DNA from: Oscillospiraceae bacterium
GTDB taxonomy: Bacteria; Bacillota; Clostridia; Oscillospirales; JAAYXM01
Assembly (NCBI GenBank): GCA_017409405.1
Contig: JAFQSU010000078.1
Span: 1-64,000 of the forward strand
Direction: 5' to 3'
Length of the DNA stretch: 64,000 nt
The first letter of the stretch is position 1; every line of letters begins with the position of its first letter. Under the pieces are notes generated by a model, which saw nothing but the letters and a program-made list of their open reading frames with translations, ran no database searches and was not told the DNA's origin. This document shows, in pieces, positions 1-64,000 of the stretch. A program made the translations under genes and the position numbers.

Positions 1-37
1 AACAGCGTTCTTCTATGGTAAGATGTTTATAGTTCAT
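1..37 (-). CDS. IS30-family transposase, N-terminal fragment (cut by window edge)
   Basis: Only the first 12 codons are in the window (MNYKHLTIEERC). The start YKHLT-x-x-ER is the usual beginning of IS30-family DDE transposases, where it forms the N-terminal helix-turn-helix. An AGGAGGAG ribosome site lies a few bases before the ATG at 37. The rest lies to the left of the window, so intactness cannot be judged. Family call from a short peptide. Confidence 0.6.
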   Translation of the reverse strand, partial: MNYKHLTIEERC

Positions 38-74
38 ACGTTTCTCCTCCTGTAGTTTATGGTGTGGTAACTTT

Positions 75-104
75 ATTCTACCAGAGATTCGTATGAACTT
101 TCAA
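75..104 (-). promoter_or_regulatory. Promoter of the IS30-like transposase
   Basis: On the minus strand a TTGAAA box (99-104) is separated by 18 bp from TAGAAT (75-80), about 40 bp before the transposase start. Bases from about 105 to 140 probably hold the terminal inverted repeat of the element, but the other end is not visible. Confidence 0.5.
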
Positions 105-152
105 CTTTTTCAAGTGTTGCACTTGATAGTATAACTCACCCAGGAACATCAA

Positions 153-178
153 AACGCCGCAGAATACTCTGCGGCGTT
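153..178 (-). terminator. Hairpin terminator after the RAYT gene
   Basis: Perfect 11-bp stem AACGCCGCAGA / TCTGCGGCGTT with a 4-base loop, followed on the minus strand by TTTTG. It overlaps the stop codon of the transposase gene ending at 177. Confidence 0.75.
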
Positions 179-656
179 AATTATTATAAAAGCAATCCTT
201 TTCCCATCTGATTACATTAGTATCTATGTACTCCCATATTTTCTGATAATCCTTCTCGCCACGGATTATGTGGTCGTGAAAAGAGCGTTGCCATAGGGTA
301 TTGCCGAATTTATTTGTTGTATATGACTTTAATTGCCCAATGACATTTTGTAGGGGAGGGTTTCCATACCCTCCCGAATTATCTAAAATTACAATTAAAT
401 GAATATGATTCGGCATAATAACATATTTATCAATTTTTACACCATCATAATTATTATCAATATATTGTATCGCCCTTTCAATTTCATTTCCTATCGGTGT
501 TAATGTGTTTTGCGGGAGGGTACAGAGCCCCTCCCCTACAACAATATTTGATAACAACCATTTTTTGTTATGTGTACATATCGTAATAAAATACATTCCC
601 GGTGTTGAATAATCATATCCCTTTAACCTTGTCGGTTTTCGTTTAGGCAGTTCCAT
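177..656 (-). CDS. REP-associated tyrosine transposase (RAYT, IS200/IS605-like Y1 HUH)
   Basis: A 159-residue single-stranded-DNA transposase of the Y1 HUH class. Visible catalytic parts are the His-x-His metal site in MPNHIHLIV (about residues 81-89) and a candidate nucleophilic tyrosine in LKSYTTNKF (about residue 112). RAYTs act on short palindromic REP sequences elsewhere in the genome and are usually single-copy, chromosomal genes. Two REP-like palindromes (350-376 and 512-539) lie inside this reading frame and encode the Gly/Pro-rich insertions at about residues 41-49 and 95-104. The start at 656 follows AAAGGA. The gene is 12 bp downstream of an XRE regulator and probably shares its transcript. 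Confidence 0.85.
   Translation of the reverse strand: MELPKRKPTRLKGYDYSTPGMYFITICTHNKKWLLSNIVVGEGLCTLPQNTLTPIGNEIERAIQYIDNNYDGVKIDKYVIMPNHIHLIVILDNSGGYGNPPLQNVIGQLKSYTTNKFGNTLWQRSFHDHIIRGEKDYQKIWEYIDTNVIRWEKDCFYNN
350..376 (+). repeat. REP-like palindrome inside RAYT, copy 1
   Basis: A GTAGGG head is followed by an imperfect palindrome, GGAGGG then a 7-base spacer then ACCCTCCCG. It is inverted relative to the copy at 512-539 and is read in frame as part of the transposase. Confidence 0.65.
512..539 (-). repeat. REP-like palindrome inside RAYT, copy 2
   Basis: On the minus strand it has the same GTAGGGGAGGG head and TACCCTCCCGC tail as copy 1, with a different loop. It encodes residues about 41-49 of the transposase (GEGLCTLPQ). 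Confidence 0.65.
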
Positions 657-668
657 ATTGTTAATCCT

Positions 669-911
669 TTATTTTATCTCTTGTTCAAGATTTTTAAAGT
701 CATCTGTATTAAAGAAATCTATCAATGATATCTCTAATCCGTCGCATAGCATCTTCAAAGTAACAATTCCTGGATTTTGACTTTTCCCATACAGAATATT
801 TTTAATGGTTGAAGGAGCAATACCTGAATTAGTTGCTAATTTATTAATTGTCATTTTCTTTTCTTCACACAAATATAAAATTCTATTTTTCACAGTTGTA
901 TAAGTATCCAT
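669..911 (-). CDS. XRE-family helix-turn-helix regulator
   Basis: 80 residues made almost entirely of one Cro/C1-type HTH domain (about residues 8-65; the recognition region holds the SGIAPSTIKNILYGK stretch). Proteins of this size bind palindromic operators as dimers and often repress themselves. Its start lies just downstream of an inverted repeat (934-951) that also contains its own likely -10 box. The RAYT gene follows 12 bp later. A second, related XRE gene is at 43660-43917. Target genes other than its own unit and the divergent 1022 gene are not evident. Confidence 0.85.
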   Translation of the reverse strand: MDTYTTVKNRILYLCEEKKMTINKLATNSGIAPSTIKNILYGKSQNPGIVTLKMLCDGLEISLIDFFNTDDFKNLEQEIK

Positions 912-933
912 TCTCCTACCTCATTTAAATTAG

Positions 934-951
934 TAGACTAATTATAGTCTA
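934..951. promoter_or_regulatory. Probable XRE operator
   Basis: Inverted repeat TAGACTA-N4-TAGTCTA between the divergent XRE and DUF4190-like genes. The minus-strand TATAAT (946 to 941) is inside it, so a bound dimer would block XRE transcription. Confidence 0.55.
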
Positions 952-957
952 TTAGTA

Positions 958-986
958 TTGACAAAGTAGGCTATATATGATACAAT
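958..986 (+). promoter_or_regulatory. Sigma-A promoter of the 1022 gene
   Basis: TTGACA (958-963), 17 bp, TACAAT (981-986). The -10 box overlaps an upstream in-frame ATG at 977, which argues for translation starting at 1022. Confidence 0.75.
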
Positions 987-1021
987 TGGGCTATAAAAAG
1001 CCGAAAGGAGGTGTGGTGGAT

Positions 1022-1261
1022 ATGGATAAACAAAATGCATCTGCAAAGAATTCTTTTATTCTTGGAATAATCAGTCTGGTAGCGTGGGTATTGTGGTGGG
1101 CTGAATTACCATTAGCTATTACGGGGATAATAAAAGGATATAAAGGATTACAAAGTGAAAACAGAAATCAGGCAGTTATGGGCATAGCATTTTCTGTTGC
1201 CGGAATAGTCTTAACGATTATTTTCTCGCTTGTTGTGCTAGGCAAGGCGTATAATATCTAG
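1022..1261 (+). CDS. Small two-helix membrane protein, DUF4190-like
   Basis: 79 residues with two hydrophobic spans (about 12-34 and 50-72) joined by a short loop around KGYKGLQSENRNQAV. This is the layout of DUF4190-type membrane proteins, whose function is not known. The start at 1022 is preferred to the ATG at 977 because AAAGGAGGT lies 9 bp before it and the upstream ATG overlaps the promoter. It is divergent from the XRE gene and may be under the same operator. Confidence 0.7.
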   Translation: MDKQNASAKNSFILGIISLVAWVLWWAELPLAITGIIKGYKGLQSENRNQAVMGIAFSVAGIVLTIIFSLVVLGKAYNI

Positions 1262-1343
1262 TATCTTATTTGTCCCATACTGTAACAAGTGGGGGAGATG
1301 TGTATCATCCCCCACAACTTTAGGATAATCTAAGACCTTATAA

Positions 1344-1372
1344 GCGGTGCATCGTAAATGCTGCACCCTACG
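1344..1372 (-). repeat. REP-like palindrome, third variant
   Basis: On the minus strand CGTAGGGTGCAGC, a 7-base spacer, then ATGCACCGC. It shares the GTAGGG head plus GC-rich imperfect hairpin design of the two copies inside the RAYT gene, but with a different stem sequence. Confidence 0.45.
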
Positions 1373-1374
1373 AT

Positions 1375-1408
1375 AAAAGGCTGAACGAAATCTATCGTTC
1401 AGCCTTTT
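1375..1408. terminator. Bidirectional terminator
   Basis: AAAAGGCTGAACGA (1375-1388) pairs perfectly with TCGTTCAGCCTTTT (1395-1408). It lies between the convergent genes ending at 1261 and 1416 and has a T-run on either strand. Confidence 0.85.
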
Positions 1409-1415
1409 GCAATAT

Positions 1416-1832
1416 TTATGTTCTCTTTATTGTTTTACTTCTGCATTTGGGGCAGGTGATTTCGATCTTCCCTTTTCCTTTGGGGACTCGCATATACGTT
1501 TTGCACATGCGGCATCTGACGTATTTGTGGGTCTTTCTCTCACTCCACCTTCTTTTCAAAAATGCGAGCTTGTTATCGACGTTTCTTTTTATCATCAGAT
1601 AGCGAGAAAGCTCTTTCTGACGCTTTGCAAAGTTTTTCGAAAAGCACCTGACATATGACCATATAATAAGTGCAAAAGCAAAAATAGCGAGAAAAGAAAG
1701 CGGACGAAACATTGACAGAACCGCAACAACCATGCCGGAAATCAACAAAAACGTACTGAGCTTATCAACGCCGTATCTTCCGTACATAAAATGCTGTACG
1801 GTGTTTGCAAATCTCTGAAGCCAACCTCGCAT
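1416..1832 (-). CDS. Membrane protein with C-terminal zinc ribbon
   Basis: 138 residues. Two closely spaced hydrophobic segments (about 26-62) are followed by a basic stretch and a C-terminal zinc ribbon with two Cys pairs (CRMC and CPKC) separated by about 17 residues. I do not recognise a named family; similar small zinc-ribbon membrane proteins are common and uncharacterised in Clostridia. The start at 1832 has AAAGGA nine bases upstream. It appears to be a one-gene unit with its own promoter and terminator. Confidence 0.7.
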   Translation of the reverse strand: MRGWLQRFANTVQHFMYGRYGVDKLSTFLLISGMVVAVLSMFRPLSFLAIFAFALIIWSYVRCFSKNFAKRQKELSRYLMIKRNVDNKLAFLKRRWSERKTHKYVRCRMCKTYMRVPKGKGKIEITCPKCRSKTIKRT

Positions 1833-1867
1833 GAAATCATATCCTTTCTTTCATAAACCGTGAGGTT

Positions 1868-1896
1868 ATTGTACCACCTTATACCGCGTCTTTCAA
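1868..1896 (-). promoter_or_regulatory. Promoter of the zinc-ribbon membrane protein
   Basis: Minus strand: TTGAAA (1891-1896), 17 bp, TACAAT (1868-1873), ending 35 bp before the start codon. Confidence 0.7.
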
Positions 1897-1929
1897 GCAA
1901 TGTAACAGAATATTTACAGAAATACAAAA

Positions 1930-1958
1930 GGGATGCGGCAAGAACTTTGTCGCATCCC
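1930..1958 (-). terminator. Terminator after the SLH protein gene
   Basis: GGGATGCG / CGCATCCC stem with a TTTTGT tail on the minus strand, just past the stop codon at 1966. Confidence 0.7.
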
Positions 1959-1965
1959 CGATTAT

Positions 1966-3108
1966 TTATCTGTTCAAAAACTCGTTGGCATCTGCCGCAT
2001 CAACGGCACCGTTTGCAACAAGCTTTGCAAGCAAGGTTGAGCTGCTTCCTTTAACACGGGCTGACATCGCAAGGTATGAAATATACATGACCTGGTCACG
2101 TCGAAACTCTCCTGCTTCTATCTCAGCTTTTACTGATGCAGGAATTACACCAAGCGAAACAGCATCCGACAATGCAGTCAGGTATTTAAAATCTCCTGCC
2201 TCTTCGCTGTAGCCGAGACTTCTTAAAATGAACGTCATATACTGTGTTGCCGTCGTCATGGCACTTCCGTCATACCTCGTGTTTGACACGCCCTTTGTGT
2301 ATCCCATGCGGTAGGCATAGCCGACGTATCTCTGCGCCCACGTATCTACATCCGTGAACGGATGTGAATGAGCCATCATAAGAGCCGACTCTTCCTCTCC
2401 CAAAAGGCGTATGAGCATCGTTATACTCTCAGCTCTTGTGTTTCCGCGATACAGCTCCATACCGTTTGCGGCACCACGCACAAGACCGAGCTTTTTAAGA
2501 GCGTATGCTTCATCGGTATATTTCGGAGTATAGCCTCCGCTTGTGCACGAGAACACACCGTCAACAAGAACCTTAGCCGAGGTTGAGGTTATCTCAATAC
2601 GTCCTCCGTTTTCGGGGAACATAAATGACGTAAACCTGCCAAGAGCGTTTCCGGAAAAGACCTCACTGCCCCGGGTTATGTTTATAACGCTTCCCGAGGT
2701 GCATTTTCCGCTTCCCTCAAGCACCATTATCATAGTGCCGGGTCTTCCGGAAATAACGTCTCCCGATTTTAAGACGCGCGGTGACATGGACTTCGTGGAG
2801 TAGAGATATCTGCCGCTGTTCTGGAGATATCGCAGTGTTGCTTCGGCACAAGCCTCAACAGCCGCATCACCTGATATACTTACATTGACAGAGTTTTCTG
2901 CTCTGCTGATATATTTACTTTTAAAGGAGGATATCGCTGACTCAATCTTAGACTGTGCACTTTTAAGCAGGTTTTCCGTAAAAGTGCCGTCAACATAGCT
3001 TTTTGAGACCACAGGATCAGACGATGAACCGCCTGATGCCGCAGCTGCAAAAAACAGCGACATCACAAGCAGGACAGAAAGTAGCCCTGCGCAAGCTCTC
3101 CTCTTCAT
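1966..3108 (-). CDS. Secreted S-layer-homology (SLH) domain protein
   Basis: 380 residues. An N-terminal signal peptide (MKRRACAG then a hydrophobic run, cleavage near AAAASGG) is followed by a unique region of about 170 residues and then about three SLH-like repeats (roughly 200-240, 250-300, 310-365; for example HPFTDVDTWAQRYVGYAYRM). SLH domains hold proteins on the cell surface by binding pyruvylated secondary wall polymers; a CsaB-type pyruvyl transferase is encoded at 50384-52603. The N-terminal region has no recognised catalytic motif. The gene begins 16 bp after rex ends and is probably cotranscribed with it. The start has TTAGGAG upstream. Confidence 0.85.
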   Translation of the reverse strand: MKRRACAGLLSVLLVMSLFFAAAASGGSSSDPVVSKSYVDGTFTENLLKSAQSKIESAISSFKSKYISRAENSVNVSISGDAAVEACAEATLRYLQNSGRYLYSTKSMSPRVLKSGDVISGRPGTMIMVLEGSGKCTSGSVINITRGSEVFSGNALGRFTSFMFPENGGRIEITSTSAKVLVDGVFSCTSGGYTPKYTDEAYALKKLGLVRGAANGMELYRGNTRAESITMLIRLLGEEESALMMAHSHPFTDVDTWAQRYVGYAYRMGYTKGVSNTRYDGSAMTTATQYMTFILRSLGYSEEAGDFKYLTALSDAVSLGVIPASVKAEIEAGEFRRDQVMYISYLAMSARVKGSSSTLLAKLVANGAVDAADANEFLNR

Positions 3109-3124
3109 AGCTTTCTCCTAAGTC

Positions 3125-3751
3125 TTATTTTGATATTTCGTAACACAGAATTTTAAGACTGTCTGCAAAGTGAACGTTTTCTATCGAAACGCCGAGCTCT
3201 TCCTCACTGAGATCGACATTTGTGAAGTTCCATATACCGCGCACGCCCATATCGGCAACCTTGCGTGCCATATCACGGGCAAGCTCACGCGGCATGGTAA
3301 GGATTGCAACATCAAACGGAGCTTCCTCAAAATAGCTTTCAAGCTCTTTGATATCGCGTATGTAAACATCGCCTATTTTAGTTCCTATAAGCTCGGGGTT
3401 TGCGTCGAAGGCAACTGTAAGCTCAAAGCCACAGGTTGCAAAGCGGAAGTTGTTGACAAGCGCATGACCGAGATGACCGACACCGATAATCGCTGCGGAG
3501 TGGGTTTTATCAACGCCGATTATTGATGCAATCTCTGCCAGAAGACTTTCGACATTATATCCGTACCCCTGCTGACCGAAGCCGCCGAAGCAGCTGAAGT
3601 CCTGACGCACCTGTGATGCGGTAAAGCCGAGATTATGGGCAAGAACGCTTGATGACACTCTGCCGACTCCGTTTCTCTGAAGCTCTTTTAAGCATCTGTG
3701 ATATTTAGGTAATCTGCGAATAACTGACGGCGAAATATATCTCTCGCTCAT
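3125..3751 (-). CDS. rex: Redox-sensing transcriptional repressor Rex
   Basis: 208 residues, full length. It has an N-terminal winged helix (about 1-80, with the characteristic DFSCFGGFGQQGYGY turn) and a Rossmann domain with GVGHLGHA (about residue 95). Rex binds DNA when NADH is low and leaves it when NADH rises, controlling fermentation and respiration genes. It is placed between a dehydrogenase gene and an SLH gene in one leftward unit. In Bacillus subtilis rex also lies a few genes from tsaD (gcp), as here. I did not find a clear Rex operator (TTGTTAAN4TTAACAA type) upstream of the operon. Confidence 0.95.
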   Translation of the reverse strand: MSERYISPSVIRRLPKYHRCLKELQRNGVGRVSSSVLAHNLGFTASQVRQDFSCFGGFGQQGYGYNVESLLAEIASIIGVDKTHSAAIIGVGHLGHALVNNFRFATCGFELTVAFDANPELIGTKIGDVYIRDIKELESYFEEAPFDVAILTMPRELARDMARKVADMGVRGIWNFTNVDLSEEELGVSIENVHFADSLKILCYEISK

Positions 3752-3765
3752 TTATCAAACACTCC

Positions 3766-4911
3766 CTATCTGTCAAGCTTTGACATTACATAATCAGCAA
3801 ACTCTGCACATGTTGCACCGTCCGCACGACCTGTTATGGTAAGCTTTTTCTCGTCATACATACATACATCAAGAGCGGAGGAAAGCTTTTTGGAAAGCTC
3901 AACCTCACCTATGTGCTCAAGAAGCATGACAGCCGCACGCAGCATGCTGCACGGATCGGCGTACTTATCACGTCCCTCGGCAACCATTCTGGGTGCAGAA
4001 CCGTGGATAGCTTCAAACATGGCATACTTCTTACCTACGTTTGCGCTACCGGCAGTACCGACACCGCCCTGGAACTCTGCAGCTTCATCGGTAAGAATAT
4101 CCCCGTAGAGGTTCGGCAGAACCATTACCTGGAAATCACGGCGGCGCTTTGTATCGACAAGCTTAGCTGTCATTATGTCTATGTACCAGTCATCAAATGA
4201 AATTTCAGGGTACTTTGCCGCAACCTTCTTACATGCATCGAGGAACTTTCCGTCTGTTGTCTTTATAACATTTGCCTTTGTAACTGCAGTGACACGGCTT
4301 CTACCCATGCGCTTTGCATATGAAAATGCAAGCTCTGCGATTCTGTCACAGCCCTGACTTGTGGCAATTGTAAAGTCTATTGCAAGGTCATCAGTAACAT
4401 TTACACCCATGCTTCCGACGGCATAGCCGCCCTCGGTATTTTCACGGAAGAACATCCAGTCGATACCCTCGCTCGGAACCTTAACAGGACGCATGTTGGC
4501 AAACAAATCAAGCTCTTTACGCATTGCAACATTGGCACTCTCAATATTCGGCCACGGATCGCCTGCGCGCGGAGTGGTTGTCGGGCCTTTGAGAATAACA
4601 TGGCATGCCTTGAGCTCTGCAAGAACATCATCGGGAATAGCCTTGTTTGCCGCAACTCTGTTTTCAATTGTGAGTCCGTCAATCACGCGAAACTCTATCT
4701 TTCCTGCAGCAACCTTGTCCTTTAAAAGATATTCAAGCACACGGTGAGCCTCTTTTGTTATGGCAGAGCCTATTCCGTCGCCGCCGCAGACACCGATAAT
4801 TATTTTCGGCAATGCCTTGTAATCGATAAACTCGTTTTCTTTCTTCATAGCCTCAACTCTTTTGAGCTGGAGCTCAATAATTTTTTCAAACTGCTTGATT
4901 GAACCTTCCAT
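3766..4911 (-). CDS. Isocitrate/isopropylmalate dehydrogenase family protein
   Basis: 381 residues from the preferred start. It is a beta-decarboxylating dehydrogenase: CGGDGIGSAIT near the N terminus, substrate-loop FFRENTEGGYAVG, and the metal/cofactor signature region around NLYGDILTDEAAEFQGG followed by GSANVG. The likely reaction is isocitrate to 2-oxoglutarate plus CO2, feeding glutamate synthesis. NAD versus NADP preference is not decided here, and 3-isopropylmalate is a less likely substrate because no leu genes are near. The ATG at 4911 is chosen over 4920 because AAGGAG directly abuts the upstream ATG. First gene of the operon with rex. Confidence 0.88.
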   Translation of the reverse strand: MEGSIKQFEKIIELQLKRVEAMKKENEFIDYKALPKIIIGVCGGDGIGSAITKEAHRVLEYLLKDKVAAGKIEFRVIDGLTIENRVAANKAIPDDVLAELKACHVILKGPTTTPRAGDPWPNIESANVAMRKELDLFANMRPVKVPSEGIDWMFFRENTEGGYAVGSMGVNVTDDLAIDFTIATSQGCDRIAELAFSYAKRMGRSRVTAVTKANVIKTTDGKFLDACKKVAAKYPEISFDDWYIDIMTAKLVDTKRRRDFQVMVLPNLYGDILTDEAAEFQGGVGTAGSANVGKKYAMFEAIHGSAPRMVAEGRDKYADPCSMLRAAVMLLEHIGEVELSKKLSSALDVCMYDEKKLTITGRADGATCAEFADYVMSKLDR

Positions 4912-4935
4912 TATGTACATCTCCTTTTGATAATA

Positions 4936-4964
4936 ATTTTAATATGTTTGAGCCGCTTTGTCAA
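4936..4964 (-). promoter_or_regulatory. Promoter of the dehydrogenase-rex-SLH operon
   Basis: Minus strand: perfect TTGACA (4959-4964), 17 bp, TAAAAT (4936-4941), ending about 25 bp before the start codon at 4911. Confidence 0.8.
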
Positions 4965-5438
4965 CTTTCAAGATTGCTATTTCCAACATTTTTATAAAAA
5001 CTTCGACTTTTAGCAAAAACTCTCCCCCGACAGAAAAGAGCAATTTATGAACAATATTACAATTAGTATTCACTGAAAAAATTGGTATTTTTTTACTGTT
5101 AAAATATACCAGTTAATGTAAAAAAATAGATATTTTATATTTCGTCATTTTTACAAAATGGTTTATATAATCTCACAAAACCCTTAGTATTTTGCCATTT
5201 ATCAGCCAAGTTCCCCTTGCTTTGAGTCTTGTTTGAAAACCTTTATTTTTATTTACATAACATTAAACTGTAATTTGTTTTACAAATAGTTATCCACATT
5301 TTCCACAGGTTTTTCCACAGGTTTGAACCTGTTGCAATACAAGGTCTTCAAATTATTTTGTAATTTTTTTACAGTGTTGCAAACGCGATTTTAACACTTT
5401 TTAAAACGGCATTTTAGTTTACATAACACCGTGTTTTT
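4965..5438. other. Long AT-rich intergenic region between tsaD and the rex operon
   Basis: About 470 bp without a plausible gene, rich in A/T runs. It holds the DnaA-box cluster at 5290-5319, a short palindrome CAGGTT-TG-AACCTG at 5318-5331, and the sequence TTTACATAACA twice (about 5255 and 5418). No clear terminator is visible after tsaD. Confidence 0.7.
5290..5319 (+). promoter_or_regulatory. Tandem DnaA-box cluster
   Basis: Perfect consensus TTATCCACA at 5290-5298, followed directly by TTTTCCACA at 5299-5307 and 5311-5319, all in the same orientation. In B. subtilis a DnaA-binding cluster is known, from ChIP work as I recall it, in the intergenic region beside gcp (tsaD). The same neighbourhood here suggests a conserved DnaA-titrating or regulatory site rather than the origin. 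Confidence 0.7.
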
Positions 5439-6452
5439 TTATCTTTGAAAATCAACCGGAAGTGTCGCTTTCGCATTCAGGTCGGTTTTTGCCGTATTTC
5501 CCTGCAAATACTCGAAATATGCCTGAGCTCCTATCATCGCACCGTTATCACCGCAGAGAGAAAGCGGTGGAAAAAAAAGCTCAATTCCGGAACTTTTTGC
5601 TTCCTTTTGAAGCCGTTTTCTGAGGAAAGAATTTGCCGCAACGCCACCTGCCACAGCAAGCTTTTTCCTTCCGGCAATATTTGTTGCCGCAATTGCACGC
5701 GGAACAACAGCATCACATACAGCCTCACAGAATGATGCCGCAAGCGATTCTCTGTCTATTTCTTCACCCTTCTGCTCTGCACGGTGTGCGAGATTGATAA
5801 CAGCGGTTTTAAGCCCCGAAAATGACATATCAAGCTCAGCACCGTCAATATGAGCACGGGGAAGCTTGTATTTCATCGCATCTCCCGTTTTTGCAAGCTC
5901 GTCAATTTTTGCACCTCCCGGATATCCCAGCCCGAGAACTCTCGCACATTTATCAAACGCCTCGCCTGCCGCATCGTCACGCGTCGAGCCTAAAATCTTA
6001 AAGCTTGTATAATCCCGGACATCCACAAACAGCGTATGTCCGCCGGAAGCCACAAGACACATAAACGGCGGTTCAAGCTCGGGGAACGCTATGTAATTTG
6101 CCGCTATATGTCCGCGTATGTGATGCACGGGAATAAGCGGCTTATCAAGCGCAAATGCAAGCGACTTTGCAAACCCGACACCGACAAGCAGTGCTCCGAT
6201 AAGCCCCGGGGCATACGTCACGGCTATTGCATCTACATCCGTCTTTTCAAGTCCTGCATCGGCAAACGCCTTCTCCGTCAGGGCAGAAATACACTCAATA
6301 TGCTTTCGTGATGCGATTTCAGGCACAACCCCTCCATACAGTGCATGCATATCTGCCTGCGAAAACACCGCATTGGAAAGAACTTTTCGCCCGTCCTCTA
6401 CTATAGCTACGGCAGTTTCATCACACGAACTTTCTATCGCAAGAATCTTCAC
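5439..6452 (-). CDS. tsaD: tRNA N6-adenosine threonylcarbamoyltransferase TsaD
   Basis: 337 residues, usual length. It is an ASKHA-fold ATPase with the metal-binding His-x3-His in VHHIRGH (about residues 110-116) and conserved SGGHT and GYPGG segments. It transfers the threonylcarbamoyl group from TC-AMP to A37 of ANN-decoding tRNAs, acting with TsaB and TsaE, which are not in the window. The start is GTG at 6452, overlapping the rimI stop by four bases (GTGA). Last gene of the polA-rimI-tsaD run. Confidence 0.95.
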   Translation of the reverse strand: MKILAIESSCDETAVAIVEDGRKVLSNAVFSQADMHALYGGVVPEIASRKHIECISALTEKAFADAGLEKTDVDAIAVTYAPGLIGALLVGVGFAKSLAFALDKPLIPVHHIRGHIAANYIAFPELEPPFMCLVASGGHTLFVDVRDYTSFKILGSTRDDAAGEAFDKCARVLGLGYPGGAKIDELAKTGDAMKYKLPRAHIDGAELDMSFSGLKTAVINLAHRAEQKGEEIDRESLAASFCEAVCDAVVPRAIAATNIAGRKKLAVAGGVAANSFLRKRLQKEAKSSGIELFFPPLSLCGDNGAMIGAQAYFEYLQGNTAKTDLNAKATLPVDFQR

Positions 6453-6919
6453 TGTCTTCTTTCCTTTCCCATATATAATGTCATCAACTCCGCATCCTCA
6501 CACGGATTTGTATAAAACCTCGGACGCCTTCCGACACTTTCAAATCCGAGCTTTTTATAAAGTGTCTGAGCGGCGATATTGCTCACCCTTACCTCAAGTG
6601 TCCAGAACGAAAGGTCAAGCGCTTCTCCTTTTTTTATAAGCTCGGATATCAGTGCGAACCCTATCCCGCACCGCCGATTGGAAGGATTTACCGCTATGTT
6701 GGTTATATAGCCTTCATCAAGAACATAATATGCCCCGACATAGCCGCACACATTGCTGCAAACCTCTGCAACAAGAAAAACACTCTCCGGTCTTTCCATA
6801 GTTTCCGCAATAGCAGTCTCACTCCACGGTGATGAAAAACAACTTCTTTCAAGCTCTGCTATATGCGGAATGTCTCTTTTTTCAGCGACTCTTATGCTCA
6901 CATTATTTTTTTGCATCAT
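6449..6919 (-). CDS. rimI: Ribosomal-protein-alanine N-acetyltransferase RimI
   Basis: About 156 residues of a GNAT fold. The acetyl-CoA-binding motif is around IAVNPSNRRCGIGFALI, and the C-terminal LYKKLGFESVGRRPRFY is typical of RimI. The start is ATG 6919 (or the adjacent ATG at 6916) inside the end of polA; a longer frame reaching 7021 lies within polA and is unlikely to be used. The pairing of rimI with tsaD is widespread in Firmicutes, which supports the name over a generic GNAT. Confidence 0.85.
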   Translation of the reverse strand: MMQKNNVSIRVAEKRDIPHIAELERSCFSSPWSETAIAETMERPESVFLVAEVCSNVCGYVGAYYVLDEGYITNIAVNPSNRRCGIGFALISELIKKGEALDLSFWTLEVRVSNIAAQTLYKKLGFESVGRRPRFYTNPCEDAELMTLYMGKERRQ

Positions 6920-9557
6920 ACCAAGTATCTCCAATTCCGGCGTCTGCCACAAGTGGAACAGAAAGCGCACAGGCGTTTTCCATTTCCTCTGTGAGCATTT
7001 TTGCAACCGCCTCCGCATCACGGCGATGAGCCTCTATAACAAGTTCATCGTGCACCTGAAGAATGAGGCTTGCAGGAATTTTACTTTCTTTTAAACGACG
7101 TGAAACTTTAATCATTGCAATTTTGATTATGTCAGCCGCACTTCCCTGAATAGGGGCATTCAACGCCACACGTTCTCCGAATGAACGAAGATTGAAGTTC
7201 TTTGACGAAATCTCGGGAATGTATCTTCGTCTGCCAAACATCGTTGTAACGTATCCGTCCCGTCGTGCTGCTTCGACTATGCTCTTCATATAGTCACGCA
7301 CGCCGCTGTAATGTGCAAGGTATGCATCAATATATCGCTTTGCTTCAGAGCGCGAAACACCGATATCCTCAGCAAGAGAAAACTCCGATATCCCGTATAC
7401 AATGCCGAAATTTACAGCCTTTGAAACACGGCGCATCTCAGACGTGACCTCAGCCTCACTTACTCCGAAAACCTGCGAAGCGGTCTGAGAGTGAATATCA
7501 CGTCCTTCACGGAAGGCACGGCACATCTGCTCATCACCCGTTATATGAGCAAGCACGCGCAGCTCTATCTGCGAATAGTCAGCGTCAATAAAACAATGCT
7601 CATCATCTGACGGCACAAACATGCGACGAACCTCACCGCCAAGCTCTGTGCGTATGGGAATATTCTGGAGATTGGGGTCAACCGAGCTTATGCGCCCTGT
7701 AGCGGTCGCCATCTGCTGGAAGGTTGTGTGAATTCGCCCGTCATTTTCTGATATGAATCGTAAAAGTCCGTCTGCATATGTGGACTTGAGCTTTGCGTAC
7801 TTCCTGTATTCGAGAATAAGCGGAACAATTTCATGCTTTGAACGTATTTTCATAAGAACATCCGCATCCGTCGAATATCCCGTTTTAGTTTTCTTTACCG
7901 GCGGAATTCCGAGATGCTCAAAAAGTACCTCACCGAGCTGCTTCGGTGAAAGAATGTTGAAGTTCTCTCCTGCACACTCATATATTGCCTTCTCCATAAT
8001 TTCAAGCTGCTCGGAAAGCGTGTCCGAAAAGCGCACAAGCTCGTGCGCATCCGCACGTATGCCTTCTCTTTCCATTTCTAAAAGTATATCCGTAAACGGA
8101 TGCTCTATCTCAAAATAAAGCTTGTCCATTCCCGTTTCGGAAAGCTTTTTGCGCATTTCGGTTTCGATAAACACAAGCGTTTCGGCACAGGTTAACAGTG
8201 CCTTTATCCCCTCCTCACTTCCCGTAAGAGGTGAGAAGTTGAGCTCATCAGATATTTTATCGCACGGAACATCAAGAGCTTCGCCGAACATATGCGAAAC
8301 GGAGGTGAGGTCGTATCTTTTTCGTGTCGCATCAAGCACATATGCCGCAAGTGCCGTATCAAAAGCCACATTTTCGCATGTTATTTTTTCGTGTGCAAGC
8401 TCACTGACTATACGTTTTTTATCGTGAACTGTTTTTCTGACATCCGCAGAAAATACAAAGCTCACAAAATCAAGAAATATATCTTCGGAAATTTCCGAGC
8501 GTGAAGCGGCAAACACCTTTTCGCCGCATGCAACCGCAAGCCCCATAAGACCGTCAGCCGTAATGACAACAGCTTCTTTTTGTGATAAATACCGCTTTGC
8601 ACAAGCTGCATCATCCGCATTTTTTAAAACCGTTCTCAAAAACTCCTTCTTTGACGCGGTCTTTACCTGCTCTGCAGCATCGGGCGGTATAAGATCGAGC
8701 CTTGTAATAAAGCTCTTGAATTCAAGTCTTGAAAAGAGCGAGAAAAGCTTGTCGCTGTCGTATTCACGAAGCTTTGCAAGCTCTGCGGCAAACTCGATGG
8801 GGGCATCCTGCGCAATAGTACCGAGCCATTTTGAAAGATATGCAGACTCTCTACCTGCCAAAAGCTTTTTCCTTACTGATTCTTTTATATCGGGAGAGTC
8901 GATATTGGCATAAATAGAATCCACGTCGCCGAAGCGTGACACAAGCTCAAGAGCCGTCTTTTCGCCGACGCCGGGAACACCGGGGATATTGTCCGACGAA
9001 TCTCCCTGAAGCGCCTTAAGGTCACGCATAAGCTCAGGCGGCAAGCCGTATTTCAAAAGAAGCTCTGCTCCGTTGTAGAGCGTAGTTTCTGTTCTTCCCA
9101 TACGGGACGAAACAAGAAGCACGTTTGTACCGTCATTCTCAATCAACTGGAAGCTGTCACGGTCTCCGGTTACGATTATGCACTCATCACCGTTTTCCGA
9201 ACAACTTTTGCTTACCGTACCGATAATGTCGTCAGCTTCAAAGCCCGGACATTCAATGCGCATAATATTCATTGCATCAAGGACATCCTTGAGCGGTTGC
9301 ATCTGCTCGGCAAGCTCGTCGGGCATACCCTTTCTGTTAGCCTTATATCCCTCATACTTCTCATGGCGGAAGGTTGGCTTTCTTACATCAAAAGCAACAC
9401 ATACACCGTCAGGCTTTACCTCATCCAGTATCTTAAAATAAATGGAGAGAAAGCCATAAACCGCATTTGTATTCAGCCCCTCCGCATTTGTAAGCGGACG
9501 GACACCGTAAAAAGCACGGTTTATTATGCTGTTGCCGTCTATTACCATTATCTTCAT
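6903..9557 (-). CDS. polA: DNA polymerase I
   Basis: 884 residues, full length. The N-terminal 5' nuclease (about 1-290) opens with MVIDGNSIINRAFYGV. A middle 3'-5' exonuclease-like domain (about 310-470) lacks the Asp-x-Glu acidic pair, so proofreading is probably absent, as in many Gram-positive PolA enzymes. The polymerase domain has motif A DADYSQIELRVLAH, motif B KAVNFGIVYG and motif C QVHDELV. It acts in Okazaki-fragment processing and repair. The start at 9557 has AAAGGGG upstream. The gene overlaps rimI by 17 bp. Confidence 0.97.
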   Translation of the reverse strand: MKIMVIDGNSIINRAFYGVRPLTNAEGLNTNAVYGFLSIYFKILDEVKPDGVCVAFDVRKPTFRHEKYEGYKANRKGMPDELAEQMQPLKDVLDAMNIMRIECPGFEADDIIGTVSKSCSENGDECIIVTGDRDSFQLIENDGTNVLLVSSRMGRTETTLYNGAELLLKYGLPPELMRDLKALQGDSSDNIPGVPGVGEKTALELVSRFGDVDSIYANIDSPDIKESVRKKLLAGRESAYLSKWLGTIAQDAPIEFAAELAKLREYDSDKLFSLFSRLEFKSFITRLDLIPPDAAEQVKTASKKEFLRTVLKNADDAACAKRYLSQKEAVVITADGLMGLAVACGEKVFAASRSEISEDIFLDFVSFVFSADVRKTVHDKKRIVSELAHEKITCENVAFDTALAAYVLDATRKRYDLTSVSHMFGEALDVPCDKISDELNFSPLTGSEEGIKALLTCAETLVFIETEMRKKLSETGMDKLYFEIEHPFTDILLEMEREGIRADAHELVRFSDTLSEQLEIMEKAIYECAGENFNILSPKQLGEVLFEHLGIPPVKKTKTGYSTDADVLMKIRSKHEIVPLILEYRKYAKLKSTYADGLLRFISENDGRIHTTFQQMATATGRISSVDPNLQNIPIRTELGGEVRRMFVPSDDEHCFIDADYSQIELRVLAHITGDEQMCRAFREGRDIHSQTASQVFGVSEAEVTSEMRRVSKAVNFGIVYGISEFSLAEDIGVSRSEAKRYIDAYLAHYSGVRDYMKSIVEAARRDGYVTTMFGRRRYIPEISSKNFNLRSFGERVALNAPIQGSAADIIKIAMIKVSRRLKESKIPASLILQVHDELVIEAHRRDAEAVAKMLTEEMENACALSVPLVADAGIGDTWYDAKK

Positions 9558-9584
9558 AAAAGGATACCCCTTTATATCAAAGTG

Positions 9585-9607
9585 CGGCGGAGGGGATACC
9601 TCCGCCG
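9585..9607 (-). terminator. Hairpin between cysS and polA
   Basis: CGGCGGAGG / CCTCCGCCG 9-bp stem with a 5-base loop right after the cysS stop. The T-rich tail is weak on the minus strand, so it may be a partial terminator or RNA-stabilising stem rather than a full stop. Confidence 0.45.
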
Positions 9608-9614
9608 TTAAAAC

Positions 9615-11021
9615 TTATGCTCTGTGCCATTTGACTCCTTGCGGAGTGTCTTCAAGAATAATGCCCAGCTTTCCAAGCTCGTCACGGATTCTGTCAGCCT
9701 CGGCAAAGTTCTTTGCCTTTCTTGCAGCCTGACGCTTTTCGATCATCTCTTCAATCTCAGCATCAAGAGAAGCCTCCTCGCTCTTCTCGATAATTCCGAG
9801 AACATCACAAAGCTCACGCACACGGGAAAGGCATTCGGATGCAAAAGCACGGCTGCCGTTATCCGTAAGTGCGGTATTTACATCACGCACAAGCTCAAAT
9901 ATTGCAGCTATTGCATCTGCTGTGTTTATATCGTCATCCATTGCCGTGATGAATTTTTCTCTGTATTTATCAAAGCCTGCAAGGATTTCCTTCTGTGCAT
10001 CGCAAATCGGCTCATCACTGCCGTTTTTAGAAAGGAACTCCATGTTATTCTCAGCGTTGTGAAGGCGTTCAAGCGCAGCTTTTGCCTGCATAAGCGACTC
10101 CTGAGAATAATTTATGGGACTGCGATAATGTGCGGAAAGCATAAAGAAGCGTATGGCCTCATAGCCGTAAACACCTGCCGCATCACGCACAGTAAAGAAG
10201 TTGCCGAGAGATTTGGACATCTTTTTGTTGTCTATGTTAAGGAACGCATTGTGAAGCCAGTAGTTTGCAAACGTGCATCCGTTTGCCGCCTCTGACTGTG
10301 CAATCTCATTTTCGTGGTGCGGGAATGTAAGGTCAACGCCGCCGCTGTGAATATCAATGGTTTTTCCGAGATAGCGGTTAGCCATAGCACTGCACTCAAT
10401 ATGCCATCCGGGACGACCCTTTCCCCACGGCGAATCCCATGACGGCTCACCCGGCTTTGCAGCCTTCCAGAGCGCAAAGTCTGTAGCCTCTTCCTTTTTT
10501 TCGCCAACACTTATGCGAGCACCTGCAACAAGGTCTTCAATCGGTTGCTTGGAAAGCTTACCGTAGCCATCAAACTTCAGCGCGCGGTAATAAACATCAC
10601 CCTCTGACTCATAGGCATATCCCTTGTCTATAAGAGTTTTGACAATTTCTATTATTGCATCTATGTTGTCGGTCGCTTTGGGATGTATCGTTGCCGGATG
10701 AATACCGAGACCCTTTGCATCTACAAAGTATTCTTCAATATATTTTTCGGCAATATCCTTATATGTCACGCCCTCTTCATTTGCCTTTTTTATAACCTTG
10801 TCGTCTATATCCGTGAAGTTCTGAACAAAGTTTACTTTATATCCGCGATACTCCATGTATCTGCGCAAAACGTCAAATACAATAAACGGACGTGCGTTTC
10901 CGATATGGAAATAGTTATATACTGTAGGACCGCAGGAATACATCTTTACGTTATCCGGATCCATGGGCTTGAATTCTTCTTTAGTTCTTGTAAGTGAATT
11001 AAACAGCTTCATAATGGTCAT
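9615..11021 (-). CDS. cysS: Cysteinyl-tRNA synthetase
   Basis: 468 residues, class I synthetase. HIGH-type motif HIGNARPF (about residue 40), zinc ligands in SCGPTVY, HIECSAM and HHENEIAQ, and KMSKS-loop [10 protein letters not shown] (about residue 270), then the anticodon-binding helical end. It charges tRNA-Cys. The ATG at 11021 overlaps the pgsA stop by four bases; an in-frame ATG three codons later (11012) has better spacing from GAGAGG and may be the true start. Confidence 0.96.
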
Positions 11022-11581
11022 TTCCTCTCAGTATCGTTTTTTGCGGAGGGTTTGAGCACTCCCCCGAAGCTTTTAAAATACTCGATTCCCGATATCAGCG
11101 TTATTGCCGCCATAAGCCATACCACAACATCACCTGCTGACACCGCACCGGGAGCAAAGGTTGCAAAGGGTGTAAACAAGAAGACTATTCCGGTCATCTG
11201 AATAAATGTCTTCCATTTGCCGGAGCGCTGTGCCGCAATTACTATTCCCTCTCCCATTGCAACTATACGCAGAGATGTGACAATAAGCTCACGCGCGATA
11301 ATTATAAACGCAGGAATGCTTCCCATAGAGCCGCGTTCGATAAGAACGAGTACAGCGGCAATTACAAGCAGCTTATCTGCAAGGGGATCTAAAAACTTTC
11401 CGAATGTAGTTATCTGATTGTACTTTCTTGCTATGTATCCGTCAACCCAGTCAGTAAGGCTTGCAACTATAAATATTGCTACCGCAATATATGAACTGCC
11501 GGAAAAATCAAGCAACGCAAACGCTATGAACACGGGAATCAGAATCATTCTTATTATTGATATAATATTTGCCGTTGTCAT
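11018..11581 (-). CDS. pgsA: CDP-diacylglycerol-glycerol-3-phosphate 3-phosphatidyltransferase
   Basis: 187 residues with four or five membrane spans. The CDP-alcohol phosphotransferase signature is complete: DWVDGYIAR, a spacer, then [10 protein letters not shown] (about residues 43-70), giving the D-x2-D-G-x2-A-R...G-x3-D-x3-D pattern. It makes phosphatidylglycerophosphate, the first step to phosphatidylglycerol. It sits between rimO and cysS; rimO-pgsA-recA proximity is common in Firmicutes. Confidence 0.92.
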
Positions 11582-11592
11582 AAGAACACCTC

Positions 11593-12915
11593 CTATTTTG
11601 CTTCGCCCAAAAGGTCGCCGTCAAGCTCGTCATCTATTGTAACCTGCGCAAACTCTCCGGGACGTATACCCTTTTTGCCTTTAAAGAATACCTTGCCGTC
11701 GATTTCAGGGGAATCAGCAAAGCTTCTTCCGAAATAACACTCGCTGTATCTGTCAAAACCTTCAACAAGAACTTTAAGTGTTTTACCCGTCATACTACTG
11801 TTGTATTCGTCCATAACACGCGCCTGAAGCGAGCCGACAAGCTCTGCACGGTGCTGTTTTACTTCCTCGTCTATCTGTCCGTCCATTGATGCCGCGCGAG
11901 TACCTTCCTCTCGTGAGTATGCAAAGACACCGGCACGTTCTATTTTATGCTCCTTGAGAAAATCGCAGAGCTCTTCAAATTCTTCTTCCGTTTCGCCCGG
12001 AAAGCCTACTATAAGACTTGTTCGTATTACAACACCCGGGATTTTCTCTCGAAGCTTCACAAAAAGGCTCTCTATATCCTCACGTGTATCACGCCTGTTC
12101 ATTTCACGAAGCAATCTGTTATTTATATGCTGAATGGGAATGTCAAGATATTTTACTATCTTATCCTCACCTGCTATAACGTCGATAAGCTCATCGGAAA
12201 TTTTATCGGGGTAAAGATAGTGAACACGTATCCACTCAACCTTTTCTATTGCACAGAGCTTTTTCAAAAGCTTTGGCAGCTCACTTTTTCCGCTTCGGTC
12301 AACTCCGTAGCTTCCCGTGTCCTGAGCTATGACGATAAGCTCTTTTGCGCCGGTTTCGGCAAGGGCTTCCGCCTCTTTTACAACCTCATCCATGTCACGA
12401 CTGCGAAGACGGCCCCTCAGACGCGGTATAACGCAGTAGGAACAACAGTTTGAACATCCTTCGGCAATTTTTATAAAAGCAGTATACGGAGGGGTGGTGA
12501 GCACTCTTCCGCACTCAAGCGGCGCAGCTTCGGGACGTGCGAAGGCTTCTGTGTATTCATCAGAAAATACTTTATCGAGCACATCCGCAATTTCAAGGTA
12601 GCTGCCGCAACCGACAAGAGCATCTATTTCAGGGAACTCCTTCTTCAGTGCACTTTTTGAAAGCTCTGCAAGACATCCGCTTACGACTATTTTCTTTACG
12701 CTTCCCTCTTCCTTTAAGGTAATCGCTTCTTTTATATATTCGTATGCTTCATCCCTTGCATCGCCGATAAAGCCGCATGTATTTATGAGCACTGCATCCA
12801 CATTGTTGAGTTCAACCGTAAGCTCATAGCCTCTTTCGTCAAGAAGTGAGAGCATATGCTCACAGTCAACCTGATTTTTAGAGCAACCGAGCGAAACCAC
12901 ACCTATTTTTGCCAT
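11593..12915 (-). CDS. rimO: Ribosomal protein uS12 methylthiotransferase RimO
   Basis: 440 residues. It has an N-terminal UPF0004 domain with GCSKNQVD and further Cys residues for an auxiliary 4Fe-4S cluster, the radical-SAM motif in GCSNCCSYCVIP (Cys-x3-Cys-x2-Cys, about residue 145), and a C-terminal TRAM domain. It methylthiolates an Asp of ribosomal protein S12. The N-terminal GVVSLGCSKNQVD form separates it from MiaB. The start overlaps the recX stop. Confidence 0.94.
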   Translation of the reverse strand: MAKIGVVSLGCSKNQVDCEHMLSLLDERGYELTVELNNVDAVLINTCGFIGDARDEAYEYIKEAITLKEEGSVKKIVVSGCLAELSKSALKKEFPEIDALVGCGSYLEIADVLDKVFSDEYTEAFARPEAAPLECGRVLTTPPYTAFIKIAEGCSNCCSYCVIPRLRGRLRSRDMDEVVKEAEALAETGAKELIVIAQDTGSYGVDRSGKSELPKLLKKLCAIEKVEWIRVHYLYPDKISDELIDVIAGEDKIVKYLDIPIQHINNRLLREMNRRDTREDIESLFVKLREKIPGVVIRTSLIVGFPGETEEEFEELCDFLKEHKIERAGVFAYSREEGTRAASMDGQIDEEVKQHRAELVGSLQARVMDEYNSSMTGKTLKVLVEGFDRYSECYFGRSFADSPEIDGKVFFKGKKGIRPGEFAQVTIDDELDGDLLGEAK

Positions 12916-13532
12916 CAGACAGAATCCTCCGTATCAAGCCGCAACTCACTCATTGCGGCACGTATTTCATCAAACTTAAAACCACGGCGCATAAGAAAAG
13001 CAATAACCTTTTGTTTTTTTGCCTCATCGGGTATCTCACCGCGAAGCTTTTTTTCTGCAAGTGCACGTATTTCGTCGTGTGACGGCGAAAGCTCAGAAAT
13101 AACTTCTTCCGTCAGCTCTTTTGAAATTCCGCGGCGGCGAAGCTCTTCACGGATGCGAAGCTCTCCCCAGCCGCGCGCCTTGTAGTGTGAAGCACATGAA
13201 CGGGCGTATGCCGCATCGTCAACAAGACCCTTTTCCTCAAACCACTCAGCGGTTTCTTCCGCCACTTCATCGGAGTATCCTCGCTCGCGAAGCTTTTTTG
13301 AAAGGTCAGACTTTGACATCGTGTGGTGAGCAAGACTTCTTGCCGCACTTTTCTTCACGCTCTCAGCCTCGTATGCACGGCATAAAGCCTCTGCTTTTTC
13401 TTCGTCAAGCTCTTGCCCTACCTTCAGCATGTATGCATCGTCAATACGTGCCGAGATGTATTTTCCGCACTGTGTGCGGATTACAAGCTTTTCCTTGTCA
13501 CGTTTACCGAGCTTTATGCTTTCTATTATCAT
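12915..13532 (-). CDS. recX: Regulatory protein RecX
   Basis: 205 residues made of helical RecX repeats (for example KSDLSKKLRERGYSDEVAEETAEWFEEKGLVDDAAYA). RecX binds and restrains RecA filaments. The gene starts at the stop codon of recA, so the pair is translationally coupled, which fits its role. Confidence 0.93.
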   Translation of the reverse strand: MIIESIKLGKRDKEKLVIRTQCGKYISARIDDAYMLKVGQELDEEKAEALCRAYEAESVKKSAARSLAHHTMSKSDLSKKLRERGYSDEVAEETAEWFEEKGLVDDAAYARSCASHYKARGWGELRIREELRRRGISKELTEEVISELSPSHDEIRALAEKKLRGEIPDEAKKQKVIAFLMRRGFKFDEIRAAMSELRLDTEDSV

Positions 13533-14590
13533 CAGCCTTTAAAATCGTCGGCATCTATTTTGACACCCTTGCCTGCCGCAACTGCCGCCGGACGTGCCGG
13601 AACATTTGCAAGCTTGTCGTAGTTTGCACGAATCTGTGCCTCAACCTGCTCGGCAATCTCAGGATTGTCAAGAAGGTACTGCTTTGCGCTGTCACGGCCC
13701 TGACCGAGACGAACCTCGCCCATATTGAACCACGAGCCACTCTTCTGTATAATGTCAAGCTTTACTGCAAGGTCTACAAGCTCACCTATTTTTGATATAC
13801 CCTGACCGTATACTATATCGAATTCACCCTCACGGAAAGGCGGTGCAACCTTGTTCTTTACAACCTTTGCACGTGTGCGGCTTCCGTACGGCTCATTGCC
13901 GTTTTTGAGAGTTTCAACACGTCTGATGTCAATGCGCACACTGGAATAGAACTTAAGCGCACGACCGCCCGTTGTAACCTCAGGGTTGCCATACATTACG
14001 CCGACCTTTTCACGCAGCTGGTTAATGAAAATGGCTACACAGTTACCCTTTGAAATTGCACCGGCAAGCTTACGCAGTGCCTGAGACATGAGTCGGGCAT
14101 GGAGACCGACGAACGCATCGCCCATTTCTCCTTCGATTTCCGCACGCGGAACAAGTGCCGCAACAGAGTCGATTACAATTACATCAATCGCATTACTGCG
14201 GACAAGTGCCTCTGCGATTTCAAGAGCCTGTTCACCTGTATCCGGCTGTGAAACAAGAAGGCTGTCGATATCTACGCCGAGCGCAGCTGCATAAACGGGG
14301 TCAAGCGCATGCTCAACATCTATAAACGCAGCAGTGCCGCCCTTCTTCTGTGCCTCTGCGACAACATGAAGCGCAACCGTTGTTTTACCCGATGATTCGG
14401 GACCGTACATTTCTATAATTCTTCCGCGCGGAAGACCGCCTACGCCAAGCGCAAGGTCAAGTGTCAACGAGCCGGTGGAAATACAGCTGACGTTCATTTC
14501 CTGCTTGTCGCCAAGGCGCATGACCGAGCCTTTACCGAACTGCTTTTCTATCTGGGATATCGCGGTTTCCAATGCTTTTTCTTTTTCCAT
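13532..14590 (-). CDS. recA: Recombinase RecA
   Basis: 352 residues. Walker [10 protein letters not shown] (about residue 65), the [20 protein letters not shown] region holding DNA-binding loop L2, and the usual N-terminal [15 protein letters not shown]. It forms filaments on single-stranded DNA for strand exchange and SOS induction. The ATG at 14590 is preferred because AGGAG lies 11 bp before it; an upstream in-frame ATG at 14611 would precede that site. No LexA box was recognised just upstream; prmC lies 23 bp before it. Confidence 0.97.
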
Positions 14591-14613
14591 ATCTTTATAC
14601 ACTCCTGTCAATT

Positions 14614-15477
14614 TTATATAAGTTCAACTTGTTTTATACAAGAAACAACCCTGTTTGCTCCCGATGTATCTCTCGTTGTCTGAATATTCTTAAGCCCAAA
14701 GCCCGAGAGCAGCTTTTCAAGTGATGAGCTTTGTGCTATTCCGCACTCAAAGGCAAGAACGCCTCCGTCATTAAGAACGTCAAGCCAGTTCTCGCAAATA
14801 GCACGGTAAAAATCCAAGCCGTCATCTCCGCCCCACAGTGCGTTTTTAGGTTCAAATTCAACCACGGACTTGTCAAGTGTCTTCATTTCATCGGTTGTAA
14901 TATACGGAGGATTTGATACTAAAACATCAAATTTGCCGAGATTTGCAGGCGGCGCGGCTGTCATATCCGCACGGATGACGGAAATTCTTGACGACAAACG
15001 GTTGTTATATACGTTCTCCTTTGCAACCTCAAGTGCGCCTTCGGAGATATCCGCAAGGACACCCCGTGCCGAATTTCTCATCACGCCGAGAGCTATACCG
15101 ACACAGCCGCTTCCGCACCCAAGGTCAAGGAAGCGGAATGCCCCGTTTGAACGACGCAACGCACAGTCTACAAGAGCTTCGGTATCAGAGCGAGGAATAA
15201 GAACATCAGGTGTAACCTTCAGTGTTATTCCGTAAAAATCCCACTCACCGAGAATGTATGCAAGCGGTTCTCCTGCAACCCTTCGCTCGGTAAGACGTGC
15301 GGCACTGCGAACAATGTCATTTGATGCATGGAGATATTTATCCCGTACGAACTCTTCACGGGCTTTCCCCGTGACGCTTTTGAGGATTTCAAATGCTTCA
15401 AGCTCTGCCATGGATATTTTTTCGAGAACGAGTCTTCGCCTTATGTCTAAATATACATCGTTATACGTGGTAAACAA
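14614..15477 (-). CDS. prmC: Release-factor glutamine N5-methyltransferase PrmC
   Basis: 287 residues. SAM-binding motif [14 protein letters not shown] (about residue 118) and the catalytic NPPYI motif (about residue 188), followed by GLDFYRAI typical of PrmC. It methylates the GGQ glutamine of release factors 1 and 2. The apparent start is TTG at 15477 with only a weak ribosome site. DUF1385 immediately upstream is a common arrangement in Clostridia. Confidence 0.92.
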
Positions 15478-15501
15478 ATTATCACTCTGCTTTCAAAAGG
15501 A

Positions 15502-16440
15502 TTACCAGTTATCTTTTTCCGAATCCTCGGGAATAACCTCACGCAATGCGGTTATTGCTATCTCTATCATTCCGTCGTCCGGTTCAAACGTTGTGAACTT
15601 CTGAAACCAGAGACCGGGGGTTCTTATGATTTTCGTGAGGAAATTGTCGTGGCGACCTATATATCGGTTGACCTCATAGCTTATGCCCACAACAACCGGC
15701 AAAAGCAAAAGTCTTAAGCCCATTCGCACGAACGGATTTGACCAGCTCACCACAGAGAAGACAAGCACGCTTATTATCATCACCGAAAACATAAAGCTCG
15801 TTCCGCATCGCGGATGCTCTTTTGAGAATTTTTTTACGTTTTCAACAGTAAGCTCTTCGCCTGCTTCATAGCAGAAAATCGTTTTATGCTCTGCGCCGTG
15901 GTAAGAAAACACACGCTTCATATCCTTCATGCGTGATACAGAGAACATGAATATTAAAAATACAACTATGCGGAGAAGTCCTTCAAGAAGGTTTCTGCCA
16001 AGACCTGAGCCTATATACTTATCGAGCGTTCCTGCAAGCAGGGTCGGCAGGAATATAAAAAGCACAATGGGGATTGCAATGCCGAGAACGGTTGCAATGC
16101 CCATAACGGCACTTTCAACAGCACGGCTTCCGAACTTCTTTTCAAGCCATTTTTCAAACCTTGTAGGTTCTTCCTCTATCTCTTCAATCGCTATCGACGA
16201 CGAATATTCAAGTGCCGCAAAGCCTCTTTTTAGAGATTCAAAAAGCCCTGCTATGCCTCTGAGAAACGGCCACGACAAAATTTTGTAGCGCTCGGTGAGC
16301 TTTTTCTGTTCGTCTACCTTCAGCTCAATTTCTCCGTCTGCACGTCTTACTGCTATGGCGCTTTTTTCGGGGCCGAGCATCATTATTCCCTCAATAAGTG
16401 CCTGACCGCCGATTGTGGTCTTTTTGCAACTTTTCATCAT
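15502..16440 (-). CDS. DUF1385 family membrane protein
   Basis: 312 residues. N-terminal GGQALIEGIMMLGPE and the central YHGAEHKTIFCYEAGEELT with HPRCGTSFMF are hallmarks of DUF1385. Several membrane spans lie at about 110-160 and 210-250. The conserved His, Glu and Cys residues suggest an enzyme or metal site, but no function is established that I know of. It is first in a run leading through prmC to recA. Confidence 0.88.
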   Translation of the reverse strand: MMKSCKKTTIGGQALIEGIMMLGPEKSAIAVRRADGEIELKVDEQKKLTERYKILSWPFLRGIAGLFESLKRGFAALEYSSSIAIEEIEEEPTRFEKWLEKKFGSRAVESAVMGIATVLGIAIPIVLFIFLPTLLAGTLDKYIGSGLGRNLLEGLLRIVVFLIFMFSVSRMKDMKRVFSYHGAEHKTIFCYEAGEELTVENVKKFSKEHPRCGTSFMFSVMIISVLVFSVVSWSNPFVRMGLRLLLLPVVVGISYEVNRYIGRHDNFLTKIIRTPGLWFQKFTTFEPDDGMIEIAITALREVIPEDSEKDNW

Positions 16441-16458
16441 TTCAATTACCTTTCAAAA

Positions 16459-17886
16459 TTACTCTTCAGTTTCTGTTTCCTTTGTCGGCAAGGTTATAGT
16501 TATCGTAGTCCCCTCACCCAAAACACTTTCAATATCGAGAGTTCCACCGTGAAGATTTACAATCTCATCGCTGACGGCAAGACCGATGCCGTTGCCCTGA
16601 GCCTTTGACTTGCCTTTATAAAACTTCATCTTGACATACGGCAGTTCTTCTTCCGAAATTCCTGCACCGTAGTCTCGGATTTTTATTTTTGCAAGCTTTC
16701 CTTCACGAAGTACGCTTATTTCTACCTTCTTGCCCTCTCCGCCATGCTTTACGGCGTTGTCGAGCATGTTGAAGAACACCTGCTTTAAGCGCTCTCGGTC
16801 ACCGTTTATCAGTATATCATCCTCGTCGTCCTGTTCATACGACATTGCGACCCCTGCTTTTTTGAAGGTATCGCCGTACATAAAGAGAGTTTCTTCAAAC
16901 TCTGCCTTGAGGTTCACCGTATCAACATAAAGCGTGAATCTTCCCGTTTCCATCCTCGCAAAATCAAGAAGCTCTTCAACCATTTTTGAAAGTCTGCGTG
17001 TTTCCTTGAGGATAATCTCTATTCCTCTTGATGCTTCTTCTTTATTTTCAACACCTACGGTTGTAAGCGTTTCACCCCAGCCGATGATTGCCGTCAGCGG
17101 TGTACGAAGCTCATGAGAAACAGAAGATATAAAGTCGTTTTTTATCTTATCTGCACGGGCAATCTCTGCGGACATCTCATTGATGGAATCCACAAGCTCG
17201 CCTATTTCATCCTCGTATTTGTTGTCAATCGTTACGCCGTAGCTTCCCTCTGTTATTTTCTTTGATATATCCGTAACCTCACGAAGCGGATAAACGATGG
17301 ATCTTATGAAATACTTGTTCGAGATGAACACGAGAAGTACCATGACTATGCCTATCAGAAAGGCAATGAGGGTCTGCAGAACTATTCTCTTGTCCACCGT
17401 ACGCAGGGCCGTGACGTAGCGGACAACGCCGACAACCTTCCGTTCACCCGAGACAAGAGGACACGACACACACATAATTCTCTCGCCGGTATGTCTGTCG
17501 CGACCGACAAAGGTGCTGATTTTATTTGCCGAAACAGCTTCATTTATTTCCGGAGTTCCGAGAATCATGCCTGCAGGAAGACCTGATGAGGACATGACTA
17601 TTCTGCCGTTTGTGAACAGAATCTGTCGCTCAACTCCTCGCATGTTCGCAGTCCCTGCAAGCTGGCGCTTTGCATTAAGATAGAATGAATCCATACTGGA
17701 GGTGAGGTCGTCACTGAAATATTCTGCGCTCATCTGGGCACTGTTTGTAAGGCTTGTGCGGATACTTACGTAGTAATAATTCATTGCCGTGACGGAAAAG
17801 ACCACTATGCATATGGCAACAACAAGTGCAATGTATATAAGGTTATTTATCATCCATTTGCCGCGAAGTCCTATTGAATGCTTCAT
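16459..17886 (-). CDS. Membrane sensor histidine kinase
   Basis: About 475 residues. TM1 at about 12-35, an extracellular sensor domain of some 130 residues, TM2 at about 165-185, a HAMP linker, HisKA with the phospho-accepting His in SVSHELRTPLTAI, and a HATPase domain (FFNMLDNAVKHG and GAGISEEELP boxes). Its partner regulator is encoded just upstream in the transcript. The start ATG at 17886 is better spaced from AAGGGG than the ATG at 17892. The signal is unknown; PhoR/WalK-like systems share this layout. Confidence 0.92.
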   Translation of the reverse strand: MKHSIGLRGKWMINNLIYIALVVAICIVVFSVTAMNYYYVSIRTSLTNSAQMSAEYFSDDLTSSMDSFYLNAKRQLAGTANMRGVERQILFTNGRIVMSSSGLPAGMILGTPEINEAVSANKISTFVGRDRHTGERIMCVSCPLVSGERKVVGVVRYVTALRTVDKRIVLQTLIAFLIGIVMVLLVFISNKYFIRSIVYPLREVTDISKKITEGSYGVTIDNKYEDEIGELVDSINEMSAEIARADKIKNDFISSVSHELRTPLTAIIGWGETLTTVGVENKEEASRGIEIILKETRRLSKMVEELLDFARMETGRFTLYVDTVNLKAEFEETLFMYGDTFKKAGVAMSYEQDDEDDILINGDRERLKQVFFNMLDNAVKHGGEGKKVEISVLREGKLAKIKIRDYGAGISEEELPYVKMKFYKGKSKAQGNGIGLAVSDEIVNLHGGTLDIESVLGEGTTITITLPTKETETEE

Positions 17887-17931
17887 TGCCATGCCCCTTT
17901 CCGTATCTCAAAATTCAAATTTCGCTGTGTC

Positions 17932-18627
17932 CTATGAGTTCCACTTGTATCCGTAGCCCCAGACGGTCTGAATATATGTCGGGAATGCCGGATTGTCTTC
18001 AATTTTAATACGCAAACGGCGTATATTTACGTCCACTATTTTAAGCTCACCGATATAGTCGTTTCCCCATACCGCCGTCAGCATGTCCTCACGGGAGATT
18101 GCACGGTCGGGATTTTCGAGAAAATAGCGCATAATCGTGTATTCTACCTGGGTAAGACGAATGCGCTCTCCGTTCTTGTCAAGGGTTCTGTTTCTTGTAT
18201 TGAGTTCAAACGGACCGCTCACCATTCGCGCACTGTCTTCAGCAATTACGCCGTCAAGTCTTCTGTACAGCGCATCAATTCTTGCAATCAGCTCTGTCGG
18301 AGAAAAGGGCTTTGTTACATAGTCATCCGCCCCTGTCATGAGACCCGTTACACGGTCAACCTCCTGCGTGCGTGCAGTCAACATTATAATGCCTATTTTT
18401 GAACCGCTGCCTCGAATCCTGCGGCAAAGCTCAAACCCGTCAATTCCGGGAAGCATGATGTCAAGAAGGGCAACCCCTATTCCCTGCTCACGGGAAAGCA
18501 ATTCAAGTGCTGCCTCACCGGAGTCTGCCTCGCAGACATCGTATCCGGCACGGCTTAAGTTTATAACGATAAAGCTTCTTATGCTGGCTTCGTCTTCAAC
18601 TACAAGTATTTTTTTCTTGCCGCTCAT
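17932..18627 (-). CDS. OmpR/PhoB-family response regulator
   Basis: About 231 residues. Receiver domain with the acidic pair VEDEAS, phospho-acceptor Asp in VALLDIMLPGIDG (about residue 55) and the conserved Lys in TKPFSPTEL, then a winged-helix DNA-binding domain ending VRTVWGYGYKW-like (here QTVWGYGYKW). It is cotranscribed with the upstream FG-GAP-like lipoprotein and the downstream kinase. ATG 18627 is preferred to 18636, given GAGGGTGG. Confidence 0.94.
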   Translation of the reverse strand: MSGKKKILVVEDEASIRSFIVINLSRAGYDVCEADSGEAALELLSREQGIGVALLDIMLPGIDGFELCRRIRGSGSKIGIIMLTARTQEVDRVTGLMTGADDYVTKPFSPTELIARIDALYRRLDGVIAEDSARMVSGPFELNTRNRTLDKNGERIRLTQVEYTIMRYFLENPDRAISREDMLTAVWGNDYIGELKIVDVNIRRLRIKIEDNPAFPTYIQTVWGYGYKWNS

Positions 18628-18639
18628 TCCATCCACCCT

Positions 18640-19968
18640 CTATGCAAATAATATCTCGGAAATCCATTCACTTTCGCGGTTTTTGAATATTGATTTCAAA
18701 AACTGTTCATCAATTTTTGTTGCAAGGTAGCTTTCACTTATTACTTCTGCCGCAAAAAGCGTGTCCTCACGTTCTGCGATAATAATTTTACCGGTTTCCT
18801 CGGCATGCTGTTTTCTGTTTCCTCCCGTAAGAACATGCACCGAGAACAAAGGTGCCTCAAGCTGCTCGGGATCGTCGCCGTATATATTCTCCAGCGTCGA
18901 AAAGCTCACGACGACTCCGCCGGGACGGACGGTTGTGCGCTCAGAACGCACACTTCCGCTCCACGAAACCGGCATAGACAAATACCAACCGTCACTGAAT
19001 GAGTGGTATGTGAATGCAGTCTGGCGAAGCTTGCCGTCATCCGTCAATGCATTCCACCTGTAGCATCCGCTCGCTTCCTCGCTTGTTATCTGCGGTTCTG
19101 CCTCTTTGGGTATCTCTATAATTCCGTCGCCGTTTACATCTGCACAAAACGCACGGGATACACATACATCACCTTGGGGAAGCAGATTGATGAACCTTTC
19201 ACCGTCAAAGGTGATTACATCGGTGATAACCCCGTCCCCTGCTTCACGCTCGATAAACACTCCGTTTTTCGAGGATGTAACGCCACCGGTCTTAATGCGC
19301 AGAAGTTTTCCGCCTTGATTTGCCAGACGGATTTCACACTTTTTGTCTATTGTTCCGTCATCAGAGGTATAAACGTCTGCATACATGTATTCACCGCGTT
19401 TTACCACTGCAACAAAGTCATTCTTTGCATCCCCGTCAATATCGCTGACAGAAAACTGCGTGGCAGAAATGTCAAGAATCTTTTCCATGCCGTCGAGTTT
19501 GACGTTATATACGGTTACGGGATGGCTGCCGTCACGGTCAGCACCCCATTCAACTATGATTTCATAACCGTCACGGCCAAGAAGGTCAGAATACGATACG
19601 GTGTAAAGCTCTTTTTCCGAGCCTTCAATGATATCAAACAGAGAAAAACCCTGCTCGTCTTTTTCGAAAATGTAAATAAACGTTTTATAAGTCTCTGAAA
19701 CATCTCGCAGAAAAGCGATGCCCTCTTCCTCTCCGTCACCGTCGAGGTCCATAAGCTGGAGAGACTGACGGTTGAGCCCGGAGCGAGGCTCGGAATATTC
19801 AAAACCGCCGCCGCGCACAGAGTCAACGGTTTCTATGAGCGTCTTTTGCATCTCAGGCATCTCAGGCAACGCAAACATATCCGACTCTGTATTTATACCA
19901 CAGCCGCAAAGCAAAAATATGAAAATAAAAAACGCATATATTACTCTTTTCACGCTACCTGTCACCAC
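18640..19968 (-). CDS. Lipoprotein with Asp-rich calcium-type (FG-GAP/VCBS-like) repeats
   Basis: 442 residues from the GTG at 19968; a GTG five codons later (19953) is also possible. A hydrophobic N terminus ends in LLCGCG, which fits a lipobox loosely. Three Asp-rich loops, DLDGDGEEEG, DIDGDAKNDF and DVNGDGIIEI, are the calcium-binding-type loops of FG-GAP/VCBS beta-propeller repeats. The C-terminal half has no recognised motif. It is first in a three-gene unit with the response regulator and histidine kinase, so it may act as an extracytoplasmic partner of that system. The function is unknown. Confidence 0.75.
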   Translation of the reverse strand: MVTGSVKRVIYAFFIFIFLLCGCGINTESDMFALPEMPEMQKTLIETVDSVRGGGFEYSEPRSGLNRQSLQLMDLDGDGEEEGIAFLRDVSETYKTFIYIFEKDEQGFSLFDIIEGSEKELYTVSYSDLLGRDGYEIIVEWGADRDGSHPVTVYNVKLDGMEKILDISATQFSVSDIDGDAKNDFVAVVKRGEYMYADVYTSDDGTIDKKCEIRLANQGGKLLRIKTGGVTSSKNGVFIEREAGDGVITDVITFDGERFINLLPQGDVCVSRAFCADVNGDGIIEIPKEAEPQITSEEASGCYRWNALTDDGKLRQTAFTYHSFSDGWYLSMPVSWSGSVRSERTTVRPGGVVVSFSTLENIYGDDPEQLEAPLFSVHVLTGGNRKQHAEETGKIIIAEREDTLFAAEVISESYLATKIDEQFLKSIFKNRESEWISEILFA

Positions 19969-19997
19969 ACAAATTTACATATATTCATTCATCATTT

Positions 19998-20026
19998 ATT
20001 ATAGCACAAACAAAGACCGCTTACAA
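19998..20026 (-). promoter_or_regulatory. Promoter of the lipoprotein-two-component operon
   Basis: Minus strand: TTGTAA (20021-20026), 17 bp, perfect TATAAT (19998-20003), giving a leader of only about 25 bases. Confidence 0.75.
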
Positions 20027-20063
20027 GCATTATTTGTGCCTATTTTGCTGTTTTTTAAAGAGA

Positions 20064-20100
20064 AAGAAGGCATCGCAAATATACCTTGCGATACCCTCTT
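20064..20100 (-). terminator. Terminator after pheT
   Basis: 15-base arms 20064-20078 and 20086-20100, near-perfect on the minus strand (GGTATCGCAA / TTGCGATGCC core), followed by a U-rich tail. It sits just after the pheT stop. Confidence 0.8.
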
Positions 20101-20112
20101 TTGATTGGTCTT

Positions 20113-22473
20113 TTAGCCCTTGAGTGCAATACCTTTTGCCTCAAGATTTTTGATGATTCCGTCGACGGTTTCCATGACCTCATCACGGGTCAGAGTCTTC
20201 TCGGGATGCGAGAAGACCGTGCGTACGGTAATCGATTTTCCATTCTCGTCCGTATACGTATCTACGACGGAGACTTTTTTTATGAGCGGACAGTTTGCAG
20301 CATCAATCTCAGCTTTAATCGGAGCAAACTTTTCACTTACAAAGGAAAGGTCTATCTCAATTTCGGGGAAACGGGACGGCTCTTCGTATGCAATGCCTGC
20401 ATTCCTGATTTTTGCAAACTCACCGACATCAATTTCAGCAAATACAATATTTGCCTTTTTGTCAATCTTTTTTGATACCTGTGCATTTGCTATTCCGATT
20501 TCACCGAGCTTTATACCTGCGCAGTATACTGCATTGAGGTTTTTCGGATGCTTGTATGAGCTCTTTTCTTCAATTTTCTCAAAAGTAAGCTTTTCGTGCT
20601 TGATGTCATCAGCAATAACAGCAAGCATATCACGAAGCTCAAAATACAGCTCTTCCATGCCCTTCGTTTTCGAGAAAAGGGTTATTGCAAGCTTCTTATG
20701 CTCATCACAGAGATTGTCAGAATTAAGCCCTTCGACTGTTCTTCCTATTTCAAACACACCAAAATCGGGCGCATATGCCGTATTGTATTTTACCTGACAG
20801 AGCTGTGTCGGAACAATTGACTTTCTGATTGTCTTGATATTCGGATTTGTCGCATTGACAAGCTCAACATTGGGCTCGATATCAATACCGAGTGCCTTGT
20901 ACTCATCATAATATGCCCATACGTATGAATGGAGCTCATGGAGGGAAAAACGTTTTACGAGAATGTCTTTGATTCTGTCCTCATCAGTTTTTTCCTGTTC
21001 GGCACGAACCGGGTAAAGCGGAACCGCAGCTGTATTGACAGCAAAGTTATCATAACCGTAAATACGTGTGATTTCCTCGATAATATCTGCCTTCATCGTG
21101 ACATCCTTTGTTGCACGCCATGAAGGAACCTTTACCTTGAAATCCGAAGCCTTGTTTTCAACACCGAAGCCGAGAGCTGTAAGCGTTTTTACAATGCGGT
21201 CGTTTTCGATGTCAATTCCCGTGTAACGGTCAACAAAAGCTTTGTTAAATGAAAGCTCTATGTCGTCATATTTAAACGCATATTCATCGGTGAGAGCACT
21301 TGTTACAACCGCGCCGCTGTCGATATCGAGGAGAAGCTTTACGAAACGGGCAATAGCCGGAACCGTCATTTCCGGGTCGAGACTCTTTTCATAACGCTGA
21401 GATGCATCCGTTCTGTGGCCGAGGCGAACCGTGGACTTGCGGATAGATGATGCATCAAAGGTTGCCGACTCAAGAGTGAGAGAGGATGTGTCGTCAACTA
21501 TCTCGGAATCAAGACCGCCCATAATTCCGGCGATGGCAACAGGCGTATCACCGTTGCAAATCATGAGAGTGTTCTCGTCTATATCACGCTCTGCTCCGTC
21601 AAGAGTTTTAAATGAAAACGGCTTATCAAATCTCTTTATGCGGATTTTGTCAACCTTGCGTGAGTCAAATGCATGCATAGGCTGACCCATTTCAAGCATT
21701 AGGTAATTGGTAAGGTCTGCAAGTAGATTGAGTGCACGCATACCGCAATAATACAGACGGATGCGCATGTTCATCGGGCTTACATGCTTTGAGATATTCT
21801 CAAAGCGAAGGCATGAATAACGGTAGCAAAGCGGATCTTCAATCTTAAGATCGAGCTTCGGAAGCTCGTTATATGCACCAAGGTCAACAACATCAAGAGG
21901 TTTGAGCTCACGTCCCGAAATCGCCGCGAACTCACGGGCGATGCCGTAATGACCCCAAAGGTCAGGACGGTTTGTGAGTGACTTGTTGTCAACCTCGAAG
22001 ACGATATCATCGATTTCATAGATACTCTTAAGGTCTGTTCCGTTTGGAACATCCTCGCAGATATCCATAATACCGTCATTGTTATCGCTTATGCCAAGCT
22101 CTTTTTCCGAGCAGCACATACCGCAGGAAAGATATCCCGCAAGCTTTCTCGGGGCAATCTCAATCTCGCCGATTTTTGCGCCCACCTTTGCAAATGCCGT
22201 CTTCATACCGACACGTACATTAGGTGCACCGCAGACAACATCAACAAGCTCTGCCTCACCTGCATCGACCTTGAGCAGGTGGAGCTTTTTTGAATCGGGA
22301 TGATTCTCAACCGACTTAATCTCCGCAACAACTATACCTGAAATATCACTGCCGCGGAAAGCGATGTCGTTTTCAACCTCTGCTGTGGAGAGGGAGAATT
22401 TATTTATAAGCTCAAGCTTATCAAGACCGGACAGATCGACAAAGTCCGAAATCCAATTCATAGATAAAAACAT
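20113..22473 (-). CDS. pheT: Phenylalanyl-tRNA synthetase beta subunit
   Basis: 786 residues, full length. N-terminal EMAP/tRNA-binding domain (about 40-150), B3/B4 editing region, B5 domain, catalytic-like core and C-terminal FDX-ACB anticodon-binding domain ending near TRDEVMETVDGIIKNLEAKG. It forms the alpha2-beta2 enzyme with PheS, encoded 17 bp upstream. Ribosome site AAGGAGAGG. Confidence 0.96.
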   Translation of the reverse strand: MFLSMNWISDFVDLSGLDKLELINKFSLSTAEVENDIAFRGSDISGIVVAEIKSVENHPDSKKLHLLKVDAGEAELVDVVCGAPNVRVGMKTAFAKVGAKIGEIEIAPRKLAGYLSCGMCCSEKELGISDNNDGIMDICEDVPNGTDLKSIYEIDDIVFEVDNKSLTNRPDLWGHYGIAREFAAISGRELKPLDVVDLGAYNELPKLDLKIEDPLCYRYSCLRFENISKHVSPMNMRIRLYYCGMRALNLLADLTNYLMLEMGQPMHAFDSRKVDKIRIKRFDKPFSFKTLDGAERDIDENTLMICNGDTPVAIAGIMGGLDSEIVDDTSSLTLESATFDASSIRKSTVRLGHRTDASQRYEKSLDPEMTVPAIARFVKLLLDIDSGAVVTSALTDEYAFKYDDIELSFNKAFVDRYTGIDIENDRIVKTLTALGFGVENKASDFKVKVPSWRATKDVTMKADIIEEITRIYGYDNFAVNTAAVPLYPVRAEQEKTDEDRIKDILVKRFSLHELHSYVWAYYDEYKALGIDIEPNVELVNATNPNIKTIRKSIVPTQLCQVKYNTAYAPDFGVFEIGRTVEGLNSDNLCDEHKKLAITLFSKTKGMEELYFELRDMLAVIADDIKHEKLTFEKIEEKSSYKHPKNLNAVYCAGIKLGEIGIANAQVSKKIDKKANIVFAEIDVGEFAKIRNAGIAYEEPSRFPEIEIDLSFVSEKFAPIKAEIDAANCPLIKKVSVVDTYTDENGKSITVRTVFSHPEKTLTRDEVMETVDGIIKNLEAKGIALKG

Positions 22474-22490
22474 ACTGTACCTCTCCTTTC

Positions 22491-23543
22491 TTATTTATCG
22501 TCGGTGAACTGCGAAAGACTCTTGAGACTTCCGGAGTTTAAGTCACGTATATCGCGGACACCGTACTTCATCATTGCAAGGCGGGTAAGACCCAGACCAA
22601 ATGCAAAGCCCGTGTATTCTTCGGGGTCGATTCCGCCGGCCTTAAGGACCTCGGGATGAATCATACCGCACGGGCAGAGCTCAAGCCAGCCGCTGTGCTT
22701 GCACGAAGCGCAGCCCTCTCCGCCGCAGATGAGACAGCTTATGTCAAGCTCAAAGCCCGGCTCAACAAACGGGAAAAAGCCCGGACGAAGACGTACCTTG
22801 ATATCCTTCTGAAATACCTCGGAAAGCATCGTCTTCATAAAGAAAATGAGATTTGAAATTGAAATATTTTTATCCACCATAACGCCTTCCATCTGGAAGA
22901 AGGTATTTTCGTGGCAGGCATCTGTAGCTTCGTTTCTGAAGCAACGGCCGGGGAATATAGCCTTTATCGGCTTTCCTTCATTTATAAGAGAATCCTTATA
23001 CTTCTTGTAAATTGCGTTCTGCGCCGCAGAAGTATGGGATTTCAAAAGCTGACCGTTTTCGAGATAGTATGTGTCCTGCATATCACGGGCAGGATGGTTT
23101 TTCGGAATGTTGAGCGCCTCAAAGCATTCGTAATCGGTAACTATTTCGCTATAATCCTCGACAGCAAAGCCCATTGATTTGAATATCTCCTCACACTGAC
23201 GCTGAACAAGCGTAATGGGATGATAAGAGCCTCTTTCAAGGTTCGCCGGAACGGAAATATCAAATTCGGGCATAAGACTGTTTTCGCGTTCAATTTCAGC
23301 CTGCTTTATTGCCTCACGTTTTTCGGCTATCTTATCGGTTACTTCCTCTTTAAGAACATTGACGGTCTGACCAAAGGTCTTTTTCTCCTCGGGGGTGAGG
23401 TTTTTCATGTCCTTCAAAAGCTCTGTAACAAGACCCTTTTTGCCGAGATATTCAACCCTTATTTTTTCAAGGGCTTCCATGTTGTCAGCAGTATCCAGCG
23501 CATCAAGAAATGCAGCTTTAAGCTGTGCGGTTTTCTCTGACAT
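22491..23543 (-). CDS. pheS: Phenylalanyl-tRNA synthetase alpha subunit
   Basis: 350 residues. An N-terminal coiled coil (about 1-90) precedes the class II core: motif 2 around FRNEATDACHENTFFQMEG and motif 3 GFAFGLGLTRLAMMKYG. ATG 23543 with AAGGAAG upstream is the start; an open extension to 23657 runs into the T-box leader and is not coding. Expression is expected to rise when tRNA-Phe is uncharged. Confidence 0.96.
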   Translation of the reverse strand: MSEKTAQLKAAFLDALDTADNMEALEKIRVEYLGKKGLVTELLKDMKNLTPEEKKTFGQTVNVLKEEVTDKIAEKREAIKQAEIERENSLMPEFDISVPANLERGSYHPITLVQRQCEEIFKSMGFAVEDYSEIVTDYECFEALNIPKNHPARDMQDTYYLENGQLLKSHTSAAQNAIYKKYKDSLINEGKPIKAIFPGRCFRNEATDACHENTFFQMEGVMVDKNISISNLIFFMKTMLSEVFQKDIKVRLRPGFFPFVEPGFELDISCLICGGEGCASCKHSGWLELCPCGMIHPEVLKAGGIDPEEYTGFAFGLGLTRLAMMKYGVRDIRDLNSGSLKSLSQFTDDK

Positions 23544-23585
23544 GTAAATCTTCCTTTCTGTTATAGTTTTCAAGCGAACAAAAAA

Positions 23586-23840
23586 GCTCGCCCCGAAAAA
23601 TCGGGACGAGCAAAAATTACCCGCGGTACCACCCAAATTCAGGGACTTTCCCTGCACTTATAATATGTCACGACGTGGACATAATACACCCTGCTTAATC
23701 CCGAGATGGGTTTTCACAGAAGGCTCCCATGCTGAAATTCACACATTGCATCCGAAGCGAAACTTTCAGCCTGCGGTTTCTGCTCTCTGTTACGGATAAA
23801 GCAACGGCTACTTACACATTTTCATTGCCTGTTTACATAT
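23586..23840 (-). promoter_or_regulatory. T-box riboswitch (tRNA-Phe) upstream of pheST
   Basis: Minus-strand leader with the T-box sequence GGGTGGTACCGCG (23622-23638 region), directly followed by a G/C-rich terminator hairpin (23586-23611: GCTCGTCCCGA / TCGGGGCGAGC) and a T-run. In the Stem I region the specifier loop GAATTTCAGC carries UUC (23734-23736), a Phe codon. Uncharged tRNA-Phe would pair with the specifier and T-box and block termination. Confidence 0.92.
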
Positions 23841-23847
23841 GTAATAT

Positions 23848-23876
23848 ATAATACTTCATTTTTTTAAAAAAGTCAA
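23848..23876 (-). promoter_or_regulatory. Promoter of the T-box-pheST transcript
   Basis: Minus strand: TTGACT (23871-23876), 17 bp, TATTAT (23848-23853), just before the leader RNA. Confidence 0.75.
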
Positions 23877-24003
23877 ATATTTTTATTTATAAAAGTAATT
23901 TATATGATTGTGTGAAGTTTTTGCCATACAGAAATTACAACTCATATAAAACTTTAAACCGCTCAAAATACTAATGAAGTTGATTTGAGGAGGTGAATTT
24001 GAA

Positions 24004-24186
24004 ATGGCAATCGTACCGAACGCACAGGATGCACTCAACAAGTTTAAGATGGAAGCTGCATCAGAAGTAGGTGTTAACCTCAAGCAGGGTTACAACGGTG
24101 ATCTTACTTCCCGTCAGGCAGGTTCTATCGGCGGTCAGATGGTTAAGAAGATGATCGAGTCTTACGAGCAGAACTTAAGCAAGTAA
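24004..24186 (+). CDS. Small acid-soluble spore protein, alpha/beta type
   Basis: 60 residues. The germination-protease site region FKMEAASEVGV, the GYNGDLTSRQAGSIGGQMVKKMI core and the length match alpha/beta SASPs, which coat spore DNA and protect it from UV and heat. Ribosome site GGAGGTG. It is the only rightward gene in this stretch and must have its own forespore (sigma-G type) promoter; a weak candidate is ATATAA with an AATACTA 17 bp later at about 23944-23975, but I would not rely on it. It marks the organism as a spore former. Confidence 0.92.
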   Translation: MAIVPNAQDALNKFKMEAASEVGVNLKQGYNGDLTSRQAGSIGGQMVKKMIESYEQNLSK

Positions 24187-24209
24187 CAATATTCTGAATA
24201 GAATATAAA

Positions 24210-24256
24210 GAGGCTGTTGCATTTCGATTTTACTTAAACCGATTTGCAACAGCCTC
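24210..24256. terminator. Shared terminator of the SASP gene and the tagA-rluD operon
   Basis: Perfect 12-bp stem GAGGCTGTTGCA / TGCAACAGCCTC with a long 23-base loop between two convergent genes. T-rich sequence follows on both sides but no long U-run, so efficiency is uncertain. Confidence 0.6.
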
Positions 24257-24266
24257 ATACTTTATG

Positions 24267-25163
24267 TTATTTATAAAAAATTCGTTTCAAATCCTCCGGC
24301 AGTTCGCATACGACATCAGCCTCTCCTTGCTCAAACGGCAGCTTCATATGAAGTCTGTGAGAATGCAGCGCGCACCTTCCCGGAAGATTCGGATTTTCAC
24401 TTCCGTAAAGAAAATCTCCGACAATCGGATGCCCCATATGCGCGAGATGAACGCGAATCTGGTGTGTTCTTCCCGTCATGGGCATGACACGCACAAGGCT
24501 CATGCCGCCTCGCCTCTCAAGGGTTTCATAACGGGTTAAGGCATAGTCGCCATCATTCCTTACCTCACGCTCTATCACCGAGCCGTCACGCCGTCCTATG
24601 GGGGCGCAGATTTCTCCGGATTCCGTCTCCATCTCGCCCTCAACAATTGCCAGATATTCGCGGTAAAACTCTCCGCTGTGCAACAGCCGTGCCGCAAATG
24701 TATGCGAATACGCATTTTTTGCAACCGCCATAACACCTGATACCCCACGGTCCAGCCTGTTTATCGGGCGGAAAACAAAATCTTCGCCCTGATTTTTATA
24801 ATACCACATGACTATGTTCCCGAGCGAAGTGGTAAAATGACCGTGAGAAGGATGTACGGCAATGTCTCCGGGCTTATTCACTATCAAAATATCCTCATTT
24901 TCAAAGCGTATATCAAGACTTCCTTCGGTGGGAACGACGCTTTCCGAGCCTCTCGTTTCCTCTTCTATAATCGCCTCGATTTTATCACCGCAGCGCGCAA
25001 CATCAATGGTATACACGTCTTTTCCGTTGAGAGTAAGTCCGTTTTTTATCTTCTTGATGCGCCGCAAAAGCATTGCAGACACACCGAAGCGCCGTCTTAA
25101 AATCTCGGCGAGTGTCTTTCCGTCATCGCTTGCATCAGCGATATGAGTCAGCTTACGAAGCAT
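24267..25163 (-). CDS. RluA/RluD-family 23S rRNA pseudouridine synthase
   Basis: About 298 residues. An S4-like N-terminal domain (about 10-70) precedes the catalytic domain with RPINRLDRGVSG, whose Asp is the nucleophile, and the KxGRTHQIRVHL-like GRTHQIRVHLAHMGHPIVGD segment. It isomerises uridines in rRNA or tRNA; the exact target cannot be told from sequence. ATG 25163 follows GAGGGGAG and lies within the end of the U32 gene (11-bp overlap). Confidence 0.9.
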   Translation of the reverse strand: MLRKLTHIADASDDGKTLAEILRRRFGVSAMLLRRIKKIKNGLTLNGKDVYTIDVARCGDKIEAIIEEETRGSESVVPTEGSLDIRFENEDILIVNKPGDIAVHPSHGHFTTSLGNIVMWYYKNQGEDFVFRPINRLDRGVSGVMAVAKNAYSHTFAARLLHSGEFYREYLAIVEGEMETESGEICAPIGRRDGSVIEREVRNDGDYALTRYETLERRGGMSLVRVMPMTGRTHQIRVHLAHMGHPIVGDFLYGSENPNLPGRCALHSHRLHMKLPFEQGEADVVCELPEDLKRIFYK

Positions 25164-26397
25164 TGAAGCGGCTCCCCTCACGGCGTATGAATGCTCCTAC
25201 CTTCGTTTTGCAAGGAAGCTTTACGTGCACACGGATTTTTGCCTGCCCTGCAGACTCGATTTCATTGCCCTTATCATCATACATTTTATCAAATATGACC
25301 TTTTGCGGCTCTGCCTTGGGCTGCATGAGCTCATACTCTGTTCCGCAGGCGAATTTGTTTTTCTGCTCAAGTACGGCATTACCCTCATCGTCACACTCAA
25401 CAACCGAGGCGACAACATCCCATGTGCGGATATAGTTAGACGTTTCGGTGCGCTGAATCCGCTCCTCTCCGAAATAGAAGCCGGTGCAGTACTCACGGTG
25501 GCTTACCTTATTTACTTCTTCAAGCCAGAATCCGTCACGTCGCCATGTCTCGGGGGACTTAATAAACTCATCAACCGCAAGGCGATACGCATTGGTAACA
25601 GCGGCACAGTAGTATGCAGACTTGACTCTTCCCTCTATTTTGAAACTGTCGATGCCGGCAGTAACAAGCTCCGGTATATACGAAACCATGTTCATATCCT
25701 TTGAGTTGAAAATATGTGTTCCGTCCGAGTCTTCAACCACGGGATAATATTCGCCGGGGCGTTTTTCTTCAACCAACGAATACTTCCACCTGCACGGCTG
25801 GGCGCAGTTGCCGCGATTGGAGGAACGACCTGCAAGATAGTCGGAAATCATGCATCTTCCCGAATATGCCATACACATCGCACCGTGTACAAACGCCTCT
25901 ATCTGAAGATTCTTGTTTTTCTTTTCCATTATTTCGCAGATTTCGGAAAGACTTGCCTCTCTTGCAAGGCACACTCTTTTTGCGCCAAGCTCATACCACG
26001 CATTAGCCGCATCTGTATTAAGAACGCTCGCCTGTGTGCTTATATGTATCTCGGCAGACGGTGCATACTTCTGCGCGAGGCGCATGCATCCGAGGTCCGC
26101 GACGATTATGCCGTCAACACCGATGCCGCCAAGCATTTCAAGATATGGCGGAAGACGTTTTATATCTCCGTTGCGCATCATAGTATTGCAGGTTACATAT
26201 ACCCTTACTCCGTTTTCGTGTGCATGGCGAACAGCCTGCTCCATCTCTTCATCGTTGAAGTTGCCGGATGCCGTGCGCATTCCGAAGCTTTCTCCTGCAA
26301 GGTATACCGCATCAGCACCGTAGAGTACGGCGGCATGAAGCTTTTCCATATCCCCTGCCGGGGACAAAATCTCAGGTCTTTTCATCTTTTTCTCCAT
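25153..26397 (-). CDS. U32-family protein, TrhP-like (tRNA hydroxylation)
   Basis: 414 residues. It begins KRPEILSPAGDMEKLHAAVLYGADAVY and carries the U32 signature EAFVHGAMCMAYSGRCMIS, with Cys residues before and after (NCAQPCRW). Once called collagenases, close relatives (TrhP) act in 5-hydroxyuridine formation at tRNA position 34. In B. subtilis the two trhP genes lie next to mltG (yrrL), and mltG is directly upstream here, which favours TrhP. The start overlaps the mltG stop. Confidence 0.87.
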   Translation of the reverse strand: MEKKMKRPEILSPAGDMEKLHAAVLYGADAVYLAGESFGMRTASGNFNDEEMEQAVRHAHENGVRVYVTCNTMMRNGDIKRLPPYLEMLGGIGVDGIIVADLGCMRLAQKYAPSAEIHISTQASVLNTDAANAWYELGAKRVCLAREASLSEICEIMEKKNKNLQIEAFVHGAMCMAYSGRCMISDYLAGRSSNRGNCAQPCRWKYSLVEEKRPGEYYPVVEDSDGTHIFNSKDMNMVSYIPELVTAGIDSFKIEGRVKSAYYCAAVTNAYRLAVDEFIKSPETWRRDGFWLEEVNKVSHREYCTGFYFGEERIQRTETSNYIRTWDVVASVVECDDEGNAVLEQKNKFACGTEYELMQPKAEPQKVIFDKMYDDKGNEIESAGQAKIRVHVKLPCKTKVGAFIRREGSRFNAS

Positions 26398-27440
26398 TAC
26401 GGGTTTAATTTTGGTGTTTTCAGATGCTCCTCATACGTCTTTGAGAACTTATGCGTTCCGTCCTCCTGAAGAGCAAAGAACAGATAGTCCGTATCATTGG
26501 GATAAAGCGATGCTTCAATCGCATCAAGTCCGGGGTTTGCTATCGGTCCGGGAGGAAGTCCCTTGTATTTGTAGGTATTGTACTTGTTGTCAATCTTCGT
26601 ATCTGCGATGCTTATTACCTTTTTGCGCTCGCCGAGAACGTATTGTACGGTTGCGCATGATTCAAGATACGGATACGTCTTGCTGGAAAGTCGGTTATGG
26701 AATACGGAGGCAATGTTTGCACGGTCCTTTGCGGTAGCCTCACGCTCTACAACCGAAGCGAAGGTAATAAGCTCGTGCGTGGTCATGCCAAGCTCTCTTG
26801 CCCGCTCTTTCATTTCCTGATTGTACTTCACATTGAAGTTGTCGAGGAACTTTTTGACAACACGGTTAGCTTCGTCGTTTTTATAGAATTCGTAGGTGTC
26901 GGGGAACATATATCCCTCAAGCCTGTTCGCTTTTCCGAGCGCAAGTCCGTCAAGGAAATCGTAATCAAAATCGGTATTGGCAACGGCATCCTGCAGTGCT
27001 TTTGCATCGCATACCCCTTTTGATTCAAGAAGCTCTATAATCTGGCTTACTTCATAGCCTTCGGGAATTGTTACCTTTACAGTATTCAGTGCTCCCTTTT
27101 TGCTCGTAAGGCGGCGAAGCATTGCACGGTAATCCATGTTGGAATTGAGCTTGTACTCACCTGCCGGAAACTCTGCACCGCGCTTTGTGAGCCACGCAAA
27201 GGTACGGAAGAGCATTTTGTGCTCAATAACATCGTTTTTCTTTAGTATTTTCGCAACGTCTCCGCGACTTGCGTCCTCGGGAATTTCAACTATAACTTCA
27301 TAGTCCGGCCTTGCAAGTGCAAGCAGTTCATTCACGGACATTATGAACCACGAGGATAAAAGCATTGAAACTCCGAGCACAAACGCTATGTATATATACG
27401 AGAACGGATTTTTCTTTTTCCTGCGTTTTTTTACTGCCAT
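26397..27440 (-). CDS. mltG: Endolytic peptidoglycan transglycosylase MltG
   Basis: 347 residues. Basic cytoplasmic N terminus (KKRRKKKN), one membrane span (about 15-35), then the YceG/MltG domain with the catalytic Glu in ASVVEREA and the conserved LPPGPIANPGLDAI near the C terminus. It cuts nascent glycan strands at the outer membrane face. Context with the U32 gene matches other Firmicutes. Confidence 0.93.
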   Translation of the reverse strand: MAVKKRRKKKNPFSYIYIAFVLGVSMLLSSWFIMSVNELLALARPDYEVIVEIPEDASRGDVAKILKKNDVIEHKMLFRTFAWLTKRGAEFPAGEYKLNSNMDYRAMLRRLTSKKGALNTVKVTIPEGYEVSQIIELLESKGVCDAKALQDAVANTDFDYDFLDGLALGKANRLEGYMFPDTYEFYKNDEANRVVKKFLDNFNVKYNQEMKERARELGMTTHELITFASVVEREATAKDRANIASVFHNRLSSKTYPYLESCATVQYVLGERKKVISIADTKIDNKYNTYKYKGLPPGPIANPGLDAIEASLYPNDTDYLFFALQEDGTHKFSKTYEEHLKTPKLNP

Positions 27441-27445
27441 TTTAC

Positions 27446-28012
27446 TTACCTTTCCTTTCTTTTTATTATGCGTAATTCGGTTACTATCCCGTCAACCGTC
27501 TCATCGTGAAGCTCACACGGAACGGTCCTTTGTATATTTATTTCACGGCACAGGGCAATTTTCAATGCATTTTTTGCCTCTGCCATAAATCTGTCGTAAT
27601 AACCTCCGCCGCGACCAAGGCGCGTGCAGTCCTCACCAAATGCAACACCCGGCACGATTATAAGGTTAAGCTCATGCGGCGGTAATGCCCTGCCGCCACT
27701 TTTCGGTTCGGGAATTCCGTATCTTCCCGGAGTAAGCTCGGACAGTGAAAAAATCCTTATAGCATCCATCTGTCCTTTACCGTGGCAGAGAGGAACATAT
27801 ACCTCCTTGCCTTGTGCAAGAAGACTTTCGATTATTCTGTCTGTCGCTATTTCGTGTCCGACTCCGACATACACAAACACCTTTTTGAAGCTGTGTTTTG
27901 AATAGCCTTCAAGAAAACGTGTGGATATATCGGAATCGCTTTTTTTGCGTTCACTCTCCGACAGAGCTTCGGAGAGTAGCAACATCTCCCGTCGAAGCTC
28001 TGCTTTATTCAT
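27446..28012 (-). CDS. 5-formyltetrahydrofolate cyclo-ligase
   Basis: About 188 residues. Conserved VPGVAFGEDCTRLGRGGGYYD near the C terminus and an N-terminal basic helix KAELRREMLLL. It uses ATP to convert 5-formyl-THF to 5,10-methenyl-THF. ATG 28012 lies inside the end of the DJ-1 gene (8-bp overlap); an in-frame GTG at 28024 is less likely. Confidence 0.92.
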   Translation of the reverse strand: MNKAELRREMLLLSEALSESERKKSDSDISTRFLEGYSKHSFKKVFVYVGVGHEIATDRIIESLLAQGKEVYVPLCHGKGQMDAIRIFSLSELTPGRYGIPEPKSGGRALPPHELNLIIVPGVAFGEDCTRLGRGGGYYDRFMAEAKNALKIALCREINIQRTVPCELHDETVDGIVTELRIIKRKER

Positions 28013-28547
28013 AGCAGACAGCACTCTTTACTTTGTTTACTTCCTCAGCGCCGCGCAGTGCTTCAAGGATTGCGAAAGCAAAATCATACGCATCTCCGGC
28101 AGCTCTTCCGGTAATTATATTACCGTCCTTCATAACGCCCACCCCGTCACAGAACTGTGCGTCTTTTAGCTCTTCACTGCATGACGGGTAACAAACGCAT
28201 TTTTTGCCGTCAAGTATCCCGAGTCTTGCTAAAATTATGGGAGCGGCGCATATCGCAGCCATGTTTATGCCTGCCCCGTAAACCTTGCGGACTAATTCTT
28301 TTACTGAATCATTTTCCCACAAGTTGTCAACGCCGGGCTGTCCGCCGGGAATAATGAGCATTTCCATGTCCGAAACAGATATGTCCGAAAAGGCTTTATC
28401 TGCGGTCACAACAACCCCGTGAGATGAAGTCACAGACATATCAGACACACCCACGGTTACCACGTCAACACCGCCACGGCGGAGAACGTCAACCGGCACA
28501 AGCGCCTCACACATCTCAAATCCGTTTTCAAGAAGAAGATATACCAT
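28005..28547 (-). CDS. DJ-1/PfpI family protein
   Basis: 180 residues. It has a flavodoxin-like fold with the elbow cysteine in MAAICAAP (about residue 99), an upstream acidic residue in LLENGFE and PGGQPG. It resembles YajL/ThiJ-type members, for which deglycase, chaperone and peptidase activities have all been claimed; no specific substrate can be assigned. In the middle of the tagA-rluD operon. Confidence 0.87.
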   Translation of the reverse strand: MVYLLLENGFEMCEALVPVDVLRRGGVDVVTVGVSDMSVTSSHGVVVTADKAFSDISVSDMEMLIIPGGQPGVDNLWENDSVKELVRKVYGAGINMAAICAAPIILARLGILDGKKCVCYPSCSEELKDAQFCDGVGVMKDGNIITGRAAGDAYDFAFAILEALRGAEEVNKVKSAVCYE

Positions 28548-28561
28548 TTTCTCTTTTCCTT

Positions 28562-29344
28562 TCAGTTATGCATAAGATTCATATATTTGCCATAGCCCTT
28601 TGAAAATATTTCTTTTGCACGGGAGCTTATAAGCCGCGCCAAGCCAAGCCTTATACTTTCTCCGGGAACGGTAGCTGTGCAGCCCTTGCCAAACAAATCT
28701 GCGGCATTTCCGCAAAGCTCACATATTTCTGTTTTTCCCTCGTATTCGTAATGTACGCAATAGCCCGTTTCAGAAAGCGAAATTCCACCGCCGAGAAACT
28801 CAAACTCAGCCATAATTGTTTTCCACCGTTCCTCCGAGCGGATAGGGTGAACAATATCCTTGCACATAGCTTCGTACATTTCATTGATCCTTGGAATATC
28901 TTTTTCAGTTGCACGGTGCAAAGTCTCATCGCCCTTGCCTTCCGTGACGGTTTTAGACACACTGAAAAGCTCGGTATAGCCGTATCTTTCGTAAAAATCA
29001 AACAGGCTTATACTCTGAGGAATGATAACGGTAAAGTCACACGAATGTGCCTCCGATTCGAGCATCTCTCCCGCAATTCCGCGGCCGCGGAATGCGCCTG
29101 TCGTTCCCACACCGTAAATGTATTTCGCATGCAGGATACCGTCCGGTGTCGCGAAATCGTACGGGAACACGTGAATCATGGCGACGCACACGCCGCCAAT
29201 CTCACACACTCTTGCACACGGCAGACGGAATATTCTGTCAAAGAAGAATTTTGAATATTCGACGTCAGCCGGAAAACATTCAAGCCACAGCAATTTCATC
29301 GCCGGAATGTCGGACTCTTTCGCGTTTCTGATTATTTTTTCCAT
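28562..29344 (-). CDS. GNAT-family N-acetyltransferase
   Basis: 260 residues. The N-terminal half is a GNAT fold with the CoA-binding loop in GVGTTGAFRGRGIAGEML (about residue 85). The C-terminal half (about 140-260) is a second domain of the Eis-like or sterol-carrier type, not assigned. The substrate is unknown. It overlaps the DUF2156 gene by 13 bp. Confidence 0.8.
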   Translation of the reverse strand: MEKIIRNAKESDIPAMKLLWLECFPADVEYSKFFFDRIFRLPCARVCEIGGVCVAMIHVFPYDFATPDGILHAKYIYGVGTTGAFRGRGIAGEMLESEAHSCDFTVIIPQSISLFDFYERYGYTELFSVSKTVTEGKGDETLHRATEKDIPRINEMYEAMCKDIVHPIRSEERWKTIMAEFEFLGGGISLSETGYCVHYEYEGKTEICELCGNAADLFGKGCTATVPGESIRLGLARLISSRAKEIFSKGYGKYMNLMHN

Positions 29345-30228
29345 ATCGCACCGTACTTTACAAGCAGCTCAACCGGGTTATAGGACATTTTTGCTTTTCT
29401 CAGTCCCTCAATACCCATATCCTCTTCTCTGTTTATGAGGAGAACGTCACTGCAGCTATGTTCTACGAACATCTTATTTATTGCCTGATATACGCCGTCA
29501 TATGCATAGTCACCTTTTTCGACCATAACATCCACGGTATCGTCGCTTATCTTTGCACCTATACAATATGCGCATACCTTACCGTCAACACGCAAAACTC
29601 CTCCGCGAAGCCCAAACTCTTCAAAAAAAGCAAGCAGCTTTTCGATAGCGGTTGTCTCGTACTGCAGAACCTCTATGCCGTCCTTGTCGGCAGCAAGCTT
29701 TATCCACTTTTTCTGAAACTCCAAAATCTCGGGAATATCATCCTTTGTCATGTTCGAATACGAAAATCTGCCGTCATATCGCTTGAGAAACTTATTGACC
29801 TGATTGCGCTTCTGATGATATTTCTTGCCCGGAAGCGTTGCAAGCTCTTCCCTGTTATATATATAATCGAAGCTTTTACGTCTTTCCTCGAATTCAAACT
29901 CTCCGGGGAATGCCCTTTCCATCCCCTCACGCATTTTTTCCGTCACCGAGTGAAACCTCGGTGTGCGTCCAAAAGCTTTTTCCGTCTCATATATTTTCGT
30001 AAGTGTTTCTTCAAAGCTTCCGCCGAGCGGAGGAAGGTACGACACATCGTCGCCCTTTCCCGAGCGCACATATACCGTATCTCCGTCCATGCAAATTTCA
30101 GTATTGTACAAATTGCACCATGTGTACAGAATAACAAACGAGCTCTCTGTCGAGTTATATCCGCAGCTGCTCATTATGGGAGCACAAAGCTCATAGTCAT
30201 TCTCGTGTACCGGTCGAAACTCAAGCAT
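29332..30228 (-). CDS. DUF2156 (phosphatidylglycerol lysyltransferase C-domain-like) protein
   Basis: 298 residues without membrane spans. The pattern KKYHQKRNQVNKFLKRY in the middle and NREEDMGIEGLRKAKMSYNP at the C terminus are typical of DUF2156, the soluble aminoacyl-transferase domain of MprF. The absence of the membrane flippase half means lipid lysinylation cannot be assumed; free soluble versions are common and uncharacterised in Clostridia. Confidence 0.85.
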   Translation of the reverse strand: MLEFRPVHENDYELCAPIMSSCGYNSTESSFVILYTWCNLYNTEICMDGDTVYVRSGKGDDVSYLPPLGGSFEETLTKIYETEKAFGRTPRFHSVTEKMREGMERAFPGEFEFEERRKSFDYIYNREELATLPGKKYHQKRNQVNKFLKRYDGRFSYSNMTKDDIPEILEFQKKWIKLAADKDGIEVLQYETTAIEKLLAFFEEFGLRGGVLRVDGKVCAYCIGAKISDDTVDVMVEKGDYAYDGVYQAINKMFVEHSCSDVLLINREEDMGIEGLRKAKMSYNPVELLVKYGAIWKK

Positions 30229-30229
30229 T

Positions 30230-30895
30230 TTATTTCCCTTCTGTCAAAACATCCGAAACCGTTTTGAAAATTTCGGCATGAATCTCATCTATTGTCTTTA
30301 TTCTTTGATTTTCAGTGCACGATATTCTTTTCCACGAATATTTTGCGGCAAGCGCCGTTGCCGAGGCATAACAGGTTTTCAGATATTCTTTGTCCTTTTC
30401 GTGAATATCCTCTTCCCCCTCGCGCTTTCTCATAAGGCTTTCCGCATGCTCGGGCGGCATATCAAGAAAAATCACCGCAGATGGCTCGGGAAGACCGAGA
30501 AGCCTGTATTCAAAATCAAACAGCCAGTCGCAGAAGCTTTCGCGCTCACCCTCAGGCATTTTACTCGCCTGATATATTGCGTTGGAGGTAGTGTAGCGGT
30601 CAAGCAAAACAATGCCGCCGTCATCGAGGTATGATTTCCATTCACGGAGATATGACGCAACACGGTCCACCGCAAAAAAGCTCGATGCGGCATACGGATT
30701 TACCGCGTGTGCAGAATCACCGAATTCGCCGCCGAGGTACATGCGCACAAGCGCGGAAGAGTCGCTGTCATATCTGGGGAATGCGATTTTTTTGAATTTC
30801 TGACCCTCATCGGTCAGGCGACGGCACAACAGCTCAAGCTGTGTTGATTTTCCCGAGCAGTCGGTTCCCTCTATCGTGATAAGCTTGCTACGCAT
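30230..30895 (-). CDS. tmk: Thymidylate kinase
   Basis: 221 residues. P-loop IEGTDCSGKST at the N terminus, the DRY motif in LLDRYTTSNAIYQA (about residue 98), and a lid region with basic residues MRKREGEEDIHE. It phosphorylates dTMP to dTDP. The Cys in the P-loop is unusual but lies at a variable position. Confidence 0.9.
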   Translation of the reverse strand: MRSKLITIEGTDCSGKSTQLELLCRRLTDEGQKFKKIAFPRYDSDSSALVRMYLGGEFGDSAHAVNPYAASSFFAVDRVASYLREWKSYLDDGGIVLLDRYTTSNAIYQASKMPEGERESFCDWLFDFEYRLLGLPEPSAVIFLDMPPEHAESLMRKREGEEDIHEKDKEYLKTCYASATALAAKYSWKRISCTENQRIKTIDEIHAEIFKTVSDVLTEGK

Positions 30896-30900
30896 ATCTC

Positions 30901-31629
30901 CTACCTCTTTCTCATTGCGTCAAATATTACCGCAAACATATATTTCGGAAGTGCGAGCATACGCCCTGCACGCTTCGGCTCTTTGATGAGTCTGTAGAAC
31001 CATTCAAGTCCGAGTTTTATGAATATATCCGGTGCGCGCTTGACCGTGCCGGCATAGGAATCGAGAGAGCCGCCGAGTCCGAGCATGAGCCGTACATTGA
31101 GCTTGTCCCTGTTTTTTGCCATCCAAAGCTCCTGCTTCGGCGCACCGAGGCACACGAAAAGAATATCTGCGCCGCTTTTGTTTATTTCGTCTATTACATC
31201 CTCGTCATTCTTAAAATATCCGTCACGGATGCCTGCAAAAACTATTCCGGGATACCTCTCCGAAATTTTTGATGCCGCAAGCTCTGCCACTCCCGGCTTT
31301 GCGCCAAGGAAAAACACCATCTTTCCCTTCTCTGCCGCAAGTGAGAGTATACGCTCGCCCAACTCAACGCCCGGAACCTTCTGCTTGACGGGTGTTCCGT
31401 ATATCCTTGAGGCATATACAACGCCTATGCCGTCGGCGACAACAAGGTCTGCGGAATTTATGATTCTGCCAAGCTCGACATCGTGCGCTGCCATATATGC
31501 AATCTCTGCATTGGGCGTTACAGCCATATGATTGCTCTCTTCTTCAAGCATCTTCTCTGCGAGAGCCGCCGCCTCATCAAGCGTTACATTGTTGTACGAA
31601 ATGCCGTAAATTGATATTTTTTCATGCAT
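30901..31629 (-). CDS. WecG/TagA/CpsF glycosyltransferase
   Basis: 242 residues. GT26 motifs: TPNAEIAYMA with the conserved Asp further on in VVADGIGVVYAS, FFLGAKPGVAE and CLGAPKQELWMAKN. TagA adds ManNAc to GlcNAc-PP-undecaprenol in the first committed linkage-unit step for wall teichoic acid or related polymers. The first gene of the long leftward operon, and plausibly part of the same wall-polymer pathway as the cluster at 49.2-54.8 kb. Confidence 0.9.
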   Translation of the reverse strand: MHEKISIYGISYNNVTLDEAAALAEKMLEEESNHMAVTPNAEIAYMAAHDVELGRIINSADLVVADGIGVVYASRIYGTPVKQKVPGVELGERILSLAAEKGKMVFFLGAKPGVAELAASKISERYPGIVFAGIRDGYFKNDEDVIDEINKSGADILFVCLGAPKQELWMAKNRDKLNVRLMLGLGGSLDSYAGTVKRAPDIFIKLGLEWFYRLIKEPKRAGRMLALPKYMFAVIFDAMRKR

Positions 31630-31672
31630 ATTATCTATCCCCTTTGATAAGGTACATAATTATCTATAATAT

Positions 31673-31701
31673 ATAATACCACAATCTAAAAGAATTGAAA
31701 A
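31673..31701 (-). promoter_or_regulatory. Promoter of the tagA-tmk-...-rluD operon
   Basis: Minus strand: TTTTCA (31696-31701), 17 bp, TATTAT (31673-31678). Confidence 0.6.
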
Positions 31702-31778
31702 GTAAAATTCGTGTGTATAATGTAAACTTTAAGATTTTCCTGTCCATATATGAAATTTTTAAATAAATACAAAAAGCT

Positions 31779-31807
31779 TTGACGTTTTTGACAATCGGTG
31801 ATAATAT
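31779..31807 (+). promoter_or_regulatory. Promoter of the rodA-like gene
   Basis: TTGACG (31779-31784), 17 bp, TAATAT (31802-31807), about 28 bp before the TTG start. A second TTGACA at 31788 is too close to the -10 to be the main box. Confidence 0.6.
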
Positions 31808-31835
31808 AATTATAAAATGGAAAGAGGTGAACATC

Positions 31836-32963
31836 TTGTCCGGTTTTCTTCGCTCACTGAAAAACTTTTTTCGACAGATTGATATAAAGCTTTTAATCGT
31901 TGCTTTGGTTGCCTCAACCTTTGGCATGGTTCTTATCGCAAGCGCAACACAAAGCATGGGCAGTGGCAGTTTTCTGAAGGTTCAGCTTGTTGCGACGGTT
32001 GTCGGCATTGGGCTTTATCTTATGCTGTCCTGGCTCGACCTCGACTCCGTCAGCTCATGGTGGAAGTATGTTTATATTGCAAATCTTCTTTTAATCTGTT
32101 CGCTCATTTTCTTCGGAACGGGCTCCGAGGAAACAGGAAACCGTGCGTGGATACGCTTCGGTTCTATCGGTATCCAACCTGCAGAATTTGGCAAAATTCT
32201 TTTCATTCTTGCGTTTGCAGGACATATTGACTCTCTGCGTGACAGGCTTGATTCATCCTTTTCCGTCTTACTTCTCGGCGTGCATGCACTAATCCCCATC
32301 GGTCTTATATATGCCGTTTCGTCTGACCTCGGCTCTTCACTTGTTTATGTGGTCATTTTTGTTGTGATGATGTTCTGTGCCGGAATAAAGCTTCGTTGGT
32401 TTGCCGGCGCACTCGTCACTTTAGGCGCAGCCTCTCCTTTTATCTGGAAATATTTTTTGCGCGAAGACCAGAAGATGCGTGTTCTCGTTGTGTTCAATCC
32501 GGAGCTTGACCCACTCGGTCGCGGATATCACGCCATACAGAGCAAAATCGCAATAGGCTCGGGTCAGCTTTTCGGAAGAGGGCTTGGACAGGGAACACAG
32601 ACACAGCTCGGATATCTTCCCGCAAAACAGACGGACTTTATTTTCTCCGTTGCCGGAGAGGAGCTTGGTCTCATAGGGTGCATAGCCGTCATTGTCATAC
32701 TTGCGCTTATCATTGCAAGATGTCTTTCAATCACCATGCGCTCTTCCTCGTTTTCCTCTTTTCTGATATGTGCAGGCGTTTCTGCCATGCTTATTGCCCA
32801 GACAGTCGAAAACATCGGTATGTGTACGGGGCTTCTCCCCGTCATCGGACTTACACTTCCGCTGTTCTCATACGGCGGTTCCAGCGTTCTCGCCGTTTAT
32901 ATGGCACTCGGTCTTATAAGCTCGGCACGAATGAAAGCGGTTCCGTCCCGTTTATCAAACTAA
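31836..32963 (+). CDS. SEDS-family peptidoglycan polymerase, RodA/FtsW-like
   Basis: 375 residues, about ten membrane spans. Typical SEDS segments: ASSMG-like ASATQSMGS near TM1, GNRAWIRFGSIGIQPAEFGKI, and the C-terminal NIGMCTGLLPVIGLTLPLFSYGGSS. SEDS proteins polymerise lipid II with a class B PBP. The profile favours RodA over FtsW but no PBP2 or mre genes are nearby. The start is TTG at 31836 with GAGGTG six bases upstream. Followed after 17 bp by the HAD gene. Confidence 0.88.
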   Translation: MSGFLRSLKNFFRQIDIKLLIVALVASTFGMVLIASATQSMGSGSFLKVQLVATVVGIGLYLMLSWLDLDSVSSWWKYVYIANLLLICSLIFFGTGSEETGNRAWIRFGSIGIQPAEFGKILFILAFAGHIDSLRDRLDSSFSVLLLGVHALIPIGLIYAVSSDLGSSLVYVVIFVVMMFCAGIKLRWFAGALVTLGAASPFIWKYFLREDQKMRVLVVFNPELDPLGRGYHAIQSKIAIGSGQLFGRGLGQGTQTQLGYLPAKQTDFIFSVAGEELGLIGCIAVIVILALIIARCLSITMRSSSFSSFLICAGVSAMLIAQTVENIGMCTGLLPVIGLTLPLFSYGGSSVLAVYMALGLISSARMKAVPSRLSN

Positions 32964-32980
32964 AACAGGAGTTTAAAAGT

Positions 32981-33658
32981 ATGCTTTCAAATTATGACAT
33001 TATTCTCTTTGACTCTGACAACACCTTATACAACCACGGCATTCACGAAAAAACAGCAATCTTTGAGGCTTTTTCTCTGTACGGAGAAGAAATTGACGAT
33101 GAGCGCTATCTTCTCTACAGAAGAATAAACGATGATATCTGGAAGGAGTTTGAACGGGGCATCTCGCACACAGACGGACCTTTAGTTGAACGCTTCCGCA
33201 GGTTTTCGGATGCTTCTGGGATTTCGCTGTGTCCTTTCCGCATAAACGAGCTGTATGTTGAAGCCTTGTCAAATCAGTGTTCTCCGTTTCCCGACTCTTA
33301 CGAGGTTTGCAAAAAGCTTTCCGAAACCCATAAATTATACATCATTACAAACGGCACCGAAAGCATTCAGCTCAAGCGGTATGAGGTAAGTCCTCTGCGT
33401 CCGTTCTTCTCGGGCATTTTTACTGCCGCCGGGATAGGTATCCAGAAGCCCAAAAAAGAATTCTTTGACCGTGTCCTTGAAAAAATCGGAAACCCCGAAA
33501 AGCGACGTGTAATCGTCATCGGCGACTCGCTCACCTCGGATATCCTCGGCGGTGTGAATGCAGGGCTTGACACCTGTTGGTACAATCCTGAACACAAAGA
33601 GAACAGCATGGATTTTTCTCCCACATATGAAATAGAATCTCTCAAATCCCTTTTATAA
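32981..33658 (+). CDS. YjjG-like HAD nucleotidase
   Basis: 225 residues. HAD motifs in order: FDSDNTLYN (I), ITNGTE (II), the Lys in KPKKEFF (III), VIGDSLTSDILGG (IV). An alpha-helical cap of about 65 residues gives the YjjG class, which removes phosphate from noncanonical pyrimidine nucleotides. AGGAG lies 10 bp before ATG 32981; an open frame extending upstream overlaps rodA and is not used. Confidence 0.85.
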   Translation: MLSNYDIILFDSDNTLYNHGIHEKTAIFEAFSLYGEEIDDERYLLYRRINDDIWKEFERGISHTDGPLVERFRRFSDASGISLCPFRINELYVEALSNQCSPFPDSYEVCKKLSETHKLYIITNGTESIQLKRYEVSPLRPFFSGIFTAAGIGIQKPKKEFFDRVLEKIGNPEKRRVIVIGDSLTSDILGGVNAGLDTCWYNPEHKENSMDFSPTYEIESLKSLL

Positions 33659-33669
33659 ATTTTATATTC

Positions 33670-33704
33670 AAAGGCAACTGCAGACTGATACTGCAGTTGC
33701 CTTT
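33670..33704. terminator. Bidirectional terminator
   Basis: Perfect 14-bp stem AAAGGCAACTGCAG / CTGCAGTTGCCTTT with a 7-base loop between the convergent yjjG-like and symporter genes. Confidence 0.9.
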
Positions 33705-33706
33705 AT

Positions 33707-35035
33707 TTATAGTTCCTTTTTCGTTTCGCGGATTACAATTCCTGAAAGCAGAATTACGGCAATGAGGTTTGGTATCATCATAATACCGTTGAACATATCA
33801 CCAATTTCCCACACGCTTTCAACCCGGAGGACTGCGCCAAGCGCAACCGCCGCCACGAAAACACCCTGATATGCTTTTGATAAGCGCTCATTTTCATGCG
33901 ACAGGTACGCAACACACCGCTCACCGTAATATGACCAGCCGAGAATCGTGGACAGGGCAAACAAAACCGTTGCCACAGCGACAAATACTCCGCCAAAGTC
34001 TCCGAAAAACGCTTGAAAAGCACGTGTCACAAGAGCTGCTCCCGAAGCTTCTCCGTTGTGACAACCCGAACCTATAACGGCTATTGCCGTTACCGTACAG
34101 ACGATTATTGTGTCTACAAACACCTCAAACATACCCCAGAAGCCCTGATGCATGGGGCTTTTGGCGTCCGCTGCGGCATGTACCAAAGGCGCACTGCCAA
34201 GACCTGCCTCGTTTGAAAAGACACCGCGTGCAACACCGAAGCGGATTGCCTTTTTTACCATTTCTCCTGCCCCTGCGCCGTAAACCGCCTGCGGTGTCAA
34301 TGCAGAAGCGCAAATCTCGTGCAGTGCATCTATCGCAGAGCCTGGCGAAAGAACAATTATTCCGACACCGCCGAGGATATAAAGCCCTGCCATGAGCGGT
34401 ACCATTTTTTCTGCAAAGTGCGAAATTCTCGAGATTCCGCCACTCATAGCGACTGCCGCAATTGTCGCGACAAGAAGTCCCGTCACCCACTCAGGTGTAC
34501 CGATAAAAAAGCTCACAACAGAAGAAATGGAATTTGACTGGTTCATCGCCCCCATGCCCAGACACGCAAATGCTCCTGATATTGCAAACAGGACAGAAAG
34601 CCATGTATATCCCTTGCCCAATCCTCTTTTTATGTAATACATCGGTCCGCCGTAATACTCTCCGTTTCTTTCCATACGGAATTTTACCGAAAGGAAAATT
34701 TCTGCATATTTGGTCGCCATACCCAGAAGTGCCGAAACCCACATCCAGAACACGGCACCGGCTCCGCCTGCCGTTATAGCGGTTGCAACTCCCACTATGT
34801 TTCCGGTGCCTATCGAAGATGCAAGTGCCGAAGCCACCGCCTGATAGGGAGTAATCCTCCCGTTGGCTTTTTTCTGCCTTTTAAGCAGTGTTCCGAAGGT
34901 TTCCCGTGACCACAGTGGAAATTTTGTTATCTGAAAAAAGCCGAGCCTTGCGGACAAATATATTCCGCAACTCATAACAAGCAGGAGCATGGGGACTCCC
35001 CAGACAGTTTTATTTATCGCCGCCACAATCTGCAT
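33707..35035 (-). CDS. AGCS-family sodium:alanine/glycine symporter
   Basis: 442 residues, about eleven membrane spans. Conserved AGCS segments: SIGTGNIVGVATAITAGGAGAVFWMWVSAL (about 75-105), GGPMYYIKRG, and FSNEAGLGSAPLVHAAA with the sodium-site region. It imports alanine or glycine with sodium. Single-gene unit; ribosome site CGGAGG. Confidence 0.93.
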   Translation of the reverse strand: MQIVAAINKTVWGVPMLLLVMSCGIYLSARLGFFQITKFPLWSRETFGTLLKRQKKANGRITPYQAVASALASSIGTGNIVGVATAITAGGAGAVFWMWVSALLGMATKYAEIFLSVKFRMERNGEYYGGPMYYIKRGLGKGYTWLSVLFAISGAFACLGMGAMNQSNSISSVVSFFIGTPEWVTGLLVATIAAVAMSGGISRISHFAEKMVPLMAGLYILGGVGIIVLSPGSAIDALHEICASALTPQAVYGAGAGEMVKKAIRFGVARGVFSNEAGLGSAPLVHAAADAKSPMHQGFWGMFEVFVDTIIVCTVTAIAVIGSGCHNGEASGAALVTRAFQAFFGDFGGVFVAVATVLFALSTILGWSYYGERCVAYLSHENERLSKAYQGVFVAAVALGAVLRVESVWEIGDMFNGIMMIPNLIAVILLSGIVIRETKKEL

Positions 35036-35120
35036 ATGTATACCTCCGATATGTACATATGGCAGAATATGATTATTTTTCCGCCAGTATTACATATAGA
35101 TTGCAAAACGGATTTACATA

Positions 35121-35149
35121 TTGCAAAACCTTGCGCCGACATGTATAAT
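35121..35149 (+). promoter_or_regulatory. Promoter of the 35172 gene
   Basis: TTGCAA (35121-35126), 17 bp, perfect TATAAT (35144-35149). Confidence 0.7.
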
Positions 35150-35171
35150 GAACATAAAGGAGGTGTCTGCC

Positions 35172-36353
35172 GTGAAAAAAAGATTTATTTCGCTCATCCT
35201 TATAATTTGCATATCCGCACTGCTGTTTTCCGTTCCGTCGGGTGCCGCGAGTGAGATTTTTGTCGCTGCCGGCAACACCGTTCTGCCGCTTACTGATGCT
35301 ATGCCAATCCGTTCAAGCGGTGTGTGGTACATAGATTATCAGTGTTTCACAAAAGGAGGACTCAACGTAAACAGCTCATACAATGCCGCCGAGCGAACCC
35401 TCGTTCTTTATACCTGGGACACCACGCTTGTATTTGATCTCAACTCCGCAACGGCGTACACTACCGCAGAAAAGGTTCCGTACAAGGCAGTTGCCTTTGT
35501 CTCCTCCGGCACGGTGTATGTCCCTGCACAGTTTACAGCCCAGATGCTCGGCTTTGAATGCTCGTATCTTTCCGACCCCGTCATGATACGCATCAAACGC
35601 TCGACTGATATTCCGAACAACATGTTTCAGTATATTGCTCAAAGTGAGATTCCGAATCTCTTGGCTGCGTACAATGCAAGCAAGAAAAACAACAATGATG
35701 TTTCATCATCCGCAGGTTCACAACCGACTTCACCTGATGATGAGAGCGAGAACAATACCGTGCGCAAGGGCATCCGTCTGACGTTTAACATAACGGACGG
35801 CGCCAATATGTCAAAAATTCTCGACTCGCTCTCACGTTACGGCTGCCATGCAACCTTTTTTATCAAAGGCAGTGCAATTGACAACTGTGAAAACGAGCTG
35901 CGCCGTGCCGTGAGCGGCGGTCATTCGCTCGGCATGCTCTCGCAGAACGGAAGCTCCGATTTTTCCGCCGGCGGTGATGTTCTAAAAAATGCTCTTTCTT
36001 CATGCAACGACCGTTTATTTAAGACGGCAAAAACGAAGACACGGCTTATCCGCATACCTGACGGGAGCAAGGCTGTTTCCAAGGAAACCGTCGATACACT
36101 CATCTCTCTCGGCTACAGAATATGGGATGACTCATTCACTCCCACAGGAAGTTCCGCCAACCGCATCTACAACTCAACCGTGTCGCAGCTTTCCGGCGGA
36201 AAGTACCGTACCCCGACGATAACACTTACCGATTCCGACGCTTCGGTAAGCGCTCTGACACGCATCCTTCGCTATCTTGATACAAACAATTACAGAACAT
36301 ATACCATATCCGTTCTCGACACACCTGTAAACGATATTTCGGAAAGAAGATAA
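35172..36353 (+). CDS. Secreted protein: copper-amine-oxidase-N-like domain plus degenerate polysaccharide-deacetylase fold
   Basis: 393 residues. The start is GTG 35172 with AAAGGAGGTG six bases upstream. Signal peptide about 1-24; residues about 30-140 resemble the copper amine oxidase N-terminal-like domain common in clostridial exported proteins (VYVPAQFTAQMLGFE). A Ser/Pro/Asp-rich linker leads to a NodB-like domain (about 200-390): LTFNITDGAN ... ILDSLSRYGCHATFFIKG. The catalytic Asp-Asp is replaced (ITDG instead of FDDG) and the metal His-x3-His motif reads HSLGML, with only one His. So the fold looks retained and the deacetylase chemistry lost; it may bind glycan. Confidence 0.8.
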   Translation: MKKRFISLILIICISALLFSVPSGAASEIFVAAGNTVLPLTDAMPIRSSGVWYIDYQCFTKGGLNVNSSYNAAERTLVLYTWDTTLVFDLNSATAYTTAEKVPYKAVAFVSSGTVYVPAQFTAQMLGFECSYLSDPVMIRIKRSTDIPNNMFQYIAQSEIPNLLAAYNASKKNNNDVSSSAGSQPTSPDDESENNTVRKGIRLTFNITDGANMSKILDSLSRYGCHATFFIKGSAIDNCENELRRAVSGGHSLGMLSQNGSSDFSAGGDVLKNALSSCNDRLFKTAKTKTRLIRIPDGSKAVSKETVDTLISLGYRIWDDSFTPTGSSANRIYNSTVSQLSGGKYRTPTITLTDSDASVSALTRILRYLDTNNYRTYTISVLDTPVNDISERR

Positions 36354-36388
36354 AAAAATTCTGCAAGATTTCTCTTGCAGAATTTTTT
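36353..36388. terminator. Bidirectional terminator
   Basis: Perfect 16-base arms AAAAAATTCTGCAAGA / TCTTGCAGAATTTTTT with a 4-base loop, between convergent genes ending at 36353 and 36398. Confidence 0.92.
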
Positions 36389-36397
36389 ATTTTCTTT

Positions 36398-36826
36398 TTA
36401 TTCTCCGCAGCTACACTCTTCATCGCCGCAGCAGCATTCGTCCATATCGAACTCAAGCTCTTCGCCGCAACCCGGGCAGGTTATCTTGCCGAGGTCGAGA
36501 ATGTCGTCATCTACCATGATGGAGTCACCGCATGTCGGGCAAACAACTTCATAGTGGAAGTCATCGCATGCGCAATCATCGCAGTCGCAGTCGTCGTCAC
36601 AGTCGCACTCATCAAAAGCGCCTTCGAGCTCTAAAAGCTCTTCTGCAACCTCGTCAAGCTCGTCGCTGATGTCGTCTGCAATCTTTTCAAGATCGGAAAC
36701 AGATGCGGCAAGCTCATCAATAACATCTACCATAGCAACAAGAAGCTTGCCCTCTTTTGTGTCGGTATCAATATCGAGACCGTCAAAAAGACCTCTGAGG
36801 TATGCTGCCTTTTCTACTATATCCAT
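36398..36826 (-). CDS. CD1247-type N-terminal-domain protein with acidic Cys/Asp tract and zinc ribbon
   Basis: 142 residues. The N-terminal 70 residues are an acidic helical domain (MDIVEKAAYLRGLFDGLDID) found in clostridial proteins annotated after C. difficile CD1247. Then comes a run of alternating Asp and Cys (CDCDDDCDCDDCACDD), a zinc ribbon (CPTCGDSI...CPGCGEEL) and a Cys-rich tail. It could bind zinc or another metal; the function is unknown. It lies 19 bp after efp and is probably cotranscribed. Confidence 0.8.
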   Translation of the reverse strand: MDIVEKAAYLRGLFDGLDIDTDTKEGKLLVAMVDVIDELAASVSDLEKIADDISDELDEVAEELLELEGAFDECDCDDDCDCDDCACDDFHYEVVCPTCGDSIMVDDDILDLGKITCPGCGEELEFDMDECCCGDEECSCGE

Positions 36827-36845
36827 GAGTTTTCCTCCGTATAAT

Positions 36846-37406
36846 TTATTTTGCGCGTTCTAAGTACTCGCCTGTTCTTGTATCAATCTTGATTCTGTCG
36901 CCGATATTGATAAAGAGCGGAACACGAACCTCAGCACCCGTCTCAACAGTTGCCGGCTTTGTAACGTTTGTAGCCGTATCACCCTTAAGACCGGGCTCTG
37001 TCTCTGTGATTTCAAGCTCTACGAAGTTAGGCGGTTCTACGCTGAATACGTTTCCTTTGAAGGAGAGGAACTTAACAACCATGTTCTCAGTTACGAACTT
37101 AAAGCTTTCGGGAAGCTTGTCGGCGTTAAGCGGCTCCTGGTCGAAGGTCTCGGCATCCATGAAGTAGTACAGCTCTCCGTCGTTGTAGAGATACTGCATG
37201 TCCTTACGCTCAACAAATGCCGGCGGGAACTTATCCGTCGGGTTGAATGATGTTTCAACAACAGCGCCTGTAAGAACATTGCGATACTTTGTGCGGACAA
37301 AAGCCGCACCCTTACCGGGCTTAACATGCTGGAACTCGATAATCTGCATTACCTGTCCGTCCATTTCAAATGTCATACCGTTTCTGAATTCACCTGCAGA
37401 AATCAT
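36846..37406 (-). CDS. efp: Elongation factor P
   Basis: 186 residues in three beta-barrel domains. The tip loop [12 protein letters not shown] carries the usual modified-lysine position (about residue 32). EF-P rescues ribosomes stalled on polyproline. I saw no epmA/ymfI-type modification gene in the window. Confidence 0.96.
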
Positions 37407-37444
37407 TTACTTATCCTCCATTTATTCTATATAAATCTTTTTCT

Positions 37445-37473
37445 ATTTTAACCTATATTATTCCATTTTGCAA
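37445..37473 (-). promoter_or_regulatory. Promoter of efp
   Basis: Minus strand: TTGCAA (37468-37473), 17 bp, TAAAAT (37445-37450). Confidence 0.7.
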
Positions 37474-37491
37474 GAAAAACTTTAAAAAACC

Positions 37492-37923
37492 TTACATTTC
37501 ACACAAAACTCGCACACCGAGGGGGTATACAAGCTTGCCGAAGCCGCAAATCATGCCGACGCAGACGGAAGAAATGACCGATTTATGACGGAATTCTTCA
37601 CGGGCATGGATGTTGCTGAGGTGTACCTCTACACACGGAAGCTTCACGGAAGCTATGGCATCACGGATTGCTATGCTGTAGTGCGAATAAGCCGCCGCAT
37701 TGAGCACTATGCCGTCAAACCCTTCGTCAAGTGCACGGTAGAGCAGGTCAACGATTTCGCCCTCGTGGTTTGTCTGATACGCCGTAATGTCTGCGCCGAG
37801 TGACTCTGTGCTCTTCTTTGTGAACTCAATTATGTCATCAAGCGTATCTCTTCCGTAAATGTTTGTTTCGCGTGTGCCGAGTGCATTCAAGTTCGGTCCG
37901 TTGATTATCATTATCTTTTTCAT
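37492..37923 (-). CDS. aroQ: Type II 3-dehydroquinate dehydratase
   Basis: 143 residues. IINGPNLNALGTRETNIYG (with the catalytic Tyr), LNAAAYSH, VEVHLSNIHAREEFRHKS (His and Arg of the active site). It dehydrates 3-dehydroquinate in the shikimate pathway. It stands apart from other aro genes and overlaps the yqeG stop by the TAATG arrangement. Confidence 0.95.
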   Translation of the reverse strand: MKKIMIINGPNLNALGTRETNIYGRDTLDDIIEFTKKSTESLGADITAYQTNHEGEIVDLLYRALDEGFDGIVLNAAAYSHYSIAIRDAIASVKLPCVEVHLSNIHAREEFRHKSVISSVCVGMICGFGKLVYPLGVRVLCEM

Positions 37924-38363
37924 TATTCAAACATTCTCCTTTTTCCGAGCGGCGAAACCTTTATTGCAAGCACCCCGCTCCGTTTTGCACCGACTATGTC
38001 GGTTATTATTTTATCTCCGACAAGCGCTGTTGTCTCACATGTGCCGCCGTATTTTTCCATAGCGAGCCTTATCGTTTTTCTGCTCGGCTTTCCGCTTTTC
38101 CAGAAATGAGCGACACCGAGAGGGTCACAATATTTTTTAACACGCTCTTCTCCGTTATTTGATACCACGACGAGCGAAACGCCGTGTTCGGAAAGGTCAC
38201 GCACCCATTCTTTTACCCTGTCATCCGGCACTTCATTTTCATATTTTGCTATCGTGTTATCAAGGTCCGATATGAGAACCTTTATATTTATTGCCTCAAG
38301 AAGCTCGCCCGTCAGCTCGTAAATGCTTTCGATTTTCATGTCGGGCTTAAACCGTGACAGCAT
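37923..38363 (-). CDS. yqeG: YqeG-family HAD IIIA phosphatase
   Basis: About 146 residues. HAD motif I ISDLDNTI, motif II VVSNNGEE, motif IV ALVGDKIITDIVGA, with the short cap-less build of subclass IIIA. The family is conserved in Firmicutes; its substrate is not settled. ATG 38363 follows GGAGGT seven bases upstream; an ATG at 38378 would precede that site. Confidence 0.9.
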   Translation of the reverse strand: MLSRFKPDMKIESIYELTGELLEAINIKVLISDLDNTIAKYENEVPDDRVKEWVRDLSEHGVSLVVVSNNGEERVKKYCDPLGVAHFWKSGKPSRKTIRLAMEKYGGTCETTALVGDKIITDIVGAKRSGVLAIKVSPLGKRRMFE

Positions 38364-38404
38364 CACAGACCTCCGCATACAACAAGGATTTTTATAATAT
38401 ATTT

Positions 38405-38433
38405 ACTATAACACATAAAACGCATTTGAGCAA
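38405..38433 (-). promoter_or_regulatory. Promoter of yqeG-aroQ
   Basis: Minus strand: TTGCTC (38428-38433), 17 bp, TATAGT (38405-38410). Confidence 0.65.
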
Positions 38434-38444
38434 GGGAGATTCTT

Positions 38445-39179
38445 ATGAACATATATATGATTTATTCCGCAAAAGAACAAATCGCAAAAAATTCAAAGCT
38501 GCTTTGCGGCATTCATTCTTATGTCGCACACGGAAACACGGTAATGTCCGAAAAGCTCCCTTCCGACCTTTGCGGAAACATCATGGTCATATCTGCCCAG
38601 AATGCCGGCGAGCACATATCACCTGCCGTTTACGACGAATGCCGAAAACGAAAGTTCACGTCGGTTTTCCTCGATGCGGAAGAGCCGTGTAAAAATAACA
38701 TAAGGGCATTTTGCGAAATTTCCGAATCTCTTTCACGGCGAGGGCTTCGGGTGTTCTGCCCCATCGCCTTTGAAGAGTTCTGCCCTCAGGCAATACCGGT
38801 TGCGGATACATGCATTTCAGGCGGAGTTTTGTCTGAATACCTCAAGTCGCTTATCGTCGGTAGAAAAAGACTTGCACTCTCGCTTCCGAGAATGTGCGCA
38901 AGCTTTCCCATGCCGCCGGAAGACTCCTGCGGAAATGCCCTCTCCCCAAGAGAGCTGTCAAGGCTTCGGGACATGCACGATGCGGAGGTTTTCTTTTCTC
39001 CGGCTATGCTTTTAAACTACTTTATATATTCGCCTTCTCCCCGTGATGCCGGCTTCGTGCTTTTTGATGACAGTCACACGGTAACGGAAAAGCTGAGACT
39101 TGCAAAAAAGCTCGGAGTTTCCGATGTTTTTCTCAGATACTGCGAGCTTTCAGATATTGCAGACGATATTTGGTTTTAG
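38445..39179 (+). CDS. Uncharacterised protein, possible degenerate TIM-barrel (GH18-like)
   Basis: 244 residues, no signal peptide or membrane span. I do not recognise a named family. The alternating strand-helix pattern (MVISAQNAG, TSVFLDAEE, RVFCPIAF, LALSLPRM, GFVLFDDSHTVTEKLRLAKKLGVSDVFLRY) and the C-terminal segment resemble the last strands of GH18/YaaH-type barrels, where a similar D-x2-S/T-v-x2-K-x2-LAKK-GV sequence occurs. The catalytic DxxDxDxE is not present, the nearest being FLDAEE. Ribosome site AAGGGAG. It overlaps rqcH by four bases, tail to tail. Confidence 0.6.
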   Translation: MNIYMIYSAKEQIAKNSKLLCGIHSYVAHGNTVMSEKLPSDLCGNIMVISAQNAGEHISPAVYDECRKRKFTSVFLDAEEPCKNNIRAFCEISESLSRRGLRVFCPIAFEEFCPQAIPVADTCISGGVLSEYLKSLIVGRKRLALSLPRMCASFPMPPEDSCGNALSPRELSRLRDMHDAEVFFSPAMLLNYFIYSPSPRDAGFVLFDDSHTVTEKLRLAKKLGVSDVFLRYCELSDIADDIWF

Positions 39180-40927
39180 TCGTTTTGGGAAAGCTGCTTA
39201 CAAAGCTCTTCATCGGGATTTACATATGCTGTATAGTAGTTTGTGTAAATAACCTTTCCCGGTGCCGCTCCCTGCGGCTTCTTGACATGGCGCACCTGCG
39301 TATAGTCAACCGGAACATTTTCCGAATCCTTTGCACGCGAATAATACGCCGCAATCTGTGCCGCCTCTGTTATCGTTCTGTCGGGAAGCTCACGACCGGA
39401 GCTTTCGACTATAACATGAGAGCCGGGGATATTCTTCGTATGCAGCCACAAATCGCCCTTCATGGCACTCTTTAACGTGAGTGCATCATTTTGCTTATTG
39501 TTTCTTCCGGCATATATAACAAACCCGTCACTCGAAACAAAGCGGTACGGGCGAAGCGCTGTTTTCTTTGCACCTTTTTTGTCTCCCGACTTGTCTGCAT
39601 ATCCCGTTTCACGAAGCTCCTCACGTATCTCCGCGAGGTCTGCTTCACACTCTGCCTTTTCGATGCTTTCGATTACGCTTTCGAGATACTCAAGCTCTTC
39701 CTCTCCTGCTGCAAGCTGTTCCGTTATATACCTTTCCGCATTTTTCATCCTTCGGTATTCACGGAAAAGCTTCTCTGCGTTTTCCTGCGGTGTATACCTC
39801 GGGTCAAGCTTTATTGTAACCTCTTCGCAATTCTTGAAATAGTTCTGTGTTTCAAACGAGGTCATGCCCTTTTCCAGCCGGTAAATGTTGGCGGAAATCA
39901 GCTCGGCACGCACACGCAGCTCCTCGCGGTCAATTGATTTTTTGAGTTCTTCGCGCTGAACGGCAAGCTTTCTGGCAGTACGGGCATGTGCGGTTTTTAC
40001 AACCTGCAAAATACCGTGGGAACGATTTTTCATGCTCTCACGGGCTTCTCTTGTTTCGTAAAAATCTGCAAGTGTTTCGGAAAGGCTTTCTCGCACCTCC
40101 GTTTGCATGCAGTTTTCATACTGCGTTATCGGGATATATGAAAATTCATACGGATGCTTATTATCATAAACTATACACGGGGCAGAGTCCGTATTACAGA
40201 TTTCGTATATCGCCGATGCCATTTTTTCACACTGTGCCATGGAAAGCTCAGACATGTGCCGTGAAACCTCTCCGCATGCTCTGTACGCTATTTCCCGACA
40301 GACAAGAGGCGAAAAACCCATAAACGTTGAAATAATCCACTTATCGCAGAGAATTTCTTCCTTCTGTGCGCATACAATATCAAAAAGCTCAGCACGCGTA
40401 TAGCCCGACGGGTCAAGCTTTTCCTGCTTTGGCGGAAGTGTATAGAAAAGCCCGGGCAGAACCTGACGTTTTTCGCTCATGTCAATATCTACACGCTTTA
40501 GACACTCTATGACTCTGTCCTCGGCATCTCGCAGTATTATGTTTGAATGGCGACCCATAAGCTCACATGTGAGAGTCCTCTCAGACGGAACACCCATCTC
40601 GTCATTTACTTCAAGCTTTATATCAATAATGCGCTCCATATGCGGTGCGCTCACCGATATGATGCGACCGTTTATGAGGTGCTTTCTCAAAAGCATGCAG
40701 AACATGGGCGCATTCGGCGGATTTTCTCTCGACCGCGAAGACAGGTGAACGCGCGGAAAGCTCGCATTTGCAGATATAATAAGCTTCTTACCCTTCACAT
40801 TGGGACTTCTCAGCGCAATAACTATATCATCACGCAAGGGCTCGTGGATTTTATCCACACGCGCCCCCGAAAGAACTGTATCAAGCTCACGTGCAAGCCG
40901 TGATATATATATTGCATCAAGTGCCAT
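39176..40927 (-). CDS. rqcH: Ribosome quality control protein RqcH (NFACT / fibronectin-binding family)
   Basis: 583 residues. NFACT-N domain (about 1-265, starting ALDAIYISRLARELD), a long coiled coil (about 290-420) and NFACT-R domain (about 440-560: SSDGFVIYAGRNNKQND and DLWLHTKNIPGSHVIV). RqcH binds split 50S subunits and directs alanine tailing of stalled peptides. Older names are FbpA and Fbp54. Confidence 0.93.
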   Translation of the reverse strand: MALDAIYISRLARELDTVLSGARVDKIHEPLRDDIVIALRSPNVKGKKLIISANASFPRVHLSSRSRENPPNAPMFCMLLRKHLINGRIISVSAPHMERIIDIKLEVNDEMGVPSERTLTCELMGRHSNIILRDAEDRVIECLKRVDIDMSEKRQVLPGLFYTLPPKQEKLDPSGYTRAELFDIVCAQKEEILCDKWIISTFMGFSPLVCREIAYRACGEVSRHMSELSMAQCEKMASAIYEICNTDSAPCIVYDNKHPYEFSYIPITQYENCMQTEVRESLSETLADFYETREARESMKNRSHGILQVVKTAHARTARKLAVQREELKKSIDREELRVRAELISANIYRLEKGMTSFETQNYFKNCEEVTIKLDPRYTPQENAEKLFREYRRMKNAERYITEQLAAGEEELEYLESVIESIEKAECEADLAEIREELRETGYADKSGDKKGAKKTALRPYRFVSSDGFVIYAGRNNKQNDALTLKSAMKGDLWLHTKNIPGSHVIVESSGRELPDRTITEAAQIAAYYSRAKDSENVPVDYTQVRHVKKPQGAAPGKVIYTNYYTAYVNPDEELCKQLSQND

Positions 40928-40939
40928 ACCTTTGCGCTC

Positions 40940-41728
40940 CTATACCGTAAAAAACTTTGTGCAGCTGACGTCCGACTTCGCAATAGTGACAAAAGCTTTC
41001 GGAAAGCTTTCTTTTATGATTTCGCATATTCTCGGGCAAACTACATCCTCGGTAGCAAAATGACCTGCGTCAATTGCGTTTATCTGAAGCTCTTTTGCCT
41101 CAAGAAACTGATTGTGCTTTATGTCCGCAGTTACTACCGTATCGCAACCGAGCAAGTGTGCTTTTTTTATATAATCTCCGCACGAGCCGCCGCCTACGGC
41201 AACCCTCAGGACAGGTCTTTTTGCATCGTGATACCGCACACCGTCGGTATCAAGCGCATGGCAGACCTTGCCCAGAAACTCATCGAGCGAAAGCTCTCCG
41301 GAAAGCGAACCGTAGCGACCGCCGCCGACCGTTTCGTCCTCCATGGGTTCAACAATGCCTTCCGTCGCAATGCCGAGAGCTTCGGCAAGAGCATCGTTAA
41401 CGCCGCCTTTTGCACTGTCAAGATTTGTGTGCATGCATATGGCAGAAATTCCGTTTTCAATAAGCTTCAGAACAAGAGCACCAGTAACGTCACAGTCTGT
41501 AACGGTGCTTCTGCTTCCGAAAATAATCGGATGGTGCGAGACTATAAGCCTTGCCCCCGTTTGTATCGCTTCATCAATTACGTCTCCCGTTATGTCAAGG
41601 GCGACGATTATTTTGTCTGCCGGGCTTTCTTTGTGCCCGACGATAAATCCGACGTTGTCATAATCCGCCGCAAGATGGACCGGTGCGACCTTTTCAAGGG
41701 CTTTCAGTATGTCAACTACCTTTATCAC
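40940..41728 (-). CDS. Nif3-like dinuclear metal centre protein
   Basis: 262 residues. Metal ligands in VSHHPIIFG, MHTNLDSAKGG and the C-terminal DAGHFATED. The family forms hexameric toroids; activity is unproven, though it has been listed as a GTP cyclohydrolase I type 2 homologue. Start GTG 41728 overlaps the trmK stop by four bases. The trmK-nif3 pair is conserved in Firmicutes. Confidence 0.93.
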   Translation of the reverse strand: MIKVVDILKALEKVAPVHLAADYDNVGFIVGHKESPADKIIVALDITGDVIDEAIQTGARLIVSHHPIIFGSRSTVTDCDVTGALVLKLIENGISAICMHTNLDSAKGGVNDALAEALGIATEGIVEPMEDETVGGGRYGSLSGELSLDEFLGKVCHALDTDGVRYHDAKRPVLRVAVGGGSCGDYIKKAHLLGCDTVVTADIKHNQFLEAKELQINAIDAGHFATEDVVCPRICEIIKESFPKAFVTIAKSDVSCTKFFTV

Positions 41729-42402
41729 AGCTTATCCCTCATTTCCGTAAGTGATAAAATATCTTCTCCGTACCGCTTCTTTTCCTCTTCGCATACTTTT
41801 CCGGCATCACTCTTCATTTCAAGCTCATAGTTAAGCCGTGAAAGTACACGGTCGGTATATTCTTTTGCAAGCTCCTTGCCCAAAGCATTACGGCTTATGT
41901 ATTTCTCGTACGGTTCAAACGTGATATCCCCCGAAAAACGTGCCGATATTACACAGTACATGTGTCTTCCCTCTCGGACAAAGCTCTCATCAAATATATA
42001 AAAGCCCTCACGGTAGAGATATTCTCTCAGCACCTCCGAGCGTGTCATGGGCTGAAGCACAAGCGTGGACCCATCCTTTGTCCACGGGGCACGCTCTATA
42101 ATATCGGCAATCGTCTCTCCGCCCATTCCTGCAATAACAACGCAGTCATGCCGTGAGATCCCATCAAGACCGTCTGTCAGAACGGTTTTTATCCTGTCGC
42201 AAAGCCCTGCCGACGCTATTGCCTTTTCGGCATTATCGAGCGGACCGCGGTTTATGTCGCTTGCCGTTATTCTTTTTGCTATATTGTTTTTTGCCGCATA
42301 TATCGAAATATAGCCGTGGTCACAGCCGCAATCCACGAGTGTTTCACACCGAGGTATTGACTGTGCAACACGCAAAAGGCGCGCTCCGAGCGTTTTTTCC
42401 AC
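41725..42402 (-). CDS. trmK: tRNA (adenine22-N1)-methyltransferase TrmK
   Basis: About 225 residues. Class I SAM domain with LVDCGCDHGYISIYAA and the IAGMGGETIADII loop specific to TrmK, and a C-terminal coiled coil. It forms m1A22 in tRNA. I prefer the GTG start at 42402, nine bases after AAGGAG; the ATG at 42411 abuts that ribosome site directly. Confidence 0.92.
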   Translation of the reverse strand: MEKTLGARLLRVAQSIPRCETLVDCGCDHGYISIYAAKNNIAKRITASDINRGPLDNAEKAIASAGLCDRIKTVLTDGLDGISRHDCVVIAGMGGETIADIIERAPWTKDGSTLVLQPMTRSEVLREYLYREGFYIFDESFVREGRHMYCVISARFSGDITFEPYEKYISRNALGKELAKEYTDRVLSRLNYELEMKSDAGKVCEEEKKRYGEDILSLTEMRDKL

Positions 42403-42428
42403 CGCAGGCATCTCCTTTATATGAAAAG

Positions 42429-42448
42429 TGCGCGTCCGCAGACGCGCA
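42429..42448 (-). terminator. Terminator after the DUF1858 gene
   Basis: TGCGCGTC / GACGCGCA 8-bp stem with a CGCA-type loop and a TTTTC tail on the minus strand. Confidence 0.7.
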
Positions 42449-42464
42449 AGCCTTCATGCTTAAA

Positions 42465-42668
42465 TTACTTGTTTTCGAGATGGTTGTTGAGCTTTTCGAG
42501 AAGAGCGTCAACGTCCACACCGTGTACTGCACAAGCCTGTTCGAGAGTCTCGCCTCTGGCGGACGGGCAACCGAGACAGTGCATGCCGATTTCAAAGAAA
42601 TAGGGAGCAGTAGTAACGTCGATATCAAGAATGTCACCGATGATGGTGTCCTTTGTTATCTTTGCCAC
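42465..42668 (-). CDS. DUF1858 (hybrid-cluster-associated redox disulfide) protein
   Basis: 67 residues, starting with GTG 42668. The GMHCLGCPSARGETLEQACAVHGVD segment with its Cys-x2-Cys and third Cys defines DUF1858, a small domain often next to hybrid cluster proteins and thought to have a redox disulfide. No hybrid cluster gene is in the window. Own promoter and terminator, so it is a stand-alone unit. Confidence 0.9.
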   Translation of the reverse strand: MAKITKDTIIGDILDIDVTTAPYFFEIGMHCLGCPSARGETLEQACAVHGVDVDALLEKLNNHLENK

Positions 42669-42700
42669 AGCGAAATCATCCTTTCACATTTTATATACTC

Positions 42701-42729
42701 ATTATATAACTATGGCGTACTTTTTTCAA
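42701..42729 (-). promoter_or_regulatory. Promoter of the DUF1858 gene
   Basis: Minus strand: TTGAAA (42724-42729), 17 bp, perfect TATAAT (42701-42706). The -35 box overlaps the end of tepA. Confidence 0.75.
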
Positions 42730-43415
42730 GTAGATTTTTCATTTTTATTCTTTTCAATTTCCGTGTGGAGAAAAGAAAGTGCATCATTGAGCGTTCCCAC
42801 CCTGTCTATGAGACCTATGTCCACCGCTTCTTTTCCGTATATGACCGTTCCGACATCGGTTGCAAGCTCTCCGACCTTCAGCATATACTCTCGGAATTTT
42901 TCTGCGGAAATATTTGAGTGCCTTTCGACAAAGCTCGTTATTCTGTCCTGCACACGTTCAAAATAATTAAATGTCTGCGGTGCACCGACCACAACTCCGC
43001 TCATCCGCACCGGATGTATTGTGATTGCCGCAGTTTCCGCAATGATTGAATGCTTTGCCGCAACCGCAAGCGGAACGCCTATTGAATGTCCTCCGCCGAG
43101 AATTAGCGATGCCGTCGGCTTTGTCATGCCTGCTATAAGCTCTGCTATGGCAAGCCCTGCCTCGATATCTCCGCCGACGGTGTTGAGCATTATCAGAAGA
43201 CCGTCCACATCCTCACGCTCTTCAACAGCGGCAAGCGTCGGGCATATATGCTCATATTTTGTTGTTTTTGTATCGCTTGAGAGTATGGTGTGACCCTCTA
43301 TCTGACCGATTATTGTTATACAGTGAATGTTTCCGTATTTGCTCGTTGCAACTATCGAGCCGGTTTCTATCATTTCCTCACGGGTTTCTTTTTTGTTATC
43401 ACTGCTGTCTGACAT
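42726..43415 (-). CDS. tepA: ClpP-class serine protease TepA-like
   Basis: 229 residues. ClpP/crotonase fold with the nucleophile in GGGHSIGVPLA (about residue 115) and the catalytic His in AITIHPVRM (about residue 140). In Bacillus the homologue TepA (YmfB) was linked to protein export and sporulation-era signal peptide degradation. No Clp ATPase adjoins it. Ribosome site GGAGG. Confidence 0.88.
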   Translation of the reverse strand: MSDSSDNKKETREEMIETGSIVATSKYGNIHCITIIGQIEGHTILSSDTKTTKYEHICPTLAAVEEREDVDGLLIMLNTVGGDIEAGLAIAELIAGMTKPTASLILGGGHSIGVPLAVAAKHSIIAETAAITIHPVRMSGVVVGAPQTFNYFERVQDRITSFVERHSNISAEKFREYMLKVGELATDVGTVIYGKEAVDIGLIDRVGTLNDALSFLHTEIEKNKNEKST

Positions 43416-43515
43416 TGCATATTCCTCCGTAATATTTCTTACGGTAGTTTTAGCTTAAATGAAAATAAAAATACATTTCTTTTTTATTACATTGTTTTCT
43501 TTATATTCTTTTATA

Positions 43516-43647
43516 TCTTCTTTGTCTTTTGACAAAGAAGCAAAACAAATTCAAGGGGGGATTTCGATTTCCCCCCTTGAAAAACCCCCTTAAACCGATT
43601 GGGGTCGCGACCCCAAGCCCCGGAGAGCTGTCCTGACTTCGTGAAGT
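43516..43647. repeat. Stack of four palindromes, candidate interspersed element
   Basis: In 130 bp: CTTCTTTGTC/GACAAAGAAG (43516-43539), CAAGGGGGGA/TCCCCCCTTG (43551-43578), the 18-base perfect palindrome TTGGGGTCGCGACCCCAA (43598-43615) and ACTTCGTGAAGT (43636-43647). It contains no ORF of note. The composition (C/G runs) differs sharply from the neighbouring genes. Confidence 0.6.
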
Positions 43648-43659
43648 AAAACGAAATCA

Positions 43660-43917
43660 TTATTCTTCAACATCATCCTCAAACGAATAATCATTCAGTT
43701 CGTTAAAATCCAGAAATTCTGATAAGGTCATGTTGAAAGCAATAGCAATTTTATGCAGAGTTTTTACCCGAGGATTCTTTGTCAGTCCACGAACAATATT
43801 ATCCAACGTGGATTGTTTTACATCACTCATAGCAGCAAGCTTATTTATTGCTATTCTTCTTTCTCTGCATAATTGTCTTATTCTTTCTATATATATTTTT
43901 GAATACTCCACAAACAT
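43660..43917 (-). CDS. XRE-family helix-turn-helix regulator
   Basis: 85 residues. HTH about 10-68 (RRIAINKLAAMSDVKQSTLDNIVRGLTKN), similar in build to the 669-911 regulator. The ATG at 43917 is preceded by GAAGGG. Three near-identical operator-like sites lie between 43938 and 44057, so autoregulation is likely. The acidic C terminus (DYSFEDDVEE) is probably unstructured. Confidence 0.85.
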   Translation of the reverse strand: MFVEYSKIYIERIRQLCRERRIAINKLAAMSDVKQSTLDNIVRGLTKNPRVKTLHKIAIAFNMTLSEFLDFNELNDYSFEDDVEE

Positions 43918-43937
43918 CAACCCTTCAAAACAATCTT

Positions 43938-44058
43938 ACCCATTTACGGGTTGATATAATCGTAATATATAAAAAGACAATAATTACCCGAATACGGGTT
44001 GACTTACAGAGAAAATTGTTTTATAATTTTTATACCCGAATATGGGTATTCGGGTATA
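43938..44058. promoter_or_regulatory. Three-site operator array of the XRE regulator
   Basis: Site 1 ACCCATTTACGGGTTGA (43938-43954), site 2 ACCCGAATACGGGTTGA (43986-44002), and site 3, an 11-bp inverted repeat TATACCCGAAT / ATTCGGGTATA (44031-44041 and 44048-44058). Sites 1 and 2 have the same orientation and are 48 bp apart, flanking the AT-rich stretch where the XRE promoter must lie. Confidence 0.65.
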
Positions 44059-44065
44059 AAAGTCC

Positions 44066-44254
44066 TTATTCTTTATCCAGTATGCCGAGTCTGAAGGCGT
44101 TATACTTCATGCGGTCAATGGTTTCACCGCACAAGCCCTCCTGCGTCAGATTGATTTTTTCCCGTGAACAAACTCCGTCCTTATGATACACACAAAGGCA
44201 ATTATGACAGTTTACAATCATCGCTTTTTCTTTACTTTGAAGTCCCATACTCAT
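44066..44254 (-). CDS. Small Cys-rich protein (DUF1540-like)
   Basis: 62 residues from ATG 44254 with AAGGAG upstream. The core NCHNCLCVYHKDGVCSREKI...GLC spaces five cysteines like the metal-binding DUF1540-type peptides of Clostridia, but the match is loose. The frame continues upstream to 44350 through a strong terminator and is not coding there. It lies between the structured RNA and the XRE operators. Confidence 0.65.
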   Translation of the reverse strand: MSMGLQSKEKAMIVNCHNCLCVYHKDGVCSREKINLTQEGLCGETIDRMKYNAFRLGILDKE

Positions 44255-44274
44255 AACAGCTTGGCTCCTTAAAT

Positions 44275-44409
44275 AAAAAATGCATGACCTCTTGCGAAGC
44301 CATGCACGAAAAACGCAGTGACTTCGAATCGGTTCATTGTCGCCAAACAATTACAACTTCATGCAGGCACGCCTGTAGAAGACAGAAGAAAACGAAGTGT
44401 GCGTTTTTT
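44275..44409 (-). ncRNA. Candidate structured leader RNA or small RNA ending in an intrinsic terminator
   Basis: Minus-strand RNA. Outer stem: AAAAACGCACACTTCG (44393-44408) pairs with 44309-44326 (CGAAGT...TGCGTTTTT, a two-base bulge). Inside are CAGG-CGTG-CCTG and ATTGT-TTGGCG-ACAAT hairpins. Then a terminator, 11-bp stem TGCATGGCTTC / GAGGTCATGCA with a GCAA tetraloop (44281-44306) and a T6 run, about 20 bp before the Cys-rich gene. No known Rfam-type consensus was recognised. Confidence 0.5.
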
Positions 44410-44528
44410 CACATTCTATTCTTCAATCTTTTACAGACAATTATACCTGCAAAAATACCAATTCAGGATATTATTAAGTTGTAATTATTTGGCACTATCA
44501 TCTTAACACATAATTTCAGAAAATACAA
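44410..44528. other. Intergenic stretch upstream of the structured RNA
   Basis: About 120 bp, AT-rich. On the minus strand a TATAAT occurs near 44446-44451, which could be the -10 box for the structured RNA, but no -35 at a normal distance is clear. Nothing else was recognised. Confidence 0.4.
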
Positions 44529-44656
44529 GAGATTCTTCGACTGCGGACTTCGTCCTCCGCTCAGAATGACAAAAAAAGGGGGGGCGGACACTGCGTGACC
44601 AATGCTGTCATCCTGAGTGAAGCGAAGCGGAATCGAAGGATCCCCCACGGGTGAGG
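44529..44656. repeat. Inverted pair of REP-like repeats
   Basis: Left arm (44529-44570, AGATTCTTCGACTGC...CTCAGAATGACA) and right arm (44606-44646, TGTCATCCTGAGTGAAGCG...GAAGGATCC) are inverted copies of the TGTCATyCTGAG...GAAGrATC type of repeat. The last 23 bases, 44634-44656, recur in inverted orientation at 62872-62894 with one mismatch. Confidence 0.65.
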
Positions 44657-44684
44657 AACACACTCCGCCACGCCTCCTCTCACA

Positions 44685-44716
44685 AAAAAGGCTTCCCCTC
44701 AAAGGGAAGCCTTTTT
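44685..44716. terminator. Terminator after uxaC
   Basis: AAAAAGGCTTCCC / GGGAAGCCTTTTT, perfect 13-bp stem, T-run on both strands. Confidence 0.9.
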
Positions 44717-44721
44717 ACTTT

Positions 44722-46122
44722 TTATCCGAAAAAATACTCCTTTGTATTGGTGTAGCAAATGTCTCGCACCATTCTTCCGAGAAGCTCCATATCATTGGGT
44801 GCTTCGCCGTTTTCTGCCCACGTTCCTATGATGCTGCACACAATTCGTCTGAAATACTCATGCCTTGTGTAGCTTAAAAAGCTTCTGGAGTCTGTGAGCA
44901 TACCTATAAACTTTGAGAAGAGCGTCATGCTTGCGCACGCCTTCATGTGTTTTTCCATTCCGTCGATATGGTCATTAAGCCACCACGCCGAGCCTATCTG
45001 AATCTTTCCTGCGATTCCGTGACCGTTAAAGCATGTTGCAAGAGCCATAAGTGCCTCGTTGTGCGCCGGGTTAAGGCTGTAAAGCACAGTTTTCGGGAGC
45101 TTATCCTCACGCTCAAGCATATCGAGCAGACTTATCACCGGCTCAACTACGCTTACATCGCTCATTGTGTCAAAGCCCATATCAACACCGAGCTTTTCAA
45201 ATGCCGCCGTGTTATTATCACGCAAAACGGCTATATGAAGCTGCATGACAAGCTTATGCTCATAATACCTTTTTGCAAGGTGAACAAAAAGCGTTGAATA
45301 GAACACGTCAATCTGTTCTGCCGTCAGCTTTCTTCCCTCAAGCTTTGCACGGAAAACAGCATCTGCGCACGCTTCGTCCGGCTCGCAGAACTTAACCATG
45401 TTCAATGAATGGTCAGCGCTTTTGCACCCTCTTGCAACAAAGAAGTCAAGTCTTTCATCAAGAGCACGCACAAGCTCGCTGTATGTATTTATCTCATACC
45501 CGACAACCGCCGAAAGCTTTTTAATGTAACCGCAAAACTCGGGGCGCCAGATATTGAGCGCACGCTCGGGACGGTAGGACGGAACAACCCTGACATCAAA
45601 GCTTTCGTCCTTTTCAATAATTTCGTGGTATGCAAGGTCGTCACAGGGGTCATCCGTCGTGCCTATGAGTTCAACATTTGAACGCCTGATAAGACCCCGT
45701 GCTCCGAATTCCGGCTTTTTGAGCAGCTCGTTGCATTTTTCCCATATTCTCTCCGCATTCTCGGGGCAGAGCAGGTCGTTTATTCCGAAATAACGTCGAA
45801 GCTCGAGATGCGTCCAGTGATACAGTGGGTTTCCGACGCAGTACGGCATAACCTCTGCCCATTTCATAAACTTTTCCTTGTCCGTTGCATCGCCCGTTAT
45901 GTACCTTTCGTCAACCCCGAAGCCGCGCATTATACGCCACTTGTAATGGTCACCGCCAAGCCATACCTCGGTAATGCTTGAATAGTGCTTATCCTCGGCG
46001 ATTTCCCGTGGATTTAAGTGACAATGATAATCTATTATCGGAGTTTTTTCCGCAATGCCGTGATAAAGCTTTTTGGCAGTTTTATTCTTCAAAAGAAAGT
46101 CTTTGTCCATGAATTTGCGCAT
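44722..46122 (-). CDS. uxaC: Glucuronate isomerase
   Basis: 466 residues, amidohydrolase-like fold. N-terminal metal motif IIDYHCHLNPREI, FGINDLL, ELIGTTDDPCDDL and a C-terminal GTWAENGEAP are standard for UxaC, which interconverts D-glucuronate and D-fructuronate (also galacturonate and tagaturonate). It indicates use of uronic acids from plant or host glycans. No other uronate genes are adjacent. Ribosome site AGGAG. Confidence 0.95.
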   Translation of the reverse strand: MRKFMDKDFLLKNKTAKKLYHGIAEKTPIIDYHCHLNPREIAEDKHYSSITEVWLGGDHYKWRIMRGFGVDERYITGDATDKEKFMKWAEVMPYCVGNPLYHWTHLELRRYFGINDLLCPENAERIWEKCNELLKKPEFGARGLIRRSNVELIGTTDDPCDDLAYHEIIEKDESFDVRVVPSYRPERALNIWRPEFCGYIKKLSAVVGYEINTYSELVRALDERLDFFVARGCKSADHSLNMVKFCEPDEACADAVFRAKLEGRKLTAEQIDVFYSTLFVHLAKRYYEHKLVMQLHIAVLRDNNTAAFEKLGVDMGFDTMSDVSVVEPVISLLDMLEREDKLPKTVLYSLNPAHNEALMALATCFNGHGIAGKIQIGSAWWLNDHIDGMEKHMKACASMTLFSKFIGMLTDSRSFLSYTRHEYFRRIVCSIIGTWAENGEAPNDMELLGRMVRDICYTNTKEYFFG

Positions 46123-46152
46123 ATTTTATTCTCCTATCAATTTTGTACTACA

Positions 46153-46181
46153 ATAATATATCCACACCATTTCATTGTCAA
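46153..46181 (-). promoter_or_regulatory. Promoter of uxaC
   Basis: Minus strand: perfect TTGACA (46176-46181), 17 bp, TATTAT (46153-46158). Confidence 0.75.
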
Positions 46182-46200
46182 GCTTTTTGCGAATATTTGA

Positions 46201-46229
46201 TTTACTTTCGCCCTGTTATTTGCTATAAT
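46201..46229 (+). promoter_or_regulatory. Promoter of the RadC-like gene
   Basis: TTTACT (46201-46206), 17 bp, perfect TATAAT (46224-46229), 30 bp before the ATG at 46260. Confidence 0.7.
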
Positions 46230-46259
46230 AAGGTATATCACCTGAAAGGAACTGTTAAA

Positions 46260-46946
46260 ATGGCAAACGGACACAGACAAAGACTTCGTGTACGTTTTCA
46301 GGAGGAAAACATTGACACAATTCCTGAATATATTGTCGCCGAAAGGATTCTCCACGGCGTTATTTCTCAGACCGATACCTGTGATACGGGTCGGTCGCTC
46401 ATCAAAAACTTCGGAAGTCTTGCAAGCGCAATAGATGCGCCGCTATCTAAGCTCACAAAAATCCACGGTATCGGCAGGGTTTCTGCGAAATTTTTCAAGC
46501 TCATTCCCCTGTTCTACAAAAAATACATACTGAGCAAGGAAGCAAAAGCCCCTGTTTTTGCAGATTCATGTGATGTAGTCAATTTTCTGCTCGAAAGATT
46601 TCGCGACTGCAATGACGAAATCATCGTTCTTCTCTGTCTTGACCCTAACGGCACATTGCTTAAATGCAAGCAGGTATGTGACGGGCCTCTGCTTGATTCG
46701 GACGACACTATCCGCTCCATTGTCGAGCTCGCCATAAACGTCAATGCGGTGCGTGTCATAACGGCAAGCAACCAGAAGGACGGATTTCCTTCCACCTTCA
46801 GAAACAGAACAGCCGTACGTACTCTGTATAACACTCTGGAGCTTTCGGGCATACACCTTGATGACCATTTCATCATTTCAGAGCGCGGATGTGAATCACT
46901 CTGCGAAAGAAGTATGATTCCCAAAATAGAATATTTGAAGCCGTGA
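46260..46946 (+). CDS. RadC-like protein with degenerate JAMM motif
   Basis: 228 residues. The N-terminal half has the UPF0758/RadC helix-hairpin-helix (FGSLASAIDAPLSKLTKIHGIGRVSAKFF) and the C-terminal half the MPN/JAB fold ending GIHLDDHFIISE, as in RadC. The metal-binding His-x-His-Pro-Ser-Gly-x6-Asp motif, expected near residue 180, reads ASNQKDGFPSTFRNR, so the zinc hydrolase site is missing. It is probably a non-catalytic member; RadC function itself is unsettled. AAAGGA precedes ATG 46260. Confidence 0.78.
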   Translation: MANGHRQRLRVRFQEENIDTIPEYIVAERILHGVISQTDTCDTGRSLIKNFGSLASAIDAPLSKLTKIHGIGRVSAKFFKLIPLFYKKYILSKEAKAPVFADSCDVVNFLLERFRDCNDEIIVLLCLDPNGTLLKCKQVCDGPLLDSDDTIRSIVELAINVNAVRVITASNQKDGFPSTFRNRTAVRTLYNTLELSGIHLDDHFIISERGCESLCERSMIPKIEYLKP

Positions 46947-46972
46947 ACAGCAAAAGCCGTTCACGGTTTTTT
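46941..46972 (+). terminator. Terminator after the RadC-like gene
   Basis: CCGTGAAC (46941-46948) / GTTCACGG (46959-46966) followed by T6; the stem includes the stop codon. Confidence 0.85.
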
Positions 46973-47038
46973 GTAACCCAATCCTCTTTCGCCGCATAAG
47001 GTAAAAATGAGAACATACACATAAAGGAGCGATAGTAC

Positions 47039-47275
47039 ATGAACGGTATATGCCGTCTTTGTGATATGAACAGCGGAGAAACCGGGGAGATTGCGGAAAT
47101 ATCTCATTCCTGCAAAATTCGTCAGAGGCTTAGTGATTTGGGTTTTATATGCGGTACAAAAATAGAATGTCTCACAAAGAGTCCGCTCGGAGACCCGACG
47201 GCGTTTCTTGTGCGCGGAACCGTAATTGCTCTGCGCCGTGAGGACTCCCGATTCGTAAAGGTTCGGGTGATTTAA
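47039..47275 (+). CDS. feoA: Ferrous iron transport protein FeoA
   Basis: 78 residues. SH3-like FeoA domain with the conserved GETGEIAEIS, RQRLSDLGFICGTKIECL and PTAFLVRGTVIALR. A Cys-x2-Cys (CRLC) near the N terminus is extra to many FeoA proteins. It assists FeoB. The next gene starts two bases after its stop, so they are coupled. Ribosome site AAAGGAG. I saw no clear Fur box. Confidence 0.93.
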   Translation: MNGICRLCDMNSGETGEIAEISHSCKIRQRLSDLGFICGTKIECLTKSPLGDPTAFLVRGTVIALRREDSRFVKVRVI

Positions 47276-47276
47276 T

Positions 47277-49178
47277 ATGGGACTTACAAGAAGCTCGGTT
47301 GGTAAAAACGCGCAGGACTCAAGGCTTTCGATACACAGGAAACGCCCCGATGACCTTGTTGTGGCTCTCGCCGGAAATCCAAACGTCGGAAAAACCACTG
47401 TGTTCAACGCACTTACAGGAATGCGCCAGCATACCGGTAACTGGCCCGGCAAAACCGTCACCAATGCGCAAGGGTACTGTGAGTATGACGGTCGGGGATT
47501 TGTACTTGTCGATATCCCGGGTACATACTCCCTCTCGGCACGCTCTGCAGAAGAAGAGGTTGCCCGTGATTTTCTGTGCTCCGACACTCCCGATGCAGTT
47601 GTTGTCGTCTGCGACGCAACATGTCTTGAGCGAAATCTCATACTTGTTCTGCAAACACTCCAAATTACAAAGCGCGCTGTAGTGTGCGTAAATCTTATGG
47701 ATGAGGCAAAAAAGCGCGGCATTGAGCTTGATCTTGAAGCACTGAGAAGTGAGCTTGGTGTCCCGGTTGTCTGCACTGAAGCACGCCGCAAAAAAGGGCT
47801 TTCAGACTTGCTTTCAAAAATCAAGGAGGTTGCATCCCTGCCGCCTGAAAATAACAGCTTTCCATCTTTCGTTTCTTCGGAGGAGATAGTCGCAGAGGCA
47901 GAAAGAATATATAATATGTGTGTCAAAACCTCCGATTGCGGATACACCGAAAAGGCACGGAAATTTGACAGACTTCTCACAAGCCGAATCACAGGCTTTC
48001 CGATTATGCTGGTCATGCTTGCAATTATATTCTGGATAACCATAGAGGGTGCCAACCTGCCGTCGTCCTTGCTTTCTCAATTTTTATTCCGTCTTGAGAT
48101 GCCTCTGTATGATTTTCTTGTTGCAGTAAATTTACCTCACGCACTCTCGGAAGCCATTACTTTCGGGATATACCGTGTTCTTGCATGGGTCGTATCCGTG
48201 ATGCTTCCCCCTATGGCAATCTTTTTCCCGTTGTTTACTTTACTTGAAGACCTCGGATTTCTGCCGAGAATCGCATTTAATCTCGACCGTATATTCAAAA
48301 AATGCAATGCATGCGGAAAACAAAGCCTTACCATGTGTATGGGCTTTGGATGTAATGCCGCCGGTGTTGTGGGTTGCAGAATTATAGACTCTCCGAGAGA
48401 ACGACTGATTGCAATTATAACAAACAGCCTTGTTCCGTGTAACGGAAGGTTTCCGGCACTGATAACGCTTATTACAATATTTTTCATCGGAGCAGGAGGC
48501 GGCATATCAAGCTCAATAACCTCTGCCGCACTTCTTACCCTTCTGATATTGCTTGGAATTCTCGCAACCTTTGCGGCCTCACGGCTTTTGTCATCAACTA
48601 TTCTGCGAGGGCTGCCGTCCTCCTTTGCGCTTGAGCTTCCGCCGTACCGCCGTCCGCAGATAGGCAAGGTGATTGTCCGCTCGGTCTTTGACCGCACGCT
48701 CTTTGTACTCGGTCGTGCAGTTTCCGTCGCCGCCCCTGCCGGACTCATAATATGGATTATGGCAAATATCACATACGACGGACAGACACTTCTCGCCATA
48801 TCATCCTCCGCCCTTGACCCTATAGCCCGTGTAATGGGGCTTGACGGAGTTATTCTCATGGCGTTTATTCTCGGCTTCCCTGCTAATGAAATTGTGATTC
48901 CGATTATAATCATGGCGTATACTGCAGGGGGCGCACTTACGGAGATGAACGATATAAGCTCACTTTCTGCCCTGCTCATTCAAAATGGGTGGACGTGGAT
49001 GACAGCAGTCAGCACCATGCTCTTTTCGCTGATGCATTGGCCCTGCTCGACAACTCTCATGACAATAAAAAAAGAAACTCAAAGTCTGAAGTGGACAGCT
49101 GTTGCTTTTCTCACCCCGACGGTAATGGGAATCGCCGCATGCATAATATTCAATCTCATTTTAAAACTCTTCATATAA
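47277..49178 (+). CDS. feoB: Ferrous iron transporter FeoB
   Basis: 633 residues. N-terminal G domain (about 30-190) with G1 GNPNVGKTT, the G2 region around NWPGKT, G3 DIPGTYS and G4 NLMD; then the GDI spacer and about eight to ten membrane spans with two Gate domains (GFGCNAAGVVGC and the NSLVPCNGRFP region, both with Cys residues typical of Fe(II) gates). A 28-residue basic N-terminal extension precedes the G domain. It imports Fe2+. Confidence 0.96.
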   Translation: MGLTRSSVGKNAQDSRLSIHRKRPDDLVVALAGNPNVGKTTVFNALTGMRQHTGNWPGKTVTNAQGYCEYDGRGFVLVDIPGTYSLSARSAEEEVARDFLCSDTPDAVVVVCDATCLERNLILVLQTLQITKRAVVCVNLMDEAKKRGIELDLEALRSELGVPVVCTEARRKKGLSDLLSKIKEVASLPPENNSFPSFVSSEEIVAEAERIYNMCVKTSDCGYTEKARKFDRLLTSRITGFPIMLVMLAIIFWITIEGANLPSSLLSQFLFRLEMPLYDFLVAVNLPHALSEAITFGIYRVLAWVVSVMLPPMAIFFPLFTLLEDLGFLPRIAFNLDRIFKKCNACGKQSLTMCMGFGCNAAGVVGCRIIDSPRERLIAIITNSLVPCNGRFPALITLITIFFIGAGGGISSSITSAALLTLLILLGILATFAASRLLSSTILRGLPSSFALELPPYRRPQIGKVIVRSVFDRTLFVLGRAVSVAAPAGLIIWIMANITYDGQTLLAISSSALDPIARVMGLDGVILMAFILGFPANEIVIPIIIMAYTAGGALTEMNDISSLSALLIQNGWTWMTAVSTMLFSLMHWPCSTTLMTIKKETQSLKWTAVAFLTPTVMGIAACIIFNLILKLFI

Positions 49179-49216
49179 AACACGCCGTGACGGAAATTTC
49201 CGTCACGGCGTGTTTT
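49177..49216. terminator. Bidirectional terminator (perfect 40-base palindrome)
   Basis: 17-bp arms AAAACACGCCGTGACGG and complement around AAATTT. It overlaps the stop codons of feoB and of the convergent glycosyltransferase. Confidence 0.9.
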
Positions 49217-50366
49217 ATTCAACCCCGTTATTCTTTAAAATTTCTTCCATCTGGCGGACACGGGCATCCCATGAACAAGACCGTGCATGCTCTATCCTAA
49301 GCTCGGTTTTTGAGCTGTCGGGTTCAACCATTGCCTCTTCGCACTTCTCAAGAAATTCTTCTGCCCCGTGAGCTATATATACGGAATCCGAATATATGAG
49401 CACCTGTTCGGGCTGAGGAGTGCTGACAACAGGCTTTCCCGTTGCAAGGTATTCATAGAACTTAAGCGGACTTACATCACGCGAAAGGTTTCCGTCCCTG
49501 AATACGTTAAGGCACACGTCAAAGCATTTGATATATGCCGGAAGGTCATCATACTTCTTCATGCCGAGGAAGTGAATATTGGGATATTGCTTGAGATAAT
49601 CAAGATTTACCCCCGGCAGAGGCTTTCCTATCAGCACAACGGACCAGTCGGGGCGCATCTTTGCTATATGCTCTATCTTGTCATAGTCGATACATTCCTG
49701 AAGCATGCCGACAAATCCGACTATCGGATGCTTTATGTCTTTGATATCGTCGGGAGCTTCAAACTGTTCGTTTGCCGCGCGGTTGAAATGCTCAAAATTG
49801 ACACCGTTGGGAAGCATTACCGCATTTTTGTTGTACGCGGAAAGCGTATCGTAAAGACCTGCCGCCGTCGCAAAAACGGTGTTTGCCTGCTCTGCAAGAT
49901 TTTTTTCGAGGGTGTTTACAACTTCTTCGTTTATAAAACCCTTATATGCGCTGTGTCTGTCCACACAGTCGTACACAAGTGCGCTGTGAGGTATGTACGG
50001 CGCGGCATCTGCCGATGTCGGAGAATAGCACCACAGTATCGGATTTTCAAAGCCGTGAAGCTTCATTTTTTTGCGGACGAACCGCGCGAGCCTCTTCTGA
50101 TTTATCTTATTTATGAGTCTGTTCTTGTTAAAGAACGGAAGAACGGGAGGCGTTGCATACACCGTAATGTTGTCACGGACATGCTCACCGGGCTTTCTGT
50201 ACATAAAAAGTCTTTTCCACGCATTTTTATCCTTGAGCGGTGCGATATATGTCACCGGCGGATCAAAATAAAGGATTTCGTCTGCGGATATTCTGTTCAT
50301 AACGTGCTGTTTGCGTGTCGGGAACGGGTGGTAACAGCTGGTTGAAAGACATACTATCTTATTCAT
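49215..50366 (-). CDS. GT4-type glycosyltransferase, TuaH-like
   Basis: 383 residues, GT-B fold. LVYDCVDRHSAY in the N-terminal domain, GFVGMLQECIDYDKI, and the C-terminal donor-binding SPLKFYEYLATGKPVVST (E-x7-E type region). The VYDCVDRHSAF-like sequence is typical of the TuaH family, linked to teichuronic acid synthesis. It is 17 bp downstream of the GT4-CsaB fusion gene, in the same transcript. Confidence 0.85.
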   Translation of the reverse strand: MNKIVCLSTSCYHPFPTRKQHVMNRISADEILYFDPPVTYIAPLKDKNAWKRLFMYRKPGEHVRDNITVYATPPVLPFFNKNRLINKINQKRLARFVRKKMKLHGFENPILWCYSPTSADAAPYIPHSALVYDCVDRHSAYKGFINEEVVNTLEKNLAEQANTVFATAAGLYDTLSAYNKNAVMLPNGVNFEHFNRAANEQFEAPDDIKDIKHPIVGFVGMLQECIDYDKIEHIAKMRPDWSVVLIGKPLPGVNLDYLKQYPNIHFLGMKKYDDLPAYIKCFDVCLNVFRDGNLSRDVSPLKFYEYLATGKPVVSTPQPEQVLIYSDSVYIAHGAEEFLEKCEEAMVEPDSSKTELRIEHARSCSWDARVRQMEEILKNNGVE

Positions 50367-50383
50367 GGTTTTCCTTCTTTCTC

Positions 50384-52603
50384 TTAATCAAAAAAGCTAC
50401 GAAGCTGATTCATGTTTTCCTTTTCGTTTTCGCGCATTTCAATGCAGGCACGCTTCATACTCTCGCCATATTCGCCGTCGCTCATGGTTCTGTCTATAAA
50501 ACCGCAGAGAGCATCCGCCGTGCAATCATCATACAGAACGCACATTTCTCTTCCTATATAATTCATAAACCCCGTGACCTTGTGGTCATAAGCTATGCCT
50601 ATTGTGGCAACTCCCTGCCCTGCACCGAAAACAAGCGCGTGCAGTCGCATTGCCATAATGACACGCATTTTTGCGAGGATTCCTATTACGGTATGAACGT
50701 CATATTCTCTGCGGATAATAACACACTGCGCCGAAATTGCATCGCTGACACGCTCCGCTATCGCAAGGTCCTTTTTTCTTTCCATCGGAATCAGCGTTAT
50801 TTTCAGCCCGTACTTTTCAGCCGCATAATCTGCCGCCCTTGCAATGTGCTCTATCTTTTTATCAATGTCCTTCCAGTTTCTTATCGCGAGACACAGATAA
50901 TCGGAATCCGCATCTATCCCCTCTGCCGCAAGAGCATCTGAAACCTCTCTGTCCTTTGCCGGAGTTATTCCGAGGGTGGGGTCAGCCGCAAGGCGCATGT
51001 TCGGTTTCTTTACTCCCATCGAAAGAAGCTCATTGTATGAATCCGGATCACGCAGGGTAATGCAGTCCGCAGTTTTATCAATGATCCGTGCCGCAAGCCT
51101 TCTGTTTATCTTCCGTCTTACGGGACCTATTCCGCAGCCGTACATCATGACTTTACAGCCGCACATACGGGCAGCAAGAAGCGTAAACAGATAAAAATAC
51201 AATGACCGGCTTGACGTCGAATCCTGAATAAGGCTTCCGCCGCCGTTAATATACAGATGCGAGCGTGCAAGCTCACGAAACATTCCGAAAACATTGAATG
51301 TGTATATTGAACGTACACGGTAACGAAGCTTTGTCTGTTCTGGATTTTTTGACATAACGCAAATCTTTGTGTCGTCACAAACCTCGGTGATTTCACGGAT
51401 AACAGCCTTCAGTATGGCATCATCGCCTGCATTGCCGCGACCGTAAGAGCCGCAGACGACCACACGTTTTTTCTTATCCGATGCGCCTTCGCACATTTTA
51501 AGTACCTTGCCGTAAATATCAAGCTGTGTGGAAACCATTGCGTCAAAGGAATACTTTTCGCTTGACTTTTCAAACAAGCGCTCTGCCATCTGACGGCGTG
51601 CATCAGGATTTTCGTAAAGATAGCGCAAATGCCCTGCAAGTGCGGAAACGTCCCCTACATCAAACAGCAGACCGTCAACTCCGTCATCTATTATCTCCGG
51701 CATTGCACCAACCGCGGTTGAGACCATGGTGCATTTTGCTCTTGCAGACTCAAGAATGCTGTACGGAAAACCTTCACTGACAGATGAAATCACACTTATA
51801 TCAACAGCGCCGAGGAAGGAATCCATATCGTCTATCCAGCCTGCAAACACCACACGGTCTCCTATGCCAAGCTCTGCAACAAGCTCACGGAGCATTTCCG
51901 CCTGCTCACCGTCTCCGCCGAGGACGAGATACATCTCGGGACAGACCTTTGCGATTTGCGCCACTGCGCGGACTGCCGTGGCTATATCCTTTACCGGATG
52001 AAAACGGGCGGCAATGCCACATACAACAGTGTTCTCTGTAGATTTTATGCCAAGACGGGACAAATACTCTTCGCGGGAAATGCGAGGTGTTATGTCCAGG
52101 TCAAAATCGATTCCGTTGTTTAATGTGAAAAGCTTGTACGGGTCAAAGCCTCGCTCTGTAAGAAGCTCGGAAAATGCGCGTGTAACCCCGATATAACCGT
52201 CAAGAAAGCGAAGTGCGACGGTATTGAGAAGTCCGTTTGTGAGAGCCTTTAAGATGCTTCCCATATAATCGAGCCGATAATCGCTGTGGACAGTAGTTAT
52301 AACAGGGACCTTTACAAATCGTTTTATTGCCGATGCCATTACGTTTGCCTTTGCACCGTGGCAATGAACAATATCATACCCGTCACACAAAATTTCTTTA
52401 ATTTCAAGAAGGTCCTTTAACGGATTTCTGTTATGCACAACACGGGTGTTTATTCCCATTTTTCTGGCATCGTCGGCGAATTCTCCTTCACGGAGACTGA
52501 CAAGCAACACCTCGTTGCTCTCGGAAAGCTTGGAAACAAGCGAAAGCACGTGCGTTTTTGCGCCGCCGACATCTCCGCCGCCTATCATGTGAACAATTTT
52601 CAT
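50384..52603 (-). CDS. Fusion of GT4 glycosyltransferase and CsaB-type polysaccharide pyruvyl transferase
   Basis: 739 residues. The N-terminal GT4 (about 1-370) has GGGDVGGAKTHVLSLV, HCHGAKAN and the donor motif SEGFPYSILESARA. The C-terminal half (about 385-739) is a complete CsaB domain: VVCGSYGRGNAGDDAIL, INGGGSLIQDSTS, MYGCGIGPV and AMRLHALVFGAGQGV. CsaB adds ketal pyruvate to secondary wall polymers, creating the ligand for SLH domains; an SLH protein is encoded at 1966-3108. The start ATG 52603 follows AGGAG; an upstream in-frame ATG at 52633 is less likely. Confidence 0.88.
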   Translation of the reverse strand: MKIVHMIGGGDVGGAKTHVLSLVSKLSESNEVLLVSLREGEFADDARKMGINTRVVHNRNPLKDLLEIKEILCDGYDIVHCHGAKANVMASAIKRFVKVPVITTVHSDYRLDYMGSILKALTNGLLNTVALRFLDGYIGVTRAFSELLTERGFDPYKLFTLNNGIDFDLDITPRISREEYLSRLGIKSTENTVVCGIAARFHPVKDIATAVRAVAQIAKVCPEMYLVLGGDGEQAEMLRELVAELGIGDRVVFAGWIDDMDSFLGAVDISVISSVSEGFPYSILESARAKCTMVSTAVGAMPEIIDDGVDGLLFDVGDVSALAGHLRYLYENPDARRQMAERLFEKSSEKYSFDAMVSTQLDIYGKVLKMCEGASDKKKRVVVCGSYGRGNAGDDAILKAVIREITEVCDDTKICVMSKNPEQTKLRYRVRSIYTFNVFGMFRELARSHLYINGGGSLIQDSTSSRSLYFYLFTLLAARMCGCKVMMYGCGIGPVRRKINRRLAARIIDKTADCITLRDPDSYNELLSMGVKKPNMRLAADPTLGITPAKDREVSDALAAEGIDADSDYLCLAIRNWKDIDKKIEHIARAADYAAEKYGLKITLIPMERKKDLAIAERVSDAISAQCVIIRREYDVHTVIGILAKMRVIMAMRLHALVFGAGQGVATIGIAYDHKVTGFMNYIGREMCVLYDDCTADALCGFIDRTMSDGEYGESMKRACIEMRENEKENMNQLRSFFD

Positions 52604-52640
52604 ATTTACTCCTGATGCAAAAATTTTTAGCAAAAAACAG

Positions 52641-52688
52641 TTGTTATATTTTTACACATATTATATAATAGAATAAGTAATCGGTCAA
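52641..52688. promoter_or_regulatory. Overlapping divergent promoters of GT4-csaB and DUF4330 genes
   Basis: Minus: TTGACC (52683-52688), 17 bp, TATAAT (52660-52665). Plus: TTGTTA (52641-52646), 17 bp, TATAAT (52664-52669). The two -10 boxes overlap in ATTATATAAT, so polymerase can open only one at a time. Confidence 0.65.
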
Positions 52689-52718
52689 GCATACATACAA
52701 CGAAAGGAATTTAAAACC

Positions 52719-53222
52719 ATGAAAATTGTAAATGAAAAGGGAAAACTCTTCGGAATCATCAATGTCATCGACCTTGTGATTCTTCTCGTCATCGCTCTCG
52801 TTGCCGTTGCAGCGGTATACAAGTTTGCGGCTCCTGCGGCAAGCAACGTAATCACTCCGAAAGCAGATATGACTGTCACCATGCGCGTCCGAGGTGCGAT
52901 GGACTATCTTGAAAATGAGGTGCTTAAGCTTGAGCCGGGCGCAAGGCTTGTAGCAGGCAGTGACTACATCGCAGATGCAAAGGTTGTTTCGGTCGAGAGC
53001 GTTCCTTATCTCTCCGCAGGCACAACCGATGAGGGTAAGTTTGTCACATCCGAAGATCCGCAGAAGTGCGACCTCATTATCACCGTAAAATCCAAACAGT
53101 CAAAGACCGACCCGATTCTCAAAATCGGAACTCAGGAAGTCCGTATAGGTCGTGGCTTTATATTCAAGACCCAGACCGTAGAAGTTAATGCAATTATTGA
53201 AACGGTGGAATTTGATGGATAA
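52719..53222 (+). CDS. DUF4330 domain protein
   Basis: 167 residues. One N-terminal membrane span (about 14-38; IINVIDLVILLVIALVAVAAVY), then an extracytoplasmic beta-rich domain with repeated VRI/VTVKSKQ strands. DUF4330 has no known role but is repeatedly found next to csaB and O-antigen-ligase-like genes in Clostridia, as here, suggesting a part in wall-polymer assembly. It overlaps the next gene by eight bases. Confidence 0.85.
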   Translation: MKIVNEKGKLFGIINVIDLVILLVIALVAVAAVYKFAAPAASNVITPKADMTVTMRVRGAMDYLENEVLKLEPGARLVAGSDYIADAKVVSVESVPYLSAGTTDEGKFVTSEDPQKCDLIITVKSKQSKTDPILKIGTQEVRIGRGFIFKTQTVEVNAIIETVEFDG

Positions 53223-54792
53223 CATGATTCGCAATTGCTTTATTGCGCGGCTGATATCGTTTTTTGCGGTAGCTTTTCCGGGAAGTATCCCCGGCAGAGT
53301 TGTTGCTTTTTGCTCACGCACATACCATGACAGTGTTACACGCCGTGCAGTTGTTGCTTTCTTTTCGGCATCACCTAAAATTGTATATTCAAAGCTGTAT
53401 AAGTTGCTTCTTTCGCTCAATACTTCACTTTCAAAGCTTGGCAAGGCTCTTGCCCCCGTGGTCGCCTCAAGTTTTATTCTGCGCTCTTTCCGTGCGGTTT
53501 CCTCCTCAAACCTCATTGAGCAAAGTCTCCTTTTCGGCTCTTTGAAGGCTCTCGGAATGAAGCGTTTGCTCATTGCGGCATTTGCGCTTTACCTGCCGCT
53601 TGATGTGTTTATTCGTGATGTGCTGAAAATCAGCCTTCTCTCCTCGGTGTGGGATGAAGCGTTCATGCTTTTCTGTGTGGCATATATTATTTTCCGCATC
53701 TGCATAGCGGGGGAAATCAAAAAACCGCGCATAACTCCTGTTGACATGCCGCTTCTGTTTTTTACGGCTATCGGTCTTTTGCTCATGGCAATTGTTTCTC
53801 CGAAAATCGGTCCTGCCGTTGCCGGTTACCGTGCGGTATGCCAGTTCATGCTTTGGTTCTTTGTTCTCACCCGTCTTATAGAAGATGACAAGGATTTCAA
53901 AACGCTGTACTTTACAGTGTGCGTTATGGCAACAGCCATTGCTCTGCACGGAATATACCAGTATATCGTCAAGGCGCCTATGCCGGCGCAATGGGTTGCC
54001 CAGGCAGAGGTCGGAGTGAGAACGAGGGTCTATTCCATTATCGGAAGCCCCAATGTTATGGGCGCTTTCCTTGTAATGACCGCTCCAATGATTGCAGCAT
54101 GCGCATATTACGCCGAAAAGCTTTGGGTTAAATGCCTTATGTGGGGTATAACATGTCTTTTGTGTCTCGCAACGCTTTTCACGTTCTCACGCGGCGCATG
54201 GTTCGGGCTCACGGTCGCAGTCGTGATTTTTTCGCTTCTTGTTGACAGAAAGCTTCTCGCTGTTGCCGCAGTGGGTATACTCGGTGTTATTTTCTGTGTG
54301 CCTGAAATTTCCAATAGAATCGCTTTTCTGTTTACCTCGGATTTTGCCGCGGCAAACTCTTCCGGGGGAAGAGGAGAGCGTTGGCAGATAGGTCTTTCGC
54401 TCTGGCGGCAGAACCGCCTGTTCGGCTTCGGTCTCGGCAGGTATGGCGGTGCAATAGCAATGCAGAATCAGGAAATAGAGAACATCGTGTATTATTACAT
54501 GGATAACTACTATCTCAAAACCCTGACCGAAATGGGACTTATCGGCCTCATTTCATATGTATGGCTTCTGCTTCGCAATTTTCTCTGGTCGTGCAGAAGT
54601 GTATTTAAAACTCAGAAAAACAAAATGTCCTGTCTTATCAGCGGAATAATAGCAGGTCAGATTGGTGTACTTGCCCATTCGTATTTTGAAAACATTTTTG
54701 AAGTTCCCTATATGAATGCATACTTCTGGGGACTTTCGGCGGCGGTAATGTATCTTGGATATCTTCGCCGCAGAAAAAACGACAAGGCATAA
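53215..54792 (+). CDS. O-antigen ligase/polymerase-like membrane protein
   Basis: 525 residues. A 110-residue soluble N-terminal part is followed by about ten to eleven membrane spans with the Wzy_C-type signature TFSRGAWFGLTVAVV and a large loop (about 400-430, GRGERWQIGLSLWRQNRLFGFGLGRY) typical of the O-antigen ligase family. It probably polymerises or transfers a lipid-linked glycan. ATG 53215 lies within the end of the DUF4330 gene. Confidence 0.85.
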   Translation: MDNMIRNCFIARLISFFAVAFPGSIPGRVVAFCSRTYHDSVTRRAVVAFFSASPKIVYSKLYKLLLSLNTSLSKLGKALAPVVASSFILRSFRAVSSSNLIEQSLLFGSLKALGMKRLLIAAFALYLPLDVFIRDVLKISLLSSVWDEAFMLFCVAYIIFRICIAGEIKKPRITPVDMPLLFFTAIGLLLMAIVSPKIGPAVAGYRAVCQFMLWFFVLTRLIEDDKDFKTLYFTVCVMATAIALHGIYQYIVKAPMPAQWVAQAEVGVRTRVYSIIGSPNVMGAFLVMTAPMIAACAYYAEKLWVKCLMWGITCLLCLATLFTFSRGAWFGLTVAVVIFSLLVDRKLLAVAAVGILGVIFCVPEISNRIAFLFTSDFAAANSSGGRGERWQIGLSLWRQNRLFGFGLGRYGGAIAMQNQEIENIVYYYMDNYYLKTLTEMGLIGLISYVWLLLRNFLWSCRSVFKTQKNKMSCLISGIIAGQIGVLAHSYFENIFEVPYMNAYFWGLSAAVMYLGYLRRRKNDKA

Positions 54793-54805
54793 TAATATAA
54801 TGTAC

Positions 54806-54838
54806 AAAGAGCATCAACCGCTAAGGTTGATGCTCTTT
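54806..54838 (+). terminator. Terminator after the ligase-like gene
   Basis: AAAGAGCATCAACC / GGTTGATGCTCTTT, perfect 14-bp stem, 5-base loop. Confidence 0.88.
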
Positions 54839-54895
54839 AATCGTTTTTTTCGCTCGTTGCCTTCTCAAGCTTCGAATCCTTCCATTTCTGAATAT

Positions 54896-54929
54896 AAAAA
54901 CAACACACCCGAAGGGGTGTGTTGTTTTT
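54896..54929 (-). terminator. Terminator after the tRNA-Pro-like fragment
   Basis: AAAAACAACACACCC / GGGTGTGTTGTTTTT, perfect 15-bp stem with a 4-base loop, placed directly after the CCA end of the fragment at 54931. Confidence 0.85.
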
Positions 54930-54930
54930 A

Positions 54931-54962
54931 TGGTCGAGATGACAGGATTCGAACCTGTAGCC
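54931..54962 (-). pseudogene. tRNA-Pro 3'-half fragment
   Basis: 32 bases match the 3' part of the intact tRNA-Pro (55135-55166): CCA end, acceptor 3' strand and the T arm, with two mismatches at its far end. The D arm, anticodon arm and 5' acceptor strand are absent; the sequence upstream on the minus strand is unrelated. The copies lie 204 bp apart in direct orientation. Confidence 0.75.
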
Positions 54963-55100
54963 GCAAGCGATGCAAGCATCGCCTACGGCAAAGCGGCGGA
55001 TGCCCCCACTCGCTCGCCTTTATTTGCCTTGGGCAAATAAAGAGCAACCGCTCGGGGATGGCGATGCAGGATGCCGCAGGTTCGTTTTTACGAATTGAAA
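54963..55100. other. Hairpin-rich spacer between tRNA fragment and tRNA-Pro
   Basis: About 140 bp with no convincing gene. It contains a 13-base imperfect inverted repeat (about 54963-54992) and CTTTATTTGCC-TTG-GGCAAATAAAG (near 55018-55042). GC content is higher than in the flanking intergenic DNA. Confidence 0.5.
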
Positions 55101-55135
55101 AAGAAAGAGGTAGACACAGCGTCTACCTCTTTCTT
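55101..55135 (-). terminator. Terminator of tRNA-Pro
   Basis: AAGAAAGAGGTAGAC / GTCTACCTCTTTCTT, perfect 15-bp stem starting at the last base of CCA; U-rich tail on the minus strand. Confidence 0.88.
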
Positions 55136-55211
55136 GGTCGAGATGACAGGATTCGAACCTGCGGCCTCTGCGTCCCGAACGCAGCGCTCTACCAAGCTGA
55201 GCCACATCTCG
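55135..55211 (-). tRNA. tRNA-Pro (anticodon CGG)
   Basis: 77 bases including encoded CCA. Acceptor CGAGATG / CATCTCG with discriminator A, D arm GCTCAGCTTGGTAGAGC, anticodon stem CTGCG/CGCAG with loop TTCGGGA (anticodon CGG), T arm GCAGGTTCGAATCCTGT. A full cloverleaf forms. Confidence 0.95.
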
Positions 55212-55225
55212 AAGCGAACTATTTA

Positions 55226-55254
55226 ATTATACGTATGAAATGGTATTTTGTCAA
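55226..55254 (-). promoter_or_regulatory. Consensus promoter of tRNA-Pro
   Basis: Minus strand: perfect TTGACA (55249-55254), 17 bp, perfect TATAAT (55226-55231). Confidence 0.9.
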
Positions 55255-55374
55255 GAGTTTTTAACCAAATTTTTATTATTTCTTTCTTCTGCAGAAAGAT
55301 ATTCTCCCACCCTCTTGCGGTTTTTAATAATTTGTGATAGTATACATTAGAATATTTCGAAAAGAGGTATCCTT

Positions 55375-56304
55375 GTGCAAAACAAAACAAATAAGCTTTT
55401 TACAAACCGTTGGTTCATTGCCGTTGCGGCACTTCTCTGCTGTGCGTTATGGGGAAGCGCTACCCCGTTCATTAAAATCGGATATGAGCTCATTCTTCCC
55501 GAGCGAAACGTCCCGTCCACCATTTTGTTTGCAGGGCTTCGCTTCATGCTCGCAGGCGTGCTTACGATCATTATTTACAGTGTTGCGCGCAAAAGATTTC
55601 TGTTTCCTCAGAAGAAAAACTGGGGCAAGGTTTTACATATAAGTCTTTTTCAGACTGTTCTGCAGTACTTCTTCTTTTACATCGGACTTGCCAACACCTC
55701 GGGAGTAAAAGGAACTGTCATCAGCGGATGCAATGTTTTTTGCTCTATCCTTATTGCAAGTCTCCTCTTTAAGCAGGAAAAGCTTACGCTCAAAAAGATT
55801 ATTGCATGTATTGCAGGCTTTGCCGGAATCGTTATCATCAACATGAACGGACTTGATTTTAACATGAATTTTCTCGGGGACGGATTCGTATTTTTCTCTA
55901 CGGTGTGCTACGGAATGTCCTCTACCCTCATCAAGATTTATTCAAAAGACGAAGACCCTGTTGTCATAAGCGGATATCAGTTTGCTGTCGGCGGTCTTTT
56001 CATGGCAATCGTAGCCTTTATCATGGGCGGCCATATTGAGCTTTGGGGACTTGCCTCTGTCGGCGTACTTGTCTACCTTGCCTTCCTTTCTGCGATCGCG
56101 TATTCGCTCTGGGGTGTGCTGCTTAAATACAATCCCGTCTCAAAGGTCACCGTATACAGCTTTATGATACCGGTTTTCGGAGTTCTTCTCTCGGCGCTGA
56201 TGCTCACCGAACAAAGCAATGTATCGGCGATAAACCTTGTAATCACGCTTATTCTGATTTGCACCGGAATCATGCTTCTCAACTATAAAAAAAGTAACGA
56301 GTAA
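55375..56304 (+). CDS. EamA-family (DMT) transporter
   Basis: 309 residues, ten membrane spans in two EamA repeats (about 15-150 and 165-305; ALWGSATPFIKIGYE, FAGLRFMLAG in the first). The family exports or imports amino acids, sugars or metabolites; the substrate is unknown. Start GTG 55375 with GAGGT upstream. A possible promoter is TTGCGG with TAGTAT 17 bp later around 55315-55343. Confidence 0.87.
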   Translation: MQNKTNKLFTNRWFIAVAALLCCALWGSATPFIKIGYELILPERNVPSTILFAGLRFMLAGVLTIIIYSVARKRFLFPQKKNWGKVLHISLFQTVLQYFFFYIGLANTSGVKGTVISGCNVFCSILIASLLFKQEKLTLKKIIACIAGFAGIVIINMNGLDFNMNFLGDGFVFFSTVCYGMSSTLIKIYSKDEDPVVISGYQFAVGGLFMAIVAFIMGGHIELWGLASVGVLVYLAFLSAIAYSLWGVLLKYNPVSKVTVYSFMIPVFGVLLSALMLTEQSNVSAINLVITLILICTGIMLLNYKKSNE

Positions 56305-56312
56305 AACTTTTT

Positions 56313-56350
56313 ACCTCCTTTTGCCATCTAAAAAGCAGAAGGAGGTTTTT
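56313..56350 (+). terminator. Terminator whose 3' arm contains the next gene's ribosome site
   Basis: ACCTCCTTTTGC (56313-56324) pairs with GCAGAAGGAGGT (56335-56346; one mismatch), followed by T5. The 3' arm holds the AAGGAGG site for ATG 56354, so readthrough transcripts would have that site occluded. Confidence 0.75.
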
Positions 56351-56353
56351 ATT

Positions 56354-57418
56354 ATGAAACGTTATTTGTTTGTTATACTCACAGCCCTTATTCTTCTTTG
56401 TTCGTCGTGCCGGGAGGTGTACGAGCCCGGATATGAAGCATATCCCGACCGTATAGTACGCATAGACGGAAGGCTGTACTACGACAGCGGACATTCCGCC
56501 AAGAGCTTCGAGCCGCGTTGCGGAACTTACGACGGTAAGGTGAAGAGAAGTGTTGCTGACGGCGAGATACCTTCCCGTGATGATACCTCAAACTTTCAGG
56601 GTGAGCACGGCTATCAGCATTTTTCAGAAACCCAAAAGCTTGTTAATATAAACGGAAACTGGGTGATATTTGAAAGATACTACGACTGGGGTATTGATAT
56701 AAATGTTGAAAAAGCAAGCCCCGAAAGTATAACGCTGTCAATAGTGCAAAGCGGAGGAAATGTTACGGGTGAGCTTTCTACCGGCGAATGGTATGACGTT
56801 GAATATCACGACGGTCATCAATGGAGAAGCGTAAAATCAGAAGCAGAAGGCCGTGACACCGTGTGGCACTGTATTGCATATTCAATCCCCAAAAACGGAG
56901 AATGTATTGTTAAAGCAGATTTCACAACGCTCTTCGGCAAGCTTTCTGACGGTGGATACAGAATTGCGAAAAAGGTTCAGGATTTACGCTCTGCCGGAGA
57001 TTATGACGAGATGACGGTATATGCGTATTTCACACTGCAGGATACAACCGTCGGAGAAAAAATTACACTTGCGCACTTTCTGGGTGCAGAGGCTGCGAAG
57101 ACGAAAACCGTTTCACTCAGCTGTAATTCTGCTTCTGTCGAGGCTGATTCGGAAGAATTTTTAAAGCTTGCGGACAGCATTATCCTGACAGATATCAAAA
57201 ACGAATCCATGGCAAAGGAGGAAGGAGACCGTATTTTTCTTCCTGACGGTATATACATAACTGCCGGAGATATAACGTCATGTGCATTTATTTCCGACGA
57301 CTGTACGGTTGACAGATACAGCCGTTATATGAGCAGACTGCCCGTCGCAGATTACAGCATTTCAGAAGCTGACCTTGAAAGATTGTATAAATTCTTTGAA
57401 AAGCTCCCGAAAGTATGA
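56354..57418 (+). CDS. Lipoprotein with Big_20-like immunoglobulin domain
   Basis: 354 residues. Signal peptide with lipobox LLCSSC (Cys about 18). Residues about 105-220 resemble the bacterial Ig-like domain found in Clostridia and Bacilli lipoproteins (SITLSIVQSGGNVTGELSTGEWYDVEYHDGHQW split by strands, then YRIAKKV). The C-terminal third is not recognised. Ligand unknown. ATG 56354 is preferred to an upstream frame because of AAGGAGG. Confidence 0.72.
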   Translation: MKRYLFVILTALILLCSSCREVYEPGYEAYPDRIVRIDGRLYYDSGHSAKSFEPRCGTYDGKVKRSVADGEIPSRDDTSNFQGEHGYQHFSETQKLVNINGNWVIFERYYDWGIDINVEKASPESITLSIVQSGGNVTGELSTGEWYDVEYHDGHQWRSVKSEAEGRDTVWHCIAYSIPKNGECIVKADFTTLFGKLSDGGYRIAKKVQDLRSAGDYDEMTVYAYFTLQDTTVGEKITLAHFLGAEAAKTKTVSLSCNSASVEADSEEFLKLADSIILTDIKNESMAKEEGDRIFLPDGIYITAGDITSCAFISDDCTVDRYSRYMSRLPVADYSISEADLERLYKFFEKLPKV

Positions 57419-57424
57419 TACAAT
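57396..57424 (+). promoter_or_regulatory. Promoter of the HAD phosphatase gene
   Basis: TTGAAA (57396-57401), 17 bp, TACAAT (57419-57424), straddling the end of the lipoprotein gene. Confidence 0.65.
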
Positions 57425-57456
57425 GAGTTATACATTTACACAAGGAGTAATATAAA

Positions 57457-58170
57457 ATGCTTGAAGCCATACTTTTCGACCTTGACGGAACTCTTTTGCC
57501 CATGGATAACGACCTGTTTACAAAGGTGTATTTCGGATACCTTGCAGAAACCGCATCAAAATGGGGATACACCGACAAAGAAAAGCTTATTTCGGGTATA
57601 TTGGCCGGAGTCAAATCAATGGTTAAAAACAACGGAACCAAGCCCAACGAACAAGCCTTTTGGGAAACCTTTTCCGCAGTAATCGGAAAAGACTGCTCGG
57701 ATGATATTAAGCGCTTTGACTCTTTTTATGAAAACGAATTTGAAAAAGCGCGGGAAATAACAGGAGACGCATCGCGTGCCAAAGAGGCGGTTAATGCTGC
57801 GCACGAGAAAGCGAAGCATGTCATTCTCGCATCGAATCCAATTTTCCCACGGGTCGGCACAAAAACACGTCTTTCATGGGCAGGTCTTACCCCGGAGGAT
57901 TTTGACTGGGTTACAGAATACTCAAACTCCTGCTTCTGTAAGCCCAATCCTGAATACTACCGTGATATTTTAAACCGCTTCGGACTCACTCCGTCAAATT
58001 GTCTTATGGTAGGAAACGACATGCAGGAGGACTTTGCTGCGGCAAGCTCCCTCGGCATCCCCTGCTTTATTGTTACCGACAATCTCATCAACCGTACAGA
58101 TGAAGAGATAGCCTGTCCTCACGGCACTTATTCCGATATGATTGAATATATAAAATCTCTCAGAACTTGA
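57457..58170 (+). CDS. HAD-superfamily hydrolase
   Basis: 237 residues. Motifs ILFDLDGTLLP (I), ILASNPIF (II, Ser position), the Lys in CKPNPEYYRDIL (III), VGNDMQEDFAAA (IV). It has a helical C1 cap of roughly 95 residues. Phosphatase of unknown substrate; not YjjG-like. Ribosome site AAGGAG. Confidence 0.87.
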   Translation: MLEAILFDLDGTLLPMDNDLFTKVYFGYLAETASKWGYTDKEKLISGILAGVKSMVKNNGTKPNEQAFWETFSAVIGKDCSDDIKRFDSFYENEFEKAREITGDASRAKEAVNAAHEKAKHVILASNPIFPRVGTKTRLSWAGLTPEDFDWVTEYSNSCFCKPNPEYYRDILNRFGLTPSNCLMVGNDMQEDFAAASSLGIPCFIVTDNLINRTDEEIACPHGTYSDMIEYIKSLRT

Positions 58171-58195
58171 CAGAAATACCGATATAGTGTATACT
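58167..58195 (+). promoter_or_regulatory. Promoter of the CNNM/CorC unit
   Basis: Perfect TTGACA (58167-58172), 17 bp, TATACT (58190-58195). It gives a leader of about 215 bases before the next large gene. Confidence 0.8.
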
Positions 58196-58231
58196 GTATG
58201 GCAGTATTAAAGAAAGGACGGACATTTGAAT

Positions 58232-58366
58232 ATGGATTCGGATGACGGAGATTACCCCGCTAATACCGAAAGATATATTTATTTGTTTTATGAGGCGTAC
58301 TTGCGTGCATTTATTGAAAAAGCACACAGGTGTGCCTTTTTGTGCTTCAAAAGAGTACGCATATGA
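58232..58366 (+). CDS. Possible 44-codon leader peptide
   Basis: Short frame MDSDDGDYPANTERYIYLFY... in the leader of the CNNM gene, about 35 bases after the transcription start. It has a modest ribosome site (GGACGG) and contains the terminator-like hairpin at 58317-58341. No family recognised; it may be chance. Confidence 0.3.
   Translation: MDSDDGDYPANTERYIYLFYEAYLRAFIEKAHRCAFLCFKRVRI
58317..58347 (+). promoter_or_regulatory. Possible attenuator hairpins in the CNNM leader
   Basis: GCACAC-AG-GTGTGC (58322-58335) followed by CTTTTT looks like a weak terminator. The same GCACA can instead pair with TGTGC downstream (AAGCACA 58320-58326 with TGTGCTT 58341-58347), giving an alternative fold without the terminator. 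Confidence 0.4.
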
Positions 58367-58418
58367 TCAAAAACAAAGGTAATATATAAAAGAGTATTAA
58401 GGAGAGTAATAAAAAAAC

Positions 58419-59675
58419 ATGGGTATATTGGAATATACTTTAATCATTGCCGTTCTCGTTATGCTTTCAGCATATTTTTCGGCAACGGAGACGGCTTTTT
58501 CATCAATCAACAAAACGCGTCTTAAAGCTATGGCAGAAAAGGGCAACAAAAGAGCACAGTCAACACTCAGCCTTGCCGAAAACTATGACAAGCTCATTTC
58601 AACCATCCTTATAGGCAACAACATAGTAAATATTGCCGCATCATCTATCGGTACGGTTATGTTCGTAAGCATATACGGCGACATTGGTGCTACAATCTCG
58701 ACGGCGGTTATTACCGTTGTTGTGCTTATATTCGGCGAAATTACCCCGAAAAGCATCGCCAAGGACAGTCCCGAGCGTTTTGCCATGTTCTCAACCCCTG
58801 CCATACGTATGCTGATATGGGTTTTAACTCCGCTCAACTTCCTTTTCACGCAGTGGAAAAAGCTGATTTCAAAGATATTCAAATCTGAAGACAACACCAA
58901 AATGTCACAGGAAGAGCTTCTTATGATAGTTGAAGAGGTTGAGCAGGACGGCAGCCTCGACACTGACGAGGGTGAGCTTATCCGCAACGCTATTGAGTTT
59001 ACGGAGCAGAAGGCCGAGGATATTCTTACGCACCGTGTTGACCTTGAGGGCTTCCCCTTCTCTGCAGAAAAGGCTGAAATCGCAGAGCTTTTTACAAAAA
59101 CACAGTTTTCTCGCCTTCTCGTTTACGGAGAGAGTATCGACGATATAATCGGCATAGTTCACCTAAAGGACTTCTTTACGGCTGACGGCATCACCAAGAA
59201 AGCCCTCAAGGACATCATGACAAAGCCGGTGTTCATTCAGAAGTCAGAAAAGGTAAATGACATTCTCAAAATTCTCCAGCAGAACAAGTCTCATATTGCT
59301 GTCGTTATAGATGAATACGGCGGCACTCTCGGAATCGTTACCATGGAAGATATCTTAGAGGAGCTTGTCGGAGAGATATGGGATGAGCATGACGAGGTTG
59401 TTCTTGATTTTGAAAAAACAGGCAAGGACACATACAAGGTTGATTGCTCGGCAAACTTCGAGGACTTCTGTGAGGTATTCGAAATCGAAGCAGAAACAGA
59501 AAGCATCTCTGTCGGCGGTTGGGTAATGGAGCAGCTTGGAAAGATTCCCGAAAACGGTGAAAGCTTTGAGTTTGAAAACTTAAATATTACCATCACGGAA
59601 ACCGACTCGCACCGTGTAACACAAATTACGGTTCTCAAAAAAGAAAAAGAACCGGAGACAGCATCGGCAGAATAA
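58419..59675 (+). CDS. Hemolysin-family CNNM/CorC transporter
   Basis: 418 residues. CNNM/DUF21 membrane domain (about 1-180, with FSATETAFSSINKTRLKAMAEKGNKRA and GEITPKSIAKDSPERFA), two CBS domains (about 205-325), and a C-terminal CorC_HlyC domain (VGGWVMEQLGKIPENGESFEFENL). Relatives move Mg2+ or other divalent cations. GGAGAG lies about ten bases upstream of the ATG. Confidence 0.92.
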   Translation: MGILEYTLIIAVLVMLSAYFSATETAFSSINKTRLKAMAEKGNKRAQSTLSLAENYDKLISTILIGNNIVNIAASSIGTVMFVSIYGDIGATISTAVITVVVLIFGEITPKSIAKDSPERFAMFSTPAIRMLIWVLTPLNFLFTQWKKLISKIFKSEDNTKMSQEELLMIVEEVEQDGSLDTDEGELIRNAIEFTEQKAEDILTHRVDLEGFPFSAEKAEIAELFTKTQFSRLLVYGESIDDIIGIVHLKDFFTADGITKKALKDIMTKPVFIQKSEKVNDILKILQQNKSHIAVVIDEYGGTLGIVTMEDILEELVGEIWDEHDEVVLDFEKTGKDTYKVDCSANFEDFCEVFEIEAETESISVGGWVMEQLGKIPENGESFEFENLNITITETDSHRVTQITVLKKEKEPETASAE

Positions 59676-59683
59676 AGTCAGAC

Positions 59684-59719
59684 AAAGCACTGTGGCAGAA
59701 CAATCTGTCACAGTGCTTT
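59684..59719 (+). terminator. Terminator after the CNNM gene
   Basis: Arms 59684-59699 and 59704-59719 (AAAGCACTGTG...; one mismatch), followed by TTTTTG. Confidence 0.85.
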
Positions 59720-59746
59720 TTGTATGTAAACGCTATGTTAAATTTA

Positions 59747-59775
59747 TTGAAAATCTTGCCGAAACAATTTATAAT
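59747..59775 (+). promoter_or_regulatory. Promoter of the Na/Pi cotransporter
   Basis: TTGAAA (59747-59752), 17 bp, perfect TATAAT (59770-59775). Confidence 0.75.
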
Positions 59776-59827
59776 TGCAGTGTAATATAAGAGAAAGAAA
59801 AAGATGAAAAGAAAGGAAATCAAAGGA

Positions 59828-61573
59828 ATGGATATTTTTGATATTCTCACTATGGTCGGTGGTCTGTGCCTGTTCCTGTTCGGAATGGATGTTATGGGTC
59901 AGGCACTTGAACGCCGCGCAGGCGGAACGCTCCGCACACTTCTCGGCAAGCTCACTACAAACAAATTTGCAGGTCTTATTACCGGTCTTTGTGTAACTGC
60001 GGTTATACAAAGTTCATCCGCAACTACCGTTATGGTTGTCGGCTTTGTAAACTCTGCACTCATGACGCTCAAGCAGGCTATAAACGTTATTATGGGCGCA
60101 AACATCGGTACAACGGTAACTGCGTGGATTCTTTCGCTCGGCGGAATTGACGGCGATAATCTGTTTATACAGCTTTTAAAGCCAACATCGTTTACTCCCG
60201 TTCTCGCTCTTGTCGGCATCGTCATGACAATGTTCTGCAAAGGAAGTAAAACAAAGGACACGGGAACAATTCTTCTCGGCTTTGCAACACTTATGTTCGG
60301 CATGGATACAATGTCTGACGCGGTTTCGGGGCTTGCAGATGTCCCTGCGTTCCGCAATCTGTTCCTGCTCTTCAAAAACCCCATACTCGGAGTTGCGGCA
60401 GGTGCGGTTCTCACCGCTATTATTCAATCAAGCTCCGCATCCGTTGGTATTCTCCAGGCACTCGCTGCCACAGGTCAGGTTTCTCTGGGTGCCGCAATAC
60501 CGATAATAATGGGTCAGAACATAGGCACATGCATTACTGCTATCCTTTCTTCATTCGGAACGAATAAAAACGCAAAGCGAGCAGCTCTTGTCCACCTTTC
60601 GTTCAATGTCATCGGAACAATTCTGTGCCTGTCGTTGTTCTGCATTGTAAAATACCCTTTCGCCCCTGTACTTCTGGATGAATCGGCACATTATGTAAGC
60701 ATCGCAGTCGCACATTCCTTGTTCAATATATTCTGCACGCTTGTTCTCTTCCCGATGGGGGGAATACTCGAAAAACTTGTTGTAAGACTTGTTCCTGATG
60801 CAAAATCCAAAGAAGCTGTGGTCGAGCTTGACGAGCGATTGCTCGCCACCCCATCGCTTGCACTTGAAAGCTGTCACAATCTTGCAGTAGATATGGTTGA
60901 TGCCGCATGTTACGCTCTGCGCGGAGGTATAAAATCCCTCAGAGACTACTCCGAAGAGCTTGCAGAAGCCGTCTGTGAAAACGAGGAGAGGACAGACCAT
61001 TACGAAGATATTCTCAGTACATATCTTGTAAAGCTGAGCAGCCACCAAATTTCTGCCGCCGACAGTGCCGAAGCCGCAAAGCTCCTCCGACTTATAGGGG
61101 ATTTTGAAAGAATTTCCGACCACGGCGTCAACATCCTTAAATCCGCAGAAGAAATGCGGGATAAAGAGCTTTCCTTTACGGAAGCAGCTCAAAAAGAGCT
61201 TGACGTTATACTTGATGCGGCAGGCGAGATACTCGCGCTTTCACGGCGCGCATATGTCGATAATGACCTTGAAGCCGCACTCTGTGTAGAACCGCTTGAA
61301 CAGGTAATTGATATGCTCAAAGAGCATCTGCGCGCACGTCACATTGTTCGTTTGCAGCAGGGCAATTGTTCAATAGACGTCGGTTTTGTCTGGTCAGACC
61401 TTCTTACCAATATCGGAAGAACCTCAGACCACTGCTCGAATATTGCAGGCTGTGTAATTGATATGGCAAGCAACAACATGAACATTCACGAGTCACTAAG
61501 AGCATTCAGAAACGAAAGCCCCGAATTCCGTGCAAAGTTCAATGAATATGCAAAAAAATATGCAGTAGAATAA
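59828..61573 (+). CDS. Na/Pi cotransporter family protein with PhoU-like C terminus
   Basis: 581 residues. Two inverted Na_Pi_cotrans repeats with the QSSSATT (about residue 60) and QSSSASV (about residue 205) substrate motifs, about nine membrane spans, then a soluble PhoU-like helical domain (about 345-570; LLRLIGDFERISDHGVNI). NptA/YjbB-like proteins move phosphate with sodium. An ATG at 59804 is also in frame; 59828 lies after AAAGGA. Confidence 0.9.
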   Translation: MDIFDILTMVGGLCLFLFGMDVMGQALERRAGGTLRTLLGKLTTNKFAGLITGLCVTAVIQSSSATTVMVVGFVNSALMTLKQAINVIMGANIGTTVTAWILSLGGIDGDNLFIQLLKPTSFTPVLALVGIVMTMFCKGSKTKDTGTILLGFATLMFGMDTMSDAVSGLADVPAFRNLFLLFKNPILGVAAGAVLTAIIQSSSASVGILQALAATGQVSLGAAIPIIMGQNIGTCITAILSSFGTNKNAKRAALVHLSFNVIGTILCLSLFCIVKYPFAPVLLDESAHYVSIAVAHSLFNIFCTLVLFPMGGILEKLVVRLVPDAKSKEAVVELDERLLATPSLALESCHNLAVDMVDAACYALRGGIKSLRDYSEELAEAVCENEERTDHYEDILSTYLVKLSSHQISAADSAEAAKLLRLIGDFERISDHGVNILKSAEEMRDKELSFTEAAQKELDVILDAAGEILALSRRAYVDNDLEAALCVEPLEQVIDMLKEHLRARHIVRLQQGNCSIDVGFVWSDLLTNIGRTSDHCSNIAGCVIDMASNNMNIHESLRAFRNESPEFRAKFNEYAKKYAVE

Positions 61574-61581
61574 AAAAGTTT

Positions 61582-61616
61582 ATGCCACAGCAATACAAAT
61601 TGCTGTGGCATTTTTT
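61582..61616 (+). terminator. Terminator of the Na/Pi cotransporter gene
   Basis: ATGCCACAGCAA / TTGCTGTGGCAT, perfect 12-bp stem, then T6. Confidence 0.92.
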
Positions 61617-61628
61617 GTTGTATGAAAA

Positions 61629-61655
61629 CACCGCATTGGAAAATCCAATGCGGTG
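61629..61655 (-). terminator. Terminator of gapA
   Basis: CACCGCATTGGA / TCCAATGCGGTG, perfect 12-bp stem with a 3-base loop, followed by TTTTC on the minus strand. Confidence 0.85.
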
Positions 61656-61675
61656 GCTGTTTTACAAGCTATATC

Positions 61676-62698
<1,023 letters not shown>

Positions 62699-62721
62699 CT
62701 AAAAAATTTTCGTATGATATC

Positions 62722-62750
62722 ATTATAAACGATTTATTGCAAATTTACAA
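62722..62750 (-). promoter_or_regulatory. Promoter of gapA
   Basis: Minus strand: TTGTAA (62745-62750), 17 bp, perfect TATAAT (62722-62727). Confidence 0.8.
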
Positions 62751-62871
62751 CTGTGTTTTGTGAAAATTTTAGCAAAAATATGTAGAATTTTTTGTATAAA
62801 TAATATAAAACGTCGTAAGCATCCTGAAAACACCGGTTATGATATCATATTCTCAAGATGAAAATTTGCTA

Positions 62872-62894
62872 CCTCACCCGTAGGGGATCCTTCG
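62872..62894 (-). repeat. Second copy of the 44634-44656 repeat
   Basis: 23 bases, one mismatch, inverted relative to the copy near 44.6 kb. Further sequence to 62922 (TTCGTCG...TTTTTCGACAGTCTGA) looks like part of the same repeat family. Confidence 0.6.
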
Positions 62895-62923
62895 TCGTCG
62901 AGACTCGCCTTTTTCGACAGTCT

Positions 62924-62957
62924 GAGAGCTCCGGAAGCCGTAGCTTCCGGAGCTCTC
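62924..62957. terminator. Strong hairpin after the surface protein gene
   Basis: Perfect 15-bp stem GAGAGCTCCGGAAGC / GCTTCCGGAGCTCTC with loop CGTA. There is no U-run right after it on the minus strand, so it may be a terminator or part of the repeat. Confidence 0.5.
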
Positions 62958-62966
62958 TATTGCTAT

Positions 62967-64000
62967 TTAGTTGCCGTGTACATACTCGCCGTCTTCGATA
63001 ATAGTGAAGGAGCTGCCTTTTCTTATAACTGCATAGCCTGTGTATGTTCCCTCTTCGTCAGCCGTGACGGTGAACTGATTTCCGTCACCCATCATTGCAA
63101 TTTTGGAAACGGTCTCTCCGTTATCGAACATGATTCCCTTTTCAACTGCGTTGTCAAGACCGATAAACTCAGCCATAACAGCAGTTATATCGCCCGAAAC
63201 GAAATCGTCAAGTGCAATCTTTACAAGCTTTGCCGAAAGCTCCTTGTCACCGGTCATTTCTGTAACAGTGCAGGTTTCGTACGCAAGGAAGGTATAGGTC
63301 TTGTTGGTGCATACAATTTCACCGTTCTTAACCCAGCCCTTGAAGTTTGCCTCTGTTGCCGTAAGCGTTACGGGGTCGCCGTAGCTATACTCAACACCGT
63401 TTACATAAACTTTGCTGAGGTCGCCGTAGTCTGCAACATAAATCACCGTACCCTCGGGTGCAACAGCTTCGCTTCCGTCATATACCATTCCGTCATTCCA
63501 GCACTTCCAGCCGGTTGCCTGACGGAGACCTGCCATACTCGGGAATGCAGGGAATGCGCCCGTGGTATTGCTTTCGATAAGCTCACCGTTTGCGTTGTAG
63601 AACTCTGCCTTGTTTGCAACGGAATCTGCCTTCTCATAGACCGCGATAAACGAGCTTCTTCCCTCCTGCGGATTGTATGTGAGCGTATCCCCATATCCTA
63701 CTATACGCTTCTTATCCGAGGTGCCCTTTGCCCAGTAGAGGAAGTTGTATCCCTCTGCGCTCATATCGGGTGCCGTAACGGTGTAAACACCGCCGATTGC
63801 GACATGACCGCTTCCGATTACATCAGAGCCGATGAGCGTGCCGTCGGTCATGTAAGCCGAGATTGCATCTACTGTTGCAAGTCCGCTTGTTACGTATTTT
63901 TCAACCGAGATTTCGTCTGCCGAGCCTTCGCCGGTTGTCTTGTCAAACTTAAAGCTCTGCATGTAAACATATTGGCTTGCTCCGCCGGACTTGCCTGCCG
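62967..64000 (-). CDS. Secreted surface-type repeat protein, C-terminal part (continues past window)
   Basis: At least 344 residues; the frame is open through base 64000, so the Met at 63962 is internal. The segments GYNFLYWAKGTSDKKRIVGYGDTLTYNPQEGRS (as shorter strands) resemble InlB B-repeat/Listeria-Bacteroides (Flg_new) type beta domains used in bacterial adhesins; the tyrosine-rich beta composition also fits. No LPxTG or SLH is seen at the C terminus, so anchoring is unclear or is N-terminal. Probably a fibre-like or carbohydrate-surface protein. Confidence 0.6.
   Translation of the reverse strand, partial: AGKSGGASQYVYMQSFKFDKTTGEGSADEISVEKYVTSGLATVDAISAYMTDGTLIGSDVIGSGHVAIGGVYTVTAPDMSAEGYNFLYWAKGTSDKKRIVGYGDTLTYNPQEGRSSFIAVYEKADSVANKAEFYNANGELIESNTTGAFPAFPSMAGLRQATGWKCWNDGMVYDGSEAVAPEGTVIYVADYGDLSKVYVNGVEYSYGDPVTLTATEANFKGWVKNGEIVCTNKTYTFLAYETCTVTEMTGDKELSAKLVKIALDDFVSGDITAVMAEFIGLDNAVEKGIMFDNGETVSKIAMMGDGNQFTVTADEEGTYTGYAVIRKGSSFTIIEDGEYVHGN

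Follow-up and report, generated by a model that had tools for sequence, protein, structure and literature searches.

A DnaA-box cluster of fixed geometry at the 3' end of tsaD in an Oscillospiraceae bacterium: a putative titration or timing site outside oriC

In Bacillus subtilis the gcp-ydiF region binds DnaA with high affinity and with a preference for ATP (PMC4447404), and deletion of six DnaA-box clusters lying outside oriC leads to early initiation (PMC5295017; PMC13220808), strongly so only when all six are removed (PMC5295017). A DnaA-box cluster at tsaD (gcp) is thus, as a kind, already known from that organism. Here we describe one in the window, by which we mean the whole 64,000-nt stretch of Oscillospiraceae DNA analysed. 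The gap between the end of tsaD at 5439 and the start of a dehydrogenase gene at 4920 is AT-rich and measures 518 bp, rather than the 470 bp given in the initial annotation. It holds the three directly repeated DnaA boxes that this annotation placed between tsaD and the rex operon, found at 5290, 5299 and 5311, all on the + strand. The features of the locus are listed below; the identities of TsaD, Rex and the Iso_dh-family dehydrogenase were assigned by Pfam and NCBIfam.

DnaA box 1, 5290..5298, + strand: TTATCCACA; conserved in the family genomes
DnaA box 2, 5299..5307, + strand: TTTTCCACA; abuts box 1; conserved in the family genomes
DnaA box 3, 5311..5319, + strand: TTTTCCACA; 3 bp past box 2; conserved in the family genomes
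Left frame motif, 5252..5260, + strand: TTTACATAA; 38 bp ahead of box 1
Right frame motif, 5416..5426, + strand: AGTTTACATAA, the reverse complement of the XerD arm TTATGTAAACT (comparison: PMC2731167)
tsaD (gcp), 5439..6452, - strand: TIGR03723 equivalog, 425.7 bits; 3' end towards the element
Isocitrate/isopropylmalate dehydrogenase family gene (Iso_dh), 3766..4920, - strand: PF00180; neighbour
rex, 3125-3751: after the dehydrogenase gene
Promoter-like TTGACA-17-TAAAAT of the dehydrogenase gene, 4964..4936

The three boxes are packed within 30 bp, outside oriC and on the 3' side of tsaD. The cluster beside B. subtilis gcp, which the initial annotation had correctly named, resembles them in gene, in side, in having several boxes and in being non-coding and outside oriC (PMC4447404). 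It differs in that 10 sites are mapped there, whereas here three strong boxes are accompanied by a family-specific pair of frame motifs. On the best reading, the tsaD element corresponds in position to gcp-ydiF. The 3 bp between boxes 2 and 3 are also one of the two spacings preferred by the E. coli 'double DnaA box' (PMC11317965), but the direct contact of boxes 1 and 2 (0 bp) is not among the preferred E. coli spacings. Single boxes of the form TTWTCCACA are common enough in the window (4 against 1.46 expected) that the case depends on arrangement and conservation. The initial annotation noted neither the fixed spacing of the boxes nor the pair of motifs that flank them.

We analysed conservation within the family in a set of nine genomes, searching for box pairs and then comparing the loci at the matches. 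The element is kept in all nine, and in eight of them the boxes precede the dehydrogenase gene. For all five genus members the triple sits between tsaD and the dehydrogenase gene. One genome (G001) has it 3' of tsaD next to another neighbour, without the dehydrogenase gene; two (G007 and G008) have it upstream of the dehydrogenase gene, with tsaD not adjacent; and in G002 a weaker triple, TTATGCACA-TTTTCCACA-gag-TTTTTCACA, occupies the same locus. Identity between family genomes is 0.90 in the boxes and 0.44-0.46 in the spacers, and despite this divergence the spacer lengths are constant within 1-3 bp. The palindrome CAGGTT-TG-AACCTG, noted earlier at the end of the boxes, is present at 5318-5331 but absent from the aligned relatives; because it is not conserved, it falls outside the conserved element and is ruled out as one of its components. 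A DnaA C-terminal domain was found in 7/8 family relatives, and none was detectable in the window's own assembly, which is 88% complete. Between the boxes and the dehydrogenase gene, an AT-rich stretch at window 5055-5075 (approximately TATTACAATTWGTATT) is conserved in most family genomes and is possibly a separate operator.

Across the class, we scanned 391 genomes with the pattern TTNTCCACA-NNNTCCACA-NNN-TTNTCCACA, blind to gene context. The triple, with starts at 0/9/21, occurs at 33 places, and the reversed control gave 0. Specifically, 24 of the 33 stand at the 3' end of tsaD, every one on the strand opposite tsaD; of the remaining nine, one is at a contig end, four precede a ribosome-hibernation-factor-like gene in a single family, and four lie elsewhere. 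Given the empty control and this concentration at one gene end on one strand, the arrangement is not due to chance. The same location emerges when loci are chosen by protein only: at 80 named tsaD loci, the first kb past the end of tsaD, 75.5 kb in all, holds 61 strict boxes TTNTCCACA, and the 527 kb elsewhere hold 38, an 11-fold difference in density. With the 24 class triples, this bears out the proposal in the initial annotation that the location is conserved.

The spacing itself was assessed at 75 of the named loci (Clostridia, Negativicutes, Bacilli), counting same-strand pairs at 9, 12 or 21 bp with one mismatch per box. Such pairs were found downstream of tsaD at 15/75 loci, upstream at 1/70, further downstream at 0/60 and inside tsaD at 1/75, and in shuffled sequences the count was 0. 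The other 60 of the 75 lack the spacing, so the site must often have been lost or moved. Several loci carry extra boxes at about +63 and +72, and the full recurring grid is 0, 9, 21, 62-64, 72-73 (for example 0/9/21/64/73 at L082 and 0/9/21/64 at L075 and L077). It is seen in Clostridia, at one Negativicutes locus (L110) and partly in Brevibacillus and Kroppenstedtia. Throughout, the element lies in non-coding DNA and the neighbour other than tsaD varies between genomes; in G162, for instance, a different gene lies past the site.

Triples of this kind also occur at other genes. In four members of the genus, mraZ is preceded by a second DnaA-type triple that shares the 0/9/21 spacing (L002, L007, L019, L020; for example TTATCCACA-GTTTCCAAA-gaa-TTATCCACA), a possible tie between DnaA and the division-gene cluster. 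Four genomes of family f31 (L184, L192, L193, L194, with L193 corresponding to site L159) have a triple ∼100 bp upstream of an hpf-like gene (ribosome hibernation factor).

Within the family the boxes are framed. TTTACRTAA is found at -38/-39 from box 1 in all nine genomes (in G002 as TTTTACATAA), and TTTACATAA at +128 to +131 in all nine. The left motif recurs at the same distance in G162 and G075, and variants with an ACATAA core are seen at +124/125 in another family (L131-L134) and in L041, and at +112 in G162, but the frame motif is missing at most tsaD clusters outside the family. It is likewise absent at the mraZ triples, at the G002 dnaX site and in the G005 dnaA-dnaN region. The window's 1.94-Mb genome holds 7 copies of GTTTACRTAA, the six besides this site all within ORFs, and summed over the family genomes there are 113 sites against 140 in the reversed control, i.e., no genome-wide enrichment.

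The XerD arm TTATGTAAACT, of which the right motif is the reverse complement, is present in listed dif sites (PMC2731167), and as a lead we consider the frame motif a putative XerD half-site. The element is not a 28-bp dif with XerC and XerD arms: only the XerD-like half is found on each side, and the two half-sites, neither with an adjoining XerC arm, stand 166 bp apart. No unambiguous chromosomal dif was located in the family, and matches to a dif-like pattern at ≤3 mismatches were no commoner than in the reversed control. Among the family genomes, 28-bp dif-like dyads with this arm were found only in G008. These dyads have the form GTTTACATAA-N6-TAYGGTAAAC (L240:1020-1045 and 1635-1660; also L239, L241); two of them adjoin duplicated barstar-like genes, resembling Xer-mobile pdif modules. 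Elsewhere, in members of two genera, a ProC/ComER-like gene is preceded, at a distance of 116 bp, by a tandem GTTTACATAA-N4-GTTTACATAA (L225:1005-1028 in G002 and L226:1061-1084 in G007), which suggests a regulator that binds the frame motif as direct repeats.

The explanation that we favour, and regard as probable, is a fixed-geometry DnaA assembly outside oriC, the counterpart of B. subtilis gcp-ydiF, where DnaA is held or inactivated and initiation is thereby restrained. Binding of DnaA, probably ATP-DnaA, to the tandem boxes would be cooperative and head to tail and would form an ordered oligomer. At 10.5 bp per turn, boxes at 0, 21 and 63 would be two and six helical turns apart and so lie on one face of the helix, a prediction from spacing that supports an ordered head-to-tail oligomer by which DnaA would be withheld or inactivated once initiation has occurred. 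By holding DnaA or promoting its inactivation, the complex would leave less of it for oriC and delay re-initiation, and if the element is replicated after oriC, the number of sinks would track initiation. The frame motifs are probably bound by an architectural partner that fixes or delimits the complex, with XerD as the leading candidate. A putative titration or timing function, as first proposed for the cluster, fits these observations. Against this explanation count the DnaA C-terminal domain undetected in the window's own assembly, the majority of sampled tsaD loci that lack the spacing, and the fact that simple titration would not need a fixed one.

Alternatively, the element could be of the datA or DARS type, in which a fixed-geometry DnaA complex and its partners would alter the nucleotide state of DnaA, by hydrolysis or exchange, and not merely hold it. 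Such an element would account for the conserved box geometry and the constant spacing of the partner motif in the family, and it has parallels in E. coli: DARS1 and DARS2 have a three-box core of fixed spacing, and in DARS2 the distances between the core and the IHF and Fis sites are conserved (PMC5742627). However, box I of DARS is inverted relative to II and III whereas all boxes here are on the + strand, so the cluster does not have the DARS core. The site is like datA in being a non-coding DnaA-box cluster outside oriC and downstream of genes, but datA requires IHF and its box pattern is not the same. B. subtilis has no IHF and is not known to possess a nucleotide-switching locus (PMC13220808). 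On balance we think a nucleotide-switching role unlikely. More unlikely still is an extended form, an ancient DARS/datA-like machine at tsaD in Gram-positives, whose fixed-geometry DnaA oligomer (0/9/21/63/72), framed in the family of nine genomes by partner half-sites (perhaps for the terminus recombinase XerD), would tie the start of replication to a chromosome-resolution or SMC-unloading protein.

We also give little credence to a regulatory role, in which DnaA would control transcription of the dehydrogenase-rex operon or read-through from tsaD and so couple redox metabolism to replication. DnaA does control transcription at some sites (PMC4447404), and boxes that precede the dehydrogenase gene, as they do in eight of the nine family genomes, would suit such a role. 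But the promoter-like site at 4964..4936 is ∼325 bp from the boxes, the downstream gene differs in G001 and in other families, and the B. subtilis site is flanked by two 3' ends. The distance to the promoter-like site and the variable neighbour make an operator role unlikely, the neighbours in G001, G007, G008 and G162 speak against a gene-specific operator, and the dehydrogenase gene is probably outside the DnaA element. That the boxes are chance matches, or bind some other protein instead of DnaA, is very improbable: single boxes do arise by chance and for this lineage they are predicted from sequence, but the class scan gave 33 triples to 0 in the control, 24 of them at one gene, and in B. 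subtilis DnaA has been shown to bind at the corresponding place.

An AT-rich gap carrying DnaA boxes might suggest oriC or a secondary origin, but this is scarcely credible, since GC skew shows no inversion and dnaA lies elsewhere in relatives, and identity with oriC is ruled out, as the initial annotation had anticipated. Specifically, the skew keeps the same sign on both sides of the site in the window and in G003-G006, the sole exception being one near-zero 2.5-kb bin in G003. There is no dnaA/dnaN neighbourhood at the tsaD site; in relatives dnaA is on other contigs, and in G005 it stands beside dnaN with its own boxes. In G581, a single contig of 3.3 Mb, the tsaD triple at 608,621 and dnaA at 949,227 are 341 kb apart. 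Far from the element lies a local strand switch, at window ∼52600-53200: most genes before it are on the minus strand and most after it on the plus strand, and the GC skew, negative at first, rises to near zero.

In the literature that we covered, we found no description of so deep a conservation, in position and strand as well as in box geometry, or of the family's frame motif at constant distance, and a search on conserved Firmicute clusters returned nothing relevant. In B. subtilis the effect of the clusters outside oriC, strong only once all six are deleted, is read as loose titration. That the box geometry stays fixed from Clostridia to Negativicutes and Bacilli implies an organised complex rather than a passive sponge, and suggests that the site is an ancient, structured control point for chromosome copying. 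In the one family, the frame motif at constant distance hints at a partner protein, and if that partner is XerD, the control of initiation and the termination of the chromosome would converge on one site.
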